This document shows positions 1 to 64,000 of a stretch of 64,000 nucleotides of DNA, piece after piece. How positions within the stretch are numbered: the stretch's first letter is position 1; each line of letters begins with the position of its first letter. The notes under the pieces were generated by a model, which saw only the letters and a list, made by a program, of their open reading frames with translations, was not told where the DNA came from and did no database searches. The position numbers were made by a program, and so were the translations under genes. Origin of the DNA: Sialis fuliginosa (Eukaryota > Arthropoda > Insecta > Megaloptera > Sialidae); contig OY540815.1 in assembly GCA_961205875.1 (NCBI GenBank), positions 4,092,001 through 4,156,000 of the forward strand. The letters are read 5' to 3'.

Positions 1-910
1 TTTTTAAATCCTGAGATTTAAATGAAGACCTTTTTTTATTTATTTTTTCGTTGATACCTAAAAATTTCCACACCCTATAATATTTTCTTTTGTGTCGCCT
101 GCTATTTTTGATGACCATTTTCATCTTTTCGTTGTCATCATTATTACAAAACCCGAAGAAATTATAAGAAAACTCGGAGCCCGGAGAAACGGATATTTTT
201 TTATTTTTCGTTTTTATTTTCTGTACCTGACATTGAAAAATGATGTTTCACGTTACACATAATTGTTATAAATTAAATATGACACAGGTATATTGATTAT
301 GTTGTGTCATTCGATACCTGAACGGTTATAAATTCTTATATCTGAAATATTAAAAATCCGCAATATGCTTTCACAAAATATTTTCTACATCACATATGAA
401 TGCATTGAATCTATATTACTTCAGCCATGAATGTATGTACATTGGCTATAAAAAATGACATTTGAATGAAAAATTGGCTGTAAAATTTAATAAGCACAAT
501 TTATGGAATAACACAACCGATGTTCAAGAGGTCTATATACATATTTTATTGCTAAAAGACAAATATATGTACTATATGTATGTATCGATGCATGAGGTTT
601 GTAATAAATAATAATCTTTGGACATTCCTTTGCGTGGTTTCTCCTTTGACGTGAACGAAATTTGAGAATAAATTTTCGTGAAAATATATAAAAAGTGTAG
701 AAAAAAATCTGTGTTGAACTGGAGAAAATATTTAAAAATACAGAAAAAAATATAAGGGAATGGCGGCTAAAACGGCGCCGCGGGTTAATTGTAAAAAGTT
801 TATATGTTTAAAAACTATTTAATTGTCTTTGTTTAGGTATAAAATGCGATCGTAAAAGAATTTTCATTTATATGATTTAAGAATCATAATTTAATGAAAA
901 CAAAAAAAAA
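1..910. other. AT-rich unassigned sequence
   Basis: No reading frame, terminal repeat or dispersed-family signature is recognisable here. The only local departure from AT-rich filler is a short GC-rich patch near 762-785 (ggcggctaaaacggcgccg). I see no gene. Confidence 0.5.
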
Positions 911-1037
911 CAGCCAAGTGCGTGTTGGGCACACATATGATAGGGTTTCGTAGTCATTACGATTTATAAAAAAAAATTGAGGACGGACGGACATGGCGAA
1001 ACTATAAGGGTTCCTAGTTTTCTACGGAATCCTAAAA
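911..1037 (+). repeat. Dispersed family A, short internally deleted copy
   Basis: The copy begins with the family A head (gccaagtgcgtgttggg) and ends with its tail (gttttctacggaatcct). The roughly 600-bp middle seen in the other copies is missing. The tail keeps the gaggacggacggacatgg word. Family A is a non-coding dispersed repeat of unknown class, with seven copies in the window. Confidence 0.7.
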
Positions 1038-1693
1038 AGAGTTATTTCAAATTTTTTCACAAACTATTCTTGCTACAGGGTTCGTTATAATTTACATTGA
1101 AAGTACTAATTAAATGCTATGTACATTCTCGACTTTTGGATTTTAATAATGTTCAATAGTTAATTTTAACTATTGAAAAACATTTCATATTTTATTTTAT
1201 AATATTATTAGATGCTAATATTCTCCGCTGTTCTCCTACTCTCGCTTTTTTATCAAAAAGAATTTTATTTTTGTTCGTCAAAAATCTTTTTTTTTTATCT
1301 TTTTAAATTATAAATGTTTAACATTTGACGGCTAACATAAAAATATCTCAGAATATAAATCTGTTTGCTTCTATAATATCTTAACATTGCATCGTCATCA
1401 TATTCTAAGAAATATTATATATTTGTTTATATATATACAAGATGCTTTTCTACATTTCTCAGTGTAACATTATACCTTTTACGCTTATCTCTACAACTTT
1501 GTCTCTTACAAAAACAATATGATAATAAATTAAATATAAGATCTTTTAACATATGAATATAAAGATACAAAGGAAAATATTTATTGTATGTACCTACGTT
1601 ATACATTATAAAAATTTCTCTTAAAAATTTAAATAAAATTAAATTTTCCAATGTCAGATTTTATTCATAAATAAAAAACTTAAAATAATAAAT

Positions 1694-2410
1694 AAAACCG
1701 ACTTCAAAAAAAAAAAAAAAACTAAAAACATTGAAAAGTATAAGGTAGGAAGGGTGAATGGCGGTCACTTAAGTGGGAATCAAAATAACCCCTTAAATAA
1801 AATACTTATTGCAAAAGTAAGTGAACTTTCACATAGTTTATTAAGTTCACTTTATAACTATGTGGTATAAATTGCCAAGATTTTTGCCATTTGGCATATT
1901 TTTATATATTTTTAAAAACATACCGTTGACTGCCATTGCCGAGTAATGACGGTCACCAATGGGAGTAATACCGGTCGCTCAAAAACAATACGCTGTGCTT
2001 CCAAAATAAATTGATTAACAAAATAAAATCATGTTTTTGAACTCCAATTATATGCACTAACACATTTGTAATAATTGGTAATTTGAAAGATATGTATTAA
2101 TATAAAGTATTATTTGCTTACCTTTGTTTGAACATACCAGTTTATTACAACAAAATATGACTCAACAAATGCACAAATGTCACTCGCACTACAGTTGGTG
2201 GAATATGGCGTTACTTCGTAAATTAGTTCAATCATCCGTATACTAAATGGCAGTACTCGAATTTTTTATTGAAGTATTCTCGGAACTATATATTTGACAG
2301 TGACCGGTATTGCCCGCTGACCGCCATTCACCCATCTTCCCCTACTTTATAATTAAATTTAACTATTATGTATACTTTCCAATGTTTTTAGGGTTTTTAA
2401 AGTCGGTTTT
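1694..2410. mobile_element. Inverted-repeat element (outer shell of a nested pair)
   Basis: The ends are inverted copies of each other: aaaaccgacttc followed by a poly-A run and actaaaaacattg at the left, and caatgttttt then aaagtcggtttt at the right. A closely related sequence of only about 85 bp at 28,068-28,155 seems to be an uninterrupted sibling, so most of the length here is the inserted element at 1,739-2,351. It is non-coding and probably a MITE. Confidence 0.6.
1739..2351. mobile_element. 613-bp inverted-repeat MITE inserted in the outer element
   Basis: The left terminus (tataaggtagg, then gggtgaatggcggtca) is matched in inverted orientation by tgaccgccattcaccc followed by cctactttata at the right. 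The interior repeats the words gcggtca and ccggtattg/ataccggtcg in both orientations. No coding capacity is seen. The transposon superfamily cannot be told from the ends. Confidence 0.65.
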
Positions 2411-2665
2411 ATGTTTTTATTTTTTTATGTTTCCCTTGTGAGGGACGTATCTTCGAAGTGCATGGTCAGATTATGATAAAAGACTATAGCAATGTTGCCA
2501 TAAGTAATGTGCCTACGCTTCAATTTCGCTAATTCTATAATATAGCTGCATTTATATTCTTATATTAAAATATTTGCCATGGGAGCCACGAAACTTTCTT
2601 ATACGTAATACTGACAGTGAACAGTGTACGTGATATAAAATGAATGAGACATAAATTATACATAA

Positions 2666-3175
2666 CTAGCAGTGCCCACGCGGCTTCGCTCGCGTAGACT
2701 ACGGAATTATTGTTTAGGATTTTTAAAAAATATAGTTAAACTAATTAACTACAACGGTTAGTTATTATTGTAATAATAACTTATCAACACCTAAATTACA
2801 TACTTAACAAAAACGAATCAGAAGAAAAAAGTACAAATAATTTGTGTTCTGTTTAAATTTAAATGTGAATTATTGAAAACAAAATAAACTCTGACGATCA
2901 GCCGAGGGAATCCGAATATCTACCGAGTGTAAGCGAATCAGTCTGTTGTCCCTTGATTCGATGTAGCACGACTCCATACATTTAATATGTTACCGTATAT
3001 AAATTTATTTTAAGTTTTTCCTAAACTATACGACCAAATTGGATGCTGTAAAGGGCAGATTATAGAAAACATACCTATGAATTAAAAAAAAAACACGTAA
3101 ATCGGATAAGTGGTTCTCAAGTGATAAGCGCACTAACGGACAGACAGAGAGACGCTCAGCTTTATATATATAGAT
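2666..3175 (+). repeat. Dispersed family G
   Basis: The head ctagcagtgcccacgcgg is followed by cttcgctcgcgt and ggaattattgtttagg. The copy closes with gcgcactaacggacag, a gacagagagacg word and an alternating TA tail. Other copies lie at 4,190-5,026 (inverted), 28,317-29,228, 47,128-48,351 and 58,622-59,355. The A/T microsatellite at one end suggests a non-autonomous retroelement or Helitron-like element, but no diagnostic end is certain. Confidence 0.65.
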
Positions 3176-4189
3176 AATATTCTCTACAACATGTATCAAA
3201 TTAATTTTTTTAACGTAGTTACTAAACCGAAAATGGATGTATTTCTCTTGTCAATTTTTGAATTTTCGAATTAATTTTGAAAGAAGAAAAATGTTTTTAG
3301 AAATTTCATATCCTACAACTTTTGTATTAAACATTTTTTCTTGAAATTTGATTCAATTTAGTTATTTCGGGGTTCCGATCGGGGGCGGATTTTGGCCAAG
3401 ACAGACTAGACAATCCCTTAAAAACTCAACCGATTCAGTGTTACGTACATTGTACAAAAAATATATACTTATTGTATTGAATACATCCTCCTTTTTTATG
3501 TCGGTTAAAAAGTATAAAAATCGATTATAACTTCAATTCTACATATGAATGAACTTATGGTATATAAATCAAATCAATTTAATATCATCATCATAAATCA
3601 AATATGTATTAAATTATATAATATTATTATATAAACACAACTATTGATTAAGTACATACAACTTAACACAATAGATTACAAAGATAATATTTTGAAAGCA
3701 TTAAAACCCATTTGCTGTTCACGAAAATCAGAATAGATCTATTAACGTTGTTTATAATATATTATGTTCTACAATAAATAGTACATACAAGCCGACATGG
3801 AAAATCCTTTTTCACTTATATAAATCAAATATGATTGAGTGTACTTTAGTTATTATGATATGTATCTATACAATTTTCAAATAGCATTCTTTAGCTGTAT
3901 TACAGAGCTGCAGATATTTATTAAAATGTTTACTGTTACAATTCTTCAATACAGTATTTTATCCAATTTATTAAATATAATATTTCTTCTGTGAATTTAT
4001 GCATTTGTAAAGATGTAGAGTAATGTGACGCACCTAAAAAATTTTAATAAATAAAAAAATAATTATTAATTTTTTTTCAGTAATTTGAATATTTACAATA
4101 AACAATTTGACAAGATTTGTTTTTTATTTTTTAATAATTTGATGTATTTATAATATAACTTATAATTTATTATAAATAACTTATAATCC
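3176..4189. other. AT-rich unassigned sequence
   Basis: A 60-codon frame at 3,348-3,530 has no recognisable domain and no splice or promoter context. The rest is AT-rich with no terminal repeats that I can see. Confidence 0.45.
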
Positions 4190-5026
4190 TTAATATATAT
4201 ATAAAGCTCAACGTCTCTCTGTCTGTCCGTTAATGCGCTTATCACTAGAAAACCACTTATCCGATTTACGTAGTTTCTTTTTTAATTCATAGGTACATTC
4301 TCTGGCCAGGTTATAGGCTATATTTTGTTACGTTAGGTAACATAACAACTAAGCAGTGACGATAATAGTAAATCAAGTCGGAAAAATGTTGCCATCAGCG
4401 CGCTATTTTGCAATACGCTGCCTAAAAAAGCGTTCAATATTGAACAAAATGATGTATTAAAGAATTAGATAGAATCAAAAAATCTACAATAAAGTCAGCG
4501 ACACCATATGTCTAACTTTTATATTTAAGGCACAATGATTGTTTTTATGTTACAAAGAAAATTTAAAATATTTGGGTTTTGTTTACGTGGACTTATGACC
4601 TGCTAAACATTAATTCTTATCGAAATAAATGATTTCATCATCATAATGTAGATATAATTTGCCCTTTACAGAACCAATTTGGTCTTTTGGATTAGGAAAT
4701 AAAGTGAAATATACATTCAATAACATATTATTCGCGGTAATTCGCGCGAATTATGATGAAGTGTTGCGGAGAGAGGGAAGATTCTGCGCTCGGCCGGCAG
4801 TTGTTTATTTTGTTTTCAATTATTAACTTTTAAATTTAAACAGAACAAAAATTATTTGTAATATTTGTTCTGATTTGTTTTATTTTTAGGTAGGTACGTT
4901 AGGTTTTAATTAGTTATTATTACGATAATAGTTAATCGAGTTTGTACTTAATTCAACTATATTTTTCAAAAATCCTAAACAATAATTCCGTAGTCCAAGC
5001 GGGCGAAGCCCCGCGGACCCCGCTAG
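4190..5026 (-). repeat. Dispersed family G, inverted copy
   Basis: Read on the minus strand it starts with ctagcggggtccgcgg and ends at the alternating TA tail near 4,190. It keeps the shared blocks (taaatcggataagtgg, gcgcattaacggacag). It is longer than the 2.67-kb copy because of extra interior sequence around 4,320-4,800. Confidence 0.65.
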
Positions 5027-5211
5027 TTTATTATAATTGTGAAACGTTTGTTTGTGTTACATTACACTCGAGTAAGGCGAATATGTCCCACTCAATTTTA
5101 GTACAGATTTTCATAGATGAAAATCGGTTTTATTTCTTTTTTTTAAGTTTTTTATCTAAGCATTGATAAAATATTAAATTTTCTAAAGAATCCAGTTACT
5201 TTGTAATCATT

Positions 5212-5523
5212 ATGTATACTTTACACATATACATCCATACATACATACGCACGTACATAAACTCTCTGACTTTCTTGTCTGTTTCCAATGATTTATTGTT
5301 TGTAACATTAAACATGATATATGAAATATTTCCTGCAAGCTCGGTTTCTGATCAAGTAAGACAAATGTTTCCACAAGATGAATTAAAAACGAGAAGTGTA
5401 TTATATGCGGTAAAGTTGGTATTCAAAGCGTGTTTTACTTTCTTGGCTTTTGTGTGTAAGCGACGTCTTATTAAGTGTTGTTTTTTTAAATGTATTTGTT
5501 TTAATATTCAAATATCAAAGTAA
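5212..5523 (+). other. Unassigned 103-codon open frame (doubtful)
   Basis: The frame opens in a CATA-type microsatellite (about 5,220-5,260), so its first residues are simple-sequence product. The middle part (residues about 36-75) is less biased and reads IFPASSVSDQVRQMFPQDEL. A GTAAGA donor-like word lies inside it at about 5,355. I recognise no domain. It could be a chance frame or part of an unknown exon. Confidence 0.12.
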
Positions 5524-5530
5524 ACGTTTT

Positions 5531-6188
5531 AAGGGTTCCGAAAAACCCTATTAATCTCACTTTGTCGTCCGTGCGTCCGTCCTTTTCAGTCAAAGCAAAA
5601 TATCTCGTTAACTATATAGGTAAGCTAGAAACTTGAAACTGTTACTGAACATGTAAAATGATGCCCTCTTGTAAAAGTTGAAAAAATAAGTTTTCAGGAG
5701 CTGAAGTTATGTAAAAAAAATTTTTTTTATACCAAGACATGTGGAATTTCACCCTTTTTCTAAATCAAAAATGACTAAAGCAAATAAAAAAAAAATAAAA
5801 AAATTGTATACCAAGACGTGGGGGTAACAAAATGTAGATCTCAATTAGTAGAATTTGACCATATTTTTAATTTTTTTTCTAACTCAAAAATAGCGCCAGT
5901 AGGGGGTTAAAAGCAGTATTTTATTTTGTCTCCCTCTCTAACTCGGTAACTACCGATTCAAAAAATCTGAAAAAAATTTGGGCTTTGGTGGGGCTACCAA
6001 CGACAAATACTAAAGTCAACAATATCATTTTAAATTTTGGAATAATAGAGAGGGGTGTCATAGAATTTTTATTTTTATATTATTTTCCAACTCAAAAATG
6101 CAGGTGTGGCTCCAAACAGTCCATGTAGTAAGTACATCGAAACCCTTATGGCATAAACCCGTGTATGTCTAGACCGAATTATTTGTAG
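5531..6188 (+). repeat. Dispersed family B
   Basis: It begins aagggttccg and ctattaatctcactttgtcg, followed by cgtgcgtccgtcc. It ends with a gaacccttatggcat-type word and a gaccgaattattt block. The two ends carry GGTTCCG in opposite orientations. Copies also lie at 13,438-14,312 and, inverted, at 24,646-25,277. It is non-coding, and the recurring bait (caacgacaaatactaaagtc) is well conserved between copies. Confidence 0.7.
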
Positions 6189-6521
6189 CTGGGATAGTTA
6201 TAAATAATTATATATTTATAAAATAGTTCATGATGTAAATAAATATTATAATAAATACCGGTTGATCATCCAATAATGTTTTATTTTTATTTTATTTGTA
6301 TGTATGAATGAATGTTACATAACATTTGAATATGACCCCCATCCCCCATCTAACAATATAGCTGTACCTCCCTCCCCCCTAAAAGCGTTATGTGGTTTAT
6401 GAACGTTCCCAAAGTTGAAGTTAAATATTATAACTTTAAATTATACTGGTGACGTCAATAAGTAATGTTTGTAAATTCCAATTTTCTACTTATCACGTAA
6501 CAATTTTTACTAACTATCATT

Positions 6522-6660
6522 AGAGTTGTGCATGCACTTAAGTACAAGTACTTAAGTACTTATGGAGGTAATTGTACTTTTACTTTAATTACTTTTCAAA
6601 TGAACGTAATTAAATACTCTTTCAAAAAAGTATTTTGCACTTGCACATAAATACATTTAT
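6522..6660. repeat. Low-complexity repeat of AAGTACTT words
   Basis: After tagagttgtgcatgcac the sequence is built from overlapping acttaagtac, aagtact and aattactttt words and closes with ttttgcacttgcac. Several hAT-type elements of insects start with a similar tagagttgtgc motif, so this may be a small hAT-derived element. No target duplication is readable. Confidence 0.4.
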
Positions 6661-6747
6661 TAATGTCGCAAAATTAGAATATTAATACATTTTTTTATAA
6701 GCACATTCTCGTAACCCGACTTTTTTTTATTAAGTATCACTCTGCAC

Positions 6748-7265
6748 ATTGGTACCAGTCTTATTGTATTCTTGTTTAATTAAATGTACTACTAAATTAG
6801 AAATATTTGCTGATATTTGATAACTGTCATTACTGAATCATAATCTATAGACACTTAACTGTAAAACAGCTTAATTTGATAACAATCAGCCAATAGGTGT
6901 CGAAATAGTGGACATTCAAACTAATTATTGGTGAAATCTATTTATTAATTATTATATTATCATAGCATCTGATTTACATTGTTTACAATTTTACGATTCT
7001 TTATTTAATAACTTATGTATCGTAGTACTCATCATTATGTATTCATTAGCAAGTGTCCATCACTGGGTACACATTACTGGTTTTATTTTATTCATTACTG
7101 AAGAAAAAACCTAAACAAAATAAAAGACTTGATTGGGTAATTAAAATGATTTAAGAAAGATAGGTAAATTTTATTACAATAGTAACATGATTTCATGATA
7201 ATTACAAAAAAGAAGCCAATCAATTCCAAAAAACAGTATACCTTCATGAACATAAAAAACTGCCT
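6748..7265 (+). repeat. Family H, degraded copy
   Basis: It aligns by eye with the 9.4-kb and 61.1-kb copies: ggtaccagtctt head, the attactgaatcataatcta block, cagcttaatttgataac, and the late gaagaaaaaacctaaac block. The right terminal repeat is lost. A reading frame on the opposite strand at 7,095-7,292 is a by-product of this repeat. Confidence 0.6.
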
Positions 7266-7396
7266 CGTTAAAATCTTGTTTTCACGTTTCAAAAATAAAA
7301 AAATAAAGTAAATGGTAAATTGGATGAAAATCGGCTCATTTTAAAATGCTTATTTACCTATTGCTAAGCTACCTGACATATAATAGCAACATATGC

Positions 7397-7966
7397 CAGT
7401 AGCGTACCGACGGGTGGGCAAAGGGGGCACCCACCCCGGGCGGCACATTGCGAGGGGCGGTAAATTTTGTTAACAAAAATTGAATATAATTAAATTATAT
7501 GGGTACAGGGATGTTCAAAAATCTTACTTAAAACAAAAACTATAAAATAATGAACATTTTAAAAATAATATCGGTTATTTAGAATCAATAAAATTATATT
7601 CTTTATTTTCATAGCAATTTTTTTTATTTGTTTACATATTCTTTATAAAAAATAAACATAAATAATGCATAGTAATAATAATGCTTAGGCTACACCTGCG
7701 TCTAACGTGAAGTGTAACGCGATGTAGAAAAATCAAATTTTAGTGTTTTATTTTTAACTTCTAATATACAATTTTTTTTTTTTTTTTTCAATCAACAATA
7801 AATTTTCAAACTAATAATATTGTTTTGAGATAATCATTGATTAATTAATTTTTGAGAAAAATGTTTTTTATTGACAATTTTAGATTTGAATTTTTTGTGC
7901 GAGGGGGGGTGGCGGCGGAAAATTTGGAATCTGCCCCGGGCGGCAGAAACACACGGTACGTCACTG
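7397..7966. mobile_element. hAT-type non-autonomous element, 570 bp
   Basis: The ends are CAGTAGCGTACCG and, in inverted orientation, CAGTGACGTACCG, both followed further in by a GC-rich CCCCGGGCGGCA block. A perfect 7-bp direct repeat catatgc flanks the element (7,390-7,396 and 7,967-7,973). CAG termini with a target duplication close to 8 bp indicate the hAT superfamily. The interior is AT-rich and has no transposase. Confidence 0.75.
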
Positions 7967-8230
7967 CATATGCCCCCTCTAATAAACGATGTTAACACCC
8001 ACTTTATGGATATAGACGACTACATACATTTTATAATTTTTTTATTTATCGTTGTGTTCTTTTGGAGTACATTCACAGCAACGAACTTTAACCAAATCTG
8101 TTTTAATATAATCTAAAACTTTAATTTTCTTTCAGTATACATCTTATATTTTTATGTACGCACATAACCAGAACCGTAATAAGAATATTTTTATACTTAT
8201 ATAAACCATATTTTTAAGTCTTATTTTTTT

Positions 8231-8558
8231 GGTTATTACTCATTATGTCAAGTATATTCTTTATTTAACTATCGGATATCTTCCCTTTTATTTTTTAGGT
8301 AAAATCATATATTAAGAATATAATAATCCAATTCATGGAATATTTGTCTATCTGTCTGTCTGCTTGCTTGTTTGTTCTGACATGACAATTGGTTATTACT
8401 CATTATGTCAAGTATATTCTTTATTTAACTATCGGATTATCGGATATCTTCCCTTTAATTTTTTATGTAAAATCATATATTAAGAATATAATAATCCAAT
8501 TCTTGGAATATTCGTCTATCTGTCTGTCTGCTTGCTTGTTTGTTCCGACATGACAATT
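8231..8558 (+). repeat. Tandem duplication of a ~160-bp unit
   Basis: Unit 1 (8,231-8,390) and unit 2 (8,391-8,558) are nearly identical, both starting ggttattactcattatg and ending with ctatctgtctgtctgc and ttgttcYgacatgacaatt. The second unit has an extra 8-bp repeat (atcggatt). The high identity suggests a recent duplication or unequal exchange. Confidence 0.85.
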
Positions 8559-9403
8559 TTGATGGAACTTCACTGTTAGAATCTCTACGACTCTAGAATT
8601 AATTAGGCTTATAGTATAATTGATATTAAATAACAGGTAAGCACGTATAAGAAGAATTCTAGGGTTTATAAAATTTTAATTAAAAAATGTATTGCCCAAA
8701 AATTGCTATAATATCATAAACCACCAGTTCTTCACTCGTAGGTACGAGTCTGAAATTTTGGGATAATTAAATTGCGATCCAAAGCTAAAACATAGGCCAA
8801 TGGGACCGAAAAAAAAACACCCTAATAAACATATCTTCATTGTTAGTGAGTTTGAACCAAATTCAATTGTATTATTGTATGCAGTGTACATTGTAAATAG
8901 CTACCTACTTGTATTTCAACATCTACATAGAATGTAGTGTTTCTCATTCTAAAATATAATTAAGTTTTATGCATTTTAATCCAATTGTTGTGTTATATTT
9001 AACTTTGTTTTGTTAAATTGTAAACGCTTATAGCACTGTGTATTCAAATTAACTGTTGTATGTACAATGTGATATGTTTAAATATATTTTACTTGTTTCG
9101 AAATGCTTCAACTGATTTACATAGTTATAGTTTTATGTATTTTCAGTATTATTAGGTTATTGTGGTGTTCTAGATTTATACAACCAGTGATACATTTGAA
9201 GTTTAATTTAATTTAATGAGTTGTAAACTCCAGATATGAAAATACGCTCCGTTTGTCGTAATTTGCTTAGAAAACAACAAGTGTAGATACTGTATTCAAT
9301 TTTTGTGGATATGAATAAAATTAAAATATTCATTTACATATTGTAGAAACTAAGCAACAGTAGTAGGTACATATAAATATCTGTTTTGTAAAATGTAAAT
9401 AAA
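8559..9403. other. AT-rich unassigned sequence
   Basis: No terminal repeats or convincing frames. A 61-codon frame on the minus strand at 8,706-8,891 has no recognisable domain. Confidence 0.4.
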
Positions 9404-9790
9404 GTACTGGCACCAGTCTTGGATCATACTCCAATGTTAGATTCTTGTTTAATTAAATTAATTTATAAATATTTGTTGATATTTGATTACTGCTATTACT
9501 GAATCATAATCTATAGACACTTAATTAACATTAAAACAGCTTAATTTGATGACAATCGGCCAATGGGTGTCAAAATGGTAAACATTTGAACTAATTATTA
9601 GTGTAATATATTTATTAATTATAGCATCTGCTTTACATTGTTTGCAATTCACGATTCTTTATTTTTTAACTTTTGTGTCGTAGTACTTATCGTTATGTAA
9701 TCATTAGCATGTCCATCACTAGGTGCCTATTACTGGGCTAACTTTATCCATTATTGGAGAAAAAACCTAAACAAAATAAAAGACTATAAT
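9404..9790 (+). repeat. Family H, partial copy
   Basis: It starts gtactggcaccagtctt and follows the family through aatcataatctatagac, cagcttaatttgatgac and gtccatcactaggtg to gagaaaaaacctaaac. The right terminal repeat is missing. It provides an uninterrupted reference for insertion sites in the 56.6-kb and 61.1-kb copies. Confidence 0.65.
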
Positions 9791-9961
9791 TAAAAAAAAA
9801 AACTAAACAAAGAATAAATAAATACAAAAACTGGAAAAAGTATTCCACAAATAATAAATAATACCTACTTATATTTTTATCATAATACGTTAATCTTGCA
9901 ATTATAATTTTTCGGAATTAAAAATATTCAATTTCAGAAAACAAAACTGTTACTTGATGTA

Positions 9962-10339
9962 CAGTCGCCTGCAGAACTCGTCTGGCTCCCTAAAGGCTAG
10001 AATCGCTTACAACAAATTCCAAATTTAAAGACAAACATAATCGGTTATCTTTTTCTATCAAGTTTAATATATTTAAATACTAAAATTTGGAATATCAAAT
10101 ATTTATTGCCACAAAATTTACGTATACAATTTTTAATAGATTACATAATAATTTAATTGCACACATATATATGAGTACTATAAACGAAGAGTAGTTCTTT
10201 ATCTAGCAAATGAATTTCAAAATATCTGTCTTTGTTTGATACATGGAGAAATATTATAATAATCAAATGGGAGGAGCCTAATAAGTTTGTGATAAACGAA
10301 AATGAATACAAACTGCAAGACCATTAATGCAGGCGACTG
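9962..10339. mobile_element. TA-flanked MITE with CAGTCGCCTGCA ends
   Basis: The element has matching terminal repeats CAGTCGCCTGCAG and, inverted, CAGTCGCCTGCAT, and is flanked by TA on both sides (9,960-9,961 and 10,340-10,341). This fits the Tc1/mariner type of insertion. The interior is non-coding. A diverged, reverse-oriented relative lies at 22,591-23,049. Confidence 0.75.
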
Positions 10340-10624
10340 TACATACGTCTGATACAAATAAATATGCTCCACATTTTTAAACGCAAACTTACCAAATGTT
10401 ATATTGATTAAAGATGTAACGTAATGAAACAGAACTCAAGATAAACATTCAATCATTGTATTTTCAAGAAGTCATACCTTTGAATAAAATAATTAAAATA
10501 CAACATATTATTATAACATGTCAGTTTTAGCTACTGTGTTGCTTCTCAACGGATATTTCTTTAACTATCACACTTACTAATATTTCACTATCTAATTTTT
10601 TCAGAAATATCGTTTTTCTTTTAA

Positions 10625-11162
10625 CCTTTAGTTACTCGCGATGTGTACCGTAACGCAGTTACTCGCACGGTGTATTTTATACACCACATAAAAGATAGCT
10701 AGTTTTTGGGAATTTTTAAGTTATTATATTAATTTTTTAGCCCAATTCACATTATGTACTATTTATTTTCGAAGAACTAAGAAAATTTTCTTAAAATTAA
10801 CACAATTAAAAATTAAGAATAACAAAAACTAACCAAAATAAATTTAAAAAAGTACACAAAACTGTTCAATATTCAACTTCTGTTTCTTCATGTTGCAATA
10901 AATTGGTGCAAGACTGGCATTTAATCACAGATGTTGAATGTTTTTTGTGTATTTCAGGCACCAAAACAGCAACAATCCAAACATTAACTAACAACACTCT
11001 TGTTACAATTGTTAAATTGTGACTACCGGATACCTATCTCACTCTAGACAGACTAAATAAAAGTTAGGTGGGGGTGTACAGTCCCACAAAAATTTATACA
11101 TTTAGCAATCGCAGAAAATGCGTTGCTGGTGTACAAAATACACCAGCGCGAGTAATTAAGGG
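10625..11162. mobile_element. piggyBac-type element, 538 bp, TTAA flanks
   Basis: TTAA occurs immediately outside both ends (10,621-10,624 and 11,163-11,166). The terminal repeats are CCTTTAGTTACTCGCG at the left and, inverted, CCCTTAATTACTCGCG at the right, followed by subterminal blocks around tgtattttatacacca and gtgtacaaaatacacc. CCYT ends with a TTAA target are the hallmark of piggyBac. A minus-strand stretch near 10,870-10,990 could be a decayed cysteine-bearing tail of the transposase (it reads IKCQSCTNLLQHEE), but that is weak. Confidence 0.8.
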
Positions 11163-11583
11163 TTAAATAAACTGACAATTTCCTTACTTCTAGTTATCCG
11201 ATTTGGCTGAGTTTTATTAGGGTTCTATTCTGATAATAGATGAAGTTAATTCAAATGGATTTCTGCTAATTTATTACGTTTTGCGACCTGTAGCATGCTG
11301 AAATTCTCGACAAATTGAACTTTGTTTATATTTTTATAACAAAAAATTAAAACCAATCGATATTAAACTAAGTAAATATAGAGACTGCAATGTTCTCTTT
11401 CAGAAAAAGTAAATATCTAAATGGGTTACTAAATAAATTTAAGATAGAATGCTCATTTTATCAATGTACACACGTAAAAAAAATTTAGGACGAAAATAGA
11501 ACACACTTTCAAGCATAGCTTGGGGTGTGCAATATATTGCAATATACTTGTGGAATTCTCATTTATTGATTTATTATAATTTT

Positions 11584-12107
11584 TAGGGTTCCGTACCTCA
11601 AAATAAAAACATGAAACCTATATAGGATCACTTTGTTCTCCGTCTGTCTGTCCGTCAAGACCCCTTTTCTCAGGAACGGCTAAAGGTACCTATCATGTCA
11701 TGAAATAAATATCAATTATTAAGATCTACAACCCATAGTCCTGTAAAAATTCAAGTTTCTAACATAATAAAATAAACAGATACGGCCTTTCAAAGCGTAT
11801 TTTGATACTGACAGGCTGAGTCACTGATCATCAAAACCTTTAGGATACTTCCCGTTAACCCGAAATCTTGTTTGGCACGAAGAAAAATATCATCTTTACT
11901 TGCAAAAAATCCGAAAATCATTAATTTCTATTCTATGTGGAATTATTAAGTGACGAACTTAATTTTGCGGTTTCTTTGATACAGCGTCTACGTAAAGACG
12001 CCTACACACAAAGACGCCTTGGGAATCGAATTAATTGTCTACGTAATTAACTATTGTCAATAATTCAGTTTTATGTAATGGAACGGAACATTCAGGGCGC
12101 GAATGTC
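11584..12107 (-). repeat. Dispersed family C
   Basis: The plus strand begins agggttccgtacctcaaa and ccgtctgtctgtccgtcaa, and reaches the conserved block ctacgtaaagacgcct near 11,990. On the minus strand this is the same element as 26,676-27,187. It runs straight into a family A copy, so the junction of the two is approximate. Confidence 0.6.
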
Positions 12108-12823
12108 CGCTCTGTCCATCCGTCTGTCTGTCTATATAAATTTTATACTGATTAAGAAGAAATTTGATATACGGACGTAGATTGATAACCCAAAAACATA
12201 AATGATGAGATTAAAAAAAAACACATTTTTAGGTTCCCCTTCCCATAGGCCATAGACTAAAAAGTACATCAAATTTTTTTTTTACTTTGTCCATTGAGTG
12301 GTGTTTTTTAGCAACATAAAATTAATGTCTTAGGACCTTTTGATTTTAACACTTCAGTCACGATATATTTGCGTTTAATGTTGCTATGTGAAAAAAATTC
12401 GAAAATGTAGTTTTTAATTAGTGCTTTCAATGAAAATTATAACAAATATTAAAAAAAAATTGGACCCCCTCCCATAGACTGAAACACGTTCTCACATTTT
12501 TTTCCACTTACCCCATTGATAGGTCTTTTAAAATGCTACAAAAATGTTATATAACCTTTTGATTTTAACCCTTCATTCACGATATATTTGCTTTTGAATG
12601 TCGTTATCAGAGTATCCCCCCTCCATCTAATTTCTAAACAATTCAAAAAATCTGAAAAAATTCTACATAGAATGTAGCTTTTAATTAGTACTTTCAATGA
12701 AAATTATAACGAACACTGTATAGTTTATGAAAAATTTTGAAATAAATATTTTTTATAAATCGTAGTGAGAATGACAAAAGAACCCTATCATGTGCGTGCC
12801 TAACACGCACTTGGCTGTTTTAT
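12108..12823 (-). repeat. Dispersed family A, nearly full copy
   Basis: Minus-strand family A: the plus strand shows ccatccgtctgtctgtct, then dispersed blocks (ccccattga, ttttgattttaac, catgatatatttg-type, tttcaatgaaaattataac) and ends with cctaacacgcacttggc, the reverse of the head word. It carries an internal partial duplication of the cttaccccattgagtgg block. Confidence 0.7.
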
Positions 12824-12934
12824 TTTCTCTATGAGTTCATGTCGGCAGAATCCCTACTAGTCAGAGTTTAATATTTCAATTTTCTTCTGTAGGTTTTTGT
12901 CTACTTCAGAAGTGTTTCTGAAACAGTTTCAGAA

Positions 12935-12995
12935 AAATGTCTGAAGAAGACTCCGATATGAGAGTAAAAACGTCAAGTAGTATCATACGACAACG
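12935..12995 (+). other. Possible short coding exon, product unknown
   Basis: An AG acceptor-like tract (tctgtaggtttttgtctacttcag) ends just upstream. A frame starting at 12,937 reads MSEEDSDMRVKTSSSIIRQR, which is acidic then basic and unusually balanced in codon use for this window. A GTGAGC donor-like word follows at about 12,993, and past it the frame becomes AT-rich. I do not recognise the peptide. It may be a first coding exon of a gene whose rest lies outside, or a chance frame. Confidence 0.25.
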
Positions 12996-13385
12996 TGAGC
13001 AACAGCCCGAAAAATTAGCTGTTATTATTAATATTTCAATATTTTTACCATCCCTGAAATCATATTATTTCATTGGTCATTTTTGGCCAGTATCCAATGC
13101 GGAACCCGCAGTATGTGGAAAAGTGTTTAATATCTCCTAGCTTCGATTTAATGCATTCTCTTAATGTAATAACTTTTAAATTGCTGTAACGCCAATCAAC
13201 ATTTTTATAAATACCATGTGTTATATCACTTTTTACTATAACAAATGTATTTATATCATGTAAACGATTTAAGTAATTTCTAATTTCAGTTTCTACAGTC
13301 TCACAATATTATTATAAAATCTTGTTTAAAAGTATTATATGCGAATTTTTTGAAAAACTAAATACAATTAATGTTTTTTATCTAT

Positions 13386-13437
13386 ACAGAGTGTCCCGTA
13401 AACTTACGATAAACTTTCAGGAGTTATCAAGTACTTT
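13386..13437 (+). repeat. Terminal fragment of a TA-type element
   Basis: The word tacagagtgtcccgtaaactt resembles the ends of the foldback elements at 17.1 and 62.3 kb (acaggRtgt). No partner end is visible, as a family B copy follows directly. Confidence 0.35.
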
Positions 13438-14312
13438 TTTAGGGTTCCGAAGAAACCCTATTAATCTCACTTTGTCGTCCGTCCGTCCGTCCTTTTCACT
13501 CAATGCTAAATAGCTCGTAAACAATATAAGCTAGAAACTTGAAATTTTTACTGAACATGTAAAATTTATAAAATTTTTATACCAAGGCATGTGGTACGTT
13601 AAAATGTATAACCAAACAAGCGGAATTTAACCCTTTTTCTATTTTTTTTCTAAATCAAAAATGGCGCCTGTAGGGGGCTAAAAGCAGTATTTTATTTTGT
13701 CCCCCCCTCTAACTCTGTAACTACCGGCTCAAAAAATCTGAAAAAAATTTGGTAACGAGGTTTTGGTGGGACTACCAACGACAAATACTAAAGTCAACAA
13801 TATAATTTTACATTTTGGAATAATAGGGAGGGGTGTAATAGAATTTTTAATTTTAATTTTCATATATAGGCATGTGGGATATCAAAATGTACATCTCAAT
13901 TAGTAGAACATGACCATATTTTTTATTTTGTTTCTAACTCAAAAATGGCGCCTGTAGGGGACTAAAAGCATTGTTTACATTGTCCCCACCACCTATATCT
14001 TTGAACTACAGGTTCAAAAAATCTGAAAAAAAATTGGTAACGAAGCTTTAGTGGGACTAGCAACGACAAATACTAAAGTCAACAATATAATTTTAAATTT
14101 TGGAATAATAGGAAGGGGCGTCATAGAATTTTTTATTTTGATATCTAGGCAAGTGGGGTGTCAAAATATAGATCTCAATTAGTAGAACTTGACGCTTTTT
14201 TATATTTTTTCTAACTAAAAAATACACCTGTAAGTGGTTCCAAACATTCCACGTAGTATACGTACTTCGGAACCCTTATGGCATACACTCGGGTAGTCTT
14301 GCTCGAATTATT
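13438..14312 (+). repeat. Dispersed family B, longest copy
   Basis: It starts ttagggttccgaagaaac and has ctcactttgtcgtccgtcc. It contains two successive versions of the interior block (tctaactcaaaaatggcgcc, then caacgacaaatactaaagtc), so part of the element is tandemly duplicated. It ends with cggaacccttatggcatac and gaattatttatt. Confidence 0.7.
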
Positions 14313-15317
14313 TATTAATTTTGAAATATAGTTGTAAAGCAAAATTTTCTCAAAATTTTAATGGAAAGCAAGTCCCGGTGTGTTTATTTGTCTTGAAGTT
14401 ATTCAATAAAAACTAAATTAAACTTTAAAGAACTATAAATTTTTTCCACAAGGCCTATTATTTTTGTACAGACGTAATATTATGGGTTGTATTTAAGTAC
14501 TAAATTTAATTGCACTCCGAATTTTTTCCAAAAACAGAGTAATTTTTTCCTTCATTGCCTGTACTATTAGTAGAAGATAAAAATAAAAATCATGTATTAA
14601 TCATAAAATGTTTCAATAACCCCGAAGTAAAAGTTACGGATTTTCGTAGGTGATTTCCACAAAAATTCAACCAAAAGGAAAATATTAATTGCTTTAGTGC
14701 GGGGCCCTGTATTTTGCTCTACTGCTAAAACGATCCGTTTGCAAACATGGGTTTATTAACAAAATGCGATTATTTTAATGTCCATGATAACTTTATCGGT
14801 TTATTTATGATTTATAAGAAAATCCGAAATTTATTGTCCGAACCCTATTTTAATTTTCAGGTTCTAACAATGTCCATTTTATTTGGATGTTATAATTAGT
14901 ATTACAAACTTTTAATAAGAATATATTTCTTTGGAAGAATCTTAAACGGTTCCATTCATTATAATGAGTCGTAATTAAAAATATTCATATATCTCACACA
15001 TTTTTTAATAATAAATAATATAATGTTAAACAATTTAAATCCTAATTTATTAAAATTATGCTATGTGAGAACAATGTAAAAAAAGATTAAAAAAAATTTA
15101 ACTTTAGTTAATTATTTATAAAAACGCATCATTTGCTTGCAAAAAAGAACAAAGTTTTAAAAACTTTCAAATCATAATTCATAGAAGTAAGCTAGGTTAT
15201 ATAAAATATGTAGTTGCTCTACATTCTACATAAACACAAGAAAATTAAAATATGTGTGCAGACTTCTTGAGACAAATAAGTATAATATTATTTGTTAAAT
15301 TAAGTGCTTATATTTTT
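14313..15317. other. AT-rich unassigned sequence
   Basis: No terminal repeats, dispersed-family blocks or credible frames are visible. Confidence 0.45.
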
Positions 15318-16005
15318 AGGGTTCCGTAGGATTCCTTATGGCTTCTGTCCATCCGTCTGTCTGTATATCATAGCCCTCCTATTAACTTCTCATTTATTAT
15401 TATCATTTAGATAAAATGTTTGTATGTGATGACCAAAAAACAGAAATATTGAAATTTTTGAAAAAAATATTTTTTTTTAAAACTGAACTCAGACATTTTT
15501 TTCGCTTACCCCATTGAGTGGGGTAAGTGAAAAAACCCTTCAGTCACGAGATATTTGCTTTCTAAGACATTATCAGGTCTCCCACCCTTTACTGGTCATA
15601 AATTACGTCACACGTTTAGTAGGAGTTACAAGCTTCGTGACGTCACATCTAAAAAATCAAAACAATGAATTTAATATAAATTGTTAGAGCAGAAATTTGA
15701 GGAAAAATTACTATGTTGTTATTAACTCGAAACCAGTGAAGTTATTTGGAAATTTTCAAGCATACTTGGTAAAATTTCATATAATTTTTATTAATAAACG
15801 AATAAATTTTATATAAATAAAAATAATATTAACAGCCAAGGACAATGAAAGAATTTTTTTTTCGTTGATTTTGAGTACCTGTATAGGTACTCAAAATCAA
15901 TCTATACAATAAGTATTTATTGTATAGCTCTTGTTACGTATTATCATGTAGAGAATGTTAGTGAAAACAGCTATGGAACCCTATCATGTGCACTTGTCCG
16001 GTTTT
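15318..16005 (-). repeat. Dispersed family A, copy with hairpins
   Basis: The plus strand starts gggttccgtaggattcc, then ccatccgtctgtctgt, and ends ccctatcatgtgcacttg. Inside, ttcgcttaccccattgag is followed directly by its inverted form tggggtaagtgaaa (about 15,500-15,536). Two further perfect hairpins lie at 15,865-15,927. The family's middle is partly replaced. Confidence 0.65.
15865..15927. repeat. Two adjacent perfect hairpins
   Basis: The first (15,865-15,900) has 15-nt arms ttgattttgagtacc and ggtactcaaaatcaa with a 6-nt centre. The second (15,902-15,927) is ctatacaataa, a short centre, then its complement. They lie in a family A copy and are absent from the other copies. Confidence 0.8.
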
Positions 16006-16465
16006 ATTAAATACTATAAACAATTTAATTTAGTAATTAACAATTACAATGTTAATATCATAAAATTATTCTTGTACAAGAGGTCATTCATTAATAATTA
16101 GGCCTTTGTACTAATTTATAGATGTATATAGATCCTGGCGATCTATAGTAACACATATTTACTATATAAATAAAACATCAGAAATAGTGGAGTGCTAAAA
16201 AATTTATAACACTAACACTCAAGACTCAAGGTATAATGTAACATTAGATATCTTCTATACAAATCTGAAAAAAATAATACTCACCGTAATATGACAACAT
16301 TTTTGCCGTTGACAGATTTCATGAAGCGTGAAGCAAAACTTTAACTTTCGGTATAAAGTTTCTTTATTGTCCAGAAATAATCCTCGGTTTTCCAATTTTC
16401 ATTCTATTATTAATTTCTGATTCCTTTTAAATAAATTCAATAATAATATTAATTCATACATTTCT

Positions 16466-17075
16466 AGGGTTCGTTGTCAACTAGGAACCATTTCGTTTCG
16501 GTCTGTCCGTCCGTCTTTATGTATGCCAGAGTTCTCTCATTGTCTCATTTTGATGACCCAAAAACAGAAATGATGAGATTTTTGAAAAAAAAAAAATGTT
16601 GTTTGGACCCCTTCCTATAGCCTGAAAAGTGTACCTACTCTAAATATTTTTTTCACTTACCCCATTGAGTAGATATGTTTCCAAAAATGCAACAAAAAAT
16701 GTTTTAGGACCTTTTGATTTTAACTCTTCAGTGATTTTATATTTGCTTTCAAGGTCATTATCAGAGCGTCCCCTACCTTAACTAAACTATAGATGCAAAC
16801 AATCTGAAAAAATCCAGATGGTAGCTTTTAATTACTACTTTCAATGAAAATTACTAAACGAAAACTGTAGCAAATACAGTTCATGAAAAATTTATAAATT
16901 ATTTTTTTTTATAAATCGTCAAACGAACACGTATACTTTTACAGAGATTACATATTTCGTCAACATGAAATAGATCTTGATACATATTACCAACTAGAGA
17001 CTGATAGTTGAAGACGATGTTAGTGAGATAGGCTACAGAACCCCATCATGTGCGTACCCAACATGTAGTTGACCG
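16466..17075 (-). repeat. Dispersed family A, near-complete copy
   Basis: The plus strand runs from agggttcgttgtcaac and ctgtccgtccgtc, through cttaccccattgagtag, ttttgattttaactctt and ttcaatgaaaattac, to catcatgtgcgtacccaac. It carries an intact catgaaatagatcttgat stretch that serves as the empty-site reference for the hAT insertion at 24,143-24,451. Confidence 0.7.
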
Positions 17076-17081
17076 GTTATA

Positions 17082-17380
17082 CAGGATGTTTCATAATTGA
17101 ATGTCAATATTGAAGGGAGTTAATCTGTGCATGATTTTAATACAAAAAAAATCATAAAAACATTGGTCCATTTTCGTTTTATTTTTTCATTAAAAATAGT
17201 CAGTGACATTAATTGGGACGCTCTAGCTGAAACTAAAAATTCGTTTTTTGTGGTTTCGGAGTTATTAAAAAAAATGTATATCAAAAATAATGCGAAAACG
17301 GACCTATATTTATTTGAACTTTTTGTCTTAAAATTATGCACATATCAACATTAATATTGACATTCAATTATGAAACACCC
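17082..17380. mobile_element. Palindromic MITE, ~300 bp
   Basis: The left end caggatgtttcataattg and following gaatgtcaatatt are mirrored at the right by aatattgacattc and aattatgaaacaccc. TA lies at both borders (17,080-17,081 and 17,381-17,382). The arms continue inward (ctgtgcatgattttaa against ttaaaattatgcac). Two overlapping frames on opposite strands (17,120-17,341 and 17,127-17,354) are a consequence of this symmetry and are not genes. Tc1/mariner-like by its TA flank. Confidence 0.75.
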
Positions 17381-18239
17381 TATTTTTAATAAACAATAAT
17401 AAGAATGTTAATATGTAAACCTAATTTTGAATTAAGATATTAATTTGACTTTTCTTGCCTTCATTATGTTTGTTAGTTAATAATAAAGTATGTATCCTCC
17501 ATGTTAGTGATTTGAAGTTTAAAATTTCACAATAATTATATAATAAACATTGTTAAATAAATTGAAAAACTGTATATTATTCATCGTGCGATATTGGTCG
17601 GTATTAATTTTTATATCGACGTTTAATTTCAACACCACTATGAGAGTATCACTGTACTGTATAGTATAAAAAAGCAGTTGTACGATGATTTATTTGTCCT
17701 CTGGATACATTCCAAGCTACAGAGAACTAATAAAACTTCTCTACTGCAGTCTGATCAAAAATCTATTAATATTTATGCACCATTTGATCGTGAAATGCAT
17801 AAAAATGCATACACATTATTACACATATGTGAAATATAGTCATTTGTTTATAATGTGTATTGTTTTTCAAAGTATTGTTTTATTATCGAAAATTTGTATT
17901 TCAAATATATGCACTTTATTGCATCTATAATAGGGGTGCGCAAAATGTAATTATTTTTAAAAATATCGACTTTATTCATTTAGAAAATGAGGTGAGTAGA
18001 TAAGGCCTGTTTTTCGCATATAATGCATTTAATGAAGTATCATGAATAAAAATATTTTCGGTGATATTGTATTATTGAGGATATGTCCTTTACGAACATA
18101 CAAGATTTATGTTATTAATTAAACAATACATGTGTAACGTTTTTTTTATTCCACCTCAATTCTACCCTATTACCCATTTTTAATTTAATTAATAATTATT
18201 TTTGTGAAATGTTTGCATACGTAGATACGTATTTATTGC
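17381..18239. other. AT-rich unassigned sequence
   Basis: It holds an 81-codon frame at 17,685-17,930 with no recognisable domain and many simple-sequence residues. Nothing else stands out. Confidence 0.4.
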
Positions 18240-18241
18240 AT

Positions 18242-18725
18242 TTAATTGTACGGCGAGCGATTTTCGACCTTAAAGTAACACCTTACGTAACGGCAAGTAC
18301 ACCCGTCTTTACAAGTCGAGGTACACGCGATAACCGGCAGACGCAAGTACGCGGCGATAAGGGAGAGTGCAAGTAAATAAGCAGTGGTAGTCCGATTGTT
18401 GGAGAGTCTCGAAAGATTTGAAGAGTCTAGAATTGGAGGTCCACCTAGACTCACTTCCGTGTGAAGGAGATGTTTTTCGAAGGAATCCAGACGACGGGAA
18501 GTGGAGGTCCAACTCCGCCGGACGTTAGGAGTAGGACGGAGAGTCGCTGTGATATAAGTGTTGTACCACCCACATTATAATTTTCACAAAGTACGCGGAA
18601 AATTAAGTACCGCGGAGTGTTGTACGGAGTGAATACCGCGGAGGCCGCATCATTAAAATTAGTGCTGAACCCGTTAATTATATGCTCAAGAATCGGCGTG
18701 TGTAGTGCGTTTTAGTAGTGCCAAA
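18242..18725. other. CpG-rich block of unknown nature
   Basis: This roughly 480-bp block is much richer in G+C and in CpG than anything near it (for example acggcgagcgattttcg, tacgcggcgataaggg, agtaccgcggagtg, ataccgcggaggccgc). Two minus-strand frames of about 70 codons overlap in it and look spurious. Candidates are a promoter with untranslated first exon, a solo LTR, or an unmethylated fragment of another element. A run of T after 18,738 and AATAAA near 18,780 would fit an LTR or 3-prime end, but I found no TG...CA ends with a target duplication. Confidence 0.4.
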
Positions 18726-18862
18726 GTTTCGATCCTATTGTTTTTTTTAAGTAGAATAAGTTTATAACTTAATATTAAGAATAAAATTTTGACTAACAGT
18801 TTCTTTTAGGAACCCTCTCTCTTGATGTGGCCACATCTCGAACTTTTTTTGTATCATCATTA

Positions 18863-19519
18863 AGCGGCCCTCACACGATCAATATTACTGACAGTATTAT
18901 TGATCGTGTGATGTGAGTACTGATGTACTGTCAGTATAGAAAAACGATACTGATGACTGATGGAAAAATCGGATATTGAGTCGTCAGTAATTTTATACTG
19001 ATAATAATATTGATGGTGTGAGGTGGATAATGACAGTTTTTCAGTATTATTAGCACAGCGATGGAAGATGCATGTGATGAATGTCCAAACGCGCGAACCA
19101 TGCTTAATAGTTTATTATAGATGTTAATGTTCATTCGAAAATAATTGTGATAGTCTTTTGGGTCGGAAAGCTGGATTTCTTTTAAAAGATTTAAATGACA
19201 ATACTTTTTACGTTTGGCAATCCATTCATTTACCCATCGCTTCCTATTAGTAATCTGTTTACTTGGAATAGAAAATGCTAAAATAATTGCTACGCACGCT
19301 TTACGACGATTTTCGTCCATTATAATAAAATAACTTTTTTAAAAATAAATTGACAATCTTTGACAGTTGACACTGCTGTTCATCGAAGTTCGCATCTTCA
19401 CCAGTCGAATGCCAAACAAACTGAGCATTGACAATAATATATTCTGACCATGTGAGGAGTACACTGTCAGTAATGTAAACAATTATACTGTCAGTATTAC
19501 TGATCGTGTGAGGTCAGCT
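18863..19519 (-). mobile_element. PIF/Harbinger element, internally deleted, 657 bp
   Basis: The terminal repeats start AGCGGCCCTCACACGATCA at the left and, inverted, AGCTGACCTCACACGATCA at the right, with tactgacag further in. TTA is duplicated on both sides (18,860-18,862 and 19,520-19,522), the usual TWA target of PIF/Harbinger. The element keeps only the first part of a transposase frame on the minus strand. Subterminal copies of tactgaYagta and gatcgtgtga recur inside. Confidence 0.85.
18931..19320 (-). pseudogene. Truncated PIF/Harbinger transposase, N-terminal part
   Basis: A 129-codon minus-strand frame starts at the ATG at 19,318-19,320. Residues about 27-73 match the pattern of the region ahead of the catalytic domain in HARBI1-like nucleases: RKRWVNEWIAKRKKYCHLNL, then a leader, then DPKDYHNYFRMNINIYNKLL. 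In this family that segment precedes the DDE nuclease that cuts at TWA targets. Here the frame leaves the family after about residue 75 and runs out into the left terminal repeat; no catalytic acidic residues remain. Family length is usually over 300 residues, so this copy cannot move by itself. Identification is by motif pattern only. Confidence 0.7.
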
Positions 19520-19593
19520 TTAGGCCCTTCCGCTTAAAAAAGTATAAGGACCTTTTTTAAGCGGAAAGGCCTAATGATGATACAAAAAAAGTT

Positions 19594-21199
19594 TTGATTT
19601 AAAGAACATTTTTTTCCTTTTGTAGGACCTTTTACTTCTAGTCTAGTCCCTATATTGACTACTACAGCACATCTAATTCACCCAATGTTAAATTGGAATA
19701 CATACACTGTATAAAGAGAGATATTTAAATAATTCAAAATCAACTAAAATGATTTATATAATATTTTATTTCGTCTTCCCAAATTTGAATATTATCTTAT
19801 TCTTTATAAAACTTGGCTTGGAAACAAATAGTTTCTATTTGATATTCAGATGAATTCTTTTGATTTTTGAAGAGTTAATAAAAAACAGAATCTAGTTCCT
19901 TTGTCAAATACACATATATTTGTCATTTATTCATTTGATTATGGGCATGAAAACAAATGTATATATGTATTTGTAAAAGAGTAGTTTTAACCTAAATAAA
20001 AACAGATATCTGAATCTTTTTATAGAAAACTTTGGAAAATATGATAATTTTGTATAATTTTGCATGGATGATCCTTTCTTATAATCCCGCTTTCCATAAT
20101 TTATATGAATTTCAATTGAAATTCCATCCTGTGTAGATTTTTATATTGTTTTATACGTACTTTTTTCATTATAAACTTTTCAATTTGTAAATATTTACTC
20201 AATAATGGAATATATAATAACCAGAGAAAAGAGCAAGTAAAAATTATATTTATTATTAACGAGAATAACTTTTTATTAAACATATTTTAAACTTTTATAA
20301 TATTTGAAACTTCTGTAAAAATTTTAAATGTTTAAATTCGGCCACCTATACTTCTTGCTGATTTTAAGCTGGGTTGCCAGAGTGGATGTCGGAATATCAC
20401 CTATATACTCGTATAACACAACATCGTTTGAATTTTTAATATATATGTATGTATTTGTACTTTTGACTTTTTATTTGCTCTCCGTATTTACAAAATATAC
20501 GCAGAAAAAAAACAATTAAAATATTTTGTACGTTAAAATCATTAAAATTATGCAAAAAATAACAAATTTTGAAAAAAAATTCAAAAACAAAAACGCAAAA
20601 ATGCGTTTTTAAAAATTTGTAGTTTTTTTGGTACCATCGCAAAGTACATAAAAAATCTAAAATATAAAAAAAAGAATGTCTGTCTACTATACCTATGTTG
20701 CCCACAGGTTATAAACGACTTCGATTTTTGAATGCGTTTTTTAAGCCATTTTGAATATAGTTATTTTTAATTGAAATTAATTACATTTATTTATGATCAT
20801 AAAGAATATTTTTCCCAAAATTTTATTAAAATCTATTTACAATTGGTCAAATACAAAAAAAATACAGGACTTTTATTTATTTTGTAAGGAAATTCATAAT
20901 GAAGAAATATATTTTTTATTTTTGTAATCCGGCCAATAGAATTGGAGATATTTAAAAAAAAACTTACATGAGAAACCGTAAAAAAGGTCTACAAAATTGC
21001 CTTCCGGAGGTCACCCAATGTAAAGATTTCAGTTACGTTCTCTGCGATGCCTGGAAAAAATTTCTCCTTCTTTCAGTTCCTTATTCAATAAATTTTTCGC
21101 TTGTATAACTTCACTATGTAGCGAGTTAGCTGACTCGTCCTGGCTTCGCACGGGGGTTAATATTTCACCCCCTGTCACGCATGGAGAGTAGTATTTGTT
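19594..21199. other. AT-rich unassigned sequence
   Basis: Several 60-90 codon frames (for example 20,101-20,283 and 20,436-20,705 on the minus strand) are rich in F, Y, I and K and show no domains. A small palindrome gcaaaaatgcgttttt lies near 20,600. A GC-richer patch at 21,125-21,180 (gactcgtcctggcttcgc) may be the edge of a dispersed element. Confidence 0.4.
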
Positions 21200-22320
21200 G
21201 TTTTAGCTGACCCGGCAAACGTTGTTCTGCCCAAAAATATTTTACCTAAAAATAAATACCTACACAATTTCGTAAATATCTCGATTCTAGCGCCACTTAC
21301 TGGGTCCATTGTTTGTAAAAATATTTTGTTCCACGTAACTAATATAAATTCTGAATATGAGCCAATTCGGACCATAAATACATATTCTTGACCCCAGCGC
21401 AACCTATCGGGTCAAAAAAAAAAAACCTAACGGAGCACCGAACGAACATATGGTGTGAATATGACTTCTATATTGTTTAGACCTTATGATCTAACATACA
21501 AAAAAACATCTGCCAAGTAAATTCACAGTGCTTCCTCGTGTTAAATTCACCAAAGGTAGTTAATTGTTGAACAATTTGAATAAGAACCGATAGTGTTTAG
21601 ATAAATTGTCTGGAATTGGTTAACCATTTAATTTTTATACAATTTTTTCTTAAAACGCACCTGATTATGTTTTCGTATATTTTTAATTTTTTGACAATTT
21701 CAATCTAAATCTAAATTTAAGCAAAAGTCAAAATGACATTTAAAACGTCAAACTGACATTTAAAACGCCAAAATGTTATTTAAAACGTCAACATGACATT
21801 TGACATGTCATAGAAAATATCAATTTAAAAAAACAAAACACGAATTTTTAAAGCAAAATGAGATAAATATTTTTAATACATATTTAACAACAAACGTTGT
21901 AGATTTATATTATAGAAAATTTAATGCTCTACAAAAAAGATTCTATAAAATTTTCACGTAAAATGTGTCGTTCATGAGATATCTTGAAAAAATAAATATT
22001 TTGGGATGTCACCCCTCCCACTTACACACGATTTTGATGATTTTGAAATGGGACCATCCTCAAGACAGACTCAACCATCCAACCAAATTTTATAAATATT
22101 GGTTCAGTGGTTCATGAGTTATGCGTGTGACAAGGATTCAGGGGACAGACGGACGGACGGACAGACAGACAGACACGGAACGAAAAGTGTTTGAATTGAC
22201 GTAAAACGGATAGATCAATTTAAAATTTTTAATTCGGAGAACATTTTTTTTGTCTCAATCTGAAACGATCACAAAGCTGCTCGTATCTTCGATATTGCGA
22301 GAAAGCAAAACAACGTTTTA
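21200..22320 (+). repeat. Dispersed family D, longest copy
   Basis: It starts with gctgacccggcaaacgttg, a word frequent in insect repeats, and then shows blocks shared with other copies: aacatctgccaagtaaat, caccaaaggtagttaa, tgctctacaaaaaagattc, tgtgtcgttcatgag and gaYggacggacagacagac. It ends with ctcgtatcttcgatattg. The series tcaaaatgacatttaaaacg is repeated four times near 21,725-21,815. Class unknown. Confidence 0.65.
21725..21815 (+). repeat. Short tandem array of gtcaaaatgacatttaaaac units
   Basis: About four imperfect 20-bp units (gtcaaaatgacatttaaaac and variants) occur in a row inside family D. The 33.6- and 60.0-kb copies have fewer units, so the array has expanded here or contracted there. 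Confidence 0.7.
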
Positions 22321-22489
22321 ATATATTTTTGACATGGAAAAATTAAATTTTTCGAAATAACTCGACCCCAGCGTCACCTGGCGGGTCTAAAAAGTTTACA
22401 AACTTATCGAAGCACCAAAAGAATATATGGTGTGAATAAAACTTTGATACATCCAGTGGTTTTGGCCTGAGAAGAAAAAAAAAGAACGA

Positions 22490-22580
22490 TTATTTTTTAA
22501 AATACTGACTCGAGTCGATTCGTTCACCGAAAAGAATCGTTCCAAAAGAACGAATGTTCATGAATTACACATTTCTAATT
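22490..22580. repeat. GAACGA-rich terminal fragment
   Basis: The stretch is built of gaacgatt, gtcgattcgttc, aagaatcgttcc and aagaacgaatgttcatg and ends with acacatttctaa. Similar GAACGAA-rich words at 48,020-48,112 suggest a shared small element, perhaps hAT-derived. No flanking duplication is readable. Confidence 0.4.
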
Positions 22581-22590
22581 TAGATAAGAT

Positions 22591-23049
22591 GTAGAGTCGC
22601 ATGCAGAAGTGGTCGACCAGTTTTCATTCAAATTCGCTTATTACAAACTTAGTAGGCTCTTCCCATTTGATTATTATAATATTTAAATCATTTCTCCATG
22701 ACCAAACAAAGACGGAAATTTTGAAACTCAATTGCTAGATAAAGAAGTACTTTTCGTTTATAGTGCTCATATATATTAGTGCGATTAAATTATTATGTAA
22801 TCTATTGAAAATTGTATAAGTAAATTTTGTGGCAATTAATATTTTATATTTCGAATTTTAGTATTTAAATATGTTAAACTTGATATAAAATTAATAAATT
22901 AAATGGACGTATATTTGTCTTTTTATTTAAAATTATGTAACTATATAAGCTCCGCCCAAGAAAAAGATAACCGATAATGCTTGTCTTAATATTTTTAAAT
23001 CTGTTGTAAGCGATTCTGAACTTTAGAGTGGCAGACGACTTCTGAAGCC
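22591..23049 (-). repeat. Diverged relative of the 9,962-10,339 MITE
   Basis: In inverted orientation it matches the 9.96-kb element through gcttacaacaRattYa, ataatcggttatctttttc, ttaatagattacataataatt and tttcaaaatYtccgtc. The left end reads gagtcgcatgcag, a degraded form of CAGTCGCCTGCAG; the right terminus is lost. Confidence 0.65.
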
Positions 23050-23825
23050 CATAGTACATACCTATATGGTTCCCGTGGAATTAAGGTTATGTAGGAGCTG
23101 TCACCCATGAAGAAGAAGAAGAAGGTTAGATAATACAGATTTCTGTTATGGTAGATAGGATAAAAAAATGACTATGAAGTCATAGAAACGCATTAATATT
23201 TCAGTAAAGCATAATACAATGTTTCTTGTGCCGTTCTCAAATGTGAACATTCAAATGAAGCATTCATCAGCATAATTAATATAAATGGTCGTAGGTAAAT
23301 ACATTCGCAACAATATATATACTATACTATATACATCTCTACATCATTTTATCATTTCGAGGTAAACATTTGTTGTACAGTAATAATCATATTTTATAAA
23401 CATAAATATATATCTATGTAGACGAAATATAAATTTTATTTTCCTGTTACAAATAAATCAAAGTATGTAAATAAAATATAGTTTAGGTATTTTTCATCTA
23501 GTTATATATATTGCCCAACGAACGCCACTGTATGAAAGGTAATATGACAGGAAGTAAAATATTAGCCCTTATTTGTTTGTTCCGAATCGGGGTTATGAAC
23601 ATTTTTGTTTAACGTAGTATTATATTCACTCTTATACAAATATACCTGCTTTTAGTGTTAAAAGCTTTATATTTAGGGGACACGGCAAAGGGTTCAATTT
23701 ACGTGCGTTTGTCAAAATGTTTTTGAACACAATTCATTTATATTTAATAAAAAATAATAAATGTTAAAATATAATACTAGGAATAATTAAATGGAGTATG
23801 TTAATAATAAATAATGTCATAAGTG
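23050..23825. other. AT-rich unassigned sequence
   Basis: It holds an AAG microsatellite at about 23,107-23,124 and otherwise no recognisable structure. Confidence 0.4.
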
Positions 23826-24545
23826 TTCCGTAAAAAACTAGGAACTCTTATAGATTCGGTCTGTATGTCTTGAAAAAATAATTTTTGGACCTACCCATAG
23901 ACTAAAAAGTATATAATTAAATTTTTTTTTCTATTTACCCCTATTGGTCTACTAAATTTAAATTTTCTTTCAAGGTCATTATCAAAGCGTCTCCCACCCT
24001 CTAATTTCTAAATTATTGTTGCAAAAAATCTGTAAAAAAAAATCCATAATGTAGCTTGTAATTAGTACATTCAATGAAAATTATAACATTGAAGCAAAAC
24101 TAGTTTTTTTATATATAGATTAGGTACATCTTTCGTCTACATCAGTAGTCACCAAACTTTTCGAGAAACGGGTCGGATCGAATTTTTTTCAAACATGGGG
24201 AACCGGACGAAAAATATTCTTGTTGGAATCCTATTAGAACATTTATTTACATGTGCAATTAGCTATGTAAATAGAGTATATATCGAAAATAATGGAAATA
24301 TCTATTCAAATGTAGATAAATACACATATTTACATAAAATCCTTAAATTATCTTATATTTATAAAAAATATTTATATATAAAAATCAGGGGTCGAATAAA
24401 AAACTTTGGAGGGCCGGATCCGGCCCGCGGGCCGTAGTTTGGTGACCGCTGATCTACATGAAATAGCTCTTGATACGTATCAAATACAGAATGTTAGCTG
24501 AAGCTTCGGATTCCTATTAAGTGCGTGCCCAACACGCACTTGGCC
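23826..24545 (-). repeat. Dispersed family A, copy interrupted by a hAT element
   Basis: The plus strand has ttccgtaaaaaactaggaac, the ttcaatgaaaattataac block and the end gtgcgtgcccaacacgcac. Between catctttcgtc and acatgaaatagctcttgat it is split by the element at 24,143-24,451. Confidence 0.7.
24143..24451. mobile_element. hAT-type non-autonomous element, 309 bp
   Basis: The termini are CAGTAGTCACCAAACTTTT and, inverted, CAGCGGTCACCAAACTACG. The flanking 8-bp repeat is gtctacat at the left (24,135-24,142) and atctacat at the right (24,452-24,459). Family A copies elsewhere (for example near 16,960) show the joined target. A GC-rich ggccggatccggcccgcggg block lies just inside the right end. 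No transposase is present; an 80-codon frame over it is incidental. Confidence 0.85.
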
Positions 24546-24645
24546 GTTAGTATTACATATTTTATATTATGTTTACAAAATATAAGATCACACAGATTTA
24601 TATTGTTTTTTTTCCGGTAGTTTTCAATTGTTTTCCTAATATACA

Positions 24646-25277
24646 TTACAAATAATTCGGTCAAGACATACACGGGTGCATGCCATAAGGGTTCCGAAGT
24701 ACGTACTACGTGGACTGTTTGGAGCCGCAGGTGCATTTTTTAGTTAGAAATAAATATATAAATAGGGTCATATTCTAATAATAGAGACCTACATTTCGAC
24801 ACCCCATATGCCTAGATATGAAAGTAAAAATACAAAATTCTATGCATCCCTCCCTATTATTCCAAAATTTAAAATGATATTGTTGACTGTGGTATTTGTC
24901 TTCGGTAGTTCCACCAAAGCCTCGTTACCTAATTTTTTAAGATTTTTTGATCCAGTAGTTACCGAGTTAGGGGGGGTGGGGGACAAAATAAAATAAGATT
25001 TATAAAAAAATAAGAAAAAATGGCCAAATTCCACTGGTTTGGTTATACATATTGACGTTCCACATGCCTTGATATAAAAAAAAAATTTTTTTTGACTTAC
25101 TTTAGCCATTTCGCGCCCCCTCTGAAAAAATATTTTTTCAAAAAATTTTTACACGAAGGCATTATTTTAGATGTTCAGTAAAAATTATAGCTTACGATAT
25201 ATTTTACTTTAACTGAACAAGACGGACGGACTGACGGACGACAAAATGAGATTAATAGGGTTTCTTCGGAATGCTAA
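24646..25277 (-). repeat. Dispersed family B, inverted copy
   Basis: On the plus strand it starts with aattcggtcaagacatac and ataagggttccgaagtac, and ends with acaaaatgagattaataggg and ttcttcggaatgc. Blocks match the 5.5- and 13.4-kb copies throughout. Frames on both strands at 24,808-25,109 are repeat by-products. Confidence 0.7.
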
Positions 25278-25340
25278 AAACAACTTAAAATAAAAATAAT
25301 ACAATAAATATATATATTTTTCGTTTTCAGTTATTTTGAG

Positions 25341-25679
25341 CAGGGCTTCGAACCGGAACTGAACCGAAAACCGGAAAAATAGTTACTTTTTACCGGAACG
25401 AAACCAGGAACCGTACCGAAAAAAAAATATCGTTTTTTTCGGTTCGGTTCAGGGTTGTTCAGGGCTAACATACAAGTACCATAAAATGTTCTAAATTATG
25501 GTAGAAAATAAATTTTTAATACAAATAAAAAAAATTACAATTAATCAAACGGAGCTGAACCGAAACCCGAAAAAACCGTTATTATTTTCGGAATGAAAAC
25601 CGGAACCAAACCGATATATGTTTTTTTACTCGAACCGGAACGAAAACCGAAACGAAAAAAATAACGGTTCGAAGCCCTG
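25341..25679. mobile_element. hAT-type MITE made of ACCGGAAC-like microrepeats
   Basis: The terminal repeats are CAGGGCTTCGAACCG and its exact inverse CGGTTCGAAGCCCTG. The 8-bp duplication attttgag flanks both sides (25,333-25,340 and 25,680-25,687). The two ends of the interior are arrays of accggaac, gaaccgaaaacc and ggttcggttc words around a plain AT-rich middle. No coding capacity. Confidence 0.9.
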
Positions 25680-25687
25680 ATTTTGAG

Positions 25688-26675
25688 TCAAGCAGTTCTC
25701 AATGGTACTATAATAATATAACAAAAGTTTATAATTATTCGATTATTACAAAAATATTTTCATTGTAATACTAGTCTAATTTAATAATAGTCATTGTATC
25801 TAATAGTTCGGCTTTAAAAATATCTCACTCACTAGCGATTTAAAAAAATACACATAAAATGAAAAATCTAAGCAACTAAAGTTTCCTTTAAAAAGGTATG
25901 TGGAAAACTAAAAACATCTATAGAAGCTGATTACACAACTCATTGGATTTTATTGTATCAGGGAAACTTTGATTCAGAGCACGTTTCAAAAATGAGAATT
26001 TTCTAAACCTAATCAACAGAAACAGTTGTGATGGTTTAGGGATTTTTTCACATGGAACTAATTCAATTTTTACAGCATTTACCGACATGATTGTGGTTAT
26101 ATTATACAGAAAATATAATACGTTTCTTTCAACTGCAGGTATTCATGCAAGTTTTACTTGTTACATGACACTAAATCAATTATTCAATTAGGCAAAAATA
26201 AAAATAACAAGCCTTGGGGTGCAAGCCTTGAGGTCCACACAACAAACTTTCCCAACATGGTATGACTATCAATACGTAAATACTGATTATTTAGTGTTTC
26301 CATAATATAGTTTATATCAATATTTTAACAGTAGGGGTCTAAATTATCACTTAATACGCGTCTGGACTAATTGTTTAAATTGATTAATAATATTAATTTA
26401 ATTATTATTATATCGAAGGTTTTTAAGTATTTCAAAATATCGATTACCACCAAAATGAATTACATCTGATAAATCTTTTTCAAGAAATTCTGAAATCTAT
26501 TTTTGCAGTCTTCTTGTTCTAACAAAAAAACGGTTGGACTATTGGGAAGTTAAAAATACTTATTGTTAGTTTCTATTATTCTATTATTCCATATTATTAT
26601 TTGATATTGCCAATATCTTTTTTCATAAATTATAGCATGCAAGGGTATTAATTACATATTTTTAAAAATATGGAT
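25688..26675. other. AT-rich unassigned sequence
   Basis: The only local oddity is a short direct repeat (caagccttggggtg then caagccttgaggtcc) near 26,210-26,235. No elements or genes are recognised. Confidence 0.4.
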
Positions 26676-27187
26676 AAGTGCGAGTAGAACTTGCGCCCAT
26701 AGTGTTCCGTACAGTTATATAAAACTTAATTGTTGACAATTGTAAGTTACGTATAGACAATGAACTCTATTCCCTAAGCGTCTTTTTGTGTAGGCGTCTT
26801 TACGTAGACGCTGTATAAAAGAAACCGCAAAATTAAGTTTGACACGTAATATTTCCACAAAGAATTAAAAATTAATGATTTTCGAATTTTTGAGTCCTTC
26901 CTTCGTTCCAAATTTCAAGATTTTATTTCAACGGGAAGTAAGTAACCTATGGATTTTTAAAATCAGTCAGTGAGTCAGTATCAAAATTACACTTTGAAGG
27001 CCGTATCTTTATATTGCATTGAGTTATAACTTTGAATTTTTTTATGAACTATGAGGCTTACAATTAGTATTTGATATAAATTTCATTTTGATACCTGACA
27101 AAAATGATTTTATAGGACAACAAAGTTAATCTATAAAGGTTTCGTTTTTGTTTTTTTTAATTTTTTTTTTGGTACGGAACCCTAAAA
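26676..27187 (+). repeat. Dispersed family C, near-complete copy
   Basis: It starts ataagtgcgagtagaac and agtgttccgtacagtta, has the ctttacgtagacgctgta block, the gggaagtaagtaacc and cagtcagtgagtcag words, and ends ggtacggaaccctaaaaac. Like families A and B it opens and closes with GGTTCCG-type words in opposite orientation. Confidence 0.7.
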
Positions 27188-28067
27188 ACAACAATCCAAA
27201 TATCGAAACGTAATCCTATTTAACAGTTATGTTATGTATCATACATATTAATAATAATTTGTTTCGTATTCAGGTATTTGTTCTTGTATAATATAATATT
27301 TACACTGAAAATTTTAATGAAACTTTAAAAAATAAAATACTATGAATAATTTGAATTAAAATTTTTTCCTTCTTTCAGAAAGGAAATTCTCCACAGTTCA
27401 AACATGAAAACAAATTTTTGAATGTAATAATTAATGAATTAAATCTACTTGGTACCTACAATAAAATATATTTTTTATTTTCTCCACTAATTGTAATCGG
27501 AATTTTCTCAATTTTCGTTAAAATGTGTTTTACTTTGTATAAATTTTGTGGGTATTACATACAATTATGTACAAGATTTTCAGAGTTTCAGAGTTCAGTT
27601 ATTTTTGTATAAATATTTCCAATTACATTTTATATAGATATAATGAGATAAATACAACTTTTTGATATACTTAAGTTCTCCTTTCATCATATATTCTCTT
27701 CATTATTTCTTGAAAAGAGGAATAAATGACCTAATTATAAGAGATAATAGAAGCCTTAAGACAAACTCGTTAGATACTTTTAATAATGTTTTCTTTTAAA
27801 AGGGTTCTTGCGTTATACTATCTGATACTGCTACTTTTATAAATGTGATACATATATGTATGTATGTTACCAATTACATTTATAAAATATTACTACATTT
27901 TTATACTCCGTATCCATTTACATTAACGTTAATGAACCCGTAATTTTTTATTATACAGATTTGTAAAATCTGTTTAACAGGTTTCTTATATTTCTTTATT
28001 CATTAATTAAAAGAAAGCATCAACTTAATTCGTATTTCTTGTATTCCGATAAAAAAAGTTAAAATAA
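27188..28067. other. AT-rich unassigned sequence
   Basis: A 64-codon hydrophobic frame at 27,418-27,612 has no family resemblance that I recognise. Otherwise AT-rich filler. Confidence 0.4.
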
Positions 28068-28155
28068 TAATAAAAACGACTTCAAAAAAAAAAAAAAACT
28101 TTAAATATATAACGATTAAATTTAACAGTTTTTAAAGACGGTTTTCTTTTTTAAA
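28068..28155. mobile_element. Short uninterrupted inverted-repeat element
   Basis: It has aaaaacgacttc with a poly-A run at the left and agtttttaaagacggtttt at the right. This is the same shell as 1,694-2,410 but without the 613-bp insert, so it gives an empty-site reference. Confidence 0.6.
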
Positions 28156-28594
28156 AGTTTTTTATTGGCTTGGCACCTACTTCAAAAACTTAATAATAGT
28201 ACTTTTCGTATATTTTTTAAGTTTTTTATTTTTTTCTTATAATGCCAGTCCTAAGCTTGGATAAAGTGTGAAGGAAAATTATAGGGCTGCAAATGTGACT
28301 GATACTTTAATAACGACTAGCTGTGCTCGCGGCTTCACTCGTGTGGACTACGGAATTATTGTTTAGGATTTTTGTAAAATATAGTTGAATTATTTTATAT
28401 CTTTTCACTCTACACAATTCTTTACTACATTATATTGTTCAATCTTTATTTTAACGGTTTAGGCAGCGTATTGCAAAAGAGCGCGGTGGCGGCACACTTT
28501 TTTCCGACTTGATTTACTATTATCGTCACTGGTTATTCCTTATGTTACCTAACGTAACAAAATATATATTAAAACCTGTACAAAGAAAATATCT

Positions 28595-29145
28595 AACGAG
28601 GAGAACGTAATAACTGCTTGCAGGTTGAAGGTATAAACGGGTATACTTGCTAGCCGACCGAACCCCAATTCTCGGGAAAAAGTACACAAACCACCAATAT
28701 TAATAACAAAACACGCTACAGGAATTTCACCGGGAACAATTTTAAAGATTTTCTCATTCATTTAAAAAAATTTATTCATTTACCAGACACAATATTCATC
28801 GATGAATAAAGACAGCGTTATTTCAACATACATTGACAAGAAACACTCGTGAAGTAATCTTCTACGGATATGGGTAAATGAAAAAAATAAAATTATATCG
28901 GGTTTTGAACCCGAGACGCAAAAGTGTGAAGCCGAGACGCTAGCCGCTGCACCGTCGCTTCGGTTGAACTCGATGCGCGCTAAAAGGCACGTAAGGAACG
29001 TCGAAAACTTTGACTGTCATTTTCTCGGAATCGGTTGAGTTTCGACGGATAAGACGAGACACGTGTTCGCTTATTTTGACCCCTCTTCCATCGAGCAAAG
29101 TTTCAGATAAATCGGAGCGTGGCACTTCTAACGTTCTCCTCGTAA
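28595..29145. mobile_element. TIR element carrying a tRNA-like segment
   Basis: The ends are aacgaggagaacgt and its inverse acgttctcctcgt; no host sequence of family G corresponds to what lies between. The interior is GC-richer than its surroundings and has a tRNA-like block on the minus strand at 28,893-28,972. Overlapping frames on both strands at 28,940-29,258 show no domain. The superfamily is not evident. Confidence 0.5.
28893..28972 (-). ncRNA. tRNA-derived (SINE-like) segment, not a functional tRNA
   Basis: The minus strand shows a box A-like stretch acggtgcagcggctagcg and a box B-like stretch ggttcaaaacc in the right order and spacing. The box B word sits in a perfect 5-bp T-arm (tcggg/cccga). 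No proper acceptor stem closes the structure and the anticodon arm is unclear. This is the signature of a polymerase III promoter from a tRNA-derived SINE head or degenerate tRNA pseudogene. Confidence 0.55.
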
Positions 29146-29587
29146 GAATTAAAAAAAAGTGGTTTTTGAGTGATAAGTGCACTAACGGACAGACAGACAG
29201 ACAGAGAAACGTAGCGTTTAAAACATACATATATAAATGTGACGTCCGCAACTGTTGAATTTAAATTTACTGTAGGTATATGTAACAATGAGAAGGGTGG
29301 AACAGTTCCCTTCAAAGGGGTCAGATAAGATACAAAGACAGAAATATCTGTCAGTCACACAGTAGGTACCGTTATCGTTCTCTGTTCCTGTATTATTTCA
29401 ACACGGACAACCGATCCTAACAGCTCATCAAAAAACAAGCAGATTAATGTATAACTGTTCACACTTGTTATGATACAAAACAATTTCATAAATAATTTAA
29501 ACCAAAATTGTTTCTATGTTTACCGTAATTATATTCATCAATGAAAAAGGAATTATTTTAATATTTGAATATAATATTTTAATAATA

Positions 29588-29718
29588 ACTTTCCAGCAGA
29601 TTAATTCCAAAATAAATTTTCACAAAAAATGTTTCATGATTTCGAAGGCACTAAAATTGATATGGGTTGACTCTGAAAAGGTCCATTGATCGGTTTTTAG
29701 GTTTAATTAATTTTGTTT
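29588..29718 (+). repeat. Single arm related to the 54.5-kb palindrome
   Basis: The run ctttccagcagattaattcc, then atgtttcatgatttcgaagg and ggttgactctgaaaagg follows the left arm of the palindrome at 54,546-55,283 (ctttccagtggattatttcc, gttttgaaggggctaa, ggtgagcttagaaag). It stands here without its partner arm. Confidence 0.5.
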
Positions 29719-30095
29719 CCTCGCCATATCGAAGATACGAGAAGCTTTGTGATCTTTTTAAAATGAGAAAAAAAGTGTTCTTCGATTTAAAAAATTTTAA
29801 CTTGAGTTTTTCGTTTCAGGTCAAGATAAACACTTTTCGTTCCGTGTCTGTCTGTCTGTCCCCTGATTAACTACTGAAGCAATATTAATGAAACTTGGTT
29901 AGTTGGTTGGGTCTAGGTTGAGGACGGTCCCATTTCAAAATTATTAAAATCGAGAGAGGGGTGACACCCTCAAATGTTTATTTTTGAAGATATCTCAAGA
30001 AAGATACATGTTTAGTACAACGTTTGTTGATAATTAACTTTCTTCGGTGAATTTACCACGAGGATCACTGTGCATTTACTTGGCAGATGTTTTTT
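29719..30095 (-). repeat. Dispersed family D, inverted partial copy
   Basis: The plus strand reads catatcgaagatacgagaag, ttttcgttccgtgtctgtc, gaggacggtcccatttcaa and atcactgtgcatttacttgg, the reverse of the 21.2-kb copy. The block between the last two is shortened. Confidence 0.65.
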
Positions 30096-30833
30096 TTTAA
30101 TGTTAATTTTTTATGATATCCAAATAAAATAATTATAAAAAAAAACAGAACATGTTGCATTTTCAAATATTTTTTACTTTGTTATTTTGGAAAAGGGTAC
30201 TGTTTAAATTTAATTAAGTTTTAAGTATCATAAAAACTTATGCCAATTTTCGAACTTTTTTTTCCAGAAATGGGAACAGATATGTTCAGTTGATCATATA
30301 TTGTACATCTTTTATTAATAATAATAAATTAAACATAAGCTGAAGCTTTTAAATATTTTTAACACATGATTTTAAATAAAATTCATACTGTCTTTGAAAG
30401 AGTAATACGATAAGGTAATTTAAATAATTATATAATATCCTCCTTTAAAACATGTATCAGATAAAAAGGTTTGTTGGAAACCTTCATTTGTATTTGCATA
30501 CTATATTCCTATTTTAATATATACAAGTTTTATATTACATAATTTTAAAACAGTTCAGATTTTAATTTATGTCTGTATATCATACGAGAGTTATCGCAAA
30601 AAGATCCGAGAAAATTCGGAGTTGGGGTATTTCGTACCCAGAGGCAGGATCCCTAGTTTAAATTAAAGTTTAATTACTTTAATCTACATTAAAATGGTTT
30701 CTGCATATCCTTTTTGACATAAGAAAGAAAACTGGACATGCTAATTGACAAATTGGCGTGTTTTTTTTTAATTCAAAAAAATAATTCTCTATTTTCTGTT
30801 AGTGAAGATGTGTATTTTTTTTCTCTGTTTTTA

Positions 30834-31138
30834 TTATGCTCTACCACTTCGAGAAAGGTTTGAATGCAGCATAGTCATTTCGCGATCTCAATAAACTTTT
30901 TGGCGAAGGAACAATCAACAAAAGTCATGTTGAAATATGTTCATAGAAGATCAAATTGGGCGATACAAACCTCGTAGATGAAGATGGAAGAGGCCGACCA
31001 TCAAATTTCAACGATCAGGCACTTTTGGCAGCCATGGAAGAGGATGAGAGCTGGATGGATCCCCCACGAACTTTCCGACAGCAACAAAGCCGAACGTGTC
31101 CGAATTTAAATATTAAATGTTTTTATTGTTTTTGTTGA
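30834..31138 (+). pseudogene. Mariner transposase fragment, N-terminal HTH region
   Basis: The translation across 30,840-31,090, with one stop and at least one frameshift, reads RDLNKLFGEGTINKSHVE, then GDTNLVDEDGRGRPSNFND and QALLAAMEEDES. This fits the paired helix-turn-helix region of mariner transposases, which binds the terminal repeats; the GRPS linker is the telling word. No DDE catalytic part follows: the sequence turns AT-rich after about 31,100. No terminal repeats are visible. It is a fossil piece with a different lineage flavour from the mariner at 54.3-56.3 kb. Confidence 0.65.
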
Positions 31139-31955
31139 ATAAAATTTGTTTACAAAAAACTGCAATAATTATGTACCAATCCAATAGTATCGCATATTGT
31201 TACTATGTAGACGTTCCATAATGTAAATGTTCGTATTGTGAATTGATCTATAGTGTAAATCTCGTCCATTTTTACCATTTACTCCTATTTTTTTCGATCA
31301 ATCATGTTATGTTCGCGACAAAAATGACCGTTGTACATAGACGCGCTGACGGGGTTTTTCGAAAAGCGGGGAGTTTACAGAATCGAAGGTATCGTAAACG
31401 GACTACTTTGACATTGGGGGTTACTTAATACATAAAAACCTGTTTAAACGCGTACACAGCAAGCCAGGATGACTATAATCACATATAAATAATAGCTTTT
31501 GTTTGTGTGTCATATAACGCATGACTTTGGTTGCAGAACTAAAAATGAAATTGATTACTAATTACAAACCTAATAAAAGAAAACAATTAAAATTTTATAT
31601 TTCAAAATTTTCATCTTTCAAATAGTTGAGCAACAATTTCACGAAGGTAAAAACTAATAAAGTGTATTTTGATAAAAATTGATTTTCGATTTCTTTCATA
31701 ACCAATAATAATATTGCACTCATTTTGAACTAGGTGAAATAAAAAATTCCTTCAAAGAAATCATTTTTATTTTATTTTTTTATGTCAGACATCAAAAACT
31801 ATATATCGCCAAATAACACTTGGTAATTACATACATGTATAAGTCAGTATTGCCTTAAATTTTAGCCCGATCGGTTGATTAGAATTTTATTTCTGCTTCT
31901 TGTTTCGAGAAAAACGCATTTAAAGATTTAGTAACAGATGTTACACTAATACGGT
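31139..31955. other. AT-rich unassigned sequence
   Basis: A 61-codon frame at 31,243-31,428 includes a GC-richer tail (gacgcgctgacggggttt) but matches nothing that I know. Confidence 0.35.
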
Positions 31956-31956
31956 C

Positions 31957-32041
31957 AGTTCTCTTCAATGTGCTAATTATAGCACATAGAAGAGAATTGT
32001 AAATATAAATATTAACATAAATATTAATTTATGTTAATATT
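31957..32041. repeat. Two neighbouring small hairpins
   Basis: The first (31,957-31,999) pairs ttctcttcaatgtgct with agcacatagaagagaa. The second (32,009-32,041) pairs atattaacataaat with atttatgttaatat. No transcription signals are recognised around them. Confidence 0.7.
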
Positions 32042-32105
32042 TCGTCTACAATTTTTACAGTAAACTCTCAATATATTTTAATTTCAAAATACTATGTAAA
32101 ATAAA

Positions 32106-32867
32106 ACGGCCAAGTGAGTGTTGGGCACGCACATGATAGGTTTCCGTAGTCATTACGATTTATAAACAAGAGTTATTTCAATTCTTTTTATAAACTATTC
32201 TAACTACAGTGTTCGTTATAATTTTCATTGAAAGTACTAACTAAAGGCTACATTCTGGATATATTTTTTTAGATTTTTTGCATCGATAGTTTAGAAAGTA
32301 GAAGGGAGGAGGGGACGCTCTGATAACGACATTTAAATGTAAATATATCGTCGTGACTGAAGGGTTAAAATCAAAAGGTCATATTACATTTTTTGTTACA
32401 TTTTAGGAGACCTATCTAAAGATATCCCACTCAATGGGGTAAGTGAAAAAAAATTTGAGTACAATTTTCAGTCTATGAGAGGGGGCCTAAAATAATTTTT
32501 ACAGTGTTCGTTATAATTTTCAGTGGAAGTACTAAGTAAAAGTTACATTCTGAATTTTTTTCAGATTTTTTGAATAGACTGAAAGGTTAAAATCAAAATA
32601 TCATATAACATTTCTTATTGTATTTTAGGAGACACCCCACTTAATGGATTAAGTGAATTTTTTTTTTAATATACTTTTCAGTCTATAGAAAGGGGGTCCA
32701 AAAAAATTTTTTTTAAAAATCTTATCATCTTAGTTTCTGAGTTTTTAGTCTTCGTCCGTATACCAAATTTCACCTTAATCGGTCTAAAATTTTTGAGGAC
32801 GGCCGGACGAACGAACATGGCAAAACTATAAGGTCTTCTAGTTTTCTACAGAAACCTAAAAATCGAA
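32106..32867 (+). repeat. Dispersed family A, best plus-strand copy
   Basis: It runs from ggccaagtgagtgttggg to ttctacagaaacctaaaa. Inside, the blocks gttcgttataattttcat, aaatatatcgtcgtgactg and ccactcaatggggtaagtg occur, and the first half is partly duplicated (second copy from about 32,500). It ends with gaggacggccggacgaac. No coding sequence. Confidence 0.75.
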
Positions 32868-33594
32868 AATTTTAAGTCGTCATACCGCAATACTGTCTTA
32901 AATATTAAATTAATTTAACATCAGTAATCCAAAAAAAATTCTTGATAATCAAATTATCGTCCCGGGCCAGGCTAATTACTCAAGATGTGGCTTCTGAATT
33001 ATATCCGCACGTAAATTATTTTCTAACGAATTAACCGGATAAAAAATTTTATGCATAGTTTTGCAAATATAAATATGTAATTATAGAGCTGAGAAAAGTG
33101 GGAAGGATAAAATAGATGATATAATAAATTATAAAAATGAAATAGAGATACAGAGGGAGAGGAATAGAGAGAAGGAGAGAGGAATTAAAACCAACAGAAA
33201 ATAAAGGAAGTTATTTGTATATTTGGATATTTGCTTAGCGTTCTATTAGAATTTTATATAAAACAGTTAACTTTGTTGGGTTTTATATAAAATATGTGGA
33301 CGCATACCCACTACCTCCTCCTACACCACACACACTCTCTCTCTCTCACACACACACGCACAAAGCCTCATCTCCCGGTTTCATTTTCTTTATGTAGTAG
33401 TTATTAACGTGATGTTTAAACAGTGCCGGATTATTTTTTATTTTAACATTCTACTTATCATATATACCTAGTAGAGCTTATCATCACTTGATTATAGCTA
33501 ATTACTTTCCCGTGTTCTTGATTAGATTATTCACAACATGAGGTCTTAGTTACACAAGTGTTTATTATCTGAACCCCCATTGAAACATAGAGAT
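32868..33594. other. Unassigned sequence with microsatellites
   Basis: Purine-rich GA runs lie at about 33,135-33,182 and a mixed CT/CA microsatellite at 33,325-33,362. The rest has no recognisable features. Confidence 0.45.
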
Positions 33595-33595
33595 G

Positions 33596-34285
33596 TGCAA
33601 GATTCAGTATAAAACATACAAAAAACATCTGCCTAGTAAATGCTAAATTCACTAAAGGTAGTTAATCATTGAACTATTTTAGTAAACACCGATAAAGTAT
33701 TCATTTGAACTGTCATTGGATAACCATTTGATTTTTATTCAATTTTATTTAAAAATATTAACTCGAAATTTTTCTTACTACGTGCCTGATTATTTTTTAA
33801 TTTATTTTTAATTTTTTGACAGTTTCAATCTAAATCTAAATTTTTCCGCTATGCAAACGTCAAAAAAAAATAGCGATTTTTTAAAGCAAATTGAGATAAA
33901 TCTTTTTAAGAGAAAATTTTACACACGTGTGGTGACTTATTTTATAAAAAATCGAATGCTCTACAAAAAATAATTTATAAAATTTTCTCGTAACATGTGT
34001 CGTTCTTGAGATATCTTTAAAAAATGTTTTAGGATGTCACCACCCTCTTACATACGATTTTAAAATGGGACCATCCTCAAGCCAGACGTAACCAACCAAG
34101 TTTCATTAATATTGATTAAGTGGTTATGCGTGTGACAAGGATTCAGAAGACAGACAGGCAAAAACGAAAAGTGTTTGTCTTGACCTGAAACGGAATGATC
34201 AAGTAAAAATTTTGAATTTTATTTTTTTTACTTTAAAACGATCACAAAGCTTCTCGTTTCTCAATGGGCGAGAAAGCAATGTTTA
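33596..34285 (+). repeat. Dispersed family D copy
   Basis: It shows aacatctgcctagtaaat, ctaaaggtagttaatcattg, ctcgtaacatgtgtcgttc, gacaaggattcagaagac and acaaagcttctcgtttctc, in the same order as the 21.2-kb copy. The four-unit array at the centre is reduced to one. Confidence 0.65.
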
Positions 34286-34493
34286 TTTTATGTAATACCC
34301 GAACTCCACTGTGGTATTTCGAATTACGTTGTAAGACAATAGACATGATGTCAATAACAAAGTATCACTAAAATTATGATTTTAAATAATGAAATAGGTT
34401 AAAAAGATTCTAAAAAATGTATTTATTTTTATATTAAAAGCGAGATTAATATGATTTTTGTTAAAATAAAAACACAAAATACAGCAATCCACC

Positions 34494-34542
34494 ATGTTAG
34501 ATAAAACACCAGTCAGAATGGATGACATCAAGGCTAAGTAAA
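34494..34542 (+). other. Possible micro-exon, product unknown
   Basis: An acceptor-like aaaatacag precedes ccaccATG at 34,491-34,496, and the frame reads MLDKTPVRMDDIKA before a GTAAAC donor-like word at about 34,541. The ATG context and the non-AT-biased residues make it stand out. It is too short to identify and may be chance. Confidence 0.2.
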
Positions 34543-35490
34543 CATCATTTTTGTTTTATTAATATCTGCACTGTTTATTAATTATTTTGTGGTTTTAAAT
34601 TATCAATTTGCTCAGTTTTGTGTTACCAAAACTAAAACCGAGAAACGTTAGCGATGGAACAAGATTTAAATTATTATTATTGACAAGGAGTCTTTACATA
34701 GGCGTGATGTCAAAAATGCGCCATGACACCTGCGAGCGTTTTGTCGTCAAATTCAAAATTAGTTTTAAAAGAGTCAATTTTTGTGATTAAACCTTTATTT
34801 TCTGTAGAAATAAGTAATTTTTTTGGAAATAGGAGACACGTAAAATCATCAAAAAATAGTTTTTAAAAATTAGGCATCCTGCCTATTATAATTATATTTT
34901 AGGTCATAAAATTCTACATTTCAGACGTTTGGAGAAGCCTATTTCCTTCATGAAGAAAAAGCCGATTTAAGTCGCGTTTTCAATAATTCATCCTCGATCA
35001 ATATCTAAAACAAAAATTTCCTCGTTTTATAAATCTTAGAGGTTTTATTGAAACATATTTAGATATTTTGAAATATCCCATATTTTCATATTATATCCCT
35101 ACTGCAATTTTAATTATCGTTTAATTGTGATGACACGTATCAACCAACAAAATTTAAATCATTTACTAATTTTATCCAGGAGCTAAAATATTTTATAAAC
35201 AACATAAAATACGCAAATCCAACTCTGCCTGGAAAGACGGATAAATTAATGAGATGGGAAACAAAGATTCCATTTGAGCTGCAGAATCATATTTTTGGTT
35301 TGACGGTTTTGTTGAAATTAATTCTTCACTTCATTTTATTACTTTGTTAGGATATACGTACAATGTGGTTCTCGTAGATTTGCTTTTTACATATTATGAG
35401 AGATTTTCTCACAAGGGCTTGACACGTTTTTGGGTAATATGGTTCTTACATTCAATTATAATTGTTTAGTTTATTTATTGTACTACTAGC
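34543..35490. other. AT-rich unassigned sequence
   Basis: A 60-codon frame at 34,608-34,790 contains some balanced sequence (residues RHDTCERFVVKFKISF) but I recognise no domain. A slightly GC-richer patch at 35,215-35,290 is also unexplained. Confidence 0.35.
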
Positions 35491-35650
35491 TATGGATCTT
35501 GGCTTCTGGGTGTAAGCCGCGTCGGTTTGGTCGTGTAATCGGCCAACGTTTAGAAGAGCCCTGAAGATGTCCACTGCAATGTGTGACGAAACGTTGGTCG
35601 ATAACACGACCAAACCGTCGCGGCTTACACTCAGAAGCCAAGATCCATAT
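35491..35650. mobile_element. Inverted-repeat remnant with hammerhead (Penelope-like)
   Basis: The arms atggatcttggcttctg/gggtgtaagccgcg and cgcggcttacact/cagaagccaagatccat are near-perfect inverse copies, followed inward by tcggtttggtcgtgtaatc and gataacacgaccaaacc. A hammerhead-like core lies between them. Penelope-like elements carry hammerheads in repeats that can lie in inverted arrangement, which is the most economical source. No reverse transcriptase or GIY-YIG sequence is present. Confidence 0.55.
35529..35611 (+). ncRNA. Hammerhead-ribozyme-like motif (CUGAAGA...GAAA)
   Basis: The core CTGAAGA (35,561-35,567) and GAAA (35,588-35,591) are separated by a 20-nt arm in which gtc-cac pairs with gtg-tgac with one bulge. 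After GAAA, AC and GT can close a 2-bp stem III round GTTG, giving a GGTC cleavage site after 35,599. The distal stem I pairs ggtcgtgtaatc (35,529-35,540) with gataacacgacc (35,600-35,611); about 20 nt before the core remain unpaired, which may impair activity. Confidence 0.5.
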
Positions 35651-35707
35651 CAAGATCACCGTGGAAGCCTCAAGACTTGTACAGTAGTAAGCTGTAAACT
35701 AAAAATT

Positions 35708-35765
35708 TGCCAAGTGCGAGTAGGACGTGCGACCTGAGGGTTCCGTACCATTATATAAAATATAA
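35708..35765 (+). repeat. Family C, head fragment
   Basis: Only gccaagtgcgagtaggac, gagggttccgtaccatta and tataaaa survive, matching the start of the 26.7-kb copy. Confidence 0.6.
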
Positions 35766-36670
35766 AAAATATATAAAAATATTAAATTATACATTTAAAA
35801 AAGTAAATATAGAATACAAATAAACCTCTGCATAAAAATGAGACTTATAGACTAGGGAATTACTGATCCTGGATATTAATATTAATGAAAATCTAAGATT
35901 TAACATCAAAAGACTAAAAAAAATCTATAATTTACAATGATCACGTCTCTTTCAAATATTTTGTCGAACAATTGGATAATTTTTCACATCCAAGAAAGGT
36001 AAAATATCGAAATTGATTATGATTGTTGCTAACCTATTTATTTATTTATTTTAATTTCTATACAAATTCTTGGAAGTTGCAAAAATAATTTTACACAATT
36101 TTTTTTAGTAACTACGGAACGATTATTCCAGTTTTCACTAATGGATGGGTTAGGTCAAGCCTTAAGTAATTTATTTAAATGTAAAAATTAAGAAGAATTT
36201 TTACAATAACACCGGGCCTAATGTGCCAAATTCTACATTTTTAATCTGTGACACAAACGACAACTATAAGCGATCAGCATACACTAAACATAATTATAGG
36301 AAGGTGTCTAATTAGTAATTTGTGCAGACTGCAGAAAGAGGGTACTTCTGCACAAAATCATTGTAATTATAAAACTTCCAAGGCCTGAATACTCGAGCGT
36401 TAATATAAATATCGAATTTAACCCGTTTGAAATTTATAGATTTCGAAAATAGTTTTTTAAACTGTAAAAATGCACCAATCTGAATTATTTTTGGGGAAAA
36501 TGTTTGTCACAGTAAGTACTCCAGACTTATTGATTTTGGTGCTAATCGGATTAGGAGTTTTGGAAATATTCGAAATTTTGTATCTTTTTTCGTCTAAAAA
36601 GTGAACGTTGCTTGGAAATAAATGCAACTAAATTCAGATTGACAAATTAGTTGTTCTACGAATGTGTATT
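35766..36670. other. AT-rich unassigned sequence
   Basis: No terminal repeats, coding frames or family blocks are seen before the start of the giant palindrome. Confidence 0.4.
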
Positions 36671-39600
36671 TAGTATAGTCAAAATAGATTTTGAGCGGAA
36701 TTCTCTGGGAACAGCAAAATTTTTATACCATAATGTAGGGGGGACATTGTAGTTTCACCACCCAAAAGTCCCACGAGCTAAACCTTGTGCTAACTCGGGG
36801 AACCCCATTCAAAGTTGGATTTTGTGCAAATATTTGTTCATTTTTCTAGCTCATAAAAATACAGATATCTCGAGAACAAAAGTAGATATCGAAAAAAATG
36901 TTGCTGTTTTAGAATTGCTATAAAATACCCAACAATATGACTAAATAATATTAGAACCTATACTCAAACGTTTAGGTGTCACGTTCATTTGTTTATCAAA
37001 AATCGCTGTAATTTTATTGTTTTTTCAATTCCATACTTTTTCATTACATTATTAAGTATGAAAAAAAAATTGTTTTTTACTTTTTGTAATTTTTATCTTA
37101 TTCTACGTTTAATTTCCTTGAAAAATCTGTCATGGATTTTGATTTAAAAAAATTGTGTGAACACGTAAATAAAATTTCAAAAAAGTATTATTTAGTTTGC
37201 AAATTAAATGAATGTTAAATTAACTGTATACGGTTTTTCAAATACATTAAATATTTCATCAACCCGTCATACTATCTGCAAAATTTTAGGTATTTTGGAA
37301 TCGCTATGAAATTTGAATAATATTATAGGTGCACAGAAAAAAATATTTAAACACTGTGAACATATATGGGGCGGTTTTTTAGGAAACTGCATAAAAATTA
37401 CAGTCTATGAATTCATACATGGCTGTGCTCCTTTAAATAATTCCTAGTACTATGATGTCTGTTACATATATAGTGCCCATGCATGTACGTTTATATAAAA
37501 AAAATTTCCGCGATTAAACCATTCAAAAAAAAATTACAGTCATTTTAACTTGTGAACTGAATTTTATTTTTTCGTGATTTGGTATAATCAAGATATCTCC
37601 TAAACAAATGAAGATACATGCAAGTACCATCACATCAAAATACGTAAAATTTTATGTGCTACAACTTTTATGAAAAGTATTTTTTGTTATCTTTATTCTA
37701 AATGGTTAATAAATCTACGCGAAAATTTATTTTTAGAGGGGCCGACGAAAAATAAGCTAGTTTTGATTTTTTTCTGGCCATAATGTGAAGAATTGATAAA
37801 AAATAAGTAACACTAATTTTAGAGGATAATAATTTGCAAACTCTCTGAAAATTAAATTTTAATAGGATTATATATAACAGAAATATTTAATTTTAAAGTG
37901 CTCAAAAAAATGACATTTTACATCAAGATTGTTGTACAGAGTAAGCTATGGAAATTAACACTGTGCAGAGAAAAACATTGACGAAGTTAAAAATTGGGAA
38001 AGATGTTACCAAATATCTATAGTTTGTTATAATAAACCATTATCAGTAATAAAATTTTTAATTCAACCCCTATATTGAAAAAACTACCCTTAGTGTATAA
38101 CTCTCAACTTATGTTCTCGATTTTCATGAAAACGGTATATCGCACGAAAAAATTGTATGGAACTAATTGTGTAGAGAGTAAAATTTGCAATTGATAACAA
38201 ATAACATATTAATTGAGTTATTTAAAATTACGGCGTTATTCAAAGGTTTATAAACGAGGCCAAAAAACATATTAAATGTTGGTTATTTCTGAAAGGCACA
38301 GATATTTTTTTGCCAAACTTTGAAAATATAAACTACTTACACTATTAAATAGTCACACCAAATTCCCAATCGATCAATGCCACAGAAAAAAAGTTATAGC
38401 CAGTTTAATTTAAAAAAAATTTATCAAAAGTGTGAATTTTGTAATATTGATATGCTGTTATAATCAAAATTTACGAAAATTTTTCATATCAATATAAGTC
38501 TCTTAAACATTCTGATATTTATTTGAAATTTCACAATAATGATAGCTGTAGTTTAATTTCAATGCTCAGTAATTAACAATTGTGTATGCTAATTTATAAG
38601 GTTTTTACAGCTCTATAAGTGCGCAAAAATTAAAAGTGTTAATTTTAAATTCCAAAACAAAAATATTCCAAAATTGTTTACACCAAAATAAAGATAAAAC
38701 TAGCACTTTTACATATTTCATAAAATTATTAGATCCCTTTAGTTTTTAAATGATAACATAATATCAATGTGCTATTTAATCTACCCTATGACACCAACCT
38801 CTAAATTAAGATTATGAGGAATATATGAAGTTGGTCCATAAAGTTTCATAAATCTTTATAAGATCTTACAAACAAATACAGAGATTGTCAATTCATCAAT
38901 AAAATTTATAAAAAATTGAGTAGATACCCCAAATCGTCAAAATTAAAAAATAATATTTTTGAATTCTAAACTTTGATTTTGTCTATAATTATTACATTCG
39001 CTTTGTTTTAACTTGTAGTGAACCTACTTTCAAGGGTTAACATCTCCCATTATATGTTTAAATTTTTTTAAAGATAAGGAATAGTTTAACATATTTTGCA
39101 TTCAATATTTTGTTATTTTAACGAATGAATCCTTTTTTTATGTCATCTCATTTAATTAATTTAGTTTCAATAAAAACGGTGTAGTGAATTGAAAGGTTAA
39201 TAAATAGGTAGTTGTTAATATTATATTTTGCTTTTATTGATAAATATACAATCTCTATATTTGTTCGTAAGACCTTATAAAGATTTTTCAAACATTCTGG
39301 ACCAACTTCATATATTCCTCATAATCTTAATTTAGGGGTTGGTGTCATAGGGTAGATTAAATAGCACATTGATATTATGTTATCATTTAAAAACTAAAGG
39401 GATTTAATAATTTTATGAAATATGTAAAAATGCTAGTTTTATCTTCATTTTGGTGTAAACAATTTTTGAATATTTTTGTTTTGGAATTGAAAATTAACAC
39501 TTTTAATTTTTGCGCACTTATAGAGCTGTAAAAACCTTATAATTTAACATACACAATTGTTAATTACTGGGTATTGAAAATAAACTATAGCCATCATTAT

Positions 39601-41475
39601 TGTGAAATTTCAAATAAATATCAGAATTTTTAAGAGACTTATAATGTTATGAAAAATTTTCGTAAATTTTGATTATAACAGCATATCAATATTACAAAAT
39701 TCACACTTTTGATAATTTTTTTTAAAATTAAACTGGCTATAACTTTTTTTCTGTGGCATTGATCGATTGGGAACTTGGTGTGACTTTATAATAGTGTAAG
39801 TAGTTTATATTTACAAAGTTTGGCAAAAAAATGTCTGTGCCTTTCAGAAATAACCAACATTTAATATGTTTTTTGGCCTCGTTTATAAACCTTTGAATAA
39901 CGCCGTAATTTTAAATAACTCAATTAATATGTTATTTGTTATCAATTGCAAATTTTACTCTCTACACAATTAGTTCCATACATTTTTTTCGTGCGATATA
40001 CCGTTTTCATGAAAATCGAGAACATAAGTTGAGAGTTATACACTAAGGGTAGTTTTTTCAATATAGGGGTTGAATTAAAAATTTTATTACTGATAATGGT
40101 TTATTATAACAAACTATAGATATTTGGTAACATCTTTCCCAATTTTTAACTTCGTCAATGTTTTTCTCTGCACAGTGTTAATTTCCATAGCTTACTCTGT
40201 ACAACAATCTTGATGTAAAATGTCATTTTTTTGAGCACTTTAAAATTAAATATTTCTGTTATATATAATCCTATTAAAATTTAATTTTCAGAGAGTTTGC
40301 AAATTATTATCCTCTAAAATTAGTGTTACTTATTTTTTATCAATTCTTCACATTAGGGCCAGAAAAAAATCAAAACTAGCTTATTTTTCGTCGGCCCCTC
40401 TAAAAATAAATTTTCGCGTAGATTTATTAACCATTTAGAATAAAGATAACAAAAAATACTTTTCATAAAAGTTGTAGCACATAAAATTTTACGTATTTTG
40501 ATGTGATGGTACTTGCATGTATCTTCATTTGTTTAGGAGATATCTTGATTATACCAAATCACGAAAAAATAAAATTCAGTTCACAAGTTAAAATGACTGT
40601 AATTTTTTTTTGAATGGTTTAATCGCGGAAATTTTTTTTATATAAACGTACATGCATGGGCACTATATATGTAACAGACATCATAGTACTAGGAATTATT
40701 TAAAGGAGCACAGCCATGTATGAATTCATAGACTGTAATTTTTATGCAGTTTCCTAAAAAACCGCCCCATATATGTTCACAGTGTTTAAAAATTTTTTTC
40801 TGTGCACCTATAATATTATTCAAATATCACAGCGATTCCAAAATACCTAAAATTTTGCAGATAGTATGACGGGTTGATGAAATATTTAATGTATTTGAAA
40901 AACCGTATACAGTTAATTTAACATTCATTTAATTTGCAAACTAAATAATACTTTTTTGAAATTTTATTTACGTGTTCACACAATTTTTTTAAATCAAAAT
41001 CCATGACAGATTTTTCAAGGAAATTAAACGTAGAATAAGATAAAAATTACAAAAAGTAAAAAACAATTTTTTTTTCATACTTAATAATGTAATGAAAAAG
41101 TATGGAATTGAAAAAACAATAAAATTACAGCGATTTTTGATAAACAAATGAACGTGACACCTAAACATTTGAGTATAGGTTCTAATATTATTTAGTCATA
41201 TTGTTGGGTATTTTATAGCAATTCTAAAACAGCAACATTTTTTTCGATATCTACTTTTGTTCTCGAGATATCTGTATTTTTATGAGCTAGAAAAATGAAC
41301 AAATATTTGCACAAAATCCAACTTTGAATGGGGCTCCCCGAGTTAGCACAAGGTTTAGCTCGTGGGACTTTTGGGTGGTGAAACTACAATGTCCCCCCTA
41401 CATTATGGTATAAAAATTTTGCTGTTCCCAGAGAATTCCGCTCGACGTGTTTTTTGAGTTATTTTTACTATACTA
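36671..41475. mobile_element. Giant foldback (palindromic) element, ~4.8 kb
   Basis: Two arms of about 2.2 kb face each other: 36,671-38,906 and 39,232-41,475. The outer ends read TAGTATAGTcaaaata and, inverted, TAGTATAGTaaaaata, so a TA dinucleotide borders each end, as for Tc1/mariner insertions. In about 300 bp of outer arm that I compared base by base (from 36,721 and back from 41,420), only two substitutions appeared. A GC-richer block near each end (cacccaaaagtcccacgagc) is shared by both. No frame of note occurs in the arms or the loop. If transcribed it would give a very long hairpin RNA. An inverted assembly join is possible, but the arm differences and unique loop argue against it. 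Confidence 0.85.
38907..39231. other. Loop of the giant foldback
   Basis: About 325 bp between the arms, AT-rich, with no counterpart in inverse orientation. It contains no recognisable gene or internal repeat. The transition from arm to loop is gradual at the left (cagagattgtcaattcatc) and right (gataaatatacaatctct). Confidence 0.7.
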
Positions 41476-41639
41476 ATTATGTTTTTGACATTAGGACATT
41501 AGAAAACTAATATTTATTACAAATGGCAATAACAGCTGTAACCGTCGTAAGTATATATGTATGTTTTTTATGTATTACGAAATTTATATTCATAGTAGTA
41601 GGTAGGTTATATAAATAATTTTTTTTTTTTAATTTATAT

Positions 41640-41850
41640 TTAAAAATTATTTAAAAAGATAGAAAAAACATGAAAGTCATGTATGGTTCTCCATACCGAT
41701 ATTTAATATCCAATTACGTCCAATATTATTTTTTAAATGAGTAAAATATGTAAGCTATCCATAAATAACATATTGAAATTTTAGACTTTTATCAATACAG
41801 TGCTCTAATGATCGAATAACCTTTAATAACAGTGTTTGAAATAATCCTGT
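41640..41850 (-). repeat. Repeat also present, inverted, at 49.46-49.86 kb
   Basis: The blocks ctatccataaataacatatt, gacttttatcaatacagtg and gctctaatgatcgaataacc match the inverse of the 49.46-kb region. Here the target site of the hAT at 49,483-49,733 is uninterrupted. Confidence 0.7.
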
Positions 41851-42351
41851 ATTTAGCGGAACATTTTAAATCTGGCTTAAATACTCGTACAACAATTAAA
41901 TCAATAAAAAAGCTTAAGCTTTTAAACAATTTTTATTGACTTTAGAAACTATGTAACATGTTTTTTCAAACTTTACATACATATTGGCATGCATTGAATA
42001 TAAAAACAAATTTGATTTCCAAAATACTCCAGAAAACTACTTTTATATTCCTATATTACTTGTTTCGGACATTTCTCTACATTACTTTGTTTATTTTATA
42101 CCATCTACTTCAATCGAAAGTTTCTATAAAATTCAAAACAATATATATATTATAAATACATATATTCCAATACGGAGAGGAAAAATACTTTCACTGGAAA
42201 CCATCCCAATGCTAGATATTATATAATACATTATGCATTCTATGTTAAAAAAGGCAAAATAAATTTTCAATAATCCTGGAAAGGAAAACATTTCTCTATT
42301 TAAGTAGGATGTAACATTTTTATAGTATGTTGCAGAAAGTGTGATATACAG
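41851..42351. other. AT-rich unassigned sequence with overlapping frames
   Basis: Two overlapping plus-strand frames (41,958-42,155 and 41,984-42,226) have no domain that I recognise; the second, ending PIRRGKILSLETIPMLDI, has a somewhat balanced tail. Could be a decayed coding scrap. Confidence 0.2.
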
Positions 42352-42545
42352 GCTGTATTAAATTTTACTGTTCAAATAAGTAAAGAAAACATCTGCTAAG
42401 TACTACTGGAAAAACGGAGAAACTGTGGTTTCTAAAAATATACACCTTAACCACAATAAAACAATGTCACTCGACACGTGTTTCGACTTCACAAGAAGTC
42501 CTCATCAGGAGCCTAACAGTTCCAGACTGTTTGGAACTGTTAGGT
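42352..42545 (-). mobile_element. Penelope-like remnant with hammerhead, locus 2
   Basis: It begins after an acaggctgtatt terminus-like word at 42,351. On the minus strand a stem-loop (cctaacagttcc/ggaactgttagg) is followed by the hammerhead and then attgttttattgtggttaa. The same block (aaccacaataaaac, tcactcgacacgtg) recurs at 43.0 and 46.5 kb. No protein-coding part remains. Confidence 0.55.
42469..42512 (-). ncRNA. Compact hammerhead ribozyme motif, apparently intact
   Basis: On the minus strand the parts come in the required order. Stem I 5-prime strand GCTC (42,512-42,509) precedes the invariant CTGATGA. Stem II is GACTTC-TTGT-GAAGTC with one extra G after the core. GAAA (42,484-42,481) follows. 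A minimal stem III ACAC/GTGT with no real loop leads to the cleavage triplet GTC ending at 42,473, and then GAGT, the other strand of stem I. All catalytic-core bases are present. The very short stem III matches hammerheads of Penelope-like elements, which cleave best as dimers. Confidence 0.7.
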
Positions 42546-42956
42546 ATTTCATTCATTTTTAGTGTTAAACAATTGTAAGAAATTTCAACTTATTCTTACT
42601 GGTCTGATGTAACTTCCCAACCTTCTTAATTTAATTTTAAAATTAAATCGAAAAAAATGGAATTATTTATTATTGATTTCAAAACGGCTCATTTAACAAA
42701 ATGATATAAATTAACGCACCTGTATCCTAACAATTATTTTGTATTTTCTTAAAAAATTATTCAGCCATTACAATTTCAAATCAACCTGTATGCGGGGATG
42801 TGTGAGAAAGAGAGATACATAGCTAGAGAGAGCAAACATAAGCAAGTGGACGACGCACGACTCGAAATGTAGGAATTTTAATATCTACATTCCATGGGTG
42901 AGTTGCGTAACGCGAAGCGTCTTCTTATATTGGTGATCAGAGAAATATATAATATA

Positions 42957-43160
42957 TACAGGGTGTGGCGCTAATATTACGTCATTGTTTCTAGTAGATA
43001 AACTAATTACTGCAAAACGGAGAAATTGTGGTTTCTTAATCATTAACTACAAGAAAATAATGTCACTCATCAGGAGTCTAACAGTTCCAGAACTATTAGA
43101 CTCCTGATGAGGACTTCTTGTATCGTTTTCTCGTGGTTAATATTTAGTTTATGTGAGCTA
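42957..43160. mobile_element. Inverted pair of hammerhead remnants, locus 3
   Basis: After an atatacagggtgtggcg terminus, minus-oriented gtcactcatcaggagtc and plus-oriented gactcctgatgagga face each other around agttccagaactatta. The plus copy keeps CTGATGA and the first strand of stem II (ggacttcttgt) but has lost GAAA and the cleavage site; the minus copy is deleted right after CTGATGA. Both are dead as ribozymes. Confidence 0.55.
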
Positions 43161-43619
43161 TAGGTACTAATTGTCTAAATAAATTTAAAATCTAGCAATA
43201 ATGATTACGCTTTTTTTATCTTTAACAAGTAGAAAAGAAGATTTAAGAAATTTCTAAAAATAAATTCTGTATCCCCAATTGTTCAATATTTTATACTTAT
43301 TTATTTCGTTATATCTTTTACAGATGTTGAACAAAAAAAAATATTATAATAATTCACTAAAATTTTATAGATTATTAACTCCAAATATTCATTTATGTTC
43401 TTGATCTTAATTTTCTTGATTTCTATTATATGTTAAAAATATATCTTCAATATTATTTCTTGAACATTGGACGTTTTGATGTATTATAGAAAATGTTTTT
43501 TATATTTAAATTTTTCTTACTATTTTTTATAAATACTGTTTCTTCATTATGTATATTATTAAATAATTTATTTAATTAATTTATTTTTTTCTTCAAAAGT
43601 TTTTTTCAAATTCAGCTCA
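43161..43619. other. Very AT-rich unassigned sequence
   Basis: Nothing but A/T-rich filler is visible. Confidence 0.4.
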
Positions 43620-44110
43620 TTTCCTTCAAAATAAGAAACGTTTAACGGCAACCTTATTCGGCCAAGCTTCTTCTTCATACATTTCTTCAAGTAATGATGC
43701 ATCAGCACCAATTTTTAAACTAGATGTTTGACCATACGTTGATATTTTTTCACAAGTAAAGTTGTGTCCATTAAATTTTTCTATTTTTATTTACATTTGG
43801 TAATATGTTTAGACGTTTAGTGATTTTTACCTTTTTTGTCTCTAAAATTTCTGTAAATGAGGGTTTTGAATAGTTATGATATAGATGATTTTGTTGGTTT
43901 ATTTAGTTTTTGTTTTAATTCATTTATTTATATGACATTTTCAAATTAAGTTCTTTTAAATCCATAATTTCTTTTAGCATTTCATTTTTTCCTTCATTTA
44001 AATGTTTTTTATTATTTTTGAAAAAATGTCATTAAATTCATTTGACAGTAAAATATTTTTGACATTTGTACCAATATTTTCGATTGTTTCATTCTTTAGT
44101 TAGTATTTTC
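43620..44110 (-). pseudogene. Decayed coding remnant, family unknown
   Basis: On the minus strand, stretches of balanced peptide appear in shifting frames. First, near 44,095-44,020, ETIENIGTNVKNILLSNEF. Then, near 44,005-43,950, LNEGKNEMLKEIMDLKELNL. Last, near 43,790-43,630, the longest uninterrupted piece contains TYGQTSSLKIGADASLLEEM and ends AWPNKVAVKRFLF. Several stops and frameshifts separate them. I do not recognise the family; a mobile-element protein is likely given the setting. Confidence 0.3.
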
Positions 44111-44227
44111 GTAATGCGTGTATTGTAAGCCATTATTAATTAATAAAAAATATAGATGTATAATATACACACTATATTTCTATTTTAAAAGAGGAGCTTA
44201 TTTGACAGTTACATATCTATTTTTTAA

Positions 44228-44620
44228 GTATTCCGTACCTCAAAAAAAAAAAAAACGGAATCCTTATAGGATCACTTGGCTGTCCATCTGTTTATCTGAA
44301 AGACCTCATTTTTTAGGAATGGCTAGATGTATCAAATAGAAATTAATATCAAATACATACAATAGTCCAGGCTATGGAGGCTAAAACATTATTTTTGGGT
44401 ACAGTTTTGCTACTTACAGGATATGTTACAAATGTGGTTTAGAATAATGCCCCAACGACAATGGTTCAATTGTAAAATTCTTCAGAATAATAAAAATGTC
44501 TGGCAATTATACATTTATGTTTCTAAAAGTTAATAAAAGTCAGTGAAAAAAAACCGAATCTTCTTGAAATAATTGGAAAAGTCATTATTTTTACCTGTAT
44601 AGGTACTATGCGCACATATC
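44228..44620 (-). repeat. Family C fragment
   Basis: It starts attccgtacctcaaa with a poly-A run, then ggaatccttataggatcac and tgtccatctgtttatctg, as in the 11.6-kb copy, and fades out before the conserved ctacgtaaagacgcc block. Confidence 0.55.
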
Positions 44621-45409
44621 ATATATAAATCCTAAAAATGTTTTGTATATGCACATTTTATTATAATTTTATAATTACCTATATATATTATATACATACA
44701 CAAACATACATGGAGAGATATGATTAAAACATGAGACAATTTAACATAATTGAGCACATAATTTGAGTGCACACACTTTTCATTTTTTTAATAAAGTTTT
44801 TTTTTTTTTTTTGCTCATGTCACTCATGTAAGATTGAATAGCAAAAAAAAATATATTAGAAAATATGTAATACAATGTATTGTACACCAACCTTCCTGTA
44901 ATGTAATTTATATTACTAAATACAGTATTTTTCTATCTATCTATCTATGCACACAGGTAAACGCAACCTCTATCGCCAGCCAGATGGCCTGCTTGCTGAC
45001 CGAGAGAGCGAAAGAATGGGTACCTATATCAAGAAACTAGCCTACCTAAAATTCTCGTTTTCGCGACGTTGCTAGCTCCCATACTATTAAACGCACCGCA
45101 CATTTACGACGTATAGATCAGTGCAATTACAAAAATCTCGAATTCTAAAGGTAAAATAAAAATATTCTGTTGATGCAGATTTATTCATGAGATAATTAAG
45201 ATTATTTGTGCATATAACAAACATAGCGCGAACTGTTTAAACAATATAAAATAAATAAACAATGATCAAAGTTTCAAGAATAACATTTTTAGTTGTAACG
45301 GCATACGTAAAAAGAAGTAAGTAATTAAACAAAAAAATGTCTCAGAGTCTTTTTTATAGATACCAAATTCCCTATCAAAAAATTTTTAATTTAGGCGTGA
45401 GAGACGTCC
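44621..45409. other. Unassigned sequence with microsatellites
   Basis: It holds TATA- and CATA-type repeats near 44,640-44,710, a poly-T run at 44,797-44,812 and a CTAT run at 44,930-44,948. A GC-richer patch at 44,960-45,030 (cgccagccagatggcctgc) is unexplained. Confidence 0.4.
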
Positions 45410-45535
45410 GAGTGCCCACATCAAAACCGTGATTTTTATACGGGCACTTTGAAAAAATAAATGGTGCCCGCCACCCTACTGGTATTCTAGAACGTGCTCC
45501 TAGGTACAAAAAGGTTAGGGATCCCTAGTCTATAT
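45410..45535 (-). repeat. Possible degraded hAT end
   Basis: On the minus strand it starts ctagggatccctaacc, a word typical of hAT termini, and has ggtggcgggcaccatttat and cgtgatttttatacgggc in palindromic relation. The other terminus and any flanking duplication are not readable. Confidence 0.35.
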
Positions 45536-45639
45536 TAACACTAACTAGTGATAGAAATCAGCAATTTACCGTCACACACAAAAGTTAACTTTTTTATCAC
45601 AATTAAGGTACTCTGTACATATATAGTGAACGTACCCGA

Positions 45640-45790
45640 ACCGTTTAAAACTAAGCAAAGATCGGAACTAAAGTAAAATCAAGCCCAAGTATATTTGAAC
45701 AGTACTGATTTTACTCGTTCCAGTTTGTTTGCTCAGTTTTGTCCCATTTACTAATCGTACCGTTTAAAACTTGAGAGATTTTACATCTCG
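45640..45790. repeat. Imperfect inverted repeat
   Basis: The left blocks accgtttaaaactaagc and ggaactaaagtaaaatca are mirrored by tgattttactcgttcc and gctcagttttg, then accgtttaaaact. Likely a small hairpin MITE; the borders are vague. Confidence 0.5.
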
Positions 45791-45829
45791 AGGTAGAGTC
45801 ACAGTTCTAACATATAATTTTTAAATAAG

Positions 45830-46490
45830 GGGACGTTCAAGTATTACGTAAGCAAGATTAGGGGATGTGCTGATTAAATTTTCTCTTAATTTTGCTTACA
45901 AAGGGAGTTTGGAGGGGGGGAATTGTCTTGTTTTTGCGATATCGTAAAAAAACGTATTTTTCGATATGCAAACATTCAAATTCGTAAATATTTTTTAAAA
46001 TCAAATACTTTAACCAACGATCATGCGGAATGTAGCTATGGGTCCTAATTGAACTAAAAAACCTTAAATTGTACACATTCATAAAGTTATTCGGTAATTT
46101 TCAAAAATACTTACGTCAAGAGCGGAAATGACCGTAACAACCGGTTTTAAGACGCGGCGCGGTTGATTTTAGCACCATTTCGCCAATTTTCATTCGATTA
46201 CGTTAACATTTTAATACAATAAAGAAAATGGATAAAGCTACAAATTTAGAATTGTATTAAAATTGAACAGAAAATGTTTGTGTAACGGCGCTTTGAATTT
46301 TGAAAATTGTCGAATTTTGGCTGAAAATCGATTTTTCTTCGATTAAAACATCATTTTCAAAGGAAATAACTTTATGCTAGCTACATTACGAATGACCTTT
46401 GGTTGCATACGAATTTGAATGTTTGCATATTGAAAAAAAACGTTTTTTTGCAATATCGCAAAAATTAGAGCTGTTTGAGCAAAATGATTT
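45830..46490. mobile_element. Foldback element starting GGGGACGTTCAAGTATTACG
   Basis: The left arm (about 45,935-46,040: gcgatatcgtaaaaaaacg, atatgcaaacattcaaattc) is mirrored at about 46,370-46,475 (gaatttgaatgtttgcatat, cgtttttttgcaatatcgc). The centre contains gcggcgcggttgatttta. A frame at 45,858-46,082 on the minus strand is a by-product of one arm. Confidence 0.6.
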
Positions 46491-46491
46491 A

Positions 46492-46668
46492 AACTAAAAA
46501 TATAACCACAATAAAACTATGTCACTCGACACGTGTTAGATCCAGATGAGGACTTTTTCTAAAGTCGAAACACGTGACCAGTGACATTGTTTTATTGTGG
46601 TTAAGGTCAAGTTGTATATTTTTAGTTTAAGTGAGTACCAAAGTTTCTCTGTTTTTTTTTTCAGTAGA
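46492..46668. mobile_element. Inverted hammerhead remnant, locus 4
   Basis: The ends aactaaaaatataaccac and atatttttagtttaagtg are inverse, as are ttgttttattgtggtt and aaccacaataaaac further in. The plus strand centre reads CAGATGA-ggactttttctaaagtc-GAAAC, so the core has T to A at its second base, and the cleavage site is changed to GACC. Stem II pairing (gacttt/aaagtc) survives. Confidence 0.6.
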
Positions 46669-47127
46669 GCAAAATGATGGTCATTTTTGGATTCAGTGTA
46701 CCTAAATTACCCTAGTTGTTGTCTACCCCGCAGCAAAACGGCTATTAACCAGTGTAATCATCCTGTATCGATAGTCGGGAAGAATTATACTTCACTATAT
46801 GTATATAGGTCGATTAAATCAATATTTCTGTGACTCAGAAGTGCCGTTTCATTCTGTTCACAAACATTCACACAAATGACATATTTAATCGGTGTGTTGG
46901 TTAAAGCTACCACTGCTTGGATTTCCTCCAATGCACACATAGTGTAGTCTATTTAATGAAATCCCAATGTTAACGTTAATATGTAATTAATAAGATATGT
47001 ATGTAGCAAACCATTCTATTTAGAGTCAGTAGTGATACTTCAGATACGTGTATGCTGAATTGCTGATATTATAGTTAGTTTGAGAGAATTATGTATCGCC
47101 CTAATCTAATGCCATATTTATATTATA
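46669..47127. other. AT-rich unassigned sequence
   Basis: Nothing recognisable. A locally balanced stretch lies near 46,710-46,780. Confidence 0.35.
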
Positions 47128-48351
47128 CAAGCTGTGCCCGTGGCTTCACTCGCGTGGACTACGAAATTATTGTTTAGGATTTTTGAAAAAATGTAATTGA
47201 ATTAAGTACAAACACGATTAGTTATTATTGTGATAATAACTAATCAAGACTTAATTACCAAACAAAAACGAATCAGAACAAAAAGTACAGATAATTTTTG
47301 TTTTGTTTAAATCTTAAAGTTAATTATTGAAAACAAAATAAACAATTGATGATCAAAAGACAACGGCCGAGCCGAGTACGAATGACGGCCGAGTGCGTGC
47401 AAATCGTTCCCTATACCCCGCCACAACAAGGCATTTATTCTTTAGTTTTTTACCGTATGTAACTAATTTAAAGTTATTTCCTAAACTATACGACAAAATT
47501 AGATGCTGTAAAAATCAAATTATATCTACATTAAGTATTTATGACGATATATTGGATTGTTGGATTTTTAATGTAATTTTGTATTACTATTTTTTTCATC
47601 AAACTATGGAAATGTAAACTGCTGCAATTTTTAATTCGTTATTAAGATCGATATTTTTAAAAGTATATATTTGCAATAGTCTTTTTTTTTTTAATCGAAA
47701 CCTCGATATTATATGAAAATTTTGAAATATTTTCAATGATACATTATTTATTGTATAGTAATTAAAGCAATATATTTCAATTTCATTAAAATCTGTGACA
47801 TTCCTTTTTGTTGATTGTCATAAAATAATATAAAAATCACCTGCTTTTGACAGACATATTGCATTCATGCGATCAAAAAAAAATTCAATATAATATATCT
47901 ATAGTAAAATAAATTCAAAATTGGTAATAAAGTATTGAAAATGTAAATTATTAAACGTAAAAATCGTACAATCTCATTTTTAGAACATAATATTTGAAGT
48001 GTATAAGGAACTATTGAACTAAAAGAACGGAGTGCATACGAACTAATTCCTCTAGTTCTCGTGTGGGAGCGCTCTTTTGAACTAGTTCGTTCGTGAACTA
48101 CACAAGTCTAATTTTTAGATCTTTTGATTCTACAATTCTACACAATTATTTACTACATTATTTTGTTCAATATATAACGGTTTAGGCAGCGTGTTGCAAA
48201 AGACTGACTTGATATGGTAACAAAATATATCCTATAACCTGGCCAGAGAACATAACATATCTATGAATAAATAACACGTAAATCGGATAAGTGGTTCTCA
48301 AGTTATAAGCGCACTAACGGACAGACAGACGTTGAGATTTATATATATTAA
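47128..48351 (+). repeat. Dispersed family G, expanded copy
   Basis: The head agctgtgcccgtggcttc and the tail gcgcactaacggacagac with its TA run are intact. The interior from about 47,550 to 48,115 has no counterpart in the other copies and includes a GAACGAA-rich patch (48,020-48,112), so at least one other insertion is present. Confidence 0.6.
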
Positions 48352-48357
48352 AGACTA

Positions 48358-48435
48358 TGTAGCTGTGCCAACGACTTCGCTCGCTTAAATATAAAAGTTA
48401 GGTATATGGTATCGCGGTGTTTATTTTAGATCTTT
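48358..48435 (+). repeat. Family G, second head fragment
   Basis: A further head (tagctgtgccaacgacttcg) follows directly on the previous copy, with a short tail taaatataaaagttaggta, suggesting a tandem or truncated insertion. Confidence 0.5.
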
Positions 48436-48575
48436 TTATTCTATAACGTCTACGTAAAGACGCCATGAGAATCGGGTCCATTGTCTACGTAACTAACTAT
48501 TATCAATAATTATGTTTTATATAACAGTATGGAATTCCTCAAGGCGCGAATTCTACTCGCACTTGTCCATTTTTG
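48436..48575 (-). repeat. Family C, terminal fragment
   Basis: It has ctacgtaaagacgcc, tctacgtaactaactatt and ggcgcgaattctactcgc and ends cacttgtcc, the inverse of the 26.7-kb copy's first 140 bp. Confidence 0.65.
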
Positions 48576-48699
48576 GCTTTCGATAATTAAACAAATCTAG
48601 TACCAATATAAACGGACTAACGTCGATCCTTTTGATTAAATATTAATACAAAATTATTTTCACAAACCTGAACTCGAACGGAATCGCTATATTTCAAAG

Positions 48700-48965
48700 T
48701 AAACGAACCTAAATCTTTTTCATGATATATTTGCATTTAAATGTCGTTATCAAAGCGTCCCCTTCCCCCTTCTACTTTCTAAACTGTCGATGCAAAAAAT
48801 CTAAAAAAAATCTAGAATGTAATATTTAGTTAGTACTTTCAATGAAAATTATAACGAACACTGTAGCTAGAATAGTTTATAAAAAAATTGAAATAACTCT
48901 TGTTTATAAATCGTAATGACTACGGAAACCTATTATGTGCGTGCCCAATACGCACTTGGCTGTTT
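48700..48965 (-). repeat. Family A, truncated copy
   Basis: The plus strand has catgatatatttgcattt, gtacttttcaatgaaaa-type and cgtgcccaatacgcacttgg. The distal half with the CCGTCTG words is missing. Confidence 0.65.
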
Positions 48966-49460
48966 TATTTAATATCAGATTCTTTTTCACATTCCATTTT
49001 AAAGTTTAGATTCGAAAATTAAAATATTATATGTCCAAAAATATATCACTATATAGAAGTTCAACTGTATGCCATTTTAAAAAAAATCCTCACGTTTACG
49101 TGAGTCAAGTAAATATTACAATGGCAAATGTTCTCAGTTCAACTATTTGTTTGACCGAATACCAATAGATGGTAGTAGTTGTCGAGGGTCCGTGGCTAAA
49201 GTTTGGGATACTCGTCAGATCAAACTAAACACTAACTTTGTGGAAGCTGATACACACATACACGCACACACACACGCAAGCAACCAATGTTGAGTTCAGT
49301 TCAAAGTTGTTTTCGGTCTCAAGGGACAATGAATACTGCACAATGAATGCGGAATACAATATTATTATATGTTATTCAATCAAGCAGTTGTTTTGCTGTC
49401 ATTTTCAATTGTCAAGATTATTGTCTGTTATAAGATGTTAAATAAAATTTACATATGTTT
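48966..49460. other. Unassigned sequence with CA microsatellite
   Basis: A CA-type run lies at about 49,250-49,277. A 67-codon frame that crosses it has no domain. Confidence 0.4.
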
Positions 49461-49482
49461 AAGGTTATTCGATCATTAGAGC

Positions 49483-49733
49483 CAGTGGCGTTTCGTAGGT
49501 TTCTGCCGCCCGGGGAAAATGGCAAAATTTGCCGCCCCCCCCTACTTTGCAATACTAACTAAATATGAAAATTGAAGATTTTTTTGCTTGAATTTACCGC
49601 TGCGAATCCTCAATTTCGCGCCTTTCTAGTGATTTTGATTACCTTTTTTTGTTGCTACCTGTAATTTGCCGCCCTTAACAAACTGTCACCCTGGGCAAAT
49701 ACCCCCTTTGCCCCCCCCCAAGGTAGGCTACTG
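49483..49733. mobile_element. hAT-type MITE, 251 bp
   Basis: The left end CAGTGGCGTTTCGTAGG corresponds to the right end inverted, CAGTAGCCTACCTTGG. The 8-bp duplication attagagc flanks it (49,475-49,482 and 49,734-49,741). The paralogous sequence at about 41,805 has the undivided site gatcattagagcac in inverse orientation. GC-rich tracts (gccgcccgggg and runs of C) lie just inside both ends, as in the 7.4-kb element. Confidence 0.9.
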
Positions 49734-49741
49734 ATTAGAGC

Positions 49742-50325
49742 AATGTATAGATAAAAGTCTAAAAATTTAATATGTTATTTATGGATAGCTCATATATTTT
49801 ACTATTTTTTTTTTAAATATTGGACGTATGATCTTTGAGTAATTGGATATTAAAAATAGAGTTTTTAATGCATGGTAAAGGAGAGGATTCGCTGGAAGTG
49901 TTCTATTTATTGAAATTCTACACAAAAATTCTGTACAGAGACGTTTTAAACACTGATTATTCAAAACTTTAACCATATTAAATACTGTGCCTAACATAGG
50001 GAAAAATTCAAGAACTATATACTAGTTAAAAATCAAAAAGCCCTCTTGCCACATACATACCCGGTCTAAATATTCATTGGTTGATAATTGAAATCAATAA
50101 CACGTATTAATACTAAACCTATAGTCAAATTTCATTACTGTATCACAATAGGTTCTTCAAATATCAAATAAAAACTAATTTTAGTCTGTAGTTCCAAAAA
50201 GAAGAATTTCTGTGTATATAAACTTTTTTGTTTAAAATATTTTTCTCGATCAACTGTTTAAGTTTGTTCCACCTGATATAACTCGACCAATATATAACGG
50301 AGATTTTGATTTCATGTATGTATTA
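49742..50325. other. Rest of the repeat shared with 41.7 kb, then unassigned
   Basis: The first 120 bp continue the match to the inverse of 41,640-41,780 (tatggatagctcatatat, aatattggacgta). After that no repeat or gene is recognised; a 72-codon minus-strand frame at 49,779-49,997 has no domain. Confidence 0.45.
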
Positions 50326-50335
50326 GAGCTGGGCG

Positions 50336-50785
50336 CGTGAGTAATTTTTCCTCACGACCACGCACGCTCAAGAGAAAAAATTTTTAGTCACGCCCGTTCA
50401 CTTACGGTTACAAAAAAAGTATCCACGCTCACGAATTCTATTTTTTACTCACACACGGCGGGTCACGCTCGTGACCCGATTTAATCTAATTGTTGTAAAT
50501 AAAATTTTGAAATGATGAAAATTAATGTTTTTACGTGCAATATATTGTGTTGTATATTTTATTTTCATATTATTTTCTTCTAAATTACATTCTAGTACAG
50601 AACAGTAATAGCAAACAAAACAATTAAAAAAATATATTTTTTTGGTGTTCTGATATAGTTGGCAATACTGACCATGTGAAAGTACTTCTAAAAATAACAT
50701 TTATTTTTTATATATAGCTCACACTCACGTGTGTCACGGCCGAGACTCGACGTGACCCGAAAAATTCACGGTCCGCGCCCAGCTC
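50336..50785. mobile_element. TIR element with GAGCTGGGCGCG ends, 450 bp
   Basis: The ends are gagctgggcgcgtgag and, inverted, gagctgggcgcggacc. A 10-bp direct repeat gtatgtatta lies at the left border (50,326-50,335) and 2 bp outside the right border (50,788-50,797). The terminal thirds are rich in cacgctcacg and gtcacgctcgtgac words, while the middle is AT-rich. Likely hAT-like, but not certain. Confidence 0.65.
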
Positions 50786-50797
50786 AAGTATGTATTA

Positions 50798-51220
50798 ATG
50801 TATTTATTAACATTAGTTAATAAAATGTTTCAGATGTAAATTACGTGTTTTTGTTTAAAAAGAAAATAAAGCCACTAAAAAGAGACCGTCTCAGGGTCAG
50901 CCAAAGTAATTCGTTTTGATCCTTTTGACTGAAACATTTTTGTCTTTGACTTCAAAGTTATGAGATATATTTATCTGGATATCTATCGAGGAATTTGTAT
51001 TATTTTATTTAATCGATTTTTCGACAGGATACAAAGTATATTTATGTCTTCTCTCAGGATACAAGCTATCTCCCTGCCAAATTTCATGAAGATCGGTTTA
51101 GCGGTTTAGCCGTTTAGCCGTGAAAAGGTAACAAACAGATAGGCAGACACAGTTACTTTCGCATTAATAATGTTTTAATAAATAAATTGTATCTACATAT
51201 ACATATATAATATATACTAC
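50798..51220. other. Unassigned sequence
   Basis: The stretch at 51,040-51,150 (gccaaatttcatgaagatcg, gcggtttagccgtttagccg, aacagataggcagacac) resembles the tails of dispersed insect repeats but belongs to none of the families here. Confidence 0.35.
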
Positions 51221-51222
51221 TA

Positions 51223-51464
51223 GGGTGTGTCAAAAAAAATCGAATTTTTCCTCGCTCTCGTTACGAAATAAAAATAAATAAATCCCCTACAAGGATTACC
51301 CTGTTGTTCAATTTTAAGAGGTGTCACAAGAGGTCAAACGGGACCTCACCTTCCGGTACCTCTTAAAATTGAACTACAGAGTACTCCGTCGGCGAGAATT
51401 TATTTTAGGCCAAAAACTAACGTATTTCGTAACGAGAGCAAAATATATTTTTTTTGATACACCC
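51223..51464. mobile_element. Palindromic MITE, 242 bp, TA flanks
   Basis: The ends gggtgtgtcaaaaaaaatcg and, inverted, gggtgtatcaaaaaaaa are followed by tcgctctcgttacgaaata and its inverse. TA borders both ends (51,221-51,222 and 51,465-51,466). The centre repeats caattttaagaggt and acctcttaaaattg in opposite orientation. Confidence 0.8.
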
Positions 51465-51869
51465 TAATATACCTACACATTACACAGATTTCTTACTAGA
51501 TGAAAAATGGAAAAAAAATATTACGGTTATTGCCATAAATTGAAAGCTGAAAATGATAGAGTGTGAAAATAAAGCTAAGAAGTTGATATTTGGGCAATCA
51601 AAAACGATTCGATATTGATTAAGAGAGAGTATTTGCACCATATACACAAAATTAACGATTACGGAGAAATGATATAAGTAATTTAGTGGTAATTTCCTTG
51701 GACGAACTTCAAAATGAATCATCCGTTTAATTTGTTTGTTCACCAGATTGATATTTATTTAATGATTTATGATTCAAGGAATATAATATATTGTGAATTA
51801 ATAACAGTGTTAAAGTTATATTCTGATTTTGAAGCTACCCTACATTTAATTAAAAATTATATGGGTCAT

Positions 51870-52470
51870 TCTTAGTCAACTTTATCAGAGAAAAACGCTA
51901 CTTTTACGGATTATTCACATATGTTGTTAAAACTGCTCAAATAAAAAAAGTTTCATTCATCATTTTGCAAAATATTGCGTTTTTTGGAAACTACGCGTAT
52001 TTTAATTTTTGATTAAATGACGCATAATATATAAATTTAAATAATAATTTTTATCTCCGGATGTTTTTGAAGCCGATATAAATATGTACACCTTAAAATT
52101 TGCAGGGATGATAAAGAATACTATAAGCAATATTTGTGATTTTTTTCACATTTTTAAATACCCGACCACATCTTCAAATTTCAAAATAAAAATTAATTTT
52201 ACAAAAAATAATAACAACAATTTTTACATAAAGACGGACAAAATGTACAAAAAGAGTAACTAAAAAACTAACTAAAAAAAGTCAATTTGCTACGATAAGT
52301 ACATCCGGAGATAAAAATTATTATTTAAATGCATATATACGTCATTTCATCAAAAAATTAAAATACACGTAGTTTCCAAAAAACGTTAAACGATTGTTTT
52401 TTTCCAGCTTCATGAAATTTATACAAAAATCTTCCTAACCTAAATCTTTCTCGTGAAACATTCTATCCAT
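51870..52470. mobile_element. Foldback element with ~110-bp arms
   Basis: The left arm at about 51,960-52,065 (gcgttttttggaaactacg, ttaattttttgattaaatga, atctccggatg) is mirrored at about 52,300-52,400 (catccggagataaaaatt, tcatcaaaaaattaaaa, cgtagtttccaaaaaacg). The outer borders are not clear. Non-coding. Confidence 0.6.
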
Positions 52471-52917
52471 TAATGAAAACCGGAATAAAATAATTACTGA
52501 GAAAATCGTTCACAGATAAATAGACGTAGCGAGGGACTTTGATTTATACTACATATGTGTAGATAAATTTGTATTATTCTAGCATTTTTAATTATTCCAT
52601 AAAACTTTACTAACGACTAACTTTTAAATAAAATGAAAACTTCAAAATCGCTAAAAATAAACATTGTCTTTATCGAAATTATGAATAATGTGAAAAAATA
52701 TTTCAAACTGCCGTTTCCTTTCGAACACATTTTTTCCGCAACAAAGTAGTTGATCAAATAGTGATCAAACACCACTAACTCATTATTAAGGACCTAAGTT
52801 TATCTAGAAATATAATAAAAATCGTAATTTATTATTTCAAAACAATATTTGTAGAAAAACAGCGGTATAAATCTAATCTACGTCCTTTACTCCCTTAACC
52901 TGACCCTCTTTCATTTG

Positions 52918-53175
52918 TTTTACTAACGCACACACACACGCACACACATCGCTACTGTATGACGTAAACAACACCTTTTATGACGTCGACATCTATTTTT
53001 ATTTAGAAAATTGCACGGTTGGGCTGTTTCGCATGGTCATGTGCATTTCCAGGTAGCTTCACATCCTGTCTCTTTGACAACGTTTCGGTCGAATCCTATT
53101 GGCCATCTTCAGCTCTAATCGTGCAATGTTCAAAATAATTATTTCATAAAAAGTGGGTGTGTGCGTTAGAAGTTA
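52918..53175. mobile_element. Inverted-repeat remnant with hammerhead, locus 5
   Basis: Outer ends ctaacgcacacacac and gtgggtgtgtgcgttag are inverse, and so are aaattgcacggtt and taatcgtgcaatg further in. The hammerhead-like core lies between, on the minus strand. No coding sequence; a Penelope-like origin is inferred from the ribozyme. Confidence 0.5.
53064..53118 (-). ncRNA. Hammerhead-like motif, stem II degraded
   Basis: The minus strand has CTGAAGA (53,112-53,106) and GACC-GAAAC (from 53,090), followed by gtt and the cleavage triplet GTC ending at 53,076; AC and GT would form the minimal stem III. The 19-nt stem II arm between the cores (tggccaataggattcgacc) pairs poorly and stem I is not evident. 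Probably derived from, but no longer, an active ribozyme. Confidence 0.4.
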
Positions 53176-53189
53176 TAGCGTCGATTACA

Positions 53190-53500
53190 TTGAACGAGTT
53201 TACAAGCTTACAAGCTGCTTGTAAACAATTTGCTACAAAAGTTGAAAACCGGGTTACTTTACTCGCTGGCTTGTAGGCTTGTTAGCTTCTTAGCTTGTAA
53301 ACTAGCCGTGTGTCATCATAGTAGCTAGTTCGCTAGCTGCTAATATCTCGGTGATTCCTGGTTTCAGTGTCTATAAAATGTATTCACAACACGTGGTTTA
53401 CTCGCTAGCTAGTTGGCTACTGAGCGAGTGGAAATTTTTGTGTGTCATCATCACTATCTTACAAGCTAGCCAGCTTATAACATGGTGGATTGCTGTATTT
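53190..53500. repeat. Stretch dense in AGCT and AAGCTT palindromic words
   Basis: It is built from acaagcttacaagctgcttg, ggcttgttagcttcttagc, agctagttcgctagctgc and gctagctagttggct. Two halves echo one another: actcgctggcttgtagg with gtgtgtcatcatagtag, and actcgctagctagttgg with gtgtgtcatcatcacta. Probably a low-complexity hairpin element. A 65-codon frame at 53,351-53,548 is incidental. Confidence 0.55.
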
Positions 53501-54329
53501 TGCGTTTTTATTTTAATAAAAATCATATTAATCTCGCTATTAATATAAAAATAAATACATTTTTTAGAATCTTTTTAACTTATTTCATTATTTAAAATCA
53601 TAATTTCAGTGATACATTGTTACTGGCATCATCTTATACAGATATGTGTAATTTTCAAATATACGTACCTACATAAAAAACCTTATTTGCTCGCTGAAAA
53701 TATCCTCTTTTACTCTCCCAAAAATTTTTTGAGAGACATTTTTTTAAAAGGGCAAAATATTTGATTGAATTTGGTAGCTCGTGTTCATAAATGAGTTTGA
53801 TATCACTGCCGTAGTGTATAAAGAACAACTCCAATATCCTGTACGTTTAAAAACACTTAATTTTTTATTTTGGGCATATCTCTACATAATATATACTAGA
53901 ATGTGTGTAGAACATACTCTACATGTAGTATAGTTTTTATGTGAACATAAACTTTTTCAAGATTAGAGCCTTAAACCCCATTTCCTAGCACGATTTATCA
54001 CATAAATTGCCAGTTTAATATTAGAATTTTTATATTAAATATACGAAACAACATTATATTTAATCTGAGTTTATTAGAACTTAATTAAGTATACTTACTA
54101 AATTAAATTTAATAGTAAAATACATTTCTACAGATTCTTATATTAAAAGGAATTTAATTTTCTGCAATGAAAAATGTCACGGGTCATGAATTCAATTCTC
54201 GCTCCCACTCCTTTCATTTTGGTCCAATTAAATTAACCTCTTAGAGATTGTAATACTAAATGAAAAAAAGTGCTTTATAAAAATGTTCGTGTATAATTTG
54301 ACATTCAATACAATAAATATAATATTATC
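53501..54329. other. AT-rich unassigned sequence
   Basis: A locally tRNA-like word (attcaattctcgctccc) lies at about 54,190-54,206 but no A box precedes it. Nothing else is recognised. Confidence 0.4.
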
Positions 54330-54425
54330 TACGACATGGGCTGAAAAGTCTTTAGCCTAACAATGAATAAACGATTTTTTAAATGAAAAAACTCTTTTAT
54401 TCTTCGACATAATCTCCATCTAGAG

Positions 54426-55442
54426 CAGGCCTGCACAACATACGGCCCGCGAAGACTTTGGTGAAAATTCATAATATTATAAATTAAAAATAATATTCCC
54501 TAGCTTATTGATTTATAATATAAAGGTACCTTATGAAGGTACATAGCAGGTGTTTTTTTAAAGACTTTCCAGTGGATTATTTCCAAAATAACGAATTTTG
54601 AGAAAAAATGTATCAGACAAAAGTTTCGTGGTTTTGAAGGGGCTAAATATTGATATTATGGGGTGAGCTTAGAAAGATCACTTTGATGGGTTTTCAGGTT
54701 CAACTTTTCTTTTTCAAATCTTATGATATATATTTTTTGTTGTAGATTAGTAATTTAAGAGATACTTAAACTAAACAACTTTTGCTTGAAACATTTTTAA
54801 TGAAAATGTAAATTTTTAATTATAAGAAGCAAACCAAAGAAAACTTTCTGAATTTTCCATAGTTTTTTACTCGAAAATTACAATTTTTTTAAATAATCGC
54901 AAGAGGTAAAAAGTACTTAGTTTTGTGTAATGTAAAATTTCAGATTTTTTTTTAATAAAAAAATTGCATGAAAAAATTATTTTTTTTTTTAAAAACAATT
55001 CTCCGAGAATCCTTGCTTAGTTCTAAGTAAAAATTATAGAAAATCCAGAAATTTCTCTTTGGTTTGCCTCATATTATAAAAAATTGACATTTTCAGAAAA
55101 AAAATTTCAATCAAAAGTTGTTCATTTTATCTCTTAAATTAGTTATTTGCCACAAAAAATATAAGTTTAGATATTAAAAAGAAAAGTTGAACCTGAAAAC
55201 CCATAAAATTTTTGTCCGAAACATTTTTTCTGATAATTTTTTATTTTGGAAATAATCCGCTGGAAAGTTTAAAAAACACTCGGCATACAGAAAAATAATA
55301 TAAATATTTATTTCATTTTTAAATAATTAAATAATATTATTATTTTCCTAATAGCTTTCCCCCTGCCCTATTTTCTTTCGGCCCGTACAAGTTTTTCATA
55401 AAGTATTACGACCCGCCTTACATTTTGAGTTGTGCAGGCCTG
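54426..55442. mobile_element. hAT-type element, 1,017 bp, inside the mariner
   Basis: The terminal repeats are CAGGCCTGCACAAC and its exact inverse GTTGTGCAGGCCTG. The 8-bp duplication atctagag flanks it (54,418-54,425 and 55,443-55,450) and falls just before the end of the mariner transposase. Subterminal ggcccgcgaag and ttcggcccgtac words are typical of this sort of hAT element. It has no transposase; the interior is taken up by a palindromic element. Confidence 0.9.
54546..55283. mobile_element. Palindromic element nested in the hAT
   Basis: Left blocks (caggtgtttttttaaa, ctttccagtggattatttcc, gacaaaagtttcgtgg, gttttcaggttcaacttttc, ggtttgcctc-type) recur in inverse order at the right (gaaaagttgaacctgaaaac, ggaaataatccgctggaaag, aaaaaacactcgg). 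The two arms are about 300 bp each with a short poly-T/A centre near 54,940-54,990. It is the third level of nesting. Confidence 0.7.
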
Positions 55443-56335
55443 ATCTAGAGTAATACACTTGTTCCAACGGTCCTCTAATATTTCGATACCGTTCTTCTAG
55501 TGGTTCGCGTCAAGTCCCTCAAAATAGGCATTTTTTCCAGTTCGACCTCTTCATTAGAGTAAAATCTTTTACTAGAGAGCCATATTTTCAATTTCGAGAA
55601 AAGGTAGTAGTCGCTGGGGGGCAGATCAGGATAATACGGTAGGTGCGAAACCAATTCATAGCGCAATTCCTCAATTTATCGGTCGTAACGTGAGTCTTGT
55701 GAGATATCTTGGTAAAACAGCATTTTTGCTACCTATCGCGCGCAAAGCTTTTTCATATGTAAATATTCATTAAGGATATGACCAACACGTTCTTTTGAGA
55801 TGCCTATGGTATTAGTTAGCCCACTCACTTTCACTTTGCGGTCATTCAACATAATTTCACGAATTTTTCTAATGTTTTCTGGAGTAACTGCCTCATTTGG
55901 CCTTCCTGAACGTGGCACATCATTTGTGCTCGTATAGTCCCGACGAAACTCAGCAAACCAATATTTTACGGTTGAATTAGCTGGGGCAGACGTACCGTAA
56001 CACTTATCAAGCAATTCCTCTGTTTGGGCAATATTTTTTCCCATCAATAAACAATATTTAAACAAAACACGAAATTCACTTTTTTCCACAATTAAAAAAA
56101 TAATAAAAGTAGCGTCACTTCGAAGGCTGTAATTTGTACAAGAGTACATGAAATGTTGACAGTATTCTAGTTAAGGTTGGTACTCTATGGGAAATATATG
56201 GATTTTTTGTTTATGTCGCCATCTGTATGTCAGGACAAATACTTTTGAGCCCATGTAGTATATAATATTCTTTTTAAATATTTTTTCTACTGAATAATTA
56301 GAAAAAAAATAATTTAGTGATTGACTTCAAAAGTA

Positions 56336-56580
56336 ATATATCGTCGGGTTACTGCAAAAACCAGATAAGTCACATTTTATAGTTTCTAAGATATCTGGTC
56401 CTAATTGGTTCAATTTTGGTCAAAGTGGACTTACCTTATTTTTGCACATGCGTACTGAGCCTTTATATCTGTAAGAGATTTATCATGTTTTTACAGTAGA
56501 CGTAGGTAGTGTAGAAATGTACTTAACTAAAAAAATGTAAATAGGAGTTATCTGGTTTTTGCAGTAACCCGACGATATAT
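56336..56580. mobile_element. MITE with near-perfect 33-bp terminal repeats
   Basis: The left end atatatcgtcgggttactgc and then aaaaaccagataa is matched exactly in inverse by ttatctggttttt and gcagtaacccgacgatatat at the right. The interior of about 180 bp is unrelated between the halves. TA-rich borders suggest a Tc1/mariner-type target, but the exact end within atatat cannot be fixed. Confidence 0.8.
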
Positions 56581-56952
56581 AAGGTATACCATATATATAT
56601 AAATATACCAGTCTTGGATCCTTTAAGAGCAAGGTATACTGTTTTTGGAGTAGATGGTCTTATTTTTTGTTATTCTCATGAACTCATGTCACTAAAAACA
56701 TGTACCTTTTTATCAAATCAATTTAATTACCAAAGTCCGCAAATATTTTTTTACATTATAGCCTTTATTTTGTTTATGTTTTTTCTCTCCAGTAATAGAT
56801 AAAGTAAAAAAAAAACAGTAATGGGTTCCCAGTGATGGACACTTGCTAATGATTACTAAATGATAAGAACTACGGCACAAAAGTTACAAAATAACGAATC
56901 GTGAAAGGAACAATGTAAAGCAGATGCTATGATAATGTAATAATTAATAAAT

Positions 56953-58264
56953 GAGGCGTTTATATTGAAAGTGGCCTAAGTCCACTTATGTTTAAACTGA
57001 GATATTTAAGGGTTTGCGTTTCAATAAAATTAAAAATATACGTGTAAGATATCAATGCGCCACATTGATTAAGTGTTTCTAAGAAAGTTAAATTTACAAT
57101 TACTATTAAAATAACCCCAAATATTAAATGAATAATATGTGTTTTTTTTACCACAAATGGACTTAGGCCACTTTCAAAATTAACAATTACATTTGTTATA
57201 AATTGAAATGAACTCAAGTCCATTTGTTGTAACATAAAATGCTTCAAATTGAAAAAAAAATTCACTTTAATTTATATTATTTCTTTATAACTCTTAAAAA
57301 ATGTATACAATTCAGGAAATCTAAGTATGTATACAGGTTGATTTTTTAATCTTGAGATTATTAATAAATGGAAAACTATGAGATTACTTTAAGTGTTTAG
57401 GGAAAACTATGGATTTTTAGGGAAAATATTTGGTACAAAAGTTTCAGAATTTAGAGGGACAAAATCAATGGAGGGAAAATTTTGACCTTGAGTGGAGGTT
57501 TGAAGGTCATTTTGGGGTCAGCAATTTTTTTTCAAACGAAACCTATTTTTTTTTTAAATTCGTATTATGCAGAAAAAAAGAAACAACTTTCGTCTGAAAA
57601 AATTTATAAATATTTTAATTTTAACATTTTTTTTTATTTTGTTACATTAAAAAAAAATTTTTTTTGATTTAAAAAATTATGAAATTATAAGAAAATTATT
57701 TTTTTAAACTGCATTTTTTCTCAAACATCTAAGATAATAATTTCAAAAATTTTGGTTACAAAAAAAATTTTTTGATGTAAAAAAAAAAAATTACGTTAAA
57801 ATTAAAGTTTTTTAAAAAAAATTTCAGACAAAAATTATTTCTAATTGTCTGCAAAATATCAATCTGCTAAAAAATAACTAAGTTTCCATTTAAAAAAAAA
57901 TGGTTGACCACAAAATGACCTTAAAACCTCTACTCAAGGTCAAAATTATTACCTTCATTAGGTTTGCCCAGCTAAATCCTAAAACTTTTGTACCCAACAT
58001 TTTCCGTAAAAAGGTTTAGTTTTCCAGTCATTGTGATAAATTAACAACATTATCAATACTGAAGTGGACTTAGGCCACTTTCAAAATAAAGTTTTTAACT
58101 TTAAATTAAGTGTGAAAATTAACGTGTTCAAAAACATTTTTTCCTTTGAATATATTTAATCAAAAATTGTTTTTTATGATAGATTACTTCTAATTCTACA
58201 CGTAACTACAGTTAACTAAAAAAAGTGGAAAATGGACTTAGGCCACTTTCAAAATAAACGCCTC
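56953..58264. mobile_element. TIR element with four copies of a 20-bp motif
   Basis: The ends are gaggcgtttat, then tgaaagtggcctaagtcca, and their inverse at the right. The motif tggacttaggccactttcaa occurs at 57,158, 58,065 and 58,233 on the plus strand and at about 56,965-56,983 inverted. The sibling sequence at 9.6 kb supplies the empty site: taataaat continues directly into attacac-like sequence, and aaat is repeated at the right border, so the target duplication is aaat. No coding capacity. The superfamily is unknown. Confidence 0.75.
57340..58040. mobile_element. Palindromic element nested in the 57-kb TIR element
   Basis: The left arm (ggaaaactatgagatta, ggtacaaaagtttcagaatt, ttttgaccttgagtggagg, aggtcattttggggtca) is mirrored by tgaccacaaaatgacctt, cctctactcaaggtcaaaa, aaaacttttgtacccaac and ggtttagttttcc. 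The centre is T/A-rich. The word acaaaagtttcRgaRtt is shared with the palindrome in the hAT at 54.5 kb, so the two may be distantly related. Confidence 0.7.
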
Positions 58265-58621
58265 AAATACATTACACAAATAATTAGTTTAAATGTCGAC
58301 CATGTTGATGATGAAATGACCAATGTGTAGGTCATTTGTCATCAAAATAAGCTGTTTTACAGTTTAGTATCTATAGATAATGATTCAGTAATGACAGTAA
58401 TCTAATATAAACAAATATTTCTAATTTAGTACATTTAATTAAACCAGCATCCAACACTGAGAACTGAGAACTTTAAATTTAAAATTTCATGTTTCTAAGT
58501 TTCACCGTTTTGTCTGTGGAGCATTCACAGATTGACATACAAACATTATTGAGATAATGGTCGTACGTGATTCCGGGACCCTCAAAATGTGGAATATCAA
58601 TTTTTTTATGATTATATACCT

Positions 58622-59355
58622 ACTAGCTGGGCCCACGCGGCTTCGCTCACGTGGACTACGGAATTATTGTTTAGGATTTTTCAAAAATATGTTGAATTAA
58701 GTACAAACACGATTAGTTATTGTTGTAATAATAATTTATCAACACCTAAATTACCTAACAAAAACGAATCAGTACAGAAAGTACAAATAATTTTTATTCT
58801 GTTTTTTAAAAGTTAATTATTAATTATTAAACAACTGACGATCAAAACACAACGGCCGAACCGAAGGAGTCCGAATGCCGATCTGTGATCTTTCCCTCTG
58901 CCCCGCTACCGTCTTTAGTTCGCGTGTTGTAAATATTTTTTTTACTATATATAACTTATTTAATGATATTTCCTAAACTAAAAGACCAAATTTTTTCATA
59001 TAAGGATCAATTTTTTGCAAGTCATAAGACCACGAAAACTCAAATAAGTATTATTTATATTTATTTTTCTTGTAACATTGTGGCTTAAATATAAAAGTTA
59101 AACGTATGGTGTCGCGCACTTTATTTTAGATCTTTTTATTCTACACAATTCTTTACTACATTATTTTGTTCGATATTTAACTGTGTATTCCTTATGTTAA
59201 CTAACGTAACAAAATATAACCTATAACCTGGCCAGAGAACATATCTATGAAATTTTAAAAAAAACACGTAAATCGGATATGTAGTTCTCGAGTTATAAGC
59301 GCACTAGCGGACAGACAGACAGACAGAGAGACGTTGAGCTTTATATATATGGATA
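58622..59355 (+). repeat. Dispersed family G copy
   Basis: It runs from ctagctgggcccacgcgg to agcgcactagcggacag, a GACA run and a TA tail. It has tggccagagaacatatcta, the sequence that is interrupted in the 28.3-kb copy. Confidence 0.65.
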
Positions 59356-59967
59356 AGGATTATACATTATTATATAGTACATTTAATAAATTATGTATAA
59401 AAATATAAAAACACCGGTAGGTAATCAAAAAGTAAGTATCTAATTTACCAGGTTGACGTCAATATTGCAATTATTGTTTTTTAGTCCACAAAATCGAAAT
59501 AGTAATTTCCGATCATTTAATCGCTAATCCACTCGACTATTGTGCCGTTTTTTTAATTGGTTATTTTTTGGCCATCAACATTTTAAAACGATTCCGAAGC
59601 TTCATTGAATTATAATTCGAGAGTAGGTATAAGAAATAAAAATGTTTTTGAAGTTAAATTTCTTTAGGCGCATTTAGGGTGAAATTTTAGTAGGTACGTA
59701 ACGAAATGCGCGCACGTCACGCAACTACAGGATAGGTTAGGTTAGGTGTGCATATATCTTAAACTGGCTAATTACACTCGTTTAGATAATAAGGTCAAAG
59801 CTAACTACACACCGACTAGTCTCTCGTCGCGCTAATTTTTCGATACCTCTGAGTTTGTTGCGAGAGATGGTGACGAATGCTCAATTTTATAAAAACAACC
59901 AACAAATAATAAATAATATCGAAGTTTCACTGTATATTAACATTTTCATAAATTTATATTGCATTAC
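59356..59967. other. Unassigned sequence, partly GC-richer
   Basis: The stretch 59,690-59,870 contains aatgcgcgcacgtcacgc, a TTAGG-like run and ctctcgtcgcgctaattttt, standing out from the surroundings. No gene is recognised. Confidence 0.35.
59732..59747 (+). repeat. Short TTAGG-like interstitial run
   Basis: The run ataggttaggttaggt holds about three units of the insect-type telomere repeat TTAGG with TTAGG/GGTTA phase. It is too short to be telomeric and may be chance or a scar of repair. Confidence 0.5.
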
Positions 59968-60660
59968 AATTAAAAAAAGAAACATCTGTCAAGTAAATGC
60001 ACGATGCTTCCTTGTGGTAAATTCACCAAAGGTAGTTAATTATTGAACAATTTAAATAAAAACCGATAAAGTGTTTGGATAAAATGCCTGACATTAGTTA
60101 AACATTTAATTTTTATACAATTTTATTAAAAAATATAAGACGAATCTGATTATTTTTTCGTATATTTTTTAATTTTTTTATAATTTCAATCTAAAACGTC
60201 AAAATGACATTTGATATGGCAAAGTAAATAATATCAATTTAAAAAATGACGATTTTTTAAAACAATGGAATATTTTACAAGAAACATTGTAGACTTATAT
60301 TATAGGAAATTGAATGCTCTACAAAAAAGATTCTATAAAATGTTCACGTAACATGTGTCGTTCTTGAGACATCAAGAAAAAATAAATATTTTTAGATGTC
60401 ACCCTTCCCTCTTACACACGATTTTGAAATGAAACGGTCCTCAAACCAGACCTAACTATCCAACTAAGTTTCATTAATATCAGTATTCAGGGTACAGACA
60501 AACACGTACAGACACACAGACAGACAGACACGGAACGAAAATTGTTTGTCTTGATCTGAAACGGAAAAATCAGTTAAAAATTTTAAAATCGGAGAATAAT
60601 TGTCATTTTAAAACGATCAAAAAGTTTCTCGTATCTTCGATATTGCGATGAAACAAAACA
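59968..60660 (+). repeat. Dispersed family D copy
   Basis: It starts aaacatctgtcaagtaaat and shows caccaaaggtagttaatt, gctctacaaaaaagattc, aacatgtgtcgttcttgag, a gacagacagacacgg word and ctcgtatcttcgatattgcg at the end, as in the 21.2-kb copy. Confidence 0.65.
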
Positions 60661-61142
60661 CATATTAATAAAAATGACCACTGAAATGGTTTTTCAAATA
60701 TGAACATAAAAAGTTTGTAGAGCGCTGACACAATCTGGTTTTTCAATGACCTATCCACGGTTTTCGAAAACTACAGACACACGAATACTGTGGTAATGAA
60801 GTTTCTGTAAAAATTTACATAGAGCTCGATTCTATTCGGTAAAACCGTATACACGACTGTTTGTATGTGAACACATACATACATATATGTATATTACATT
60901 CATACATATGTGTGAGTGGGTGTAGGTATAAGTTTTTATTCAGAGTGTGTATACTTTGTCTCCAAAGATATACTGCGCTGCTTTTGTGGAATCGCGGTAT
61001 AAAACGGTTTTGTTGTACCAAGTTTTCAATGCTTCGCTCGGTTTATATATAACTCAGTTTTATTTCTACTGTGTAAATAAATAAAGTTCTACCAATGTGT
61101 TGTATGTACATATATAAATATAGATTATTATAACGAATAGTA
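60661..61142. other. Unassigned block with promoter-like and poly-A-like words
   Basis: A CATA-type palindrome-rich microsatellite lies at 60,868-60,912. After that, gcggtataaaacgg (TATA-like, about 60,994) is followed by tcggtttatatataactcag and, 70 bp on, by gtaaataaataaagttc (AATAAA-like). The order resembles an LTR or short promoter-terminator unit, but no TG...CA ends with duplication were found. Confidence 0.3.
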
Positions 61143-62174
61143 AGGTACTGGCACCAGTCTTGAAAAATACATCAGTGTTAAACATTTTTAAATTAAATGT
61201 TCTGAATGAGAAATATTTATTGATATTTGATTACTACCGTTACTTACTGGATATTTATCTATAAAGTACTGACACCAGTCTTGGATCTTACCCCAGTGCT
61301 GGATTCTTGTTTAATTAAATGTACTAAATTAGAAATATTTGTTGATATGCCATTACTGAAGCATAATCTTTAGACACTTGACAGTAAAACAGCTTAATTA
61401 AGCGATTCTCAATCTATGGGGCGCGCCCCCCTCTGGTGGCGTGATAAAACTAAATATTATTAAAAAATTTATTTAATTTACTGAAAAAAGCAATAAAATA
61501 CATTCTGATATAGTAAAAAATAAAATACACGTTTACATTTACACTGATATAATACACTTATAAATAGGCTCAGTACTGAACTGCACAATATATTTAATAA
61601 TTATCTTATCAATATTAAATTAAAAGCAAGATTAATAATTATTTGTGACTCCCTTGGGCTTGTCTTGCAGAGCAAATTTTTTCGAAAGAAAGTTTAATAA
61701 AATTATTGTATGAGGGGAGGGGGGGGATGAGAATTGTGATTAAAAATCGGATTGCAAATACTAAAAGGTTGAGAAACGCTGGCTTAAGTGATGACAATCA
61801 ACCAATGGGTGTCAAAATGGTAGAATTTTAAAGTAATTATTTGTGTAATATATTTAATAATTATCTTTCACAATTTACAATTCTTTATTTTATAACTTTT
61901 GTGTCATAGTACTTATCATTTTGTAATTATTAGGAAGTGTCCATCACTGGGTGCTCATAGCTGGTTTTACTTTTTCCATTATGGGAGAAAAAACATACAC
62001 AAAATAAAATACTATAATTAAAAAAAAACTATATTTGCGAATTTTGGTAATTAAAAATTGATTTAATAAAGAGGTACTTGTGCACAAGTTCATGAGAATT
62101 ACAAAAAGTAGCCCATCAATCCCAAAAAACAATATTCTTTACTCTTAAATCGTTCAAGACTGCTGCCAGTACCT
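61143..62174 (+). mobile_element. Family H, complete TA-flanked copy
   Basis: The left end AGGTACTGGCACCAGTCTTG and the right end inverted, AGGTACTGGCAGCAGTCTTG, differ at one base. TA borders both (61,141-61,142 and 62,175-62,176), pointing to a Tc1/mariner-type MITE. The first 120 bp are partly repeated from 61,266 (gtactgacaccagtcttgg), and a hAT element sits at 61,401-61,782. No transposase is present. Confidence 0.75.
61401..61782. mobile_element. hAT-type element inside family H, 382 bp
   Basis: The termini AGCGATTCTCAATCTA and, inverted, CCAGCGTTTCTCAACCT are the CAGNGNTTCTCAA type common among hATs. The flanks cttaatta and cttaagtg are an imperfect 8-bp duplication, and the 9.5-kb copy has the intact site agcttaatttgatgac. 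GC-rich gcgcgcccccctctgg and gaggggagggggggg blocks lie in it. No coding part. Confidence 0.8.
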
Positions 62175-62291
62175 TAAGTAGTATAAAAATTCAATTTAAT
62201 TTAATTATATGTGTTTGGTTTAATACGCGGGCACAATCGTGGAGAAGGGGGTGAGGTGTTATATAATTTTAATAAGATCATTGTTTGTATA

Positions 62292-63511
62292 CAGGCTGTC
62301 TTAATACCAGGGTACAGTATGGGGATCTCGGAAACTATAAGAGATAGAGATTCGGTTAAATGAGAGAAAAGTTACCTTTAAGAGGGGACAGTTCAATGGT
62401 GTATTTACATTTCACAAAAATTTCATAGCCTACTAGATATTAGTCAAAAACCATTTTAGTCCGAATTTTTCCATCGTGAATATTTCTTAAGCGACTTGAA
62501 ATTTAAAAAAATGTTTCAAATAAATGCTGTAGGGTTTAGTATTGTCTATTTAGAAATATTTTTTTAATTTTCAGAAATCTCGTAGTTTTTGAGATATGAG
62601 ACTAACTGATGTTTTCTTAAATAGGAGCAATATGAAATTTTGTAATTTTTGAACAGAAGATTTAATTACCTTTTCAATGATATGCAACTTGATGCACTTA
62701 CTTTTCAAAATTTCTCAAAAAATGATCAAAAAGTATTTTTTATTTATTTAATACCCTGTATGATCCAAAGATGGCTATGACAATCAACAATAAGATTTTA
62801 AAACAACTGAAATTTTAATTATTTTTATGAATACAATTAATTACTAATCAATTTTTTTATAAGTGAATTTAATATGTTATTGTTGATAGCCATAGCCATA
62901 TTTGGCTGGTATTGTGTATTAAATAAATAAAATATGTCTTTTTTTATTAATACAATAGTTAATTCATGCTATGTTAACTTATAAGTAAATTTTCAGTTGT
63001 TTTAAAATTTTATTGTTGATTGTCATAGCCATCTTTGGATCATACAGGGTATTAAATAAATAAAAAATACTTTTTGATCATTTTTTGAGAAATTTTGAAA
63101 AGTAAGTGCATCAAGTTGCATATCATTGAAAAGGTAATAAAAACTTCTGTTCAAAAATTACAAAATTTAATATTGCTCCTATTTAAGAAAACATCAGTTA
63201 GTCTCATATCTCAAAAACTACGAAATTTCTGAAAATTAAAAAAATATTTCTAAATAGACAATACTAAACCCTACAGCATTTATTTGAAACATTTTTTTAA
63301 ATTTCAAGTCGCTTAAGAAATATTCACGATGGAAAAATTCGGACTAAAATGGTTTTTGACTAATATCTAGTAGGCTATGAAATTTTTGTGAAATGTAAAT
63401 ACACCATTAAACTGTCCCCTCTTAAAGTTAACTTTTCTCTCATTTAACCGAATCTCTATCTCTTATAGTTTCCGAGATCCCCATACTGTACCCTGGTATT
63501 TAGACACCCTG
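62292..63511. mobile_element. 1.2-kb palindromic element, TA flanks
   Basis: The ends CAGGCTGTCTTAATACCAG and, inverted, CAGGGTGTCTAAATACCAG border TA on each side. The arms of more than 500 bp are close to identical (for example gtatggggatctcggaaac, cgacttgaaatttaaaaa, gatccaaagatggctatgac with their inverses). The loop of about 170 bp holds a third, diverged version of the inner arm (gttgatagccatagccat). No coding capacity. Confidence 0.85.
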
Positions 63512-63596
63512 TATATTTTGTAGTATAGGTTACAAACTAATGATCTAATATTGTCTCATTATTTTTGTTTAAGCAATTCGTAGTAGCAGTGGCGGA

Positions 63597-64000
63597 TTTA
63601 AGGAAAAAGGCCCAGTGGGCAAAATCTTCTTAAGGGCCCTTATACTATAGTTTTTAGCCCCCCTTCCCCCCATTGAATTTTGTCCTCTACAATCTAATTT
63701 TTATCGAAAGTTTTATTGAAAGTAATAGATATAAGTTCCAAGAAATTCATGTGTAGAAAATAGGTTTAATTTACTTATTTTATTTTTCAGTCATTTCCAA
63801 CTGAATCTCTATGCCCGGGAGGCCCCCTAGAACGTTTTTAATAAGTCAAAAATATTCGACAAATGTTGAGAAAATCATGGACGTTTATGATAACTGACTA
63901 TATTACATACATAATCATGTAATTTTTTATTTAATTTATTATTATTTCCACTCATTGCAAGTGTTTCGATAACAGGGGCCCCTGAGAGCACATTTGACTT
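63597..64000 (+). mobile_element. hAT-like element, cut by the window edge
   Basis: It starts cagtggcggatttaagg, followed by ggcccagtgggcaaaatc, the usual look of hAT left ends with a GC-rich subterminal block. Further GC-rich blocks (cccgggaggccccctag, caggggcccctgagag) appear towards the edge. The right end and any target duplication lie outside. Confidence 0.5.

Follow-up and report, generated by a model that had tools for sequence, protein, structure and literature searches.

Long palindromes are normally fragile and their upkeep is best known from single cases on sex chromosomes, those of primates being kept alike by arm-to-arm conversion. Among mobile elements, Galileo, a member of the P superfamily in Drosophila, offers a described system of comparable design. 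The accessible parts of two reports describe terminal inverted repeats (TIRs) that are 98-100% alike within one copy and propose recombination and conversion between them (PMC3573991, PMC4168063); a target duplication of 7 bp is also given (PMC4168063). For Anopheles, the accessible part of one source lists 32 clusters of foldback or palindromic MITE-like repeats of 430-1678 nt with TIRs of 18-204 nt, six of them palindromic (PMC3212995). Conversion from arm to arm is likewise described, in the text available to us, as keeping the arms of sex-chromosome palindromes alike (PMC7023750).

We analysed a stretch of 64,000 nucleotides (hereafter the window; contig C7, 4092001-4156000) together with the genome from which it is taken (392,097,322 bases in 20 contigs). 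Self-comparison of the window revealed two inverted arms of 2226 nt each, 98% complementary and 327 nt apart, within an element of 4805 bp, in agreement with the initial annotation, which had described a 4.8-kb palindrome with inverse arms of about 2.2 kb. The features of the element are as follows.

36668-36670, no strand: left target-site duplication ATT, a direct repeat (ATT/ATT) abutting the element
36671-41475, plus strand: whole palindromic non-autonomous element, TAGTATAGT...ACTATACTA, 4805 bp (self-comparison, copy alignment and end pairs)
36671-36697, plus strand: left-type terminus TAGTATAGTCAAAATAGATTTTGAGCG, a 27-mer with 57 genome matches at up to 3 mismatches (reversed control, 0)
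36679-38904, plus strand: left arm, 2226 nt (self-comparison)
38905-39231, plus strand: spacer (loop), 327 nt, which other copies hold in either orientation relative to the ends
39232-41457, minus strand: right arm, an inverse copy of the left arm (self-comparison)
41439-41475, minus strand: right-type terminus, TAGTATAGTAAAAATAACTCAAAAAACACGTCGAGCG read inward, a 37-mer with 53 genome matches at up to 3 mismatches (reversed control, 0)
41476-41478, no strand: right target-site duplication ATT, a direct repeat with the left ATT

The self-alignment of the arms, which the initial annotation had proposed, places them 1.8% apart in the window copy (40 unequal positions among 2198 aligned). The termini are mirrored over their first 9 bases, beyond which the outermost 27 bp or so on the left differ from the outermost 37 bp or so on the right. 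As had also been noted from the sequence, the palindrome lacks a substantial reading frame: no stop-to-stop frame within the element exceeds 68 codons, and a Pfam scan of seven of its twelve frames of at least 50 codons (the other five being mirror copies) gave no match at the cut-off.

When the outer 300 bp were used to query the genome, 174 candidates were obtained, at least 40 of which were confirmed as matches. Left and right termini no more than 9 kb apart make up 40 inverted pairs, one of them the window copy; the palindrome is therefore beyond chance, because 39 further end pairs exist while the reversed control patterns match nowhere. The initial annotation had envisaged that a search with the outer ends might find no other copy; neither this nor the inverted join in the assembly that it also named agrees with what the assembly shows. 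The pairs are 4.70-4.85 kb long in 29 cases; the other 11 measure 171, 508, 578, 3424, 3674, 3869, 4282, 4292, 4348, 4603 and 7025 bp, and no partner was seen for 19 left ends and 11 right ends. The three shortest derivatives keep the family ends within 3 mismatches, and the longest pair (L029) holds about 2.2 kb of additional sequence. In L013, L018, L015/L033 and L017, deletions have removed some of the palindrome's central part; one internal deletion is common to L015 and L033, which lie at two separate insertion sites. The one-armed loci inspected (L014, L035-L040) consist of truncated arms, 53-1027 bp long, and the same stretch as the L014 arm carries a reverse-transcriptase gene. Querying the genome with the older of the two L049 arms mostly retrieved copies already known. 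The family copies have differing host flanks. The palindrome of the window is one copy of a dispersed, mobile, non-coding family of foldback elements.

To place the ends, 19 copies were aligned with that of the window, and their sequences diverge just outside TAGTATAGT...ACTATACTA, a single changed base at the outermost left position of L024 apart. Equal 3-mers abut the element in 21 of 26 copies, where mismatched pairs would give 3.6; equal 4-mers do so in 3 (1.0 expected) and equal 2-mers outside TAG...CTA in only 2 (6.4 expected). Once L050 was added and L033 re-anchored, a 3-bp target duplication was found in 23 of 27 insertions; it is absent from L009, L012, L030 and L032, the first two having 4-bp repeats instead. 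Element-free paralogues of the window site read GTGTATTATG, those at L019 and L020 running through the junction without a gap, and the L028 paralogue is element-free too but carries a deletion just upstream. The L011 site is matched by element-free paralogues at L036, L037 and L012, and the L027 site by an element-free relative, the repeat at about 11151-11535 of the window; in both cases the sequences differ by substitutions, with the junction itself ungapped. The paralogue of the putative L010 empty site was too diverged for a junction comparison. Since the register of the direct repeats and the empty sites agree, the target duplication measures 3 bp and is rich in A and T, and TA lies within the element terminus. 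The TA that the initial annotation had placed beside the ends thus belongs to TAGTATAGT, the window copy is flanked by ATT on either side, and a TA duplication is ruled out by this register and these sites. The empty TA sites for which that annotation had asked exist in so far as element-free paralogues were found at three sites, with a duplication of 3 bp rather than TA. Its two proposals on the nature of the palindrome, a mobile foldback element or the shell of an unknown transposon family, are both supported by the many dispersed copies with defined ends, target duplications and empty sites.

Inverted ends, a fixed-length duplication, dispersed copies and the lack of coding capacity together characterise the family as a non-autonomous TIR DNA transposon of the MITE/foldback kind. 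Tc1/mariner elements duplicate TA, and membership was rejected on the 3-bp duplications and the deficit of 2-bp repeats given above. PIF/Harbinger elements combine a 3-bp TWA duplication with a DDE_Tnp_4 transposase; here the length is 3 bp, but TTA or TAA accounts for only 2 of 23 duplications, and the PF13359 match judged by eye to be nearest a copy lies outside the element. CACTA/EnSpm elements also duplicate 3 bp, but end in CACTA/CACTG, whereas the ends found here are TAGTATAGT. Membership in the Galileo lineage or the P superfamily is contradicted by a duplication of 3 bp instead of 7 bp. A literature search with the end string TAGTATAGTC returned no transposon paper by title, and the literature on palindromic and long-TIR elements, judged by titles and abstract starts, contained none with these ends. 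By structure, the family works like foldback elements such as Galileo, with which it shares, as far as the accessible descriptions go, long inverted repeats and many defective two-TIR and solo-TIR copies. In those same descriptions, transposase-bearing copies, internally repetitive TIRs and the 7-bp duplication are particular to Galileo; the present family has 3 bp, no coding copy that we found, and arms that fill nearly the whole element. Like the palindromic MITE-like repeats of Anopheles, in the available description, it is non-coding, palindromic and dispersed, but at almost three times the length of the longest repeat of that list and with arms of 2.2 kb.

A transposase-bearing partner was sought with the exact terminal 16-mer and 13-mer across the genome, and none was found among the genome end matches, the flanking frames and the PF13359 places. 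Exact TAGTATAGTCAAA gave 84 matches (reversed control, 52), among which one new inverted pair, the 381-bp L050, was recognised by eye. Inspection of L050 and of six unpaired or divergent ends yielded shorter or degraded relatives only. Ten of the frames of at least 90 codons beside L045-L048 and L037 had no transposase match in Pfam, one of them, at L047, being host-like with a GIPC domain, and the additional 2.2-kb piece of L029 has no frame of 100 codons. A genome search with PF13359 (DDE_Tnp_4) gave at least 146 matches, whose places were compared by eye with the list of ends. The match that by eye lies nearest a copy, close to a loop fragment at L052, was considered as a Harbinger-type partner and rejected, as L052 is an old copy with insertions and the fragment lies outside the element. 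This old copy also contains, at 4836-6986, an extra stretch between 529-bp inverted repeats. It should be noted that, among the matches listed, many DDE_Tnp_4 (Harbinger) sequences crowd on contig C14 at about 2.4-8.1 Mb.

The arms were then compared within and between 17 copies, namely the window copy, 15 near-full-length copies out of 20 fetched regions, and L034; the sequences retrieved cover about half of the paired copies. Omitted were the deleted or truncated L013, L014, L015, L017 and L018, as well as L029, L033 and all short copies. Of the 17, 13 have arms that differ by 0.14-0.50%, and the remaining four (the window copy, L019, L020 and L022) have arms 1.8-2.7% apart; mean same-arm distances to other copies amount to 2.2-3.5%. 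An assembly or library artefact, that is an inverted join, a fold-back chimera or polishing that equalised the arms, is extremely improbable. Long palindromes are prone to such errors and the arms were read from an assembly only; yet 29 near-full-length pairs lie at separate places, 3-bp duplications and empty paralogues accompany them, and the arms are clearly unequal in those four copies. Measured against all other arms, the arms of one copy are mutually closest in only four cases (L012, L016, L022 and L034), while in the other 13 some relative, mostly a recent duplicate, is at least as close as the copy's own other arm. The telling cases are therefore lineages without close relatives in the set, such as L016 and L034. 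In L016 the arms are 0.41% apart and the nearest foreign arm is at 2.56%; 26 of its private substitutions are mirrored in both arms and 4 are on a single arm. The corresponding mirrored and single-arm numbers are 7 and 0 in L034. The opposite balance, which weighs against conversion, is seen in the window copy (0 and 14), in L019 (5 and 20), in L020 (6 and 17) and in L022 (7 and 39), part of the L022 changes clustering beside the spacer, in a weakly aligned stretch. A GC bias of conversion was unsupported (16 AT>GC and 27 GC>AT among mirrored changes, 13 and 42 among single-arm changes; Fisher p=0.18).

In the tree of arms, no all-left or all-right clades were observed. Over the whole arm, 9 of the 17 copies have arms that are exact sisters of each other, compared with 11 over the outer 1.6 kb and 6 over the inner 0.6 kb; seven of the eight non-sister copies of the whole-arm tree fall in a tight group of recent copies, and the arms of the window copy lie on two branches. 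Arms that evolved apart would group left with left, which is not the case. The initial annotation had taken the similarity of the arms as a sign of recent origin; even where lineages have diverged by about 3%, the arms of a copy differ by just 0.2-0.5%, which makes youth unnecessary as an explanation and points to homogenisation within lineages, the window copy itself standing at 1.8%. The arms of one copy thus appear to overwrite each other, staying alike while the copy lineages drift apart. The combination of lineages 2-3.5% apart with agreeing arms would also be expected if palindromes had arisen several times, by inverted duplication of a diverged one-armed parent, an origin that we hold to be very unlikely: the spacer is homologous in all 17 near-full copies (303-334 bp), and the one-armed loci inspected (L014, L035-L040) are truncated arms.

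Homogenisation has limits at either end of the arm. Of the 17 copies, 16 keep left- and right-specific variants at arm positions 8-22 (exception L034), and 16 keep them at 2193-2224, beside the spacer (exception L022). Some lineages carry the whole inner variant set and others (L016, L026-L028 and L034) just its innermost sites; in the four copies with a flipped spacer the set lies on the opposite arm. Among 31 scored pairs, 20 have the spacer oriented as in the window and 11 have it inverted, a few of the spacer matches being partial; L021 and L023, whose left arms are 0.46% apart, hold it in opposite orientations. Flipped spacers and a patchy inner set are the outcome to be expected when inverted arms exchange sequence through crossovers and patchy conversion. 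If, instead, the arms were re-made at each transposition by copying of a hairpin (snap-back) intermediate, new copies would be born with equal arms and resident ones would only decay. The arms 0.2-0.5% apart in recently duplicated lineages accord with such a process, as do the private changes of the window copy, 8 left and 6 right on single arms (14) against none mirrored. Snap-back copying should, however, make the termini and the spacer-adjacent bases alike as well, yet side-specific sites are kept in both places, and it does not accommodate flipped spacers; we regard it as unlikely. In eight representative copies, the outermost 200 bp diverge by 1.4%, compared with about 4-5% for the inner 600 bp and 5.6% for the spacer. 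No clear trend along the arm was seen for private changes (p=0.48 for mirrored and p=0.054 for single-arm ones), and 80 of 106 single-arm variants common to other copies lie in the inner 700 bp or so, the inner third. Exchange between copies probably begins close to the middle of the palindrome, an alternative source of this gradient being constraint on the outer arm.

What appears to be a trace of copying between arms is found at L033 on contig C3, which has a right-type end on either side of the palindrome. At L033/L042 (C3:26904600-26905700), a 376-bp perfect inverted duplication comprises an element end and host flank: all 376 bases are identical, 41 of them belonging to the element end and 335 bp to the flank. 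The inverted flank is followed by a 22-base left end, the original one, kept outside, with the join 22 bp inside that end, and the outermost ends have a common target duplication TCA. We read this as copying that began inside a resident element, crossed the opposite arm and ran 335 bp into the flank, before being joined at a short shared CAA (read by eye). The event took place in a resident copy because host flank was copied, which again argues against snap-back copying. L034 also has two right-type ends, with its target duplication AGT intact. The nearest-arm result does not alter our weighting, because three lines of evidence are independent of that comparison: the mirrored private changes, the inverted spacers and the overrun at L033. 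These same three lines support conversion here, unlike in Galileo.

Taken together, arm-templated gene conversion with crossover fits best. The family is likely a non-autonomous transposon with giant inverted repeats and a 3-bp duplication that depends on an outside transposase, its palindrome being maintained by arm-to-arm gene conversion with crossover; movement would be by cut-and-paste, with transposase made elsewhere. An arm that is broken or unwound would invade the other arm and be re-synthesised from it, a crossover within the same exchange would invert the spacer, and copying past the element end would drag host flank along. The break probably arises in the central part, at a hairpin or cruciform that would be cut there; its repair could use another copy, giving a mosaic inner arm, and failed repair could produce the central deletions of the shorter copies. 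Given arm conversion, spacer-flipping crossover and flank overrun, the palindrome would owe its state to maintenance and not simply to youth, and arm similarity cannot date such an element. As in sex-chromosome palindromes, in the accessible account of them, the arms appear to stay alike by conversion within a chromosome; unlike those, the palindrome described here is mobile and has inserted at dozens of separate places. With so many insertions of one 4.8-kb palindrome, the balance of breakage, deletion and arm repair becomes measurable in replicate. It is conceivable, if doubtful, that the family represents an undescribed superfamily (TAGTATAGT ends, AT-rich 3-bp duplication) whose palindrome is an adaptation for arm-templated repair of a self-inflicted break at the centre; the element would then carry its own repair template and survive without coding for anything.

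Other features of the window include, on the minus strand at 18931-19338, a frame of 135 codons that resembles by eye the start of a Harbinger-type transposase and has no significant match in Pfam, and, at 55733-56170 on the same strand, a helix-turn-helix fragment of mariner (Mos1-type; HTH_48, E=1.1e-7). A small inverted repeat at 35486-35654 has arms of 66 nt that are 91% complementary and 37 nt apart; related sequence lies beside the L020 copy and also in L013 and L040.
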